Of a stretch of 45,070 bases of DNA, positions 1 to 45,070 are shown one piece after another (positions within the stretch are counted from its first letter, which is position 1; each line of letters begins with the position of its first letter). The stretch is from Gammaproteobacteria bacterium (lineage in GTDB: Bacteria; Pseudomonadota; Gammaproteobacteria; Chromatiales; Chromatiaceae), in contig JASJBU010000005.1 in NCBI GenBank assembly GCA_030066355.1, positions 1-45,070 on the forward strand, given 5' to 3'. The notes below the pieces were generated by a model. The model was not told where the DNA came from. It did no database searches and saw nothing but the letters and a program-made list of their open reading frames with translations. The translations under genes and the position numbers were made by a program.

Positions 1-349
1 GTTCCTTCCTGTTTCTCGGTCCCACCGGTGTAGGTAAGACCGAACTGTGCAAAGCCTTGGCGAATTTTTTGTTTGACACGGAAGAGGCGATGATCCGGGT
101 CGACATGTCGGAATTCATGGAGAATCACCGAGTAGGGGCGACGCCGCACCGCTTCGGTCAGGTACCCCCCCTCTTCATAGCCCACATAACCGGGAGGCGC
201 CCCGATCAGACGGGCTACTGAGTGTTTCTCCATGAATTCCGACATGTCGACCCGGATCATCGCCTCTTCCGTGTCAAACAAAAAATTCGCCAAGGCTTTG
301 CACAGTTCGGTCTTACCTACACCGGTGGGACCGAGAAACAGGAAGGAAC
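1..349. repeat. Perfect inverted repeat at contig end (fold-back)
   Basis: Bases 1-124 are the exact reverse complement of bases 226-349, separated by 101 bases. Both arms encode the same NBD2 Walker A stretch of clpB. The join falls in ggagaa (119-124), which fits both the expected continuation of the ClpB reading frame and the copied arm, so there is about 6 bases of microhomology. This is the pattern of an amplification or assembly chimera rather than a biological repeat. Confidence 0.9.
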
Positions 350-2144
350 CATTCGGCTGACTCGGATCGGACAGGCCGGCACGGGATCGGCGTATTGCAT
401 CACTCACCGCCCTAACCGCCTCTTCCTGGCCGATTACCCGCCTGCCGATCTCCTCCTCCATACGCAACAGTTTGTCCCGTTCGCCCTCCAGCATCTTCGA
501 GACCGGGATCCCGGTCCACTTCGACACCACCCCGGCAATCTCTTCATCTGTCACCTTGTTGCGCAGCAGTTTCATCTCCTGCATCTCCGCCTGTGCGGCC
601 ATATCGAGCTGCTTCTCCAGTTCCGGGATACGCCCGTACTGCAATTCGGACATACGGGTAAGATCGCCTGCCCGTCGAGCCGTCTCCAGCTCCATCCTGG
701 CCCGTTCCAATGACTCTTTGATGTGGGTTGTACCCTGTAGCGCGGCCTTTTCCGATTTCCAGATCTCCTCCAGATCGGAAAATTCCCGTTCATGACGAGC
801 GATTTCGTCCTCCAGATGGGCAAGGCGCTTCTTCGAGGCCTCGTCGGTCTCCTTGTTCATCGCCTCACGCTCGATCTTGAGTTGGATCAAGCGTCGTTCC
901 AGGCGGTCCATCTGCTCCGGCTTGGAATCGATCTCCATGCGGATCTGTGAGGCCGCCTCGTCCACCAGGTCGATTGCCTTGTCCGGCAGCTGCCTGTCAG
1001 AGATATAACGATGAGAAAGGGTTGCGGCGGCCACGATCGCCGGGTCGGTAACATCCACTCCGTGATGCACCTCATAGCGCTCCTTCAAGCCACGCAGGAT
1101 GGCGATGGTGTCTTCCACGCTGGGTTCGTCCACCAGCACTTTCTGGAAGCGGCGTTCCAGGGCCGCATCCTTCTCCACATACTGACGGTACTCGTCCAAG
1201 GTGGTGGCCCCCACACAGTGCAACTCGCCCCGCGCCAATGCCGGTTTGAGCATGTTGCCCGCATCCATGGCCCCTTCCGCCTTGCCTGCACCCACCATAG
1301 TGTGCAGCTCGTCAATGAACAGGATAATCTGCCCCTCCTGCTTGGCCAGGTCGTTCAACACTGCTTTCAGGCGTTCCTCGAATTCACCGCGGAACTTGGC
1401 CCCGGCGATCAGCGCTCCCATATCCAATGATAGTAGGCGCTTACTTTTGAGACCCTCCGGCACTTCACCGTTGATGATCCGCTGCGCCAGTCCTTCAACG
1501 ATGGCAGTCTTACCGACTCCCGGCTCACCGATCAGGACCGGATTGTTCTTGGTTCGACGCTGCAGGACCTGGATCGTGCGACGAATCTCATCATCCCGAC
1601 CGATCACCGGGTCGAGCTTACCTTGCTCCGCCCGCTCGGTCAGATCGATGGTATATTTTTCCAGGGCCTGGCGTTGATCCTCCGCATTGGGGTCATCCAC
1701 CTTTTGACCACCGCGAACTTTGTCGATGGTGGCCTCTACCGCGTCTTTCACACCCCCGGCCTTGCGCAGCATGTCGCCAAGATCACCTTTATCTTCAACC
1801 ACGGCCAGGGCGAAAAGTTCGCTGGAGATATACTGATCTTTCCGCTGTTGGGCCAGTTTGTCTGTCTGATTGAGCAGTCGTCCCAGTTCATTGGATATGT
1901 GCAGATCCCCTGCCGCGCCTTCAACGCTGGGCAGGCGCTCCAAAGCGGCACTCAGATCGGAACGCAACTGGTTGACATTGACATCTGCCTGAGTCAGCAG
2001 ATGACGCACCGTGCCCCCCTCCTGATCCAACAAGGCCCCCATCAGATGAGCGGGTTCTATGAACTGATGATCACGCCCGACCGCGAGACTCTGTGCATCA
2101 GCCAGGGCCATCTGAAATTTACTGGTCAAACGATCCATACGCAT
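120..2144 (-). CDS. clpB: ATP-dependent disaggregase ClpB, C-terminus missing
   Basis: ClpB is the Hsp100 AAA+ disaggregase that works with DnaK to re-solubilise heat-aggregated proteins in the cytoplasm. About 675 of the usual roughly 860 residues are present: the N-terminal repeat domain, NBD1 with Walker A GEPGVGKT (about residues 206-213), the coiled-coil M domain (about 400-520), and NBD2 with Walker A GPTGVGKT (about 605-612). The reading ends at ...RRPYSVIL, where the DNA folds back into its own reverse complement, so the last ~180 residues are absent. The frame stays open to the window edge, which explains why the ORF track does not list it. The start [10 protein letters not shown] is chosen for its aggag ribosome site and good spacing. 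A sigma-32 type promoter lies upstream. Only the 3' end is in doubt. Confidence 0.95.
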
Positions 2145-2178
2145 GTGAAAAACTCCTAAGAATCAATAGCTACTCAAT

Positions 2179-2207
2179 AGATGGGGTAATCTGCAGTAAA
2201 ATTCAAT
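2179..2207 (-). promoter_or_regulatory. Sigma-32 (heat shock) type promoter for clpB
   Basis: On the minus strand, ATTGAAT (2201-2207) and CCCCATCT (2179-2186) are 14 bases apart. The heat-shock consensus is roughly CTTGAAA, a 13-17 base spacer, then CCCCATnT, so the -10 element matches fully and the -35 in 5 of 7 positions. Transcription would start about 25-30 bases before the clpB start codon. Confidence 0.75.
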
Positions 2208-2294
2208 AAGCCCAATCGAAATGGTCAATTTTTACCACTCACTGCCGAAATGGCATAAAACAACGACGAAAAATGACAGGATCACAGTCTTTAC

Positions 2295-4943
2295 ATGTCC
2301 TACAAGCGCCATACGACAATTTACAACCCGGTCCTCTTTGTCGGCATCTTTGTGCTGCTTGTGGGTTTGTTACTGGCCGCTATCGCTATTCAACGCATCG
2401 ACACCTATCATGAGTATCATAAGACCCTGGCGGACAATACTGTTTCGCTGGTCAGCAATGAAATCAATCAGTTAATCGGCGAAAAACGGCGTTTGCTGTA
2501 CCTTTTCACCAACTATGAAAAGACCCTGATCAAGCGCATGATCGAAGAACCGGAAAACGTCGAGATTGCCAATCAGTTGAAGGAAAAAGTCCTCAGCTAT
2601 TTCACGGATGCCTTTTCTTTCACCCTGGCCGATAGCAATGGAAACCCAATGCTGGATGACTTTGAAAACCGTATCGGTGAGATGTGCCAACAGGAGATTA
2701 TCGATTTTACCCTTGAACTCGAACACCACCCGCAAATCCATCCCAATTTACTGCAATATCACTACGACGCGATGGTGCAACTGGAATCACCGACCGGTTA
2801 CGTTTTCTTCGTCAGCTTCCAGACCGGTAGTATTCAGAACCTGCTGAGGCTTTCCAGGCGACACAAGCACCGTCTGGTGATGTTGAATACCGAAACCCCC
2901 AATTTGATCGAAGTGACCGCGGATGGCAATCGTTATGAATTGGATCTTGAGGATGCCATTTTGTCCCTCGCCGATCAGTCACGCATTCTTGCAGAAAGGC
3001 AGATCACCGGCACCCATTGGCGGTTGGTGGATATCGGTGACAGCGGACTCGTCTCCGAATTCGCCACGGAGGTCGTGGAACAGACCGCACTGATCTTCAT
3101 CGCGTTTCTGTTCTCAAGCGGGATCATGTTGATCCTGATTCTGCGCGGCAATCGCCGCCGCATGATCGCCGAGCTGGCATTACGGGATGCCAAAGCACAA
3201 CTCGAAGTCGACATCCTGCATCGCACCCAGGAACTCCGCGAAAGCAAAGAGTTGGCCGAAACGACACTCTCCTCGATCAGTGAGGGCGTCATCACCACGA
3301 ATACCATGGGCATCATTACATCCATCAATCATACGGCGGAAAAGTTGTTGGACCGCACTCAGGAAATGGCGCTTGGACAAGAACTCGAAGAGATCCTCCA
3401 GCTCTCCGATGAGAAGACACGCGAACCCACGGTACTCCCGCTGAATCAACGTCTGAACCTGAATGAGTCGAAAAAACTCTCGAGTCGCCCACTCATACTT
3501 GCAAGAGGTCTCAAACAACAACGCGTCGTCCAGGTTTCGATTGCGGTGATCAGCGATCAGAGTGGTAGTTTTGTGGGAAATGTTCTGGTCATCCGCGATA
3601 TCACAGATACCCATCGGATGAACAATCAGATCACCTGGCAGGCTACCCATGACACGCTGACTGGTCTCATCAATCGCATCGAGTTCGAGAATCGTCTCCA
3701 GATCTCCATCGAGCATGCCCGCTCTGACCAAGCCAACCATGCATTGATGTATATCGATCTGGATCAATTCAAGGTGGTCAATGATACCTGTGGACACATC
3801 GCTGGTGACGAACTGCTGCGTCAGATCGCCAACATCCTGACCGAAACAGCCCGACGCAATGATATGGTCGCACGCTTGGGGGGCGATGAATTCGCAATAT
3901 TACTGGAGTATTGCCCAAGCTCTCAGGCCCTCACGATTGCAGAAGATATCCGTACCACAGTGAGGGACCACACCTTCACCTGGGAAGACAAGCCGTTCTC
4001 GGTTGGCGTCAGCATCGGCGTGGTCGCTTTTGATGAGAGCTACAACAATCTGACCGAAATCCTCAGCGCAGCGGATAGTGCCTGCTACGCCGCCAAGGAG
4101 GCCGGCCGTAACCGGGTTCACCTGTACGCTGAAGATGACCAGGCCATCGAGGCTCGTTATGGTGAGATGCAGTGGGTCTCACGCCTCAGACACGCATTGG
4201 ATGAACAGCGTTTTGTGCTTTTCTGCCAGCAGATCGTCGATGTGCAAAACCTCAATGTTGACAAGGTCTATCTGGAAATACTACTCAGACTTGAAGACCC
4301 GGATGGGCAATTGGCCCCGCCAGGTGCGTTCATACCCGCGGCTGAACGTTACGGAATCATGATCGAACTGGACCGGTTCGTCGTCAGAGAGGCGCTGATT
4401 TGGCTGGAGCACAACCCCATCGACGGCTTTCTCTCCATCAATCTCTCCGCCCAGTCGATAACCGATGCCGTGTTTGTGAATGAATTACTCGACCTGATCA
4501 TTGCCAGCAGCTTTCATCCTTCGAACCTACTGTTTGAAGTCACCGAAACTGCGACCATCAGCAATCTCAACAAGGCTCGTCAATTCATCGAACAACTCAA
4601 AGCCATCGGCTGCCTGTTTGCCTTGGACGACTTCGGTAGTGGTATGTCTTCGTTCGGCTATCTGAAACACCTGCCGGTGGATTTCATCAAGATAGACGGG
4701 GAGTTCGTCCGGGACATCACCTCCGATCCCATCGACCTTTCGATGGTCAAGGCTATCAATGAGGTGGCCCAGAACATGGGCATGAAGACCATCGCAGAGT
4801 ATGTCGAGGATGACCACACCCTGGAGATGCTGAGGGATATCGGGGTCGATTATGCCCAGGGGTTCGGGATTGCCCGCCCGGTCAGCCTCGAAGAGATCAG
4901 GCCCATTAAATTTTGGGAAAACCGGATGGACTCGGCATCCTGA
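2295..4943 (+). CDS. Membrane GGDEF-EAL cyclic-di-GMP protein with PAS domain
   Basis: This is a two-domain cyclic-di-GMP enzyme of 882 residues. There is a membrane helix at about 13-33, a periplasmic sensor region to about 258, a second helix at about 262-284, and a short coiled linker. A PAS-like domain follows (about 325-435), then GGDEF and EAL. The cyclase motif is intact (GGDEF, residues 529-533) and is preceded by RRND, a good RxxD product-inhibition site five residues upstream. The phosphodiesterase domain has EIL (661-663) in place of EAL, and keeps the NLS, VTE, DDFG, IKID, IAE and YAQGF motifs, so both activities look possible. It is divergent from clpB. The ribosome site is weak (agga, 13 bases upstream). 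The ligand of the periplasmic part is unknown, and no nearby gene suggests a target. Confidence 0.93.
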   Translation: MSYKRHTTIYNPVLFVGIFVLLVGLLLAAIAIQRIDTYHEYHKTLADNTVSLVSNEINQLIGEKRRLLYLFTNYEKTLIKRMIEEPENVEIANQLKEKVLSYFTDAFSFTLADSNGNPMLDDFENRIGEMCQQEIIDFTLELEHHPQIHPNLLQYHYDAMVQLESPTGYVFFVSFQTGSIQNLLRLSRRHKHRLVMLNTETPNLIEVTADGNRYELDLEDAILSLADQSRILAERQITGTHWRLVDIGDSGLVSEFATEVVEQTALIFIAFLFSSGIMLILILRGNRRRMIAELALRDAKAQLEVDILHRTQELRESKELAETTLSSISEGVITTNTMGIITSINHTAEKLLDRTQEMALGQELEEILQLSDEKTREPTVLPLNQRLNLNESKKLSSRPLILARGLKQQRVVQVSIAVISDQSGSFVGNVLVIRDITDTHRMNNQITWQATHDTLTGLINRIEFENRLQISIEHARSDQANHALMYIDLDQFKVVNDTCGHIAGDELLRQIANILTETARRNDMVARLGGDEFAILLEYCPSSQALTIAEDIRTTVRDHTFTWEDKPFSVGVSIGVVAFDESYNNLTEILSAADSACYAAKEAGRNRVHLYAEDDQAIEARYGEMQWVSRLRHALDEQRFVLFCQQIVDVQNLNVDKVYLEILLRLEDPDGQLAPPGAFIPAAERYGIMIELDRFVVREALIWLEHNPIDGFLSINLSAQSITDAVFVNELLDLIIASSFHPSNLLFEVTETATISNLNKARQFIEQLKAIGCLFALDDFGSGMSSFGYLKHLPVDFIKIDGEFVRDITSDPIDLSMVKAINEVAQNMGMKTIAEYVEDDHTLEMLRDIGVDYAQGFGIARPVSLEEIRPIKFWENRMDSAS

Positions 4944-4947
4944 TTGC

Positions 4948-4979
4948 CGATCCGAAAAACTGCCGGCTGGTCCGGATCG
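4948..4979. terminator. Possible weak hairpin between convergent genes
   Basis: CGATCCG and CGGATCG form a 7-bp stem around an 18-base loop in the short gap between the convergent GGDEF-EAL and Crp/Fnr genes. There is no proper T-run on either side, so termination is only a possibility. Confidence 0.3.
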
Positions 4980-4991
4980 TTAAATGCTTCA

Positions 4992-5750
4992 CTAAGGCGA
5001 CAGACTGCCACCACAGATGCCCGCCGACTCGGCATGACCAAACAGGCCTGCCGCATCGATGATCTCGATTGCACTGCCGTTGACTCGAATCAGCCCCTGA
5101 TCGGTGAAATTGTGCAGAATGCGGGAAAAGGTTTCCGGTTTCACAGAGAGGCGCGAGGCAAGCACCCCTTTCGGCACATTCAAATTGATCACATTTCCGC
5201 GATCTCGTTGTTCATCCCAACACCCCCAGAGGTAGCCGGCCACCCTACCCGTGGCACTCTGCAGGGTCAGATCATCGATTTCCTTGATCAGACGCTTCAA
5301 ACGCTGTGACATATCCCCCATCAAGCGGAAACAGGTATCTACCGACTCTCGCAACAGGGCGAGAAATGCACGGTTGTCGAATGACAGCAGTTCCACATCC
5401 CCAATGGCGGAAGCATTGACCGGATAGACCGGACTCTCGCTGAACATCAGGGCCTCGGCAAAGGTATGTCCCGGTGAGATGATCTCAATCACCTTTTCAT
5501 TGCCGTTGAGCGACAGGCGATTGAGTTTGATCTGTCCCTTGGTCACCAGATAGAAGCGTTTCGCTTGGTCACCCACCTGAAACAGGGACTCACCATCCGT
5601 CAGAGACAGTTTGCGACTCATGGCCTCTACCCGCCGGATCTGATCATCGTCCAGCTTGGAGAACAGGTAGGAGTTTTTCAGCGCAAACACCGATCCGGAC
5701 TCCTCACCGCATAGCGGACTCTGGATCGGGTGCCTGGCCTGTTCGGGCAA
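4992..5750 (-). CDS. Crp/Fnr-family transcription regulator, Dnr-like
   Basis: This protein has an N-terminal cyclic-nucleotide-binding-type sensor fold (about residues 25-140), a long dimerisation helix, and a C-terminal winged helix-turn-helix with recognition segment SRLSVKPETFSRIL. The segments RLSLNGNEKVIEI and TFAEALMF resemble the Dnr branch, which in pseudomonads senses nitric oxide and controls denitrification genes. This assignment is by eye, and no FNR-type N-terminal cysteine cluster is visible. Upstream codons run into a stop, so the only in-frame start near the N-terminus is TTG at 5750; an ATG at 5758 is out of frame. The start is therefore uncertain. It lies 33 bases downstream of ilvD and may be co-transcribed with it. 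Confidence 0.85.
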   Translation of the reverse strand: MPEQARHPIQSPLCGEESGSVFALKNSYLFSKLDDDQIRRVEAMSRKLSLTDGESLFQVGDQAKRFYLVTKGQIKLNRLSLNGNEKVIEIISPGHTFAEALMFSESPVYPVNASAIGDVELLSFDNRAFLALLRESVDTCFRLMGDMSQRLKRLIKEIDDLTLQSATGRVAGYLWGCWDEQRDRGNVINLNVPKGVLASRLSVKPETFSRILHNFTDQGLIRVNGSAIEIIDAAGLFGHAESAGICGGSLSP

Positions 5751-5783
5751 CTGGACATGGGATCCGTATCGCCATGGTCAGGT

Positions 5784-7631
5784 TTAAACCTGTGAGAGGT
5801 CCCGCACGGCCCCCTGTGCAGCGCTGGTGGTAAGCGCCGCATAGGCCTGCAAAGCCTTGGAAACCACCCGGTCCCGGCCGATCGGGCTCCAGGCATCGGC
5901 TCCCTTGGCAGCCATTGCCGCTCGTCGCTGTGTCAACTCAGTATCGGACAGGGCAACGGCGATGCGCCGCTCCGGGATATCGATCTCAATGAGATCCCCC
6001 TCTTCCACCAGCCCGATATTACCGCCCTCGGCCGCCTCCGGTGAGCAGTGACCGATTGAGAGGCCCGAAGTGCCGCCGGAGAAGCGACCGTCGGTGATCA
6101 AGGCACAGGCCTTACCCAGTCCTTTCGATTTCAGATAACTGGTGGGATAGAGCATCTCCTGCATACCAGGTCCCCCCTTGGGACCTTCATAGCGAATGAG
6201 CACCACATCACCAGCCTTGATCCGGTCACTCAGAATCGCCTCCACCGCCGCCTCCTGGCTCTCGAAGATCCGCGCCGGGCCGGAAAACTTGAGGATCGAC
6301 GCATCGACACCGGCCGTTTTGACGATACAACCCTGTTCGGCCAGATTACCATAGAGCACCGCCAGACCACCGTCCTTCGAATAGGCATGCGCGATATCTC
6401 GGATACAGCCGTTGGCACGATCCTGATCGAGTTCCGGCCAGCTGCTGCTCTGACTGAAGGCAACCTGAGTCGGGATGCCTCCAGGCCCGGCGATATAACG
6501 GGTCCGCGCAGTCTGCTCCTCGCTGCGGATGACATCCCAGCGATCCAGCGAGTCGCCCATGCTGGCGGTATGCACGGTCGGCACCTCACGGTGGATCAAC
6601 CCGCCACGGTCGAGCTCGGCGAGTATGCCGATCACCCCGCCGGCCCGATGCACATCCTCCATATGGTATTGCTGGGTTGCCGGCGCCACCTTGCACAGGT
6701 TGGGGACTTTGCGGCTTAGCCGGTCGATATCGGCCATGCTGAATTCGACCTCGGCCTCATGGGCCGCGGCAAGCAGATGCAGCACGGTATTGGTCGAACC
6801 GCCCATGGCAATGTCCAGGCTCATGGCGTTCTCGAAGGCCTGGAAATTGGCGATAGAACGGGGCAACACGGCAATATCGTCCTGATCGTAATAACGTTTC
6901 GCCAATTCCACCACCAGCCGCCCCGCCTCCAGAAACAGCTCCTTGCGTTCGGCGTGGGTGGCTAACAGGGACCCGTTGCCCGGCAGGCTGAGACCCAGGG
7001 CCTCGGTCAGGCAGTTCATGGAGTTGGCGGTGAACATGCCGGAACAGGAGCCGCAGGTGGGACAGGCGGAGCGCTCGATGGCCGCCACGTCCTCATCGCT
7101 CTCATCCGGATTGGCGGCGGAGACCATCGCGTCCACCAGATCGAGCTTGACCTCACCCTTGGAGGCGAGCTTCACCTTACCGGCCTCCATCGGCCCGCCG
7201 GAGACGAACACCGTCGGAATATTCAGGCGGAGGGCCGCCATCAGCATCCCGGGGGTGATCTTGTCGCAGTTGGAGATGCACACCAAGGCATCTGCACAGT
7301 GAGCGTTGACCATGTACTCCACGGAGTCGGCAATGATGTCCCGCGACGGCAGGGAGTAGAGCATACCGCCGTGGCCCATCGCGATGCCGTCATCCACCGC
7401 GATGGTGTTGAACTCTTTGGCTACACCCCCCGCCCGCTCGATCTCCCGGGCGACCAGTTGGCCTAGGTCCTTCAAATGGACATGGCCGGGTACGAACTGG
7501 GTGAAGGAGTTGGCGATCGCAATGATCGGTTTCTCAAAGTCACTGTCCTGCATACCCGTAGCTCTCCAGAGGGCCCGGGCGCCTGCCATGTTACGACCAT
7601 GAGTCGTGGTGCGGGAACGGTATTGCGGCAT
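5784..7631 (-). CDS. ilvD: Dihydroxy-acid dehydratase
   Basis: IlvD dehydrates 2,3-dihydroxy-isovalerate and its methylvalerate homologue to the 2-oxo acids, the penultimate step of valine and isoleucine synthesis, using an iron-sulfur cluster. Cluster and active-site motifs are visible: [11 protein letters not shown] and [11 protein letters not shown], with the GRFSGGTSG segment near the C-terminus. I start at [10 protein letters not shown] (7631) rather than the ORF-track start 45 bases upstream. It has a ggag site six bases ahead, begins with the family's usual N-terminus, and gives 615 residues, the usual length. No other branched-chain genes are nearby, which is common for ilvD in gammaproteobacteria. 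Confidence 0.97.
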
Positions 7632-7749
7632 CACATACTCCGAGTGTTCAGAATAAAAAAGAAGCATTATGCCCACTTTTCAGACCACAACCAATCCTGG
7701 TTGATCTATTCCGAGGCCGCGGCAACCGAAGGGTTTTCGCCCCGAGGAT

Positions 7750-10395
7750 TCACTCGGGATGCGGCTCGCAGGGTAAGATCAGGCAAAACTTCGCGCCCAC
7801 CGGGGTCGAATCACAGAGCCTCACCCGACCATTGTGCTTTTCGGCCACGATCTTGACGAAGTTCAGGCCCAGACCAACCCCGGTGTGAGAGCGTTTCGAG
7901 TCCTGCTTGCCAAGGGTAAAGGGCTGAAAAATGCTTTCTTGCAGTGCATCGGGAACACCCGGCCCTTCATCGAGCACACAACATTCCAGTTGTTTACCCA
8001 TGTGCTGCAGGCTGATTATGATCCTGCCACCGTCAGGGGAGAAACGGATCGCATTGCCCAACAGGTTGAGCAGGGCCCGCTCCAGCAAGGCCAGATTGCC
8101 TTGCAGCCAGACTTCGTCCACTGCGAGTTCGGTCTCCAGCTTGATGCCCCGCAACTGGGCCTGGGCATAAACGTCACCGATCGCATCGTAAACGACCCCC
8201 ACGAAATCGAGATCAGTGAAGCTCGCCGCATCCGCCGCTTCCGCCCTGGCCAGCTGGAGGAAATCATCCGCCATCTTCAGGGAGCGACGCGCCAACGGCT
8301 GAATCTGCTCCGCCAATTGAGCGGCCGTGCCTTCATTGACCAGCCTGGACTGGGTCAGTGAGAGCAGCGAGGTGATGGGTGAGCGGATGTCATGGGAGAG
8401 AAAGTTGAGCATCCTGGCCCGGGTTCGCTCCGTCTGCTTGAGTGCTCCGATATCCGACAGGTTGATGATCATACCGAAGATCCCCGCACTCTCCTTCTCC
8501 AGCGGTTGGAGCTGCAGATAGAGTTCACGTTCCTCTGGTCCCTGTGCCTCGAAGCGGATCGGCTGGCCCTCCATGAACAGCCGCACCATGACCGACTCCC
8601 AGTCATGCTCTCCACTGATCTCCAAAGCCTGCAGCAAGGTGGAGGCCTCTCTTCCCACCAGCGCCGTTTCGTTCTCGAATCCCAGGTAACTGGCGGCCCG
8701 GGGGTTGGAGAGAATCACGCGCCCCAATGAATCGACCACCAGCAGACCATCATCCATCTGGCCCAGGGCCAAGGTGATGAAACGCCGCAACTGGGCAAGC
8801 CGCTCATTGGCCTGTTCCACCTGCAGGATGCGTCGCTCGAATTGTTCGAGGGTGCTGACTGATTCACCCTCCTCCGGACGATTGAACTGCGCCGCGAAAT
8901 CCTCCAGCAGCAACATGGCGCGCCCATCCGGTACCGCCGTGCGGGGCCAACGGATGCCCAGTTGCCTGACCACCCCCTGGGTTTCGATCTCCGTCCATAA
9001 TTCCGCACCATGCCTGGCCCATTGGCCCGGTATGAGCTCAGGGAAGGGTTGCTCCAGAGGCTCACCTGACTGGTCGAGCAGTTGGCTGTGGTTTTCATAC
9101 AGAGCCCAGCCCTGCACGGGCAGAATCTGTTGCAGAAATTGCAGCGCAGTGGGTAGATTCGCGGGTTGCTGGAAGACCGGCAACACCTGTTGCTCCTGGT
9201 GAAGTTTTTCCAGTTCCAGCCTGAGATAGGCAACACTCAACTCCAACCGGCGCCAGCTCCACAGCGGATAACTGATCAGCAAGCCAAGCAGGGCAACGGC
9301 CGGTGGAAACCAGATCCGAAAGCCGTGGATCCACAGAAGACTGACCGATAAGAGAATCATCGCCAGCGAAACCGTCACCACCGGGACCAGACGGGTGGGA
9401 AAAAAGGGATAGAGAAAAAAAGGTAACACCACTATCAGGCCGGTGAAGAGAAAATAGTTGTGCTGTTCGACCCGGGATATCGTCTCTTCGCTACGCAGTG
9501 CATCGAGGATGTTGGCGTTGATTTCCACTCCCGACATGGGTTGACCGTGTGCGGACACGGGGGTCGGTAAGACATCGCCCAGACCGGTGGCGGTCACACC
9601 GACCAACACGATACGCCCGTCGAAGGCATCCTCGAGAAACTCCCCCTTCAACACCTGAGAATAAGAGTAACGGGGATAATGCCCGGCAGGCCCGAAAAAG
9701 GGAATCAAGTGATAATCACTGCGGCTGATCGACTGGGTATTATTACTCAGAGGCACCGGGGGGTTCTTCAAGGGCCAGATAACGGGATCCAGCCAGTTCA
9801 GCAGACTGAGCATCATGTGTGGCCAGTAGGCCTGGCCCAGACCTTCATAGAGAAAGATGCCCCGGGCGATACCATCCGCATCCAGATCCATGTGCATATG
9901 TCCGAGACCGCTTGCTACCCTGGATAGCTCCGACATCGGCATCGTCTCGACCAGTTGGCCACCCAGCCGGTACTCTTCCATGATCACCGGAAAGAACACC
10001 CGCTCACTGGCCGCTACCGACTGAATCAACTGTCTGTCTCCCAGTGGATTGTGTAGATCCGCCTCGGCAAACAGAATATCCATGGCAATGGCCTTGGCAC
10101 CCGATTGCGACAAGATATCGATCAACTGGGCATGAATACCCCGAGGCCAGGGCCAGCGACCGAAATCCGCCAGACTCTGCTCATCCACCGCGACGATGAC
10201 GATGTCTTGCGCCGGCGGCTTGGACCAGAGGTCGATCTGCAGATCGTACAAGAGCTGATCCCAACGCCACAGCCAACCACTGGCTGCCAGCAAAAGAGCC
10301 AATAGCAACAGGGAAAACGCCGTGACGAGACGCTCGGTCAGGCCCAGGCTGAGATTGGTTTTTTTCACACTCACGCGGCTCGAGCTCAACGCCAC
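7750..10395 (-). CDS. CHASE2-domain sensor histidine kinase
   Basis: This is a membrane sensor kinase of 881 residues. A helix at about 25-45 leads into a CHASE2 extracellular sensor (about 45-300: DIVIVAVDEQSL, RWPWPR, FDGRIVLVGVTATGLGD). Three closely spaced helices follow (about 310-385), then a linker and a PAS-like domain (about 545-650). The kinase core has phospho-acceptor H668 in FLSHDIRSP, an N box (LLGNAIRFSP), a G1 box (DEGPGVP) and a G2 box (GVGLGLNFVK). It is the last gene of a minus-strand operon with a response regulator and a FecR/LysM protein, and its ATG overlaps the stop of the FecR gene by 10 bases. CHASE2 ligands are generally unknown. The neighbouring periplasmic protein is the obvious candidate partner. 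Confidence 0.95.
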   Translation of the reverse strand: MALSSSRVSVKKTNLSLGLTERLVTAFSLLLLALLLAASGWLWRWDQLLYDLQIDLWSKPPAQDIVIVAVDEQSLADFGRWPWPRGIHAQLIDILSQSGAKAIAMDILFAEADLHNPLGDRQLIQSVAASERVFFPVIMEEYRLGGQLVETMPMSELSRVASGLGHMHMDLDADGIARGIFLYEGLGQAYWPHMMLSLLNWLDPVIWPLKNPPVPLSNNTQSISRSDYHLIPFFGPAGHYPRYSYSQVLKGEFLEDAFDGRIVLVGVTATGLGDVLPTPVSAHGQPMSGVEINANILDALRSEETISRVEQHNYFLFTGLIVVLPFFLYPFFPTRLVPVVTVSLAMILLSVSLLWIHGFRIWFPPAVALLGLLISYPLWSWRRLELSVAYLRLELEKLHQEQQVLPVFQQPANLPTALQFLQQILPVQGWALYENHSQLLDQSGEPLEQPFPELIPGQWARHGAELWTEIETQGVVRQLGIRWPRTAVPDGRAMLLLEDFAAQFNRPEEGESVSTLEQFERRILQVEQANERLAQLRRFITLALGQMDDGLLVVDSLGRVILSNPRAASYLGFENETALVGREASTLLQALEISGEHDWESVMVRLFMEGQPIRFEAQGPEERELYLQLQPLEKESAGIFGMIINLSDIGALKQTERTRARMLNFLSHDIRSPITSLLSLTQSRLVNEGTAAQLAEQIQPLARRSLKMADDFLQLARAEAADAASFTDLDFVGVVYDAIGDVYAQAQLRGIKLETELAVDEVWLQGNLALLERALLNLLGNAIRFSPDGGRIIISLQHMGKQLECCVLDEGPGVPDALQESIFQPFTLGKQDSKRSHTGVGLGLNFVKIVAEKHNGRVRLCDSTPVGAKFCLILPCEPHPE

Positions 10396-13073
10396 GGCAG
10401 TTCGATACGATAGATACCCGAGTGGCTTTCAGTCGGCTCGGTCTCGAATAGCGCGTCAACCCGCACATAGAGACGTCCGTTCCAATAGAATGGTAATCGC
10501 CACTGGGTGGCCTGTCCGATATGCTCGAACAGAGGATTCTGAAAATGACTGTCCCTGGCGATCAACAGACGATATCCCCAGGCACCCTCGACCCGACTCC
10601 AGTGAAAATCCATCCAGCCAGGTCCGAACAGGGGCCTGCCTAGGACCGGTACCGCTCGCGACTTTCTGTTGACCGGTAACTCATACATACCTGTCACTCC
10701 CTCCCGTCCGTAGGAATCAAGGCCGCGTATCGATAGCTGGTAGATACCAGGTTGAAGATTCTCTAGGGTAAGAGCAGCACCCTTCGTGGAATAGACTTCA
10801 ACGTCACCTCCACCAACCAAACCGAGTCGGGTGATGTAGCTCACAGCACCTTCCAGGACAGGCCATTGTAAGCTTACCGACCCCGCTTCGGCGGTACTGG
10901 GGAGCTGTGACAGATCAGGTGCCTCCAAGCGAGGCGGCAGCATGTGTAGACTATGCGAGCCAGCCGCCCCCGTTCGGCCATGGGCGTCAATGCCACTCAC
11001 CGACAGCTGGTATTCAGCCGGAGCTAGGTTCTCCAATGTAAAGCTCGGATCTTGAGAGCGGTGTTGCTTTAAAACAGCATCCGTTTCGCCGGTTAGAGAC
11101 AATCTAATACTGTAACTGTCTGCCCCTTCCAGTGTGGGCCATTGCAGGGTCACCGGACCGGGTTCGACTGCCGCCGGCAGGGACGTCAGGTCGGGGGCAG
11201 CCAACCTCGGCGGGTAGACGCGCAGGGTGTGCGCGCCAGTCGCACCCTCCCGGTCGTATACGTCGATGGCGCGGACCCCAAGTTGGTATGCCCCGGACGG
11301 CATATCTTCCAGGGTATAGGCCGGGTCGTCTGTCTCGCCTTCCAAAATCTTATTGTCATTATCTCCTGCTTGGAGCCTGATTCGGTAGCTCACCGCGTTG
11401 TCCAGTGCGGGCCATTGCAGGGTCACCGGACCGGGTTCGACCGCCGCCGGCAGGGACGTCAGGTCGGGGGCAGGCAACCTCGGCGGGTAGACGCGCAGGG
11501 CGTGCGCGCCACTCGCACCCTTACGGTTGTAGGCGTCGATGGCACGGACCCCAAGTTGGTATGCCCCGGACGGGATATCTTCCAGGGTATAGGCCGGGTC
11601 CTCTGTCTCTCCTTCCAAAATCTTATTGTCATTATCTCCTGCTTGGAGCCTGATCCGGTAGCTCACCGCGTTGTCCAGTGCGGGCCATTGCAGGGTCACC
11701 GGACCGGGTTCGACTGCCGTCGGCAGGGACGTCAGGTCGGGGGCAGCCAACCTCGGCGGGTAGACGCGCAAGGTGTGCGCGCCACTCGCACCCTCCCGGT
11801 CGTAGGCGTCGATGGCGCGGACCCCAAGTTGGTATGCCCCGGACGGCATATCTTCCAGGGTATAGGCCGGGTCCTCTGTCTCGCCCTCCAGTATGACCGC
11901 ATCCGTCTCCCCCGCGGCATGGAGCCTGATTCGGTAGCTCACCGCGTTGTCCAGTGCGGGCCATTGCAGGGTCACCGGACCGGGTTCGACCGCCGTCGGC
12001 AGGGACGACAAATCAGGCTCAACCAGTAGAGGCCGCATGTTCACCCGGAGTTTGTGCCGGGCCGTCAGGCCTTCCAGTCCCAGCTCATCTATGCCTCGTA
12101 AAGTCAGTTGGTAATCACCCGGCTGTAGAATCTCCATTGTTTGAGAGGTCATGTCTGTCAGGAGATCATAAATCACCAAACCTCCTTGATCCGTCTCGAG
12201 CAGTTTGATTCTGTAGCTTTTTGCCTCTGCCAAGGGCGGCCAGTTAAATTCCACTGAACCAGAGTCAACTTCGCCAGGGAGCGCGGATAAGTCCGGGGCG
12301 GGAAGTAATTTAGTGGGGGCTGCCGGAGGCTTACCGGGTTCGATCAAGGTGCCGAATCCGGCCGTCACCGAGATCGTCTCTCCCTCGGCGGCTACCGCTA
12401 CACCTCCCTCTGTGACCTCGTTGCGAGTCAATCCGCTTGGCGCTTCCACACCGATACGGAAGTCGGTACCCCGCACCATGGTCACAGCGGCGGGGGTATG
12501 GATTTCATAACGGGAGGCTTCCCCTTGCAGGGGTTTGACCCGGCTCTCAACCCGGCCCCGCTTCACCCTGAGGCGGGTATCGATCATGCCCGTATCGCCA
12601 AAGGCCGACAGGGTATCAAGGGTAATCTCACTCTGCGCCCCCAACAGCAGGCGTGAGCCATCGGCAAATCTGATGGACACTACGGCATCAGGCCCGGTTA
12701 CAATCCTATCACCGATCTGCAGTCTATCACTGACCCCAGGCAAGATCGGTTCCTGGTTTGCCATCCGGTAGAGACTCACCTCACCACGTAAAAAAACAAT
12801 CTCGGCTGCGGCTGGAGACTGCAGCAGCCAATCCAGTGGTATGCGGATCTCAGTCCCGATTGGAATCTGCCGATCCTCTTCGATTTCATTGTGCGCCTGC
12901 AGTTGTGCGGGGGTGATTTCCGGTATGAGATAGCGCGCACTGATGGCTGATAAAGTCTCTCCGGGACGGATTCGATAAACCCAGTCTTCAGCCTGTGAGA
13001 AGACCGGCATGATCAATAGTGTCAGCAGGGCAAATACCTGAAGACGGAGATAACACTTAACTGTGCTAGGCAT
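10386..13073 (-). CDS. Exported LysM-FecR protein with seven FN3-like repeats
   Basis: The predicted product has 895 residues. A signal peptide is followed by a LysM domain (about 30-75, YRIRPGETLSAIS) that may bind peptidoglycan. Next comes a FecR-type domain (about 95-240, including RGEVSLY, ADGSRLLLG and MVRGTDFRIGV). From about residue 258 to the end there are seven consecutive units of about 90 residues resembling fibronectin type III folds, each with a core such as TLQWPALDNAVSYRIRL and YQLGVRAIDAY. Units 2-5 are very similar and the outer ones are diverged. I start at MPSTVKCYLR, because the longer ORF adds 30 residues ahead of a clear signal peptide and runs into the upstream gene. 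The gene lies between a response regulator and a CHASE2 kinase. I infer it is an envelope sensor or scaffold for that pair; its function is not known. Confidence 0.9.
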   Translation of the reverse strand: MPSTVKCYLRLQVFALLTLLIMPVFSQAEDWVYRIRPGETLSAISARYLIPEITPAQLQAHNEIEEDRQIPIGTEIRIPLDWLLQSPAAAEIVFLRGEVSLYRMANQEPILPGVSDRLQIGDRIVTGPDAVVSIRFADGSRLLLGAQSEITLDTLSAFGDTGMIDTRLRVKRGRVESRVKPLQGEASRYEIHTPAAVTMVRGTDFRIGVEAPSGLTRNEVTEGGVAVAAEGETISVTAGFGTLIEPGKPPAAPTKLLPAPDLSALPGEVDSGSVEFNWPPLAEAKSYRIKLLETDQGGLVIYDLLTDMTSQTMEILQPGDYQLTLRGIDELGLEGLTARHKLRVNMRPLLVEPDLSSLPTAVEPGPVTLQWPALDNAVSYRIRLHAAGETDAVILEGETEDPAYTLEDMPSGAYQLGVRAIDAYDREGASGAHTLRVYPPRLAAPDLTSLPTAVEPGPVTLQWPALDNAVSYRIRLQAGDNDNKILEGETEDPAYTLEDIPSGAYQLGVRAIDAYNRKGASGAHALRVYPPRLPAPDLTSLPAAVEPGPVTLQWPALDNAVSYRIRLQAGDNDNKILEGETDDPAYTLEDMPSGAYQLGVRAIDVYDREGATGAHTLRVYPPRLAAPDLTSLPAAVEPGPVTLQWPTLEGADSYSIRLSLTGETDAVLKQHRSQDPSFTLENLAPAEYQLSVSGIDAHGRTGAAGSHSLHMLPPRLEAPDLSQLPSTAEAGSVSLQWPVLEGAVSYITRLGLVGGGDVEVYSTKGAALTLENLQPGIYQLSIRGLDSYGREGVTGMYELPVNRKSRAVPVLGRPLFGPGWMDFHWSRVEGAWGYRLLIARDSHFQNPLFEHIGQATQWRLPFYWNGRLYVRVDALFETEPTESHSGIYRIELPWR
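11128..12010 (-). repeat. Near-identical tandem repeats of 273-276 bp in the FecR/FN3 gene
   Basis: The string tccagtg(c/t)gggccattgc recurs at 11128, 11401, 11674 and 11950, giving periods of 273, 273 and 276 bases. Much of each unit between these points is nearly identical. Each unit encodes one FN3-like repeat, and one copy carries an extra codon (HAAGETDAVIL against QAGDNDNKIL). The high DNA identity points to recent duplication or gene conversion, and makes the copy number prone to change or mis-assembly. Confidence 0.93.
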
Positions 13074-13102
13074 AATCCCAACCAGACGCAATGGCCCCCA
13101 GT

Positions 13103-13795
13103 CTAGAGATCGGGTAGTTGTTCCAGTCGGTAGCCTTGATGATAGACAGCCTTCAACCGCCAACCATTTTCTGGCACCAGGCCCAGTTTACGTCGAAGCC
13201 GGCTGATATGAGTATCCACCGTACGCGTCACCAGCTCCGGCCCGAATCCCCAGATCGTCTCGAGGAGATGATCCCGGGATAGCAGACGACCCACGTTACT
13301 CAGCAACATCCAGGCCAGTTGGAACTCTTTTTCCGTCGTTTCCACCAATTGGCCTGCCCAAAAAATCTGTTTTGTCTCTTTGTCCAGTCTAAACTCACTG
13401 ATTTCAAGGATATCCTTGCGCAGATTACGCCCTGCATGGCGTCTTGCAAGGGCCTTCACGCGGGCCAGGGTGACTTCTTTGGAAACCGGTTTAGCCAGAT
13501 AATCATCAGCCCCTTTTTCCAATGCCTCGACGATATCCGCTTCGCTATCCCGATGGGTGATAAAAAAAACCGGGGTATCCAACTCTAATTCGTTTCGGAT
13601 CCAGGTCAGCAATTCGATACCGGATGACTTCGGCAACTCCCAGTCCATGATCAGCAGATCGTAACTCTCCTGACGCAAGGTCTTTATAAATGAGTCCGAA
13701 TTATCGAATGCATGGCAGATATGATCGTCAGCTTCCAACCACTCTTTCAGCACACTCGATTGCACCAGGTCGTCTTCTAAACAGGCGATACGCAT
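13103..13795 (-). CDS. OmpR/PhoB-family response regulator
   Basis: This is a 230-residue two-component response regulator. The receiver domain (about 1-120) has the acidic pair EDD (7-9), the phosphorylated aspartate D51 (MDW), a switch threonine in FFITHR, and K in LAKPVS. The C-terminal winged helix domain (about 130-225) is of OmpR type (TRTVDTHISRLRRKLG, HQGYRLEQL). It is the first gene of the operon with the LysM-FecR protein (30 bases downstream) and the CHASE2 kinase, which is its likely cognate kinase. The gene is preceded by a terminator that isolates it from the OmpA gene. Target promoters are unknown. Confidence 0.95.
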   Translation of the reverse strand: MRIACLEDDLVQSSVLKEWLEADDHICHAFDNSDSFIKTLRQESYDLLIMDWELPKSSGIELLTWIRNELELDTPVFFITHRDSEADIVEALEKGADDYLAKPVSKEVTLARVKALARRHAGRNLRKDILEISEFRLDKETKQIFWAGQLVETTEKEFQLAWMLLSNVGRLLSRDHLLETIWGFGPELVTRTVDTHISRLRRKLGLVPENGWRLKAVYHQGYRLEQLPDL

Positions 13796-13835
13796 TTGTC
13801 ATTACCCAATCTCGCGCTTGAGTGAAACCGCAAAT

Positions 13836-13872
13836 AAAAAGGCAGCGACACTGCAAGTGGTGTCGCTGCCAA
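13836..13872 (-). terminator. Strong intrinsic terminator after the OmpA gene
   Basis: An 11-bp perfect stem, GGCAGCGACAC with GTGTCGCTGCC, has an 8-base loop and is followed on the minus strand by TTTTTAT. It ends the OmpA-family transcript just before the response-regulator gene. An A/T run on the other side might let it act both ways, but no plus-strand gene runs into it. Confidence 0.9.
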
Positions 13873-13894
13873 TTTTTTCAATTGCAGCAGGTCA

Positions 13895-14779
13895 TTACTT
13901 CACCTGAAGCTCAACCCGACGGTTGCTCGCTCTACCTTCCGAGGTACTGTTATCCGCAATCGGCTGAGATTCACCCATGCCCTTGGAAGAGAGAGAACCA
14001 CTCTCCACACCCTGGCTCACCAGATAGTCGGCCACCGCCTGGGCGCGTTTCTCGGAAAGGGTCTGGTTATATGCGGCAGATCCGGAAGAGTCAGTATGCC
14101 CGATGACCTGAATGCCGCTGATATCCGCTCGAGACTTAAGGGAGCTCGCCACTCCGTCCAGAATGACCATGGATTCAGTAGTGAGCTGGTTGCTGTTCAG
14201 CTCGAAATTGACATTCCTCAGGATGATCTGACTGGCGCATCCCTTTGTATCCACCTTTGCACCAGCCGGTGTGCCGGGACACTGATCCTTATAGTCGGCC
14301 ACTCCATCGCCGTCAGAATCCAGCGCACAACCATTGGCATCGACCTTGGCTCCGGCAGGGGTTCCAGGACACTTATCCTTGGCATCGACCACGCCATCAC
14401 CGTCACTGTCCAAAGCGCATCCATCCGCATCGACCTTGGTCCCTTTCGGGGTGCCCGGGCATTTGTCTTTGTCATCGGTGACACCGTCGCCATCGGAATC
14501 CAACGCACAACCATCGGCATCAACCTTGGTACCTTCAGGCGTGTCCGGACATTTGTCGCTGGGATCTGCCACTCCATCACCATCAGCATCACCAAAGCAG
14601 GTTGGATCTATCGGGAACCCGGGATCTCGATAACTGGTGGTCCAGCATTCTCCATACCCAGTACGAACCACACTGCCCGGATCCGTGCCTTCATGTAGAA
14701 AGCCCTTCTCTGCAACTGCAGGTGCAGCCAGCACCATGGGTACCATTACCATCGCAAGTTTCTTCAATTGAGTCTGCAT
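13895..14779 (-). CDS. OmpA-family outer membrane protein with thrombospondin type 3 repeats
   Basis: This is an exported protein of about 294 residues. After the signal peptide (MQTQLKKLAM...APAVA) there is a short region, then four calcium-binding thrombospondin type 3 repeats of about 29 residues (DSDGDGV..KDKCPGTP.G.KVDA.GC). A C-terminal OmpA peptidoglycan-binding domain follows (VNFELNSNQLT, VIGHTDSSG, SNRRVELQVK). I start at 14779: it has ggagg five bases upstream and begins a clean signal peptide, whereas the ORF-track start adds 13 unlikely residues. There is no transmembrane beta-barrel of classical OmpA length; the repeats probably act as a rigid spacer to the cell wall. It is single-gene by context, closed by a strong terminator. 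Confidence 0.93.
   Translation of the reverse strand: MQTQLKKLAMVMVPMVLAAPAVAEKGFLHEGTDPGSVVRTGYGECWTTSYRDPGFPIDPTCFGDADGDGVADPSDKCPDTPEGTKVDADGCALDSDGDGVTDDKDKCPGTPKGTKVDADGCALDSDGDGVVDAKDKCPGTPAGAKVDANGCALDSDGDGVADYKDQCPGTPAGAKVDTKGCASQIILRNVNFELNSNQLTTESMVILDGVASSLKSRADISGIQVIGHTDSSGSAAYNQTLSEKRAQAVADYLVSQGVESGSLSSKGMGESQPIADNSTSEGRASNRRVELQVK
14238..14596 (-). repeat. Four tandem repeats of about 87 bp (thrombospondin type 3)
   Basis: Four successive units of about 87 bases encode DxDGDGV-x-DxxDxCPxTPxGxKVDxxGC blocks in the OmpA-family gene. The units are clearly related but have diverged at many third positions, so they look older than the FN3 repeats of the neighbouring FecR gene. Confidence 0.88.
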
Positions 14780-14872
14780 TCCGACCTCCAGATTGATGTT
14801 TGCAAACAAAATCTTCATTTATCCGCCTCTCACCCATTCATTATGGGAGCACTGATTGACTATGCACCTTTG

Positions 14873-15691
14873 TTAAGCAGCATTTTCCTTAAATAGGTGA
14901 ATATCCTGTTGCGGATAGGGAATACTAACACCTTCTTTGTCAAAAACGGCCTTGATCGCTTCCATCAAATCGGCACGAGTCGCCCAATAATCTCCGGTTT
15001 TGACCCAGGGCCGCACCGCAAAATCAACACTGCTCGCCCCCAGCTCCAGGAGCATTACATTGGGTGTAGGATCTTTCAGCACGGTCTCATTCGCCTCGAG
15101 GACACCCTTAATCAGGTCACGGGCCTTTTTGATGTCATCGTCATAGCCGATACCGATCACTAGATCGATACGTCGGGTATCCCGTGCCGAGTAGTTGACA
15201 ATGGTTCCGCCGTAGATTTGCGCATTTGGCATGGTCACTTCACGATTGTCACCGGTCTTCAATACTGTGTGGAAGATCCGAATCTCTTCCACCACTCCGG
15301 CTGTTCCACCAGCTTCAACGAAATCTCCCAACTTGAATGGACGGAAGATAATCAGCATCACACCCGCTGCAAAACTGGATAGCGAATCTTTCAATGCAAG
15401 GCCGACAGCCAAGCCTGCAGCACCCAAAATGGCCAGTGCTGATGTCGTATTGACGCCGAGTTGTTCCAAAGCGGCGAGCACAACGACTGCCAGCAGCGCG
15501 GCATAGGCGATGTTGCCGAGAAAGCTGACCAGCATCTGATCGACCTTGCTCTTGGTCATCACCTTTTCCAGAGCTCTGGACAAGAGGCGAGCAAGCCACT
15601 TACCGACTATGAATACCAGCAGCGCCAAAATGATTTTGGTGCCCCATGGGATCAGATAGGTGTTTAGGATCGTATCAAGGGATAATTCCAT
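14873..15691 (-). CDS. mscS: Small-conductance mechanosensitive channel MscS
   Basis: MscS opens under membrane tension to release solutes during hypo-osmotic shock. The 272-residue length is close to the 286 of the E. coli protein. There are three membrane helices within the first ~125 residues, the third with the Gly/Ala-rich pore pattern GAAGLAVGLALKDSLSSFAAG. The beta domain follows (FKLGDFVE, TMPNAQIYGGTIVNYS), and then the alpha-beta C-terminal vestibule domain. It lies between an OmpA-type protein and a YeaQ-like small membrane protein on the same strand, a plausible envelope or osmotic stress grouping, though the genes may be transcribed separately. Confidence 0.95.
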   Translation of the reverse strand: MELSLDTILNTYLIPWGTKIILALLVFIVGKWLARLLSRALEKVMTKSKVDQMLVSFLGNIAYAALLAVVVLAALEQLGVNTTSALAILGAAGLAVGLALKDSLSSFAAGVMLIIFRPFKLGDFVEAGGTAGVVEEIRIFHTVLKTGDNREVTMPNAQIYGGTIVNYSARDTRRIDLVIGIGYDDDIKKARDLIKGVLEANETVLKDPTPNVMLLELGASSVDFAVRPWVKTGDYWATRADLMEAIKAVFDKEGVSIPYPQQDIHLFKENAA

Positions 15692-15739
15692 TAAGCTCTC
15701 CTTCGAGTCGCTGATTGTTGTTGAATAAGGCTAGCGATT

Positions 15740-15985
15740 TCACAAGCCATGTTTGACAAAGCCTTTGGCAAACAGCGCTAGCATAGCGCTAATCATTGCT
15801 GCCACCAAACCACCAAAAAATCCACTCACCGGCATCCCCAATGCATAAAAGGCAAAACCGCCAAGCAAAGCGCCTATGACACCAACCAGCAGATCGATTA
15901 GCAAATCCCATCCTGCGCTGTTCGTAACCCGGCCAGCCAACCAACCTGCCATCAACCCGATAAAAAGAAAACCGAAGATGCTCAT
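15740..15985 (-). CDS. GlsB/YeaQ/YmgE-family small membrane protein
   Basis: This is an 81-residue, strongly hydrophobic protein with three predicted helices and the glycine-rich start typical of the transglycosylase-associated (YeaQ/YmgE/GlsB) family: GLMAGWLAGRV, then DLLVGVIGALLGGF. Members are often induced by stress and their biochemical role is unknown. It is 48 bases upstream of mscS on the same strand and could be co-transcribed with it. Confidence 0.85.
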   Translation of the reverse strand: MSIFGFLFIGLMAGWLAGRVTNSAGWDLLIDLLVGVIGALLGGFAFYALGMPVSGFFGGLVAAMISAMLALFAKGFVKHGL

Positions 15986-16156
15986 TCGGTGGATACCTGT
16001 GATATTTGTTGCCTATAGGATAAGTGAATCTACGATGGTTGCAGAAGTCACGAGCTGTGAAGAATTGTGAACTGAGATAAGATAACGGTTCATTTCTCTC
16101 GTCTCTGATTCACTGTCACTCACAAGACGACATCAAATTATGAAGTGTGGATTCAC

Positions 16157-16471
16157 ATGTCCGTTCTCATAGAATTCAGTCTGTTCCCGCTCGACCGGGG
16201 TGAGAGCCTGAGTGCCGAAGTCGCTCAGATCGTGGAGTTGATCAGACAGAGTGGTTATGACTATAAACTGACTGCGATGGGCACTATCGTGGAAACGCCC
16301 GAGGTGAATCAAGCCTTGACACTGGTTGAACAATCATACTCGATTCTGGAGAAAAACGGCTGCAATCGGGTCTATGCATCCATCAAAATGGACATACGGA
16401 AGGGTCGGAACGGCCGATTGGCGCAGAAAATCCAATCTATCGAGGATAGAATCGGCGAGGTCAACCAATGA
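16157..16471 (+). CDS. Thiamine-binding protein, MTH1187/YkoF-like (UPF0045)
   Basis: The roughly 104-residue product matches the UPF0045/MTH1187 family of small ferredoxin-fold proteins, some of which bind thiamine or HMP. Typical features are the start MSVLIEFSLFPLD, then YKLTAMGTIVE, and the end RVYASIKMDIRKGR. I prefer ATG at 16157 over the GTG 12 bases upstream in the ORF track because it begins with the family's usual residues; neither has a strong ribosome site. The stop overlaps the next start (ATGA), so it is translationally coupled to the HugZ-like gene. Confidence 0.85.
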   Translation: MSVLIEFSLFPLDRGESLSAEVAQIVELIRQSGYDYKLTAMGTIVETPEVNQALTLVEQSYSILEKNGCNRVYASIKMDIRKGRNGRLAQKIQSIEDRIGEVNQ

Positions 16472-17178
16472 CACCGAGCAATCAACAAGACCGAGCCAAC
16501 ACACTAGTACAAGCCGCTCGCCGACTCTGGTTCGGGAGCTATCACGGTATACTCTCGACCCACGCCAAGGCAGTCCCCGATTATCCTTTCGGGTCTCTGG
16601 TCACGATGTGCCGGGATTACGACGGTTATGCCCTGTTGCTACTCTCACATTTGGCTCAGCATACCCAAAACCTACACGACAATCCCCACTGCTCGATTCT
16701 CACGGTGGAGCTTAACCCTGCAAACATACAACAATCCGCTCGCCTGTCCTGTTTGGCCAGAGCCGAGCCGCTGAAGGATATCTCAACGCCCCTTCTCCGG
16801 CGGTATTATCGTTATTTTCCGGATTCCCGGGAGTACTACGAAAATCTGAATTTCAGATTTTACAGGCTGATCCCTCAGCGTTTCTATTTTGTTGGTGGTT
16901 TTGGTGCGACTCGTTGGTTCGATCCGAGTCGGATGCTCGCCAATCCTGCATTCTCAGACGACGAAGAGAACAAATGGCTCGATGTACTGAAGTCATCTTC
17001 CCAGATTTTCGAGAGTAATACTCAAACGACATCTCCGATTGGCATAGATCCTTTAGGTCTGGATCTCATGCAGGGGGAGACAATTTCCAGAATTATGTTC
17101 GCCGAACCCGTTTCTACTCTTGAGCAGGTGCTTGAATCTCTGCGTCAGATCGGCCATGGCGGAACAAAAAACACCTGA
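16468..17178 (+). CDS. HugZ-family pyridoxamine-oxidase-fold protein
   Basis: This is a 236-residue protein with the split-barrel FMN/haem-binding fold of the HugZ family. Recognisable segments are RRLWFGSYHGILSTHAKAVPDYPFGS, SHLAQHTQNL, ARLSCLARAEPL, YYRYFPDSREYY and FYRLIPQRFYFVGGFG. HugZ in Helicobacter and related bacteria degrades haem. Many gammaproteobacterial homologues have not been tested, so haem degradation here is only a family-level suggestion. The start overlaps the stop of the upstream thiamine-binding gene. Confidence 0.87.
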   Translation: MTPSNQQDRANTLVQAARRLWFGSYHGILSTHAKAVPDYPFGSLVTMCRDYDGYALLLLSHLAQHTQNLHDNPHCSILTVELNPANIQQSARLSCLARAEPLKDISTPLLRRYYRYFPDSREYYENLNFRFYRLIPQRFYFVGGFGATRWFDPSRMLANPAFSDDEENKWLDVLKSSSQIFESNTQTTSPIGIDPLGLDLMQGETISRIMFAEPVSTLEQVLESLRQIGHGGTKNT

Positions 17179-17313
17179 AGTTAGCCGCAAGATCCTATGT
17201 CCACGTGACTTATACCCGCACTAAAAATAGGGTAGAAATACCCAAGTATTTCGCATTAAGATTCCGTGCAAGAATTACCTACCATTTTACTAGGACATAT
17301 TAGGAGCAAGACC

Positions 17314-17613
17314 ATGACCGTAGAAATCCCTGAACGTGATGGTGACGGATATCTCACCGACATGAACCAATGGACCCCCGAAATAGCCAGAGCGATGGCG
17401 GCCGCGGATGACTTTGAACTGACAGACGAGCGCTGGGAGCATATCGAAAAGGCCCGTGAATATTACGAAGCCCATGCTGTAGTTCCACCCATCCGTAAGT
17501 TTTCCAAGTACATCGGGGCCGACAAAAAGGCCATGTTCGAGCTTTGGCTCACCGGTCCCATGAAGCCGATCACCAAATACGGTGGTCTGCCCAAGCCGAC
17601 CGGTTGCGTATAA
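17314..17613 (+). CDS. tusE: TusE/DsrC-family sulfur-relay protein with a single C-terminal cysteine
   Basis: This 99-residue protein belongs to the DsrC/TusE/RspA family, small sulfur carriers that take part in tRNA 2-thiouridine synthesis or in dissimilatory sulfur metabolism. The conserved C-terminal arm GGLPKPTGCV has the penultimate active cysteine. The second cysteine of true DsrC, about 11 residues earlier, is absent (KPITKYGGLP). That fits a TusE-like or regulatory member more than a classical DsrC. The start at 17314 has aggag seven bases upstream; the ORF track begins 48 bases too early. No tusBCD or dsr genes are next to it, and a strong hairpin follows. Confidence 0.88.
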   Translation: MTVEIPERDGDGYLTDMNQWTPEIARAMAAADDFELTDERWEHIEKAREYYEAHAVVPPIRKFSKYIGADKKAMFELWLTGPMKPITKYGGLPKPTGCV

Positions 17614-17655
17614 CGCTCTCATCACTGAGTATCGCCACCGACCTGACGAGCATTT

Positions 17656-17692
17656 GACAGGCCAGGGCCTAGATTTAGGACCTTGGCCTGTC
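17656..17692 (+). terminator. Hairpin after tusE, likely terminator
   Basis: GACAGGCCAGGGCCTA pairs with TAGG-A-CCTTGGCCTGTC: 16 pairs with one G-T pair and one bulged A, closing a four-base loop. The downstream tcgctttcccc is a poor T-run, so it may be a weak or assisted terminator or a transcript-end stabiliser. Confidence 0.6.
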
Positions 17693-17756
17693 TCGCTTTC
17701 CCCATCGTCACTGCTTCGGCTAACATACAGCCACCCACCCAGCAGAGACGACCCCC

Positions 17757-18956
17757 ATGACTCAACCAGCCATACTGGGCCCGCTCAACAATCTATACGA
17801 GATGCAGGCCCAGCTCCTGGAATCCGTTACGGACACGGATGCCTCGCGGCAATATCATGCAAAACTCGGCTCACTCAACTGGTACTACGGCACCGGGGTT
17901 TTTCTCGAGCTCTATTGGTTGCGAGAAGTGCTCGCTGGTGATGATGACCTGTCTGCACGGGTTAAGCACCTGTTCCAACCCGGTGCGCTTTCTCTGGCAG
18001 ACCAATGCAGTCAACTCCCCCCCAAAGATCATCTCTTAAACTGGGGAGCCGAGATTCGCGAGGAAAACCTTCTTAGATTGGCCAACCCCGGTCAGCTGCC
18101 GGACCATGAGCTGCTCAGGGCGGATCGCCTCCAATGGTTTCTTCTTCAGGAACAGGCGAAAATTTATGAAACTATGCTGCTTACCCTCAATCAGCGTAGC
18201 CTGCAGACTGACCGGCGTGACTACCAAGTAGAGAAACCACTGGTGCCCAGCCCTCCCGGTTGGGAGATCAAGGAACTCTCCCAGGGACACTATCGCATCG
18301 GCGCCCGCAATCAACCGGCGGCCTATGACAATGAATTACCACCACAGGCGGTACAACTCAGTAGTTTTCGCATCGCCCTGTCACCGGTCTCGAACAGCCA
18401 GTTTCTGGCATTCATGGAGGCTGGTGGCTATACAAATCCAGGTCTCTGGACCACAGAGGGACGTACCTGGCAGCAAGAACAGGATAAAAACCACCCGGAG
18501 TATTGGAGGCAGGACTCAACCGGTTACTGGTATGTCCTCGGTATCAACGGTCCAGTCGACCTGTCACCGGATGAACCTGTCTGTGGAATTAATCAGTACG
18601 AAGCCCAGGCCTATGCCGCCTGGGTCAACGCATTGGGAGACGAATTCGTCGGGGCGATCTTGCAACACGAATATCAATGGGAGGTTGCAGCCCGTAGCGG
18701 TGTCTTCAAGGATCTGGGCAGGGCCTGGGAGTGGTGTAGCAATAGCTTCCATGCCTACCCGGAATTTACTCCATTCCCGGATGAGCAGGTTTCTGCCATC
18801 CACTTCAATGGTGAGAATTCTGTATTGCGGGGAGGCAGCCTACACACTCAGCGCGTGTTGCGACGCCCCAGTTTGCGACACTGGGCTCAGGCACCAGACA
18901 GACTGCAACTCAGCGGGTTACGCTTGGTCTTTCCCCCGAAACACCAGTGGATTTAA
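17757..18956 (+). CDS. EgtB/SUMF1-family protein lacking the iron-binding histidines
   Basis: A 399-residue two-domain protein: an N-terminal DinB-like helical domain (about 1-165) and a C-terminal formylglycine-generating-enzyme-type domain (about 190-395). The second domain closely follows the EgtB pattern (GRAWEWCSNSFHAYPEF, NSVLRGGSL, RRPSLRHW, LSGLRLV). EgtB is the iron-dependent sulfoxide synthase of ergothioneine synthesis. The DinB histidines that normally hold the iron are missing: WHLGH of EgtB corresponds to WYYGT here, and HEQQHQE to QEQAKIYE. An ordinary EgtB reaction is therefore unlikely, and the role is unknown. No egtD methyltransferase is nearby. Confidence 0.8.
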   Translation: MTQPAILGPLNNLYEMQAQLLESVTDTDASRQYHAKLGSLNWYYGTGVFLELYWLREVLAGDDDLSARVKHLFQPGALSLADQCSQLPPKDHLLNWGAEIREENLLRLANPGQLPDHELLRADRLQWFLLQEQAKIYETMLLTLNQRSLQTDRRDYQVEKPLVPSPPGWEIKELSQGHYRIGARNQPAAYDNELPPQAVQLSSFRIALSPVSNSQFLAFMEAGGYTNPGLWTTEGRTWQQEQDKNHPEYWRQDSTGYWYVLGINGPVDLSPDEPVCGINQYEAQAYAAWVNALGDEFVGAILQHEYQWEVAARSGVFKDLGRAWEWCSNSFHAYPEFTPFPDEQVSAIHFNGENSVLRGGSLHTQRVLRRPSLRHWAQAPDRLQLSGLRLVFPPKHQWI

Positions 18957-19103
18957 CCCTGTTACTTTTTGGACTGTGATGCGCTGACCTATCCAGAATA
19001 GATAGACGGGATTGCACTTCACCAACCGGCTTGGATACTCCCCTCCACAACTTAAGTGATTAAAGATTTTGCCCCTGAGGCCCACAACCTGGTTAGGCGT
19101 AGA

Positions 19104-19352
19104 ATGGTAAAGGGTATGGGCATTCACTCAATAACCGGGCCGGCCATGAAGGGGATACAGAGCGGTATCCACGGGCTGCGTCGTGTTGCTTCAGAAATCG
19201 CCAGTCAACCGGCAGACCCCAAGACCAAACCGACAGACCTCACCCGGGCCATGGTGGAAATGCAGCAGCATACCGTTCAGACCAAGTCATCCCTCAAGGT
19301 CCTGAAAACCAGTGACGATATGTTGGGTACCCTAGTGGACGAACGGGCCTGA
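19104..19352 (+). CDS. Small flagellar basal-body-rod-like protein
   Basis: This is a short protein of about 82 residues. The N-terminal part (MKGIQSGIHGLRRVASEIAS) and the C-terminal part (DLTRAMVEMQQHTVQTKSSLKVLKTSDDMLGTLVD) resemble the N- and C-terminal helices of flagellar rod and hook proteins, joined by a short linker. Similar stand-alone small proteins occur in proteobacteria without a known function. The start is uncertain: ATG at 19104, 19116 or 19146 are all possible, and the ORF-track GTG at 19056 adds an unlikely leader. It is convergent with nadC and has no flagellar neighbours. Confidence 0.6.
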   Translation: MVKGMGIHSITGPAMKGIQSGIHGLRRVASEIASQPADPKTKPTDLTRAMVEMQQHTVQTKSSLKVLKTSDDMLGTLVDERA

Positions 19353-19360
19353 TCCCGATC

Positions 19361-20200
19361 TCAGACGAAACGCATGGACAGGTCGATCGCCGTGACATCC
19401 TTGGTCAAATTCCCCACGGAGATATAGTCAACCCCGGTTTCGGCAACCGACCGGATGGTTTCGAGATCAATCCCTCCTGAAGCCTCCAGCAATGCTTTCC
19501 CGGCATTGCGACGCACGGCTTCACGCAACTGATCCAGGCTAAAATTGTCGAGCAACACCCTTTTGGCTCCCGCATTGAGCGCTTCTTGCAGTTCGACGAG
19601 CGATTCGACCTCGATTTCGATGCAGTCGACCTTTGGCAGCAAGGCTTGAGCCGCTGCCAAAGCTGCCGCAATCGAGCCCGCCGCAAGAATATGGTTCTCT
19701 TTGATGAGAATCGCATCGTAGAGCCCCATACGATGATTGACGCAACCGCCGCAACTCACTGCGTATTTCTGTTGCACTCTGAGTCCAGGTAGGGTTTTGC
19801 GGGTATCCAGTACCTTGGCAGTGGTGCCAGACACCTTGTCGGCGTAGCTCCTAGCCCGGGTGGCGGTCCCCGAAAGGGTCTGCAGATAATTGAGGGCGGT
19901 TCGCTCTCCGCTCAGCAAGGCTCGGGTATTCCCCTCCAGACTGCAGACCAGTTGCCCCGGTTCGACTGGATCACCATCATGCCCATGCCATGCGATCTCG
20001 ACCCCGGGATCCAATTGGCGAAACACCTCATCGAACCAGGCCACCCCACACAGGATTGCCCGCTCCCGACAGGTGACTTCCACTTTCGAAATCTCACTGG
20101 CATCAATCAGCGAAGCGGTGAGATCACCGGGTCCGAGATCTTCCGTCAGGGCCTCGCGGATCTGACTGACAATGATGTGTGCGCTGGGCAGTTCTGGCAT
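19361..20200 (-). CDS. nadC: Nicotinate-nucleotide pyrophosphorylase (carboxylating)
   Basis: NadC makes nicotinate mononucleotide, CO2 and pyrophosphate from quinolinate and PRPP in de novo NAD synthesis. The 279-residue length is normal. The family motifs are clear: EDLGPGDLT near the N-terminus, [11 protein letters not shown], the substrate-binding [10 protein letters not shown] and [11 protein letters not shown](Y/F)D, IEVESL, and the C-terminal EASGGI and DYISVGNLT. Its start overlaps the stop of the FKBP gene (TGATG), so the two are co-transcribed. The nearby ampDE on the opposite strand echoes the nadC-ampDE neighbourhood of many gammaproteobacteria. Confidence 0.97.
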
Positions 20201-20544
20201 CAGTCGATAGCAAGCAATTCAACATCGAACACCAGGGTGGCATTGGGGGGAATGACTCCACCGGCACCTGCCGCACCATAACCGAGTTGTGGGGGGATGG
20301 TCAGCTTGCGCTTACCACCCACCTTCATGCCTTGAACCCCCTCATCCCAGCCACGAATGACCCTACCTTGACCCAGTACAAAGCTAAAGGGCTCATTGCG
20401 ATCCACTGAAGAATCGAATTTACTGCCATCGGTAAGCCAACCGGTATAGTGTACCGAAACACGCTGCCCCGGCGTTGCCTCTTCACCATCACCCGTAACC
20501 AGGTCCTCATATTTCAAACCTGTATCAGTGATTTTTTCAGTCAT
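20200..20544 (-). CDS. FKBP-type peptidyl-prolyl isomerase
   Basis: This small cytoplasmic FKBP12-like isomerase has 114 residues. A single FKBP domain covers almost the whole protein ([66 protein letters not shown]). No signal peptide or extra domain is present. The start MTEKITDTG is preceded by ggag with six bases spacing; the ORF-track start adds 18 residues. It is coupled to nadC by an overlapping stop/start and lies 105 bases after the DUF1631 gene. Confidence 0.93.
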
Positions 20545-20649
20545 GAGAATCTCCAATAGTGAATCGCTGGCCCCTGCCACAGGGGCATCTGGACGCAAAC
20601 TGGGATCTAGTTTAAACCGACTCGTCAGAGAGTCAAAGAGAAGGGGGGG

Positions 20650-22989
20650 TCACACAGTCACTGAGGACGGATCCGTTTTTTTCAAGGCGGTCAACATGGC
20701 GTCCAAGGCACGATCCATGATTGGTGCTGCCGGCAACTCGACCACTTTTACCGTTCCCTCCCTCAGTCTGTTGGCCAGCCCTTGTAGGGTCAATTCCAGG
20801 CACTTCATTCCCTTGCGGTTCACGAAGATGTAGATATTCGACATGTTGCTCTTCCAGGAAAGCTTAACCCGAGACTTGTTCACTCCATCATCAATCTCGA
20901 GCCAATCACCAACCTCCAGGCTTTCAGCCTGTTGGGTGAATTCATCCTGCTCAGCCACTTCCGGCTCGGTCAATTCCTCGGTAAGCAATGACGAGCTCCC
21001 GGACATGAGTTGGCTGTCAGGAAAACTGATCTGTACGGATTTTGCCGGGGCAGTCCCCGGCCCCTTTGCAGTATTGGCATCACCACCCCTGAGGCAACCA
21101 ATGTGGCAGTTTTGCAACTCCTTGAACAGGCGTGCCATCTTGTGTTGGTCAAAAGAAATGCTATTGAGCCGCTCGCGCAGGTTTCGCAGCAATTCAGGGA
21201 TATTTCTCAGAAGCTCCTGGCGTTCGGAATACTCGATTTTGGGTTGAACGCTCCATAACAAACGGTCGACGATGGCCAATGAATCAGACCACTCATCACT
21301 TTCCGGCCCCTGGCGCAGATAGTTGAGCAAGAGTACATCCTTCCACCCATCCTCGAGCAGTTCCATCACGGCCTCAGGCACGACTTCCAGTTTTTTCAAT
21401 CGACTGTTGAGTGCCTCAGATACAATCTGTTTGGCGCTGCGCAGCTGCTCTTTGCCTCTGGTGACCTGGTTGGTCCTCTGCTCTGCGACTTCCGCACCGC
21501 GCTGCTCCTGCTCCCACCAATCGGAAAATTCTTCATCGAGTTCAGCAAACAGCTGTGGATCATCATGAAAATCATTCATGATGCGCTTGATGACGGATTC
21601 TATCTTTTGGTAGAGAGTGTCGCTCTCCCGATCACTACTCTCATTCCAACCCACAGCCGCTTGCGCCAGGTTGTTCAACAAGCGGCGGGCGGGATGGAGC
21701 TTCTTGCTGAAGAAGCTCTTATCGATGATAGCAACCTTGAGCATGGGTATCTGCAAGCGACTGAGCAGAGCCTTCATGGCATCAGGCAGGCTGAAGTCTT
21801 CCAGAATGAATTCGAAGAGCATGGTAATGACATCAATCGTGTCATTATCCGCATCTCCCAAACTCCGACTCACCTCCCCGCTTTCTCTCTTTAGCAGATC
21901 ATCGGCCAGTTGTGCCTTGAGCACCTTGGGATTAAGAGTCTGCCCATCAGCCTGCGGCAAGATCAGTACGTTAGACTGCTGAAGAGCCGACAGTGCTCCC
22001 AGTAACTCACCGGTGTCAACCGCAGGGAGTGGTAAACCAGATGCCCCGGTCGTTATCAGACTCGAGGCCAGCAGACTGTCGCTCATGGTTGCGCGCCGCA
22101 GACCGAGCAGCTGCTGCAGGGTGGCAAACACCTCTCCCTGCATCCTGTCCGTACCACTCGCTGTTTCATCCCTCCTATGAGTGTTATCGGCTGTCAGTTG
22201 AGTTTCTGGCTGAGCCGTCTCCCTACCTGTACTGCCACGCTCCACAGCGGGTGCGACCGGGTTGCGCCTGACCCTCGGAGTTAAATTGGGTATGATGCCG
22301 GCCTTCCCCAACAGCAGATTGACTTCATCGTAAAGACCGCCCAGAAAATGGATAAAATGCTTCTCGAAGATCTTGTAAACGATCAGCTTGACCGGAAGTT
22401 CGACAGGAATGTCATTCATCGCGGTTTGAAAAGCGTTACATACCACAGCGGGTTCCAGAGGATTCAGCTCATGGACAGCCTGCTGTTGATTGCCTCCCTG
22501 CAGCAGATAAGTGAAGCGCTGACTCATAGCGTAGCATTCCTTCGAGTAGCGGTTCTCAGCCTTGGAGATCATGTTAGTGATCGCCAAAGAATCCTCCAGC
22601 TCCTCATTGTCGAGCAACGCCATTTCTGATTCATGATTGAGTTGATCCAGAGTTCGTTGAACGATCAACACTTCTCCGGTTTGCCAATAATGATCATAGA
22701 CCCGCAGGAGTTGATCCAGAAACTCGCGATCGATTTGTACCCGTTCTTTGCGCAATACGCGCATTGCATCAAAAAATGAGGTTTGCAGCGTATTGCTGTC
22801 AGATTTATCGGCCTTCTCATACAAGGTATCATCGAGTTGCTCGAATAACCCAGCCATCAGTTTGGGAATGGTTGAACCCAGGATCTTACGGCATTCAGCT
22901 ACGATCCTTTGCCCCTTCGCATCAAGCATAGTAGTGACTCGATGGGTAGCGCCACCGGAAAAGGAGATGATATTGTCTTGTCCTTTCAT
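20650..22989 (-). CDS. DUF1631-family protein
   Basis: This is a large, mostly helical cytoplasmic protein of 779 residues with the overall layout of the DUF1631 family. There is a long helical N-terminal region, a charged variable middle (about 245-300), and a conserved C-terminal small domain (VGDWLEIDDGVNKSRVKLSWKSN, IYIFVNRKGMKCLELT). The small domain looks like a beta-barrel similar to PilZ domains, but I do not see the usual PilZ RxxxR motif, so cyclic-di-GMP binding is unproven. Function is unknown. It leads a minus-strand group with FKBP and nadC. From memory, some gammaproteobacteria also carry a DUF1631 gene between nadC and ampD. Confidence 0.85.
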   Translation of the reverse strand: MKGQDNIISFSGGATHRVTTMLDAKGQRIVAECRKILGSTIPKLMAGLFEQLDDTLYEKADKSDSNTLQTSFFDAMRVLRKERVQIDREFLDQLLRVYDHYWQTGEVLIVQRTLDQLNHESEMALLDNEELEDSLAITNMISKAENRYSKECYAMSQRFTYLLQGGNQQQAVHELNPLEPAVVCNAFQTAMNDIPVELPVKLIVYKIFEKHFIHFLGGLYDEVNLLLGKAGIIPNLTPRVRRNPVAPAVERGSTGRETAQPETQLTADNTHRRDETASGTDRMQGEVFATLQQLLGLRRATMSDSLLASSLITTGASGLPLPAVDTGELLGALSALQQSNVLILPQADGQTLNPKVLKAQLADDLLKRESGEVSRSLGDADNDTIDVITMLFEFILEDFSLPDAMKALLSRLQIPMLKVAIIDKSFFSKKLHPARRLLNNLAQAAVGWNESSDRESDTLYQKIESVIKRIMNDFHDDPQLFAELDEEFSDWWEQEQRGAEVAEQRTNQVTRGKEQLRSAKQIVSEALNSRLKKLEVVPEAVMELLEDGWKDVLLLNYLRQGPESDEWSDSLAIVDRLLWSVQPKIEYSERQELLRNIPELLRNLRERLNSISFDQHKMARLFKELQNCHIGCLRGGDANTAKGPGTAPAKSVQISFPDSQLMSGSSSLLTEELTEPEVAEQDEFTQQAESLEVGDWLEIDDGVNKSRVKLSWKSNMSNIYIFVNRKGMKCLELTLQGLANRLREGTVKVVELPAAPIMDRALDAMLTALKKTDPSSVTV

Positions 22990-23352
22990 ATGTTGCCACT
23001 AGGGTGAAGATCTCACCACACAGCAGAATTCCAAAAGATGCATGATCCGAACACTCGTTAGAGGGGCACAACCCTGTCAATTTGGGGCGAGTCCAATAGA
23101 AGGCTAATTCAACCACTAGGCAACGACTGAGAAAGACCTCACAAAAGCCCCGTGCCGGACGCTATAAACAGGGAACTAAACGTAACCCGGGATGAGCCTG
23201 AAACTATCACCTAATGGTAGCAGATTCAAACGAGCTCAGAAATTTGACCGCTCTTGGTGATTGATAGTTTAATCAGCCTGGTTTGAACGTCACTTTGGCC
23301 AGCCTGTTACAGGATTTTCATTCTAAACGGATAGCTGCGGAAATCTCGCGAT
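22990..23352. other. Divergent 363-bp intergenic region upstream of the DUF1538 operon
   Basis: No convincing gene is present. The region separates DUF1631 (minus) from the first DUF1538 gene (plus) and must hold both promoters. Visible elements are a CRP-like box with one mismatch (TGAGA-N6-TCACA, 23128-23143) and a pair of 8-base complementary arms (aaactatc near 23201, gatagttt near 23264) that could fold a leader of about 70 bases. There is also a small CCTG-TTA-CAGG hairpin near 23304. No riboswitch class was recognised. Confidence 0.45.
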
Positions 23353-24084
23353 ATGCAACTGATCAGACACTTGGCCGGTCTCTTACTCGACAGCGGTCGT
23401 GACCTGTTACCGATAATACTCGTTATTGCCTTTTTTCAAATTGTGGTGCTCCAGCAACCCATACCAAACCTGGGCGAATTAATCGTTGGTACTATTCTGG
23501 TCATACTTGGCCTGACATTCTTTATTCACGGACTCAAGATCGGGCTCTTCCCCCTGGGTGAGAGTATGGCCTGGGACTTCGCCAAGAAGGGGAGCCTCTT
23601 CTGGCTATTGCTGTTTGCCTTCGCACTGGGTTTCGGGACCACCGTCGCCGAGCCCGCACTGATCAAGATCGCTAAAGAAGCCGCCACAATTGCCGCAACA
23701 GGCGGCATGATAGACTCAGATCAAGCATCCCAGGAGAATTATGCCGATGGCCTGAGATTTACAGTGGCACTTTCCGTCGGCTTCGCTATTCTTCTGGGTG
23801 TCCTGCGCATCATTAGAGGTTGGCCGGTGCAATATCTGATTATGGGAGGCTATGTCGGTGTCGTCGTCATGACGGCCTTTGCCCCCAAAGAGATCATCGG
23901 CATTGCCTACGATTCCGGTGGCGTCACGACCTCTACCATCACCGTCCCGCTGGTGACGGCATTGGGTGTTGGGCTGGCGTCCAGTATCCAGGGACGCAAT
24001 CCCATGACCGATGGCTTTGGGCTCATTGCCTTTGCCTCACTCACTCCCATGATCTTCGTCATGGCCTATGGAATGCTGTTATGA
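23353..24084 (+). CDS. DUF1538 integral membrane protein, first of a pair
   Basis: This is a 243-residue polytopic membrane protein of the DUF1538 family with about six hydrophobic segments. Two conserved signatures stand out: [15 protein letters not shown] in the first half, and [17 protein letters not shown] followed by [19 protein letters not shown] in the second. These glycine/threonine-rich broken-helix motifs look like parts of a transport or channel pathway. No substrate is known for the family. The stop overlaps the start of a second DUF1538 gene (ATGA), and a P-II-like and a CBS gene follow, so it is likely one subunit of a regulated membrane complex. The ribosome site is weak. Confidence 0.88.
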
Positions 24085-24863
24085 GTGAGTTCTTCATGAA
24101 CTTTCTTGCCATGTCGGCAGACACATTGATGGATGTACTGCCAATTGCAGGCATCTTATTCGGTTTTCAGTTTCTTGTCCTGCGTCGTCCTCTACACAAC
24201 CCCAAAGATGTCATCTTTGGTTTCGCATTGGTACTGATCGGCCTGGTACTGTTCCTGATGGGTCTGGATATCGCCCTGTTTCCACTGGGCACGCTGATGG
24301 CCAACCAACTCACGGCCCCGGAATTTCTCGGCTTGGACAGCACTGCCAGCCATGTCGAATGGCACCACTATTTTTGGGTCTATCTTTTTGCAGCTCTTAT
24401 CGGCTTTTCAACTACGATTGCCGAGCCGTCTCTGATCGCCGTGTCGATCAAGGCCAACCAGGTATCAGCAGGCGCCATCAGTGAATGGGGACTGCGCATT
24501 GCGGTCGCCATAGGCGTGGCTATCGGCATAGGACTGGGGAGTTATCGGATTGTCAGCGGTACCCCCCTGCACTGGTACATAATCGCTGGTTATATCGTCG
24601 TGATCATCCAGACGATGTTCGCCCCACGCTCCATCATCGCGCTGGCTTACGACTCCGGAGGTGTAACCACCTCGACTGTGACCGTTCCTCTGGTGGCAGC
24701 ACTGGGACTTGGCCTGTCCAACAACATCCCGGGACGCAACCCCCTGCTGGATGGTTTTGGATTAATTGCCTTTGCGAGCCTCTTTCCCATCATGTCGGTC
24801 ATGGGATACGCACAGCTCAGCGAATGGTATGATCACCGTAAAAACAAGGAGAGCTCGAGGTAA
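24081..24863 (+). CDS. DUF1538 integral membrane protein, second of a pair
   Basis: This 260-residue paralogue of the preceding gene has the same two signatures ([15 protein letters not shown] and [17 protein letters not shown], then [19 protein letters not shown]) in the same order. The two proteins are homologous over their whole length and probably form a pair. I start at [12 protein letters not shown] (24081), where ATGA overlaps the upstream stop; the ORF-track entry is extended 87 codons into the wrong frame of the first gene. An extra segment of about 15 residues (about 80-95) lies before the first signature. It is followed after four bases by a P-II-like gene. Confidence 0.88.
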
Positions 24864-24867
24864 CCAC

Positions 24868-25218
24868 ATGCGCTTTAAACTGCTCATTGCCTTGGTGGAC
24901 GACACCAAAACCAATTCCGTGCTGGATGCCGCCAGAGACGCTGGCGCTACCGGTTCGACGGTTATCAGCCAGGCCCGCGGTGAGGGCGTCGACAAACCCA
25001 AGACGTTTTTCGGCTTGACCCTCGAAAGCCAACGCGACATGGTCCTGCTGTTGGTAGAAGAGCACCTCAGCAGAAGCATTCTGGAAACGATCGCGGAAGC
25101 AGGGCATTTCGACGATACACCCGGGAGCGGTATTGCCTTTCAAATCGACATCGAAGATGCCGTCGGCGTCAGCCACCAAATCCAGACCCTATCTCAAGTC
25201 GTAGAGGAAGAACTATGA
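24868..25218 (+). CDS. Non-canonical P-II-like signalling protein
   Basis: This 116-residue protein has the ferredoxin-like beta-alpha-beta layout of P-II (MRFKLLIALVDDTKTNSVLDAARDAGATGSTVI...). It lacks the GlnB/GlnK T-loop tyrosine signature (YRGAEY), having a shorter charged loop (GEGVDKPKTFFGL). The canonical C-terminal GDGKIFV motif is replaced by PGSGIAFQIDIEDAVGV. It should trimerise and bind a nucleotide-type ligand, by analogy only. Uridylylation is unlikely because the target tyrosine is missing. The start at 24868 has gagg seven bases upstream, and the ORF track starts 34 codons early. Its stop overlaps the CBS gene start (ATGA). By position it is a regulator of the DUF1538 pair. 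Confidence 0.82.
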   Translation: MRFKLLIALVDDTKTNSVLDAARDAGATGSTVISQARGEGVDKPKTFFGLTLESQRDMVLLLVEEHLSRSILETIAEAGHFDDTPGSGIAFQIDIEDAVGVSHQIQTLSQVVEEEL

Positions 25219-25628
25219 GTGAAAAAGAACCGACCCGTGTCAGGGACGTGATGAAGACGAGTTTCGACATGGTGGATGGAATGGACACGGTGCAGACCGC
25301 CTTGCAAAACATGATCCATGTGGGCACCAAGAGCTTGATCGTAAAAAAACGCAATGAACACGATGAATTCGGTATGGTTCTGCTCTCGGATATCGCCCGT
25401 CAGGTGTTGGCGGTCGACCGGGCACCGGAGCGGGTCAACATCTATGAAATTATGACCAAACCTGTGCTGACCGTCTCACCCGACATGGACATCCGCTATT
25501 GTGCCCGAATGTTCAATCACTTCGACCTGTCTCGGGCTCCGGTAGTGGAAAATGGCGAGGTCGTGGGCATCATCAGCCACACCGACATGGTCCTCAAAGG
25601 TCTCTGTCAAAAAAACGCCTTCAAGTGA
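25215..25628 (+). CDS. Twin-CBS-domain protein
   Basis: A 137-residue stand-alone CBS pair: CBS1 at about 8-70 (VRDVMKTSFDMVDGMDTVQTAL, MVLLSDIARQVL) and CBS2 at about 75-133 (IMTKPVLTVSPDMDI, RAPVVENGEVVGIISHTDMV). Such Bateman modules usually bind adenine nucleotides or SAM and gate enzymes or transporters. It is translationally coupled to the P-II-like gene upstream (ATGA). It is also coupled to ampD downstream through a GTGA overlap. Together with the P-II-like protein it gives the DUF1538 pair two separate potential ligand sensors. Confidence 0.92.
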   Translation: MSEKEPTRVRDVMKTSFDMVDGMDTVQTALQNMIHVGTKSLIVKKRNEHDEFGMVLLSDIARQVLAVDRAPERVNIYEIMTKPVLTVSPDMDIRYCARMFNHFDLSRAPVVENGEVVGIISHTDMVLKGLCQKNAFK

Positions 25629-26191
25629 GGCAAGAACATGCTGAGGTCGATCAGGCAATTCTGCCCGATGCAATCCAGCATCCTTCACCCAATCAGGATG
25701 CAAGACCAGCCAAGGCAACCATCAACCTACTGGTCATTCATAACATCAGCCTTCCACCAGGAGAATTTGGAGGTCCATGGATAGACGATCTCTTTAAAAA
25801 CCGACTCGACCCACAAGCCCATCCCTACTTCAAAGAGGTCTGTAATCTTCGAGTTTCGAGTCATTTGCTGATCAGGCGAGGCGGGCAACTCATTCAATAT
25901 GTCCCTTTCGATCAGCGGGCGTGGCATGCCGGCAAATCCAGCTACGCGGGAAAACCAGATTGCAATGATTTCTCAATTGGTATCGAGCTGGAAGGGACGG
26001 ACACTCAACCCTACACACAAGCTCAGTATGATGTTCTGGTTCAGGTGACCCGTGAGTTACAGCTGAGATATCCCGCGATCACATCGGATCGCGTCATTGG
26101 TCATGCGGATATTGCTCCAAACCGAAAATCCGATCCCGGCCCAGCATTTGATTGGCAATATTTTCGTCATTTGTTACACAGGCAGACTTGA
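25625..26191 (+). CDS. ampD: 1,6-anhydro-N-acetylmuramyl-L-alanine amidase AmpD
   Basis: AmpD is the cytoplasmic zinc amidase of peptidoglycan recycling that removes the peptide from anhydro-muropeptides, and so also controls AmpC-type beta-lactamase induction where AmpR exists. The domain is complete: VIHNISLPPGEFGG with the first zinc histidine, AWHAGKS, SIGIELEG, and VIGHADIAPNRKSDPGPAFDW with the second histidine and the aspartate ligand. I choose GTG at 25625 (188 residues, usual length about 183), which overlaps the CBS stop as GTGA. The ORF-track start lies deep in the CBS gene, and no in-frame ATG fits better. ampE follows after 31 bases. Confidence 0.94.
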   Translation: MRQEHAEVDQAILPDAIQHPSPNQDARPAKATINLLVIHNISLPPGEFGGPWIDDLFKNRLDPQAHPYFKEVCNLRVSSHLLIRRGGQLIQYVPFDQRAWHAGKSSYAGKPDCNDFSIGIELEGTDTQPYTQAQYDVLVQVTRELQLRYPAITSDRVIGHADIAPNRKSDPGPAFDWQYFRHLLHRQT

Positions 26192-26222
26192 AACTTCTCA
26201 GTCATTCCCTGACACTTAGCCC

Positions 26223-27116
26223 ATGAGTTTGAGCATCATTCTAATCTGCCTGCTGGCTGAACGATTCTTACTTGAATATCAGCATCTTCGGCAAACCAGG
26301 TGGATCAATGAATACAGCGATTGGTTCGAACGCCAGGAACTTCCTCACTGGATGCTCAACGGATTTGGCGGCGTAGTCAGCCTGCTGCTCCCCCCCTTAT
26401 TGACAATCGCCCTGCTCCAGCAACTGCTTGACGAACGATTGCTTGGCATCCCCGGCGCACTTTTAGCCATACTGGTACTACTCTTCAGTTTCGGACCCCG
26501 GGATCTGGATCACCAGATCAGGCAACTACACGACGCCAGAGAACGGCATGATGGTGAGCTGACTACCGAGATTGGCAGGGACATCATCGGTGATGAGCCG
26601 CCATCGGACGAAACCAGATATTCTCATGCCATCGTTGAATCTATTCTGGAACAGGCGAATCGTCGTATCTTTGGGGTTATTTTCTGGTTTCTTGTGCTCG
26701 GCCCCGTGGGTGCGGCTCTCTATCGCCTGGCCACCTGCCTTCCTAACCTGAGGACCACAGCCCGTGAGGCGGATTTTCTACATACCAGCCGACAGTTGGT
26801 GGCGATCCTCGATTGGATTCCAGCCCGCCTGACGGCCGCATCCTATGCAATCGCCGGTAGTTTCGAAGATGCCCTGTACGGATGGCGCAGCTACCATGAA
26901 AGCCGATTCAATGAATTCAGCTCCAGTGCCAGCGGCATTCTGATCTGTACGGGGACTGGAGCGTTGAGGTTGTCCACCCTTGTCGATAGTGATACCGGCA
27001 CTCATCCGACTGAGGGTCAACGATATCTAATGGATGCAGCCATGGGCCTGATCTGGCGCTCATTGGTGGTCTGGATCATCCTGATCGGTTTGCTCACCCT
27101 GGCGGGATGGTTCTGA
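26223..27116 (+). CDS. ampE: AmpE membrane protein
   Basis: AmpE is an inner-membrane protein encoded beside ampD. Its role in peptidoglycan recycling or signalling is not settled. The 297-residue product has about four hydrophobic segments (about 50-90, 150-170, 270-295) and family motifs: LLAERFLLEYQHLRQTRW near the N-terminus, FSFGPRDLDHQI, RRIFGVIFWFLVLGPVGAALYRL and IPARLTAASYAIAGSFEDAL. It lies 31 bases after ampD and 4 bases before a histidine phosphatase gene, so it belongs to the same transcript. Confidence 0.94.
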   Translation: MSLSIILICLLAERFLLEYQHLRQTRWINEYSDWFERQELPHWMLNGFGGVVSLLLPPLLTIALLQQLLDERLLGIPGALLAILVLLFSFGPRDLDHQIRQLHDARERHDGELTTEIGRDIIGDEPPSDETRYSHAIVESILEQANRRIFGVIFWFLVLGPVGAALYRLATCLPNLRTTAREADFLHTSRQLVAILDWIPARLTAASYAIAGSFEDALYGWRSYHESRFNEFSSSASGILICTGTGALRLSTLVDSDTGTHPTEGQRYLMDAAMGLIWRSLVVWIILIGLLTLAGWF

Positions 27117-27120
27117 GTCG

Positions 27121-27717
27121 GTGGTAATCACGACAGTCGACCTGCTCAGGCATGGCGAACCAAAGGGTGGTCGGCGCTACCGCGGTCAGATCGACGATCC
27201 GTTGAGCGAAAACGGCTGGCGTGAGATGTGGCAAGCCGCTTCCGGTGGCACACCCTGGCAACACATCATTTCCTCACCGCTGTCGCGCTGCAGGGCATTC
27301 GCCAACTCACTGAGTGAAAAACTGCATGTCCCGCTAGAGCAGGATGAAAGGTTCAGGGAGGTAGGATTCGGGGACTGGGAAGGCAAAACCGCCGATGAAC
27401 TGAGGGCTGCGGACCCCGATACGATCCGCCGTTTCTATCAGGATCCCATCGAGAACCGACCCACCGGTGCTGAACCACTCGATCAGTTCAGTCACCGCGT
27501 CAGTGCGGCTCTCAATCAATCAATCGAGACCCACCGGGGAAAACATCTCCTAATAGTTACTCATGCTGGGGTCATTCGTGCGGCCCTCACAAAATACATG
27601 TCGGCCCCTCTGGGCAGTATGTACCGTCTCTCGATCGCCACAGCATCGATATCTCGCATCCAGATCGATGAAGAGCGTCCACCTACCATCTGTTTTCAGG
27701 GACGAAGGAAAATCTAG
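27121..27717 (+). CDS. Histidine phosphatase family protein (CobC/GpmB-like)
   Basis: This 198-residue protein belongs to the phosphoglycerate-mutase-like histidine phosphatase superfamily. The catalytic LLRHGEP motif is at the N-terminus, SSPLSRCRAFA is in the middle, FGDWEGKT supplies the acid residue, and VTHAGVIRA holds the second histidine. It resembles alpha-ribazole phosphatase (CobC), but no cobalamin genes are visible, so the substrate is left open. Translation begins at GTG, four bases after the ampE stop. It ends the seven-gene plus-strand run that starts with the DUF1538 pair. Confidence 0.88.
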   Translation: MVITTVDLLRHGEPKGGRRYRGQIDDPLSENGWREMWQAASGGTPWQHIISSPLSRCRAFANSLSEKLHVPLEQDERFREVGFGDWEGKTADELRAADPDTIRRFYQDPIENRPTGAEPLDQFSHRVSAALNQSIETHRGKHLLIVTHAGVIRAALTKYMSAPLGSMYRLSIATASISRIQIDEERPPTICFQGRRKI

Positions 27718-27723
27718 TCACTT

Positions 27724-27739
27724 TGTGAAGCATCTCACA
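27724..27739. promoter_or_regulatory. CRP-type palindrome TGTGA-N6-TCACA
   Basis: TGTGAAGCATCTCACA has both perfect 5-base half-sites and the 6-base spacer of the CRP/Vfr consensus, seven bases after the phosphatase stop. An AT-rich stretch with -10-like TATGTAAT (27783-27790) lies about 60-65 bases downstream of its centre, with no good -35 element. That arrangement suits class I activation. Alternatively it is simply a weak 5-bp hairpin at the end of the operon. Confidence 0.5.
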
Positions 27740-27828
27740 GCCTTGTTTTAGGGTGTTTCACCCACTAGACAAATTTAAAAAATATGTAATATCCTCTACA
27801 CGAACGGAACGAATTTATATCTTTTTTG

Positions 27829-27837
27829 AAAAGGAGG
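27829..27837 (+). promoter_or_regulatory. Orphan full-length Shine-Dalgarno sequence
   Basis: AAAAGGAGG is a near-complete match to the 16S anti-SD, yet no ATG, GTG or TTG opens a usable frame at normal spacing; the next ATG is 33 bases on. It might be a ribosome standby site for the small ORF at 27871 or chance. Confidence 0.35.
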
Positions 27838-27870
27838 TTCTCATTTTCTGAACACAATAGAGGTTTGGTT

Positions 27871-27957
27871 ATGTTCTGGATCTTACTCGCGGTGCTTACA
27901 GCTGTTCTCGTTTCGACCTTATTGACTAAGACGATAGACACGTCAAAAGAATCGTAA
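27871..27957 (+). CDS. Candidate 28-residue single-pass membrane peptide
   Basis: This short ORF is absent from the track. It encodes MFWILLAVLTAVLVSTLLT followed by a polar tail (KTIDTSKES). It has an agagg ribosome site seven bases before ATG and one clean hydrophobic helix with a positively charged residue after it, features typical of small bacterial membrane peptides. It stands alone in a 584-base gap, downstream of a CRP-like box. Function cannot be guessed. Hydrophobic composition plus a ribosome site is suggestive, but an ORF this short can occur by chance. Confidence 0.5.
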   Translation: MFWILLAVLTAVLVSTLLTKTIDTSKES

Positions 27958-28036
27958 ATCAATTAAATTATAATAGAATCATGAAGATAACTAGACTTTC
28001 CGTCAACGGAGGGGCGGGCTGACTATCACTGACAAT

Positions 28037-28052
28037 TGCACCAAATTGGTGC
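28037..28052. promoter_or_regulatory. NtrC-type enhancer palindrome
   Basis: TGCACCAAATTGGTGC has the NtrC layout GCACC-N5-GGTGC. With the preceding T it differs from the remembered E. coli glnA enhancer site (TTGCACCAACATGGTGC) only in the central spacer. No sigma-54 promoter (TGGCAC-N5-TTGC) was found within about 300 bases on either strand, and no nitrogen gene is adjacent. The site may act at a distance or be a palindrome of other origin. Confidence 0.45.
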
Positions 28053-28090
28053 GGCCTCTCTCACTCTACACAATAGATGCGGCAGAATCT

Positions 28091-28273
28091 TTACCCTATG
28101 CGATTACCATCAACCTGCCAGATGCCATAGTCTCCATCACTGGTAGTGCTGCGAGCACCAATGCACGAACCCTGAACAGCCACAATCCAAATCCCTGCGC
28201 AGAGCATCATTTTGCCCAGTCCAACGGGCCAAGGGAAACATTTCAACATTCCACCTGGAATTACGAGAGTCAC
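28091..28273 (-). CDS. Possible small exported protein
   Basis: This 60-residue ORF starts at GTG with AAAGG seven bases ahead, or at internal ATGs. It has a basic/hydrophobic stretch (LGKMMLCAGIWIVAVQG) like a signal peptide, followed by a short polar tail (SDGDYGIWQVDGNRIG). It begins 28 bases downstream of the methyltransferase stop on the same strand and overlaps an unlikely plus-strand ORF. I do not recognise it. The case rests only on its ribosome site and the signal-like pattern. Confidence 0.3.
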   Translation of the reverse strand: MTLVIPGGMLKCFPWPVGLGKMMLCAGIWIVAVQGSCIGARSTTSDGDYGIWQVDGNRIG

Positions 28274-28301
28274 CTCTATGCCTTTGACATAGAATTAACT
28301 T

Positions 28302-28859
28302 TCATACCGCTTGACCTCGTTGGCGAACATATTCATACATCACAACAGAAGCGGCAACCGCAACGTTGAGACTTTCTACCTGGCCAAATTGAGGTATCGA
28401 GAGACAATCGATATCCGGATATTCAGTTAGACTGAAACTGTGTCCCCACTCCTCATGCCCCAGCACGAAAGCACATTTAGCTGGCAGCACCACATTCACG
28501 AGTGAGGATCCACAAACAGTATCCAGCCTGTACACTCGATACCCTCGTTCAATCAATGACCGATAACTCTCATCGAAATTTGAAAAAAAACGCGCCGGCA
28601 CCTTCTTAAACGAACCCTTGGCTGGTGAAGGATCAAACGGACCAATATCAATCAAATGAACCTCACAGGCCCCAAAGGCTTCAGCGCTACGAAAAATTTT
28701 CGCTACATTGAACCCTGCCTTCATGTGGTCCAGGATCAAAATGAACTGATGAATCCCAGGTTTAGCCAGCAAATTTTTTCGCCGCTGTTTGGTATAGCGA
28801 GCGAGCGCTTGATCTCGAGCCTCCCGCCTCTCTCTTTTCGATTTTCTTTGTCGCAGCAT
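28302..28859 (-). CDS. TrmH/SpoU-family RNA methyltransferase
   Basis: This 185-residue SPOUT-class RNA 2'-O-ribose methyltransferase has the three signature motifs: motif 1 around NVAKIFRSAEAFGA, motif 2 FVLGHEEWG, and the knot-forming motif 3 SIPQFGQVESLNVAVAASVVMYEY. The N-terminus is a short, very basic extension (MLRQRKSKRERREARDQ) likely to contact RNA. It resembles TrmH-like proteins that lack the separate N-terminal L30e-type substrate domain, so whether the target is tRNA or rRNA cannot be settled. It has its own short upstream region and no operon partner. Confidence 0.9.
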   Translation of the reverse strand: MLRQRKSKRERREARDQALARYTKQRRKNLLAKPGIHQFILILDHMKAGFNVAKIFRSAEAFGACEVHLIDIGPFDPSPAKGSFKKVPARFFSNFDESYRSLIERGYRVYRLDTVCGSSLVNVVLPAKCAFVLGHEEWGHSFSLTEYPDIDCLSIPQFGQVESLNVAVAASVVMYEYVRQRGQAV

Positions 28860-29016
28860 CTCAGCTCACAAACCCATCATGACTTGCGGATTCTCATAGA
28901 GTAACATCCATGAGAGTTCTTACACTTCCTGCATTATCGTCTGACAGTGAATCACATGAACGACTGTAGCCTGGCCTTAAGGATTCAAATTTACAATCGG
29001 TAACTGAAGTGACAGT

Positions 29017-29676
29017 ATGCAAATAGACAGGGTCACCCGAGTATTGGTTTGGAGCCGTTGGCTGAGATTATCACATTGGGTGCTGGGGCTCTCTTCTCTC
29101 GGACTGCTGATCTCTGGATGGCTCATGGCAACCGACCCTATCCTGGCGACGGATGCCAAAGATATGCACTTGGTTCTCTCGGGCCTGCTCGTTCCAGCGC
29201 TAATCTTGCGCATTTATCTGCTTATTTTCAGTGCAGGCACAGACCATCTGGCTGACTGTGAACTCGATTCCCATCGATTGAGACAAGCAGTCGAGGTATT
29301 GAAATTTTATCTGACCCTCGGCAAGTTCCCGCTGCCCAACTGGTTCAGCCACAATCCCCTCTGGGGGCCTGTCTATCTTTTGCTCTTTATTTTTCTAACC
29401 GTCTCATCGTTGAGCGGCATCCTTCTGCTGCAGGACATCGCATTCACTTTCGGGATCAGTAATCACGCTCTACACAGTGTCAGCTATTCTGCCATTAGCG
29501 TGTTTGTTCTACTACACTTGCCGGCAGTATTTAGCCATGACTTGAGCAACAAACATGCAGATATTTCGGGCATGATCAATGGCTATAAGATCTATCAGAT
29601 CGAAGATAATCACCAGGCTGCCGGCCAGCAGCCACGGACAGTGTCACTCGATCAGTTATTGAAAACACGAAGATGA
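29017..29676 (+). CDS. Orphan b-type cytochrome (cytochrome b561 / hydrogenase-b-like)
   Basis: This is a 219-residue membrane protein with four hydrophobic helices (about 15-37, 50-70, 112-135, 148-172). Histidines are placed as in di-haem cytochrome b subunits of hydrogenases, formate dehydrogenases and b561 proteins: RLSHWVLG in helix 1, DMHLVLSG in helix 2, and HALHS and LLHLPAVFSH towards helix 4. It would pass electrons between quinol and a periplasmic or membrane partner. No partner enzyme or c-type cytochrome is encoded next to it, so the partner is unknown. It precedes pyk by 117 bases but is functionally unrelated. Confidence 0.87.
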   Translation: MQIDRVTRVLVWSRWLRLSHWVLGLSSLGLLISGWLMATDPILATDAKDMHLVLSGLLVPALILRIYLLIFSAGTDHLADCELDSHRLRQAVEVLKFYLTLGKFPLPNWFSHNPLWGPVYLLLFIFLTVSSLSGILLLQDIAFTFGISNHALHSVSYSAISVFVLLHLPAVFSHDLSNKHADISGMINGYKIYQIEDNHQAAGQQPRTVSLDQLLKTRR

Positions 29677-29793
29677 TCCCATCTCATGCCTATTGTTCCA
29701 TGAATCAGCACTTTGTAACTCTCATCCTGCGAATCACGAAACCTCCCGTGACCGACTATCTAACTGTTACCCACTCGGGCTTACCCCTACATC

Positions 29794-31248
29794 ATGGAAA
29801 CTCATAACCAGATCAGAAAAACCAAGATCATAGCCACGATTGGACCGTCGAGTGATTCACTCGTCACCATCAAACATATGATCCAGGCTGGCATGAACGT
29901 TGCGCGCCTGAACCTGTCACATGGAACCTTCTCAGCGCATAGGGATCGCGTGAAGTCTATTCGACAAGCCGCCGATGAACTCAACACCAACATCGCCATC
30001 ATGATCGATACACGGGGTATCGAAATACGTACCGGTCTACTCGACACTGACAGCATCGACTTGGCAATTGGCGATTGCTTTACCCTCTACACCGATGATC
30101 GGCAGGGCAATAGTGAGGGAGTCTCCATTACTTATAAACAACTCCCTACCGAGCTCGGGATCAATACCCCCATCCTGCTCGACGATGGCAATATCGAACT
30201 TGTTACCGAGAAGGTGCACAGCGATCGAATCGACTGCAGGGTGGTCATAGGCGGGCGTCTGGGTGAATCAAAAAGCCTAAATCTGCCCGAAACTGAACTC
30301 TCCCTCCGAGCAGTAAGTCCGGAAAACCGTGAAGACGTGATAAGAGAGATGAGTTTTGCAGCAGACAATGAAGTAGACTACATCGCTGCTTCCTTCGTTC
30401 AGCATGCCGATGATGTGAACTTGCTACGAGATATTCTGGCAGATCACGGCGTCAAGATCCCCATTATCGCCAAGATAGAAAACCGCGCAGGAGTCAGTAA
30501 TCTCGAGGGTATAGTCTCGGCCGCGGATGGGATTATGGTCGCCAGAGGGGATCTTGGGGTGGAACTGCCACTCGCCGATGTTCCCGGGACGCAAAAACGC
30601 ATCATCCGTATGACAGTGACCAATGGCAAACCGGTGATAACTGCCACTCAGATGCTAGAGTCCATGCAGAGAAATCCGAAACCTACCCGTGCCGAAGCGT
30701 CGGATGTGGCCAACGCCATCCTCGACGGCTCTTCCGCCATTATGCTTTCCGGGGAAACCGCTGCAGGCGATTACCCGATCAAAGCGGTCAAGACCATGTC
30801 GGATATCGCCCTGCGTGCCGAATCCTATCTCAGCGAATACGGTTATCTACAGATCATCTCACCGAACCCGGCAAACATCGTCACCGAAGCGGTGAGTCAG
30901 GCGGCTACGACGATGGCATCCAACCTGCATTCTGCCGCTATTTTCAGCCTTACCGAACGGGGTTTCACACCTCGAATGATCTCTAAACACCGCCCCTCCT
31001 GTCCGATCATAGCGATCACCAGCTCCAAGGCGGTTGCCCGGAGACTGGCCCTCAACTGGGGCGTTCTGCCGATTTGTTATGCAGGGGTCAAAGAAGACGA
31101 TGCTAAATTGACTTTCGGGCTTGAGCGCTGTCGTCAGCTGGGCTATCTGAAAACTGATGACGTGGTCATCTCGACCGCTGGTTTTCACCAGCAAGCAGGT
31201 GGCACCGATTCGATCAGAGTGCTTCGGATCGATAATGACGAGGATTAA
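29794..31248 (+). CDS. pyk: Pyruvate kinase
   Basis: Pyruvate kinase converts phosphoenolpyruvate and ADP to pyruvate and ATP in the last step of glycolysis. The 484-residue product has the N-terminal barrel (TKIIATIGPSS, GMNVARLNLSHG), the B domain, the catalytic lysine segment IIAKIENRAGV, the metal and substrate motif MVARGDLGVELP, ATQMLESM and the C-terminal allosteric domain. One oddity is that the usual DTKGPEIRTG is DTRGIEIRTG here, losing a normally invariant proline near the active site. The rest is intact, so it is probably active. Its 3' end meets the ribosomal cluster at a shared terminator. Confidence 0.96.
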   Translation: METHNQIRKTKIIATIGPSSDSLVTIKHMIQAGMNVARLNLSHGTFSAHRDRVKSIRQAADELNTNIAIMIDTRGIEIRTGLLDTDSIDLAIGDCFTLYTDDRQGNSEGVSITYKQLPTELGINTPILLDDGNIELVTEKVHSDRIDCRVVIGGRLGESKSLNLPETELSLRAVSPENREDVIREMSFAADNEVDYIAASFVQHADDVNLLRDILADHGVKIPIIAKIENRAGVSNLEGIVSAADGIMVARGDLGVELPLADVPGTQKRIIRMTVTNGKPVITATQMLESMQRNPKPTRAEASDVANAILDGSSAIMLSGETAAGDYPIKAVKTMSDIALRAESYLSEYGYLQIISPNPANIVTEAVSQAATTMASNLHSAAIFSLTERGFTPRMISKHRPSCPIIAITSSKAVARRLALNWGVLPICYAGVKEDDAKLTFGLERCRQLGYLKTDDVVISTAGFHQQAGGTDSIRVLRIDNDED

Positions 31249-31283
31249 AAAAGCCCCATGACACAATTGGTCATGGGGCTATT
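31246..31283. terminator. Shared terminator of pyk and the alpha operon
   Basis: AGCCCCATGAC pairs with GTCATGGGGCT (11 bp) around a 7-base loop. On the minus strand the stem is followed by TTTTTTAAT, a good intrinsic terminator for rplQ. On the plus strand the tail is only attaggtgt, so its effect on pyk is probably weaker. Confidence 0.88.
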
Positions 31284-31308
31284 AGGTGTCTACAAAGGTA
31301 CCCAGTGA

Positions 31309-31722
31309 TTAGGCTTCGCTTTCCATCTCAGAATCTGCTTCGGCCGCTTCCTCTTCTTCAATTTGCGGCCTATCTACCAGCTCTACATAAGCCATGGGCG
31401 CTTGATCTCCCGGTCGGTAACCACATTTCAAGATACGTAGATAACCGCCCTGCCGCGCCTGATACCGAGGACCGAGTTCCGTAAACAGCTTGCCCACAGC
31501 CGCCTTATCACGCAGCCGGGCAAAGGCCAATCTACGCTTGGCCACGCTGTCGGTCTTCGACATGGTGATCAGTGGTTCCGCCACCCTGCGAAGTTCTTTG
31601 GCCTTGGGCAGCGTGGTCTTGATCAATTCATGGTTGATGAGCGAAACCGTCATATTTTGAAACATCGCCTTGCGATGGCTGCTGTTACGGTTCAGCTGTC
31701 TTCCGGATTTACGATGGCGCAT
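31309..31722 (-). CDS. rplQ: 50S ribosomal protein L17
   Basis: L17 sits near the peptide exit tunnel of the large subunit. The start [24 protein letters not shown] is diagnostic, and the core runs to about residue 120. The C-terminal tail is a run of acidic residues ([16 protein letters not shown]), a common variable extension. It is the last gene of the alpha operon, 44 bases after rpoA, and is closed by the hairpin shared with pyk. Confidence 0.97.
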
Positions 31723-31766
31723 GGTCAGATTCCAAACAAATACTCTATAAAATCAAATTACACCGA

Positions 31767-32765
31767 TCAGTGTGCTAGCTGTTCTTCGATATTTTCCGGC
31801 GGCCAGTGTTCGAGCCGCATGCCTAGTGACAGACCACGACGAGCCAGAACGTCCTTGATCTCCGTCAGTGATTTCTTGCCCAGATTCGGCGTCTTCAACA
31901 GCTCCACTTCGGTTCGCTGTATGAGATCGCCGATAAGGAAAATATTCTCCGCCTTCAGACAGTTTGCTGAACGCACAGTCAGTTCCAAGTCGTCCACGGG
32001 ACGCAGCAGGATCGGATCCACCGCCGGCTCTTCCGGTTCGGCCACAGATACTGCAGCTTCGGCTTCCAGATCGACAAAAACCGAAAGTTGATCTCGCAGA
32101 ATGCTCGCAGAACGCCTGATCGCTTCTTCAGGATCAATCGTCCCGTTGGTCTCCAGCTCGATAACCAGACGATCCAGATTCGTTCTTTGTTCCACACGGG
32201 CGGATTCAACAGAATAGGCCACGTTGCGCACCGGACTGAATGATGCATCGACTTGTAACATGCCAATCGGACGATCATCGCCGGCCGCACTCTCGCGTGT
32301 CGCAGCAGGTTGATAACCTCTGCCCCGCCTGACACTCAATGTCATATTGATCTCACCTGACTTGGTCAAGGTCGCAATGACGAGATCAGGATTGGCGATC
32401 TCTACATCATGGTCCAGGGTAATATCACTCGCCAGTACCGGACCTGGCCCCTTCTTCTGCAAGCGTAGAGTGGCCTCATCCCGAGAGTGTAGAGTAATCG
32501 CAACCTGCTTGAGATTCAGCAGAATCTCAAGCACATCTTCCTGTACACCTTCGATCGTGGTGTATTCATGCAACACATTCGAGATCTCGACATCAGTAAT
32601 GGCACTACCAGGCATCGAGGAGAGCAGGATGCGCCTCAATGCATTACCGAGCGTATGACCAAAACCTCTTTCCAGCGGTTCCAGCGTCACTTTTGCCCGT
32701 GCATCTGAAATCGGTTGAATATTGACGATACGCGGTTTCAAAAACTCCGTAACGGATTCGGTCAT
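31767..32765 (-). CDS. rpoA: RNA polymerase alpha subunit
   Basis: The alpha subunit dimerises to nucleate RNA polymerase assembly, and its C-terminal domain contacts UP elements and activators. The product has 332 residues. The assembly domain has [23 protein letters not shown], and the C-terminal domain has [11 protein letters not shown] and [14 protein letters not shown], with the DNA-binding arginine and lysine region intact. I start at [11 protein letters not shown], five residues into the track ORF, because gagagg lies seven bases upstream. It follows rpsD by 21 bases in the alpha operon. Confidence 0.98.
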
Positions 32766-32786
32766 GAAAAATCCTCTCAACCAGGC

Positions 32787-33407
32787 TTACTTGGAGTACA
32801 ACTCGACGACCAGCTGTTCGTTGATCTCAGCCGAAAGATCGGCACGATCAGGGACACGTTTGAAGTTGCCCTTCATCGCTTTTGGATCGACCTCTACCCA
32901 ATCGACAAATCCATATTGCTCGGCGAGCGACAAGGCACCTTGTATCCGCACCTGCTTTTTCGCTTTTTCCCGTACAGAGATTTCATCTTCTGCGCTGACC
33001 TGATAGGACGGTACATTAACAATCTTGCCATTGACCTGGATCGCCTTGTGGCTCACCAACTGCCTGGCCTCGGCACGTGTCGCCCCAAAGCCCATCCTGT
33101 ACACTACATTGTCAAGCCGGGTCTCCAGCATCTGCAGAAGATTTTCACCGGTTGCACCTTTATTCTGCGCCGCACTCTTGTAATAGTTGCGGAACTGCTT
33201 CTCCATAATTCCATAGATTCGGCGTACCTTTTGCTTTTCACGCAGCTGCAGGCCGTAATCTGATACACGGCGGCGCCGATCGCCCATCTGGCCAGGCACC
33301 TTTTCCATGTTGCATTTGGAATCCAGGGAACGCACGCGACTCTTCAGGAACAGGTCGGTTCCTTCGCGGCGACTCAATTTACATTTTGGGCCAATGTACC
33401 TAGCCAT
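32787..33407 (-). CDS. rpsD: 30S ribosomal protein S4
   Basis: S4 is a primary 16S rRNA-binding protein that starts small-subunit assembly, and in E. coli it represses the alpha operon by binding its leader. The 206-residue product has the usual [16 protein letters not shown] start, the helical domain 1, and the S4 RNA-binding domain ([27 protein letters not shown]). The zinc-type cysteine cluster of some S4 proteins is absent. It lies 16 bases after rpsK. Confidence 0.98.
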
Positions 33408-33423
33408 GATTCAACTCCAGGGT

Positions 33424-33813
33424 TCAGACGCGGCGTTTCTTGGGGGGACGACAACCATTATGCGGGATCGGTGTCACATCTGAGATGCTGGTGATCTTGA
33501 AACCCGCATTGTTCAAAGCCCTCACAGCAGACTCACGGCCCGGTCCCGGCCCCTTTACATTAACATCCAGGTTTTTTACACCGTACTCTTTCACCATCTG
33601 GCCAACTCGGTCGGCAGCGACCTGCGCTGCAAAAGGCGTGCTTTTACGCGATCCGCGAAAACCCGATCCGCCGGCAGTCGCCCAGGCGAGTGCATTACCC
33701 TGACGATCGCTGATGGTGATAATGGTGTTGTTAAAAGAGGCGTGAATATGCGCCACCCCGTCGGTGACACTTTTCTTGACCTTCTTTTTGGAACGACTGC
33801 TCGGTTTTGCCAT
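33424..33813 (-). CDS. rpsK: 30S ribosomal protein S11
   Basis: S11 forms part of the small-subunit platform near the mRNA exit. The 129 residues match the family: [25 protein letters not shown]-type core, [19 protein letters not shown], and the C-terminal [18 protein letters not shown]. It follows rpsM by 30 bases. Confidence 0.98.
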
Positions 33814-33843
33814 GTTCTGTTCCTACGATAACTCTTGAATGAT

Positions 33844-34200
33844 TTAGCGCTTTATCGGTCGACGCGGGCCTTTACGGGTTCTGGCGTTGGTTCGGGTGCG
33901 CTGGCCACGCAACGGAAGGCCTCGACGGTGACGGATGCCCCGGTTGCTGCCCAGGTCCATCAAACGCTTGATGTTCATGGAGATCTCACGTCGTAAATCA
34001 CCTTCAACGGTAAATTTAGCGACGGCGGCACGTATCGCATCGACCTGATCCTCGCTCAGCTCTTGTATTTTTACATGCGGCTCGACACCGGCCTCTTTAC
34101 AGATACCAGCGGCCCGAGTCCGACCAATGCCATAGATTGAGGTCAGTGCAATGACCGCATGTTTACGATCCGGTATGTTGACTCCAGCGATACGAGCCAT
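33844..34200 (-). CDS. rpsM: 30S ribosomal protein S13
   Basis: S13 lies in the head of the small subunit and contacts tRNA and the large subunit. Its 118 residues begin [26 protein letters not shown] and end in the basic tail [21 protein letters not shown]. It opens the alpha operon. The 98 bases between rpmJ and rpsM are where an S4-repressor structure occurs in E. coli, but I could not confirm one by eye. Confidence 0.98.
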
Positions 34201-34298
34201 TTTTCACTCTCCTAAATGCCCTCAAATTTTCTTCGGGCGGAAACGGGCAATAGTAGCCCCATTAATCACTCAAATCAAGTGCCTATCATCTAAGACGC

Positions 34299-34412
34299 TT
34301 AGCCTTGTCTTTGCTTGTGTCTGCCTTCTTTGCAGATTACGCGAACTACACCATTCCTGCGTACGATCTTGCAGTTCCGGCATATCTTTTTAACCGATGC
34401 ACGAACTTTCAT
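34299..34412 (-). CDS. rpmJ: 50S ribosomal protein L36
   Basis: This gene is too short for the ORF track. The minus strand encodes 37 residues beginning [17 protein letters not shown] and ending GRHKQRQG, the complete L36. Its CxxC, the following Cys and the His are the zinc-ribbon ligands, so this is the zinc-containing C+ form. It sits 44 bases after secY and before rpsM, its usual place at the end of the spc operon. Confidence 0.97.
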
Positions 34413-34456
34413 AGGTCAATCTCCGAATTCTTTAAATAAACCAGGACAGATCTGTA

Positions 34457-35812
34457 CTAACGGATGAGACCGCCTGATCCTCCGCCTTTGAGGTTTGCCT
34501 TTTTCATCAGGCCTTCATATTGGTGAGACATCAAATGCGCCTGGATCTGAGCCATGAAGTCCATGACTACGACAACGATAATCAGCAGTGATGTGCCGCC
34601 GAAATAGAATGGCACGTTCCACCCGACGATCAGAAATTCCGGCAGCAGACAAACGGCTGTGATGTAGATGGCGCCAGCCAGGGTCAGACGCGACATGACC
34701 CCATCTATGTACTTGGCGGTTTGCTCACCGGGACGTATCCCCGGAATAAAGGCCCCAGACCGTTTCAAATTATCCGCTGTGTCCCTCGAGTTGAAGACGA
34801 GCGCTGTATAGAAGAAGCAGAAAAAGATGATTGCTGCCGCATAGAGCATCACATAGACCGGCTCACCGGGAGATAACTTGGCAAAGATATCTTGAATCCA
34901 ACGGGTATCTTCCGTATTGCCCAGCCACTGTCCCAGAGTCGCCGGAAACAAAATGATACTGGATGCGAAGATTGGCGGTATGACACCGGCCATGTTCAGC
35001 TTGAGTGGAAGATGGGTGCTTTGTGCGGCCAACATGCGGCGTCCCTGTTGACGTTTCGCATAATTGACGGTAATTCTTCGCTGTCCCCGTTCGACGAAGA
35101 CCACGAATCCAGTAACCGCAACCGCCAACACGAACAGAAATAGAATGGTCAATGCATTCAGTTCTCCGGTTCTCGCCAGTTCCAGAGTACCGCCAATGGC
35201 GGATGGCAAGCCTGCAACGATACCGGCAAAGATGATCAGCGAGATGCCATTCCCGATACCGCGTTCGGTAATCTGTTCGCCCAACCACATCAGAAACATG
35301 GTGCCCGTGACAAGCGAAACCGTTGCTGTTACCACGAATCCAATACCCTGGTGGACCACAACCGTTTCTCCACCGACAGTCTGGCTTTGTAGGGCAATAG
35401 AAATACCCACCGCCTGAAACGTGGCAAGTACGACGGTGCCATAACGAGTGTACTGAGTGATCTTTCTACGCCCCGACTCACCCTCTTTTTTTAGCTGCTC
35501 AAGGGTGGGTATGACCGCACTCATCAACTGCATGATGATGGATGCAGAAATATACGGCATGATACCGAGCGCGAATAGACTCGCCCGCTCCAATGCGCCT
35601 CCGGAGAACATGTTAAACATGTCCAGGATTGAGCCCTGAGCCTGTTCGAACAAGGCAGCCAAGGCCACTGGATTGACGCCTGGTACGGGAATGAAGGTAC
35701 CAATGCGGAATACCAAAAGCGCGCCGGCTACGAAGAGCAGCCTCTGCCTAAGCTCCGTCAGGCGACCCATGCCACCTAACGCATTCATCATTCCGGAGTC
35801 GTTCTTGGCCAT
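34457..35812 (-). CDS. secY: Protein translocase subunit SecY
   Basis: SecY is the pore subunit of the general secretion channel, with ten membrane helices, and works with SecE, SecG and SecA. The 451-residue product is of normal length (443 in E. coli). It shows the plug/pore region ([14 protein letters not shown]), the cytoplasmic loops contacting ribosome and SecA ([21 protein letters not shown]), and a short basic tail. The start codon follows the rplO stop directly (TAAATG), indicating translational coupling. Confidence 0.98.
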
Positions 35813-36247
35813 TTATTCCTCGACCTTGCCACCAGCCGCTTCGATCGCAGCCCGTGCGCCTTTGGTAACCATTAGCCCTTTCACCGTAACCGCCCGATGC
35901 AGTTGACCGGACGCGAAAACCTTGGCTCGGGTCATCGACTTCTTGACGAGATTCGCTTGCTTCAAGACCGCCAAGTCCACAATGTCCTCAGACAATTTTG
36001 CCAGCTCACCGAGTCTGATCTCAGCAGTGGTTCGACCAATCCGGGAGCTGAAGCCCACCTTGGGCAGCCTACGCTGCAATGGCATCTGACCACCCTCGAA
36101 TCCTACCTTATGGAAGCCGCCAGAGCGGGACTTTTGCCCTTTGTGGCCGCGCCCGCAGGTCTTTCCCAGGCCGCTGCCGATGCCTCTACCGACCCTTTTT
36201 GCAGCCTTTTTACTGCCCGCAGCAGGTCTGATTGAATTGAGATTCAT
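35813..36247 (-). CDS. rplO: 50S ribosomal protein L15
   Basis: L15 is a late-assembly large-subunit protein. The correct start is [18 protein letters not shown] at 36247, with ggagg six bases upstream; the ORF track extends 39 residues into rpmD in another frame. The 144-residue product contains [25 protein letters not shown] and [15 protein letters not shown]. It is tightly packed between rpmD and secY. Confidence 0.97.
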
Positions 36248-36248
36248 C

Positions 36249-36437
36249 TCAAGCCTCCACCACTTTGACCATATATGAGACCTTGTTGACCATACCTCGG
36301 GTACAAGGTGTATCTTCAACATCAACAACCTGGTGCATCCGTCGCAGCCCCAACCCTCTAACACAGGCTTGGTGACTGGCCAGGCGGCCGCTCATGCTGC
36401 GTACCAGGCTAACCCGCATCATCTTCTTATCAGACAT
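36249..36437 (-). CDS. rpmD: 50S ribosomal protein L30
   Basis: L30 is a 62-residue large-subunit protein. The sequence [30 protein letters not shown] matches the L30 core, and the end [13 protein letters not shown] is typical. It lies six bases after rpsE and one base before rplO. The family is absent from some bacterial groups but normal in gammaproteobacteria. Confidence 0.97.
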
Positions 36438-36443
36438 TGTCGC

Positions 36444-36950
36444 TTACCCCAGAATCTCTTCAGCCGACTTACCACGTTTGGCTGCCACAGCCTCGGCGTC
36501 CACCATATTGTTCAGGCCGTTGATGGTGGCGCGTACCACATTGATCGGATTATTGGTGCCGATGCATTTAGCCAAAACGTTTTGCACGCCGACCACCTCG
36601 AAAACCGCGCGCATCGCACCACCGGCGATGATACCCGTACCTTCGGAGGCAGGTTGCATATGCACCTTGGCGGCTCCATGTCTACCGATCAGTGCATATT
36701 GCAGGGTCGAGCCATTTAACTTTACATCGACCATGTTCTTACGAGCACTCTCCATGGCTTTCTGAATCGCAACAGGTACTTCTTTCGCCTTACCGGTACC
36801 GAAACCAACACGACCATTACCATCACCTACCACCGTGAGGGCTGAAAAACCGAATTGCCGTCCACCTTTGACAACCTTGGCCACACGGTTAACGTTGATC
36901 AGTTTTTCCAGAAGCTCTTCGCCTTCGGGCTTTGCATTGAAATTTGCCAT
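36444..36950 (-). CDS. rpsE: 30S ribosomal protein S5
   Basis: S5 contributes to decoding accuracy and mRNA unwinding at the small-subunit entry. The 168-residue product has the RNA-binding N-terminal domain ([41 protein letters not shown]) and the C-terminal domain ([16 protein letters not shown]). Residues where spectinomycin resistance usually arises ([11 protein letters not shown] loop) look wild-type. Confidence 0.98.
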
Positions 36951-36961
36951 GTTCTTGAACC

Positions 36962-37318
36962 TTAAAATTGCAGACCGACTTCACGCGCCGCCTCGGCCAA
37001 GGCCTTGACCCGCCCATGATAACGAAATCCCGAACGATCGAACGCGACGCGCTCGATTCCGGCATCTTTCGCCCGCTGGGCGATATGCTTGCCGACGACG
37101 GACGCCGCTGCGGCATTTCCTGTCGAACCGGTGATCTCGCTTTTTACTGCCTTGTCCAATGTGGAAGCACTGGTCAGCACCTGTTCCCCATTGGGCGCAA
37201 TGATCTGCGCATAGATGTGTTGCGATGTTCTGTGCACAGTCAGACGATGAGCACCCAATTCGCGAATCTTCGCGCGTGCACGTCTGCCGCGGCGTATACG
37301 AGCTTGTTTCTTGTCCAT
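36962..37318 (-). CDS. rplR: 50S ribosomal protein L18
   Basis: L18 binds 5S rRNA with L5 and L25 at the central protuberance. The 118 residues include the basic N-terminus ([12 protein letters not shown]), [18 protein letters not shown], and the conserved end [26 protein letters not shown]. It lies between rplF and rpsE in the spc operon. Confidence 0.98.
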
Positions 37319-37330
37319 CGTTAAACCCTG

Positions 37331-37864
37331 CTATTTCTTTTTGGCCTCTTTACGTGCCACATACTCATCGGAGTAGCGCACACCCTTACCTTTGTACGGC
37401 TCGGGCGGTCGATAGGCACGTATCTCAGCTGCCACCTGACCTACACGCTGCTTGTCACAGCCAGAAACCACGATCTCAGTCGCGGAAGGCGTTGCAATCT
37501 CAATACCCTCCGGCACCGGGTAGTCAACTGGATGTGAGAACCCGAGATTCAAATTGAGCACCTTGCCTTTGGCCTGAGCTCGATAACCGACGCCGACCAA
37601 CTCCAGTTTCTTACTGAAGCCTTGGCTGACACCGGTCACCATATTGTTAATCAGGGCACGGAAGGTGCCCGCCATTGCCCATGACTGTTTGTCGTCTTTG
37701 GTCGGAGAGACCGTCAATGAACCATCTTCCTGGGTGATCCCAACCTGATTATGGGCCTTGATTTCCAAGGAACCCTTGGGGCCCTTGGCAGAAACCATCT
37801 GACCGTCAATCTTTACTTCCGTACCCTTCGGTAGAGAAATGGGACTCTTTGCTATTCTTGACAT
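37331..37864 (-). CDS. rplF: 50S ribosomal protein L6
   Basis: L6 lies near the factor-binding site of the large subunit. The 177-residue product has the two tandem L6 domains, with the starting MSRIAKSPISLPKGTEVKI and the characteristic C-terminal RPPEPYKGKGVRYSDE. It follows rpsH by 12 bases. Confidence 0.98.
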   Translation of the reverse strand: MSRIAKSPISLPKGTEVKIDGQMVSAKGPKGSLEIKAHNQVGITQEDGSLTVSPTKDDKQSWAMAGTFRALINNMVTGVSQGFSKKLELVGVGYRAQAKGKVLNLNLGFSHPVDYPVPEGIEIATPSATEIVVSGCDKQRVGQVAAEIRAYRPPEPYKGKGVRYSDEYVARKEAKKK

Positions 37865-37876
37865 CGAACCACCACC

Positions 37877-38272
37877 TTATGCAACGACGGCAATGACTTC
37901 GCCGCCCTGCCCAGTCGCTCTGGCTGCACGGTCAGTCATGACACCTTTTGAAGTGGAGATGATGGCCACGCCAAGACCACCGCGAACCTTCGGAAGATCC
38001 TTGCACGCCTTATAAACTCGAAGACCAGGGCGACTGACCCGCTGGATTTCCTCAATCAATGGGGTTCCCTGAAAATACTTGAGCTCGATCCTGAGGACCG
38101 GCATCACACCTTCATTTTTCACGGAAACCTCGTTGACGTAACCTTCGTCTTTGAGAAGATTGGCGATTGCCAGCTTTTGCTTGGAAGAGGGCAGCTCGAC
38201 GTGGGTCTTATTAGAAGATTGGCCATTGCGGATGCGTGTAAGCATATCCGCAATCGGATCTGACATACTCAT
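37877..38272 (-). CDS. rpsH: 30S ribosomal protein S8
   Basis: S8 is a core 16S rRNA binder and, in E. coli, the translational repressor of the spc operon. The 131 residues show [15 protein letters not shown], the central LRIELKY, and the end [21 protein letters not shown]. Its start is preceded by aggag. The 96-base gap before it holds a stable hairpin. Confidence 0.98.
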
Positions 38273-38329
38273 TGATGAGCTCCTGGGGTCAGGCCGTCTT
38301 TAATGACGCGATACCCATAATGTAAACCG

Positions 38330-38353
38330 GCCGGACAAAAATAGGTGTCCGGC
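38330..38353. promoter_or_regulatory. 8-bp intercistronic hairpin between rpsN and rpsH
   Basis: GCCGGACA and TGTCCGGC form a perfect stem with an 8-base loop in the widest internal gap of the spc operon (38273-38368). On the sense (minus) strand it reads GCCGGACA-ccTATTTT-TGTCCGGC. No T-run follows, so it is more likely an RNA processing or regulatory structure than a terminator. Confidence 0.55.
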
Positions 38354-38368
38354 GAAAAACGCGCTATT

Positions 38369-38674
38369 TTACCAACTTGCTTTCACAAGTCCAGGAATAT
38401 CTCCACGCATGGCAGCTTCACGCAGCTTGTTCCGGCAAAGCCCGAACTTCCTGTAGTAACCGTGAGGGCGTCCCGTCACCCGGCAGCGATTGTGCTGACG
38501 AGAAGAACTTGCATCACGTGGCAGTTTCTGCAATTTCAGTGTCGCCTCTTCGATCTGTTCGTAACTGCTCTGTGGATCTTTGATGACGGCTTTCAACGCC
38601 TCACGTTTTGCGGCGTATCTGGCGACGCTCTGTGCACGTTTCTTTTCCCGTGCAATCATGCTTTTCTTTGCCAT
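38369..38674 (-). CDS. rpsN: 30S ribosomal protein S14
   Basis: S14 is in the head of the small subunit. The 101-residue product is the long, zinc-free type typical of proteobacteria: [15 protein letters not shown] at the start and [35 protein letters not shown] at the end, without the two CxxC pairs. It lies nine bases after rplE. Confidence 0.98.
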
Positions 38675-38683
38675 ATCTGAGTC

Positions 38684-39223
38684 TCAGTTCTTAAAGGGAA
38701 ACTTGAAGGCCTCGAGCAACGCCCGCCCTTCTTCATCGGTCTTGGCGGAGGTGGTAATGGTGATATCCAGACCGCGCAAGGCGTCGACTTTGTCATAGTC
38801 GATCTCTGGAAAGATGATCTGTTCATTGACACCCATGCTGTAGTTACCACGCCCATCGAAGGCCTTGCCATTCAGCCCACGGAAATCCCGAATACGTGGT
38901 ATGGCTATATTGATAAGCCGATCTAAAAATTCGTACATACGTTCCCGGCGTAGGGTCACCTTGCAGCCGATAGGCCAGCCTTCCCGAATCTTGAATCCGG
39001 CATTGGACTTTCTGGCCTTGGTGATCACCGCTTTCTGCCCGGCGATCTTCTCCATATCGCCCACTGCATATTCGAGAACCTTTTTGTCTCCGATTGCCTC
39101 ACCAACCCCCATGTTCAAGGTAATCTTGGTGATCTTGGGGACCTGCATGATGCTGCTGAATTGAAACTTGTCCATCAGCTGCTGTTCAATAGTATCCTTA
39201 TACTGTTGCTGTAATCTTGACAT
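38684..39223 (-). CDS. rplE: 50S ribosomal protein L5
   Basis: L5 binds 5S rRNA and contacts P-site tRNA. The 179-residue product includes [49 protein letters not shown] and the end [14 protein letters not shown]. In E. coli the S8 repressor target overlaps the rplE start; no clear equivalent was identified here. Confidence 0.98.
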
Positions 39224-39236
39224 CGCTGGTCACACC

Positions 39237-39557
39237 TTAGATATCCACGACTTCATCGTTGGATTTGAAAATTCGAACCTTTACGCCATCTTCCAGGATC
39301 TTGAAGCCGACCCGGTCTGCCTTGCCAGTTTCCGGATTAAACAGAGCGACATTCGAGATATGCATTGGCATCTCTTTATCCAGGATACCACCCGGTTCAC
39401 CCTTGTTCGGATTGGGCTTGGTATGTTTTTTCACCATGTTGATGTTTTCGACGACCACCCGATCATCACCCACCATCTTTATGACGGTACCACGCTTGTC
39501 TTTGTCCTTTCCGGCCAGAACAACGACTTCGTCACCCTGCCTAATCTTGCTAGCCAT
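39237..39557 (-). CDS. rplX: 50S ribosomal protein L24
   Basis: L24 is an assembly-initiating large-subunit protein with a KOW motif ([23 protein letters not shown]). The 106-residue product continues with [18 protein letters not shown] and [20 protein letters not shown]. It lies nine bases after rplN. Confidence 0.98.
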
Positions 39558-39566
39558 AACGATTCC

Positions 39567-39935
39567 TCACAATACCTCAGGAGCAAGCGAGATGATTTTC
39601 ATAAAACGCTCACTTCTCAATTCTCGAGTGACTGGGCCAAATATGCGTGTACCAATCGGTTGATGCTGATTGTTCAACAAGACAGCCGCATTGGTATCGA
39701 AGCGAATAATCGAGCCATCGGGCCGCCGCACGCCTTTTTTGGTACGCACGACGACTGCGTTGTATACATCGCCCTTCTTGACCTTACCGCGTGGTATCGC
39801 ATCTTTGACACTGACTTTGATAATGTCACCGATGGCTGCGTAACGGCGATGGGATCCACCCAGCACCTTAATGCACTGCACACGACGTGCACCACTGTTA
39901 TCGGCCACATTCAGGTTGGTCTGCATCTGAATCAT
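39567..39935 (-). CDS. rplN: 50S ribosomal protein L14
   Basis: L14 lies at the subunit interface. The 122 residues are canonical: [28 protein letters not shown], the middle [22 protein letters not shown], and the end [14 protein letters not shown]. It opens the spc operon, 52 bases after rpsQ, a usual place for an operon boundary, although no clear terminator is seen in that gap. Confidence 0.98.
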
Positions 39936-39987
39936 GGTTCTGCCCTAATTAATTTTTAACTGTCTGATGTCCCGGGATCGTTAAAAC

Positions 39988-40248
39988 TCAGTTCGCACGT
40001 TCCAGTATCTTTACCAGACGCCACGTCTTGTTTTTAGACAATGGCCGACACTGGACGACCATAACGGTATCACCCTTGTTACATTCATTGGCTTCATCGT
40101 GCGCATAGACTTTTGTCGAACGGCGCATGAATTTACCATACACAGGATGTTTGACCCGTCGTTCCGCGACAACGGTGATGGATTTATCCATTGCACTGCT
40201 GACAACCACGCCGGTCAATGTACGGTTGCTGGCTTCCTGTTCGTTCAT
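39988..40248 (-). CDS. rpsQ: 30S ribosomal protein S17
   Basis: S17 is a primary 16S rRNA-binding protein with an OB fold. The 86-residue product shows [29 protein letters not shown] and the end [18 protein letters not shown]. Its ATG overlaps the rpmC stop (ATGA). It is the last gene of the S10 operon. Confidence 0.97.
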
Positions 40249-40445
40249 GATGCTTTACTCGACTTCTGTTCATTCAGCACGGTTTTGATCCGTGCAATCT
40301 CTTTACGCACTTCCTTCATCCTGGACGATCGACTCAACTGTCCGGTACCTTGTTGCATGCGCAGATTGAATTGCTCTTTGAACAACTCTTCCAAACTGCC
40401 GTTCAACTCTTCCGGTGTTTTTTCTCTCAATTCACTTGCCTTCAT
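40245..40445 (-). CDS. rpmC: 50S ribosomal protein L29
   Basis: L29 lies at the peptide exit tunnel, where it helps dock trigger factor. The 66-residue product begins [21 protein letters not shown] and holds [14 protein letters not shown] use the ATG that overlaps the rplP stop (TGATG) rather than the GTG one codon upstream in the track. Confidence 0.97.
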
Positions 40446-40858
40446 CACATCACCGTCCGCTTCACGAAAGTAGTGGGGATCGGGAGCTTGGCTGCCGCAA
40501 GCGTAAAGGCTTCCCGCGCCAGCTCTTCTGAAATGCCTTCTATTTCATAAAGCACCCTGCCGGGCTGAATCTGCGCTACCCAGTATTCGACGTTGCCCTT
40601 TCCCTTACCTTGACGAACTTCCAGGGGCTTTTTGGTGATCGGCTTATCGGGGAAGATGCGAATCCATATCTTGCCACCGCGTTTCACGTGGCGAGTGATG
40701 GTGCGTCGTGCAGCCTCGATCTGGCGCGCAGTGATCCTTCCGCGACCAGTCGACTTGAGGCCGTATTCTCCGAATGAAACATTGCAGCCGGTTGTCGCCA
40801 GGCCACGGTTTCGGCCTTTATGCTGCTTGCGAAATTTAGTTCGTTTTGGTTGTAACAT
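40445..40858 (-). CDS. rplP: 50S ribosomal protein L16
   Basis: L16 helps position the A- and P-site tRNAs on the large subunit. The 137-residue product contains [55 protein letters not shown] and the end [11 protein letters not shown]. It follows rpsC by three bases. Confidence 0.98.
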
Positions 40859-40861
40859 TGC

Positions 40862-41545
40862 TTATGACCTTTTACCGGCACTCATCGACTTGGTTTCGAC
40901 TGACTCGCCCTCACCTTCACCGAATACCTCACCCTTGAAGATCCAAACTTTGACGCCAATGATTCCATAAGTGGTGGACGCCTCAGCAAACCCATAATCG
41001 ATATCGGCACGCAGCGTATGCAGAGGTACACGCCCTTCGCGATACCACTCAGAACGGGCAATTTCAGCACCGTTCAGGCGACCACCGATATTGACCTTGA
41101 TACCTTCAGCGCCAAGCCGCATGGCGTTCTGCACGGATCGCTTCATGGCGCGCCGAAACATGACGCGACGCTCCAATTGCTGAGCGATGCCCTCGGCCAC
41201 CAACTGGGCATCGAGTTCCGGTTTACGGATCTCCTCGATGCTCATGTGTACCGGCACACCCATCATGCCTGAGACTTCCGCTCGCAATGCATCGATATCC
41301 TCGCCTTTCTTGCCGATAACCAGACCGGGTCGCGCCGTATGCACGGTGATATGTGCATTATTTGCAGGGCGGTCTATCTGAATACGGCTCACAGATGCCT
41401 GAGAGAGGCGTTTCTTCAGATAATCTCGGACCTTGAGATCACTATTGAGTAAATCAGCGAACTGTTTGGTATCCGCATACCACTTGGAAGTCCAGTCTTT
41501 GACGATGCCAAGTCGTATTCCGGTTGGATGTACTTTCTGCCCCAT
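40862..41545 (-). CDS. rpsC: 30S ribosomal protein S3
   Basis: S3 lies at the mRNA entry of the small subunit and takes part in mRNA unwinding. The 227-residue product has [18 protein letters not shown], the KH domain motif [13 protein letters not shown], and the C-terminal domain with [24 protein letters not shown] short charged tail ends the protein. Confidence 0.98.
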
Positions 41546-41563
41546 ATCGGTCTCTCTTACCTG

Positions 41564-41896
41564 TTACTTGTCCGCAACCGTCACATTGATATGACTGGTG
41601 CGTTTGAGAATTCTCGATGCCCGTCCTTTAGCACGTGCACGAATACGCTTCATAGTCGGCCCTTCATCAATATTGACGGCTGACACCTTCAGCTCATCGA
41701 TATCCGCACCTTCATTATGCTCTGCATTGGCGATGGCTGATTCCAGCACCTTCTTGACCAGGATCGCACCTTTCTTTTTGCTAAAAGCCAAAAGATTCAG
41801 CGCTTGCTCTACTGGCAGGCCGCGAATTTGATCAGCTACCAAACGTCCCTTTTGCGCTGAGAGGCGCGCGTGTCTCAATTTTGCTGTCGTTTGCAT
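41564..41896 (-). CDS. rplV: 50S ribosomal protein L22
   Basis: L22 lines the exit tunnel and touches all domains of 23S rRNA. The likely start is [22 protein letters not shown] at 41896, giving 110 residues, the usual length, with gggg six bases upstream. The track adds three residues, and a second ATG lies directly before. The beta-hairpin region ([23 protein letters not shown]) is normal. Confidence 0.96.
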
Positions 41897-41908
41897 CATG
41901 GACCCCAA

Positions 41909-42178
41909 TCAGGATTTCCTGTCTGCCGCATGACCACGGTAGGTCCGGGTCTGAGCGAACTCACCAAGTTTATGGCCGACCATGTTCTCGGAGATAAGCA
42001 CGGGAACATGCTGCCTCCCGTTGTGGACGGCGATCGTCAACCCGATCATCTCCGGCAGGATCAACGACCTGCGCGACCAGGTCTTGATCGGACGTTTATT
42101 GTTCTGTGCTACAGCCTCTTCAACCTTCTTGGTTAGATGATGGTCTACGAAAGGGCCTTTCCTAATTGAACGTGGCAC
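41909..42178 (-). CDS. rpsS: 30S ribosomal protein S19
   Basis: S19 pairs with S13 in the small-subunit head. The 89-residue product begins [22 protein letters not shown] and ends [16 protein letters not shown], and [25 protein letters not shown] is the central core. It lies 17 bases after rplB. Confidence 0.98.
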
Positions 42179-42195
42179 GGCGGTAACCCCTAAAA

Positions 42196-43023
42196 TTACT
42201 TACGATTTCTACGACGTACGATCATCTTGTTCGTACGTTTATTGGTTCGAGTCTTATGCCCTTTGGTGGGCACACCCCAGGGCGACACGGGATGACGACC
42301 ACCAGAGGTCCGACCCTCACCACCACCATGTGGGTGGTCGACCGGATTCATGGCGACCCCGCGTACGGTCGGCCGCACACCTCGCCAGCGCTTGGCCCCA
42401 GCCTTACCCAGGGAGCGCAGATTGTGTTCAGCGTTCGACACCTCACCGATAACGGCACGGCAATCGGCCGGTATCTTGCGCATCTCTCCGGAGCGCAGAC
42501 GCAGGGTGGCATACTCGCCTTCACGGGCGATCAATTGCACCGAAGCACCTGCCGAGCGGGCGATCTGCGCACCCTTTCCAGGTTTCATCTCCACACAATG
42601 CACGACCGTACCGACCGGCACACCGCGTAAGGGCAGGCAGTTACCCACCTTGATCGGCGCTTCAAGGCCGGACTCCACCTGATCTCCAACCGCCAGATTC
42701 CGGGGCGCGATGACATAGTTGCGTTCGCCGTCCGCATAGCGCAGCAGGGCGATGTGTGCCGTCCGGTTTGGATCATATTCCAGCCGCTCGACAACCGCAG
42801 GGATACCTTGTTTGTTGCGCTTGAAGTCGATGATGCGGTAGCGCTGCTTGTGGCCGCCACCACGATGACGCGTGGTGATGCGACCTTTGTTGTTACGCCC
42901 ACCGGTCTTCGACTTCTTGCCCACCAGCGGTCCGTGAGGTGCGCCCTTGTGTAGATCCGCATGGACGACATTCACCACAAAGCGACGGCCCGGTGATGTT
43001 GGTTTTGATTTTACGACTGCCAT
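42196..43023 (-). CDS. rplB: 50S ribosomal protein L2
   Basis: L2 is one of the most conserved ribosomal proteins, needed for subunit joining and peptidyl transfer. The 275-residue product includes [43 protein letters not shown] and the conserved histidine region [29 protein letters not shown]. Confidence 0.99.
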
Positions 43024-43046
43024 TCTCTCAATCCCGTAAACTTGCT

Positions 43047-43343
43047 TCAGGCACCGGTTGCGAAATCTATTTCACTGCCGGGCTGAAGTCGGACGTAAGC
43101 CTTTCTCCAATCGGAGCGCCGACCCTGGATAGCGCCAAAACGCTTCTTTTTACCCTTCACATTGACCACCTGAACACGCTCGACCTTCACGTCGAACAGT
43201 TTCTCCACGGCCCGGGCGATTTCTCGCTTGGTTGCGTCGGTCGCCACCCGAAAGGTGTATTGCTGGTTTGCATCGGCCACGATGCTGCTCTTTTCCGAGA
43301 CCACCGGGCTCAACAGCACCTTCATCATACGTTCGTTGTTCAT
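43047..43343 (-). CDS. rplW: 50S ribosomal protein L23
   Basis: L23 at the tunnel exit docks trigger factor and the signal recognition particle. The 98-residue product begins [20 protein letters not shown] and has [29 protein letters not shown]. Its ATG overlaps the rplD stop (ATGA). Confidence 0.98.
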
Positions 43344-43954
43344 GCCAAACGCTCCTCGATCTCTTTCAGCGCCGCCTCGGTCATGAGGACCTTCTCATAA
43401 GCGATCAGGCTGACCGGATCGATCTCTGCCACGTCTCGCACATCGACGCCGTACAGATTTCGTGCAGCCAAATGGAGATTTTCATCCGGCTTGTCACACA
43501 CCAGCAGCACGTCGGTCAGGCCCAGCTCATTCAGTTTACCGACCAGCTCTTTGGTCTTGGGGGCCGACACGGATAACTCACTGACGGCCACCAAACGATC
43601 CTGTCGAAGCAGTTCGGAAAGGATCGAACGAACTGCACCTCGATACATCTTGCGATTGACCTTTTGCCCATAACTGCGGGGAGAAGCGGCGAAATTCACT
43701 CCACCACTCCGCCAGATCGGACTACGACTCGTACCCGCACGAGCACGGCCCGTACCCTTTTGCCGCCAGGGCTTAGCACCGCCGCCGCGTACCGCTGAAC
43801 GGTTTTTTAGCGCCTTGGTACCTGACCGAGCCGCCGCCATGTGGGCGGTCACGACCTGATGGATCAGACCCTCTTTGAGTTCGGCGCCAAACACCGCATC
43901 CGAGACTTGAATGGTCTGTGCGGCATCGTCAGTGGATTTAATATTCAGCTCCAT
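43340..43954 (-). CDS. rplD: 50S ribosomal protein L4
   Basis: L4 lines the exit tunnel, and in E. coli it also represses the S10 operon. The preferred start is [11 protein letters not shown] (43954, 204 residues), with aggg eight bases upstream inside the end of rplC; the track begins three codons earlier at GTG. The tunnel loop region ([30 protein letters not shown]) is typical. Confidence 0.96.
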
Positions 43955-43959
43955 CGGAA

Positions 43960-44610
43960 TCACCCTTTGTTCTTCATCTTGATCGCCGGCGTTACGATGA
44001 CATTGCCACCCTTGGATCCCGGTACTGAACCACGCACCAGGAGCAGGTTACGTTCTGTATCCACCCGCACGACTTCGAGATTTTGCTGGCTGCGCTGCAC
44101 CGCACCCATCTGGCCCGCCATTTTCTTGCCTTTGAAGACGCGGCCCGGGGTCTGGCATTGCCCAATGGAACCCGGAGCCCGATGCGAGATCGAGTTACCG
44201 TGGGTGGCATCCTGCATACGGAAGTTGTGGCGTTTGACACCACCCTGGAAGCCCTTGCCCTGGGACTGACCACGCACATCCACCAGCTGTCCTTCGCTGA
44301 ACAGATCAGCCTTGATCTCACCACCCAGCTCCAGGCCTTGCGCCTCTGCCTCGTCCAAACGGAATTCCCAGAGTCCGCTTCCGGCTTCGACACCGGCCTT
44401 GGAAAAATGACCGGCTGTAGCTTTGTTCACTTTCGAGGCCTTACGGTGACCGGTAGTCAATTGGACTGCCAAATAACCGTCTGACTCCGCTGTTTTCAGC
44501 TGGGAGACCCAGTTTGGCTCCACCTCAATGACGGTCACCGGTATGGAAACACCCTCTTCGGTGAAGACCCGGGTCATGCCGGCTTTACGTCCGACCACTC
44601 CAATCGTCAT
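43960..44610 (-). CDS. rplC: 50S ribosomal protein L3
   Basis: L3 is an early assembly protein reaching towards the peptidyl-transferase centre. The 216-residue product begins [33 protein letters not shown] and contains [25 protein letters not shown], with the glutamine that is methylated by PrmB in E. coli, and [23 protein letters not shown]. Confidence 0.98.
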
Positions 44611-44621
44611 GGTTCTTAACC

Positions 44622-44933
44622 TCAGTTCAGTTTGATCTGCACGTCAACGCCGGCAGCCAAATCGAGCTTCATCAAAGCATCGACGGTCTTGTCGGTGGGT
44701 TCGACGATATCCAGCAGGCGTTTATGTGTGCGAATCTCATACTGGTCCCGCGCATCCTTGTTCACATGCGGCGAGATCAGCACCGTATAGCGTTCTTTCT
44801 TGGTCGGCATCGGTATCGGACCGCGTACCAGCGCACCGGTGCGCTTGGCGGTCTCGACGATTTCCCGTGCAGACTGGTCGATCAAACGATGATCGAACGC
44901 TTTCAGACGAATACGAATTCTCTGGTTTGCCAT
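44622..44933 (-). CDS. rpsJ: 30S ribosomal protein S10
   Basis: S10 is a small-subunit head protein that also serves as NusE in transcription antitermination. The 103-residue product starts [34 protein letters not shown] and includes [39 protein letters not shown]. It lies six bases after tuf, so no separate S10 leader is present in this organism and expression continues from the tuf transcript. Confidence 0.98.
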
Positions 44934-44939
44934 TATTAC

Positions 44940-45070
44940 TTACTCGATGATCTTGGCGACCACACCGGCCCCCACGGTCCGGCCACCCTCGCGGATCGCG
45001 AAGCGCAGACCGTCTTCCATCGCGATCGGCGCGATCAGCTTCACGGTCATCTTCACGTTGTCACCCGGCA
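44940..45070 (-). CDS. tuf: Elongation factor Tu, C-terminal fragment
   Basis: Only the last 42 residues are inside the window, ending ...[25 protein letters not shown], the unmistakable EF-Tu domain III terminus. [12 protein letters not shown] is also visible. The gene runs off the right edge. EF-Tu delivers aminoacyl-tRNA to the ribosome. Its place before rpsJ is the standard rpsL-rpsG-fusA-tuf-rpsJ arrangement, so the str operon is expected just outside. Confidence 0.97.

Follow-up and report, generated by a model that had tools for sequence, protein, structure and literature searches.

A LysM-FecR-FN3 protein encoded between a response regulator and a CHASE2 histidine kinase as a candidate periplasmic co-sensor

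Features of the three-gene locus

The window investigated in this study, a stretch of 45,070 nucleotides from a gammaproteobacterium of the family Chromatiaceae, contains on its minus strand three consecutive genes that encode a response regulator (13103-13795), an exported protein composed of LysM, FecR and FN3 domains (10386-13073) and a CHASE2 kinase (7750-10395). The positions and domain assignments that a first-pass annotation had proposed for all three genes were confirmed by a check of the open reading frames and by Pfam. The product of the first gene is a 230-residue regulator of the OmpR/PhoB/CreB type, in which a receiver domain (Response_reg, 5e-24) is combined with a winged helix (Trans_reg_C, 6e-22) and where the phospho-acceptor Asp51 and Lys102 are both intact; in NCBIfam it appears as PhoB/CreB-like, with scores under the equivalog cut-offs. 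The third gene encodes a sensor histidine kinase of 881 residues with the architecture CHASE2-PAS-HisKA-HATPase_c. Its extracytoplasmic CHASE2 sensor domain (9469-10308, residues 30-309; PF05226, 4e-52) is accompanied by a PAS domain and by a catalytic core of HisKA and HATPase_c (7765-8421; 1e-20 for HATPase_c), whose motifs SHDIRSP, NAIRFS, DEGPGV and GVGLGL are intact. The CHASE2 domain is predicted with high confidence as an independent unit by AF2 (pLDDT 92.5, pTM 0.88); no solved structure resembling it was found by sequence and a fold search gave no match at E below 0.1.

The longest open reading frame of the middle gene (10386-13163) starts from TTG 13163 and would run into the regulator gene. 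The likely start is instead ATG 13073, which provides a signal peptide and keeps a distance of approximately 29 bp from the stop of the regulator. Counted from this codon, the protein, which is kept in relatives, would begin with the probable signal peptide MPSTVKCYLRLQVFALLTLLIMPVFSQA (12987-13073), as read from the sequence, followed by a LysM domain (12837-12977; PF01476, 1.5e-9) and a FecR domain (12399-12710; PF04773, 5e-15) that was also detected as a genome-wide profile match and is mirrored in the fold match of a relative. In the numbering of the longest reading frame, these domains comprise residues 63-109 and 152-255 and are followed by Ig_J/FN3-like repeats (10389-12296). In the model of a close relative, the FecR domain matches 4m0n, an anti-sigma factor of the FecR family (1.5e-7, rmsd 3.0 over 133 columns), and the repeats adopt FN3 folds with fibronectin type III domains as best match (5e-10).

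Of the seven FN3-like repeats initially counted, six are clear units of about 92 residues each, whereas the C-terminal seventh is divergent. Part of the array consists of a near-identical tandem DNA repeat (11128-12007) identified by TRF, with a period of 273 bp, 3.2 copies and 92% match, whose exact copy number hinges on the assembly. Units 2-4 share 89-95% DNA identity at this period, and relatives with the same operon contain one to three FN3 units in middle proteins of about 440-620 residues, compared to 925 residues here. Judged from this near-identity and the fewer units in relatives, the array is a recent tandem expansion. The weight originally placed on the repeats is thus not supported, since the conserved core is reduced to LysM-FecR-FN3.

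The start of the kinase gene overlaps with the end of the middle gene as initially described, by 10 bp if translation starts at GTG 10395 and by 4 bp (TTGA) if it starts at TTG 10389. A strong hairpin resembling an intrinsic terminator (13841-13870), usable on both strands, is located between the upstream gene of an OmpA-like protein (OmpA/TSP3) and the regulator and sets the trio apart, and the kinase gene is followed by an ilvD-like gene (5784-7676), as read from the sequence. The neighbours of the LysM-FecR gene include the response regulator, the CHASE2 kinase, the OmpA-like protein and MscS, and genes for an ECF sigma factor or a TonB-dependent receptor are not among them. No conserved regulator box is visible 5' of the regulator gene, a scan for sigma-70 promoters returned scores no better than those of shuffled sequence and a search of the window against Rfam gave 0 matches.

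Conserved gene order and the pairing of FecR with CHASE2

The order regulator, LysM-FecR, CHASE2 kinase is strongly conserved and was found in 44 of the 55 kinase loci that offered room upstream, with a FecR gene adjacent to the kinase in 47 of them. These loci were picked by similarity to CHASE2 of the window kinase and the counts therefore describe this branch rather than CHASE2 kinases at large. The nearest named relatives are Candidatus Thiodiazotropha, tubeworm endosymbionts and Sedimenticola, and in the nearest clade the conservation extends to the neighbouring genes in the order MscS, OmpA, response regulator, LysM-FecR, CHASE2 kinase, ilvD-like and CRP.

CHASE2 kinases without an intact FecR gene, whose frequent occurrence in close relatives had been named as an argument against a joint function, do exist (8 of the 55 loci), but they are nested inside FecR-bearing clades. 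The gene is absent in Sedimenticola-type and related kinases (L116, L117, L118, L120, L121, L122, L124 and L146), and at L099 the middle gene is reduced to a C-terminal fragment of 95 residues. Their nested position in the kinase tree points to secondary loss, and the cases look like later losses or truncation that probably occurred in two or three events. No decayed FecR remnant was found near the FecR-less loci. Of 80 CHASE2 columns that are conserved in FecR-bearing kinases, FecR-less kinases retain 76. With only four columns changed, a loss of constraint on CHASE2 was rejected, and the domain can thus persist without a FecR protein next to it, which is the strongest argument against an obligate role of this protein. 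Orphan LysM-FecR genes in the genomes G003 and G011 were considered as partners acting in trans and are poor candidates, since they are closest to partners of the GGDEF-type and not of the kinase-type.

The association of FecR with CHASE2 extends beyond kinases. Exactly three CHASE2 and three FecR proteins were detected in the host genome, whose assembly is 82% complete, and all are paired, with three different outputs. Besides the window locus, a LysM-FecR-FN3 protein precedes a CHASE2-GGDEF-EAL protein (L007) and a CHASE2-adenylate cyclase resides beside a FecR-TPR-beta-barrel protein (L008). Across 57 genera of the window's family, a FecR domain is found within 6 kb of 35 of 52 CHASE2 domains and, conversely, CHASE2 is near to 37 of 49 FecR domains; for dCache_1, used as control in the same genomes and compared by eye, 1 of 150 among the matches listed is within 6 kb of FecR. 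At the level of the phylum, a listed FecR domain adjoins at least 30 of the 150 CHASE2 domains listed, a lower bound, compared to 0.65 expected. FecR is adjacent in all 29 CHASE2-GGDEF-EAL loci with room upstream, and 13 of 22 loci of CHASE2 cyclases contain it within 4.5 kb. FecR proteins are thus encoded beside CHASE2 far above chance for all three types of output, namely kinases, GGDEF-EAL proteins and adenylate cyclases.

The two components also appear to be inherited together. Distances between FecR proteins correlate with those between CHASE2 domains across loci (Mantel r = 0.88, reached in 0 of 2000 permutations) and for 67 of 69 FecR proteins the nearest neighbour belongs to the same output type, with shared ancestry contributing to both results. 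The FecR protein of the window lies closer to the partner of a kinase from a different genus (57%) than to the GGDEF-type partner of its own genome (39%). Such linkage and co-inheritance show shared function but not contact. As a genomic association, a portable input module composed of FecR and CHASE2 is well supported by these comparisons, and the gene content and order of the locus, their conservation and the linkage across output types are direct observations of this study.

A candidate mechanism and its alternatives

We consider it probable that the locus encodes an envelope-sensing system of three genes, of the BiofilmReg type discussed below, in which the FecR protein acts as periplasmic co-sensor for the CHASE2 kinase. 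The middle protein would be exported and held on peptidoglycan through its LysM domain, and its FecR domain, lengthened by the FN3 units, would act on the CHASE2 ectodomain of the kinase in the inner membrane. The signal would be conveyed by the membrane helices and the PAS domain, leading to autophosphorylation of the kinase and to phosphorylation of the OmpR/PhoB-type regulator, which may then change the transcription of target genes, most likely of the envelope or of biofilms. The pair of FecR and CHASE2 would serve as a portable input module that is also employed with GGDEF-EAL proteins and adenylate cyclases, as at two such loci in the host genome. In this scheme, we infer the direct contact between FecR and CHASE2, the nature of the signal and both the direction and the targets of regulation. 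The envelope sensor with three parts, as initially suggested, is thus strengthened by the conserved gene order and by the FecR-CHASE2 linkage across outputs and weakened by the CHASE2 columns retained in FecR-less kinases.

How the FecR domain might be kept in place is illustrated by its anchors. Partners in most GGDEF-type and several kinase-type pairs contain a hydrophobic C-terminal helix, to which a basic tail is added in some cases (L134, L046). This helix suggests an anchor in the inner membrane and is missing from the clade of the window. A tether to either peptidoglycan or membrane would hold the FecR domain close to CHASE2. Taken further, FecR and CHASE2 could form a general and interchangeable couple of receptor and transducer, in which FecR proteins pass envelope or surface signals to CHASE2, a view that we advance tentatively and that falls short of an even chance. 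This holds jointly for its components, where FecR would be anchored to peptidoglycan by LysM, to the inner membrane by the C-terminal helix or to the outer membrane by a TPR-barrel and where CHASE2 would be connected to a kinase, a c-di-GMP enzyme or a cAMP cyclase.

The proposed role of the FecR protein has to be weighed against a scenario where CHASE2 senses a small ligand alone and where the LysM-FecR protein stays outside signal detection, either as a co-expressed component of the envelope or as one of the targets that the regulator controls. The near-complete set of conserved columns in FecR-less kinases and the confident prediction of CHASE2 as an independent domain are both in line with this scenario, as is a joint AlphaFold model of the LysM-FecR-FN3 protein and CHASE2 of locus L098, where both genes share the same frame. 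This artificial read-through chain, with stops read as Gly and 15 paired rows, was scored by pLDDT and pTM only and shows confident domains (pLDDT 90.3) but no confident interface (pTM 0.57), a result compatible with contact as well as with its absence. However, FecR is also located beside CHASE2-GGDEF-EAL and CHASE2-cyclase proteins that lack a neighbouring regulator gene, a linkage which a co-regulated output fails to explain, and NsrA is genetically needed upstream of CHASE2 cyclases (PMC7529298), which renders sensing by CHASE2 alone rather unlikely.

Alternatively, the middle protein could act as inhibitor or tether that, in a logic similar to CpxP, locks a state of CHASE2 and is released upon disturbance of peptidoglycan or the envelope. 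LysM together with the hydrophobic C-terminal helix found in L134, L046 and most GGDEF-type partners could indeed bridge the wall and the inner membrane, and an inhibitor could prove dispensable, as FecR-less kinases might illustrate. We nevertheless regard this role as decidedly unlikely, since the window's own clade is devoid of the helix and since the partner in S. meliloti is needed for activation (PMC7529298). That the protein would instead follow classical FecR logic, as part of a cascade of TonB receptor and ECF sigma factor that is found next to a two-component system by chance, is barely conceivable. Its FecR domain and the match of a relative's model to an anti-sigma factor of this family would be compatible with such a role, which is disfavoured by the domain content, as the trio contains neither sigma factor nor TonB receptor and an N-terminal signal peptide takes the place of the cytoplasmic anti-sigma segment, and the linkage to CHASE2 is conserved. 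The best-supported mechanism thus is a FecR protein that is bound to peptidoglycan and serves the CHASE2 kinase as co-sensor.

As an extracytoplasmic sensor domain, CHASE2 is widespread. If the FecR protein were its usual partner, the coupling of the outside to kinases, c-di-GMP enzymes and cAMP cyclases would become directly testable in many Proteobacteria, and BiofilmReg, NsrA-CyaK and the clusters of Campylobacterota would be united as one mechanism. If the general couple holds true, CHASE2 would gain a common activating partner. The window locus alone adds a gammaproteobacterial member of the BiofilmReg type and a variant with expanded repeats; what is new here is the recurrence of this pair of helper and sensor across many bacteria, wired to different outputs.

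Relation to described systems

The trio, which had been presented as undescribed, is already known as the BiofilmReg operon of Burkholderia contaminans, with the same domains and gene order (PMC5192318) and with homologues on replicons of Paraburkholderia and Cupriavidus. Voronina 2016 described the operon as response regulator, LysM/FecR protein, CHASE2 histidine kinase and DUF4136, with homologues in Burkholderia, Achromobacter, Bordetella, Ralstonia and others (PMC5192318). One polar insertion in the regulator gene of this distant strain abolished biofilm formation, and transcription of all four genes was judged to be lost. The authors already proposed sensing by both the LysM/FecR protein and the kinase, with signals passed on to the regulator, and referred to the signals of CHASE2 as unknown (PMC5192318). 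Beyond this paper, no further publication on the trio was found in the open-licence literature for BCAL1443-1445, for the function of PA4035/PA4036 or for FecR combined with CHASE2.

As in the window, BiofilmReg places an OmpR-family regulator first, an exported protein with LysM and FecR domains in between and a CHASE2-PAS-HisKA-HATPase kinase third, with tight or overlapping junctions. Compared to Paraburkholderia (L176) and Cupriavidus CH34 (L175), the window proteins share 43-45% identity for the regulator, about 28-30% for the middle protein and 30-37% for segments of the kinase. In Cupriavidus metallidurans CH34, the trio lies on the megaplasmid NC_007974.2 at about 744.5-749.4 kb. The locus differs in the absence of the fourth gene encoding DUF4136, which is found in Paraburkholderia L176, with the ilvD-like gene in the next position here, and in the six or seven FN3 units of its middle protein. 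Since the DUF4136 gene is present in Burkholderia but missing from Achromobacter, Bordetella and Ralstonia (PMC5192318), it is not essential to an operon of this type, and repeats resembling tail proteins (COG4733), as in the window, are found in the middle protein of Ralstonia DTP0602 (PMC5192318, Table 2). A role in biofilm formation is described for B. contaminans and would be a candidate role in the organism of the window. A FecR protein directly adjoining a CHASE2 kinase is also encoded by PA4035-PA4036 of P. aeruginosa, although with truncated LysM and without a regulator (PMC5192318).

Cell-surface signalling by FecR/FecI/FecA shares with the window the fold of the FecR domain but differs in its sigma factor and TonB receptor, both absent here, where the protein is also fully exported. 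A closer resemblance is found in systems where CHASE2 controls cAMP. In S. meliloti, NsrA is described as an outer-membrane protein, with its barrel placed at residues 600-1200, that is needed for signalling by the CHASE2 cyclases CyaK, CyaD1 and CyaD2 (PMC7529298, PMC13001267). On pSymB, the gene of a FecR-TPR protein of 1219 residues overlaps a CHASE2 cyclase gene, and we infer from the length and barrel position that it is nsrA, so that NsrA and its cyclases would appear to fit the FecR-CHASE2 pattern. As proposed for the window, a CHASE2 protein of the membrane receives its signal from an exported partner, with the difference that NsrA is a TPR-beta-barrel protein of the outer membrane with cAMP output, whereas the window combines LysM-FecR-FN3 without a barrel with a histidine kinase. 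In magnetotactic bacteria, mtxA lies before a CHASE2 cyclase gene (PMC4439547). Finally, a CHASE2 adenylate cyclase of Campylobacterota is, similar to the window kinase, clustered with the gene of a FecR outer-membrane protein, but its cluster is directed towards cAMP, includes additional phosphodiesterase and TPR genes and lacks the two-component regulator (PMC9239204).

Domains of the CHASE2 kinase and its FecR partner

The CHASE2 domain of the window kinase (9469-10308), whose structure is predicted with high confidence, has no counterpart that we could find in the PDB, either by sequence or by fold, and its fold may thus be structurally uncharacterised. The FecR region of the adjacent LysM-FecR-FN3 protein (12399-12812) shows weak sequence matches to two entries: the NCBIfam LapA retention module, at 0.006, and the antifreeze-adhesin 5ix9, at 0.011 for the single sequence and 1e-5 when the profile is used. 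At two of the compared loci the CHASE2 and kinase parts are divided over two ORFs (575+322 aa in L096, 488+430 aa in L067), which reflects a frameshift, a sequencing error or a real split.

Other genes in the window

Upstream of the trio and on the same strand, genes for an OmpA/TSP3 protein and an MscS channel (13895-15691) constitute possible regulatory targets, and their adjacency is conserved in Thiodiazotropha and tubeworm symbionts. The window also encodes a formylglycine-generating-enzyme-like protein with an FGE-sulfatase domain (17757-18956) and a DUF1631 protein (20650-22989).

FecR proteins with other partners

The host genome also encodes a LysM-FecR-FN3 protein ending in a C-terminal hydrophobic helix, whose gene is followed after 3 bp, in the same frame, by a CHASE2-GGDEF-EAL gene (contig C32, L007:3744-7898). 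In L064, L166 and L167, the stop of the first gene immediately precedes the start codon of the second. An orphan LysM-FecR protein of this GGDEF-type branch (L091:6309-8641) is followed by a gene that reads as ECF sigma factor-like, not CHASE2. A separate FecR family of about 740-816 aa, encoded away from CHASE2 genes, is represented at L092:5903-8245, where REC-kinase and REC protein genes follow, with similar matches in four genomes (G011, G018, G022, G048). Finally, on host contig C277 (L008:1174-7687), the genes of a 1143-aa FecR-TPR-beta-barrel protein and a CHASE2 adenylate cyclase flank that of a small cyclic-nucleotide-binding-like protein; the two flanking products form a pair that resembles the outer-membrane protein NsrA and the CHASE2 cyclase CyaK of S. 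meliloti.
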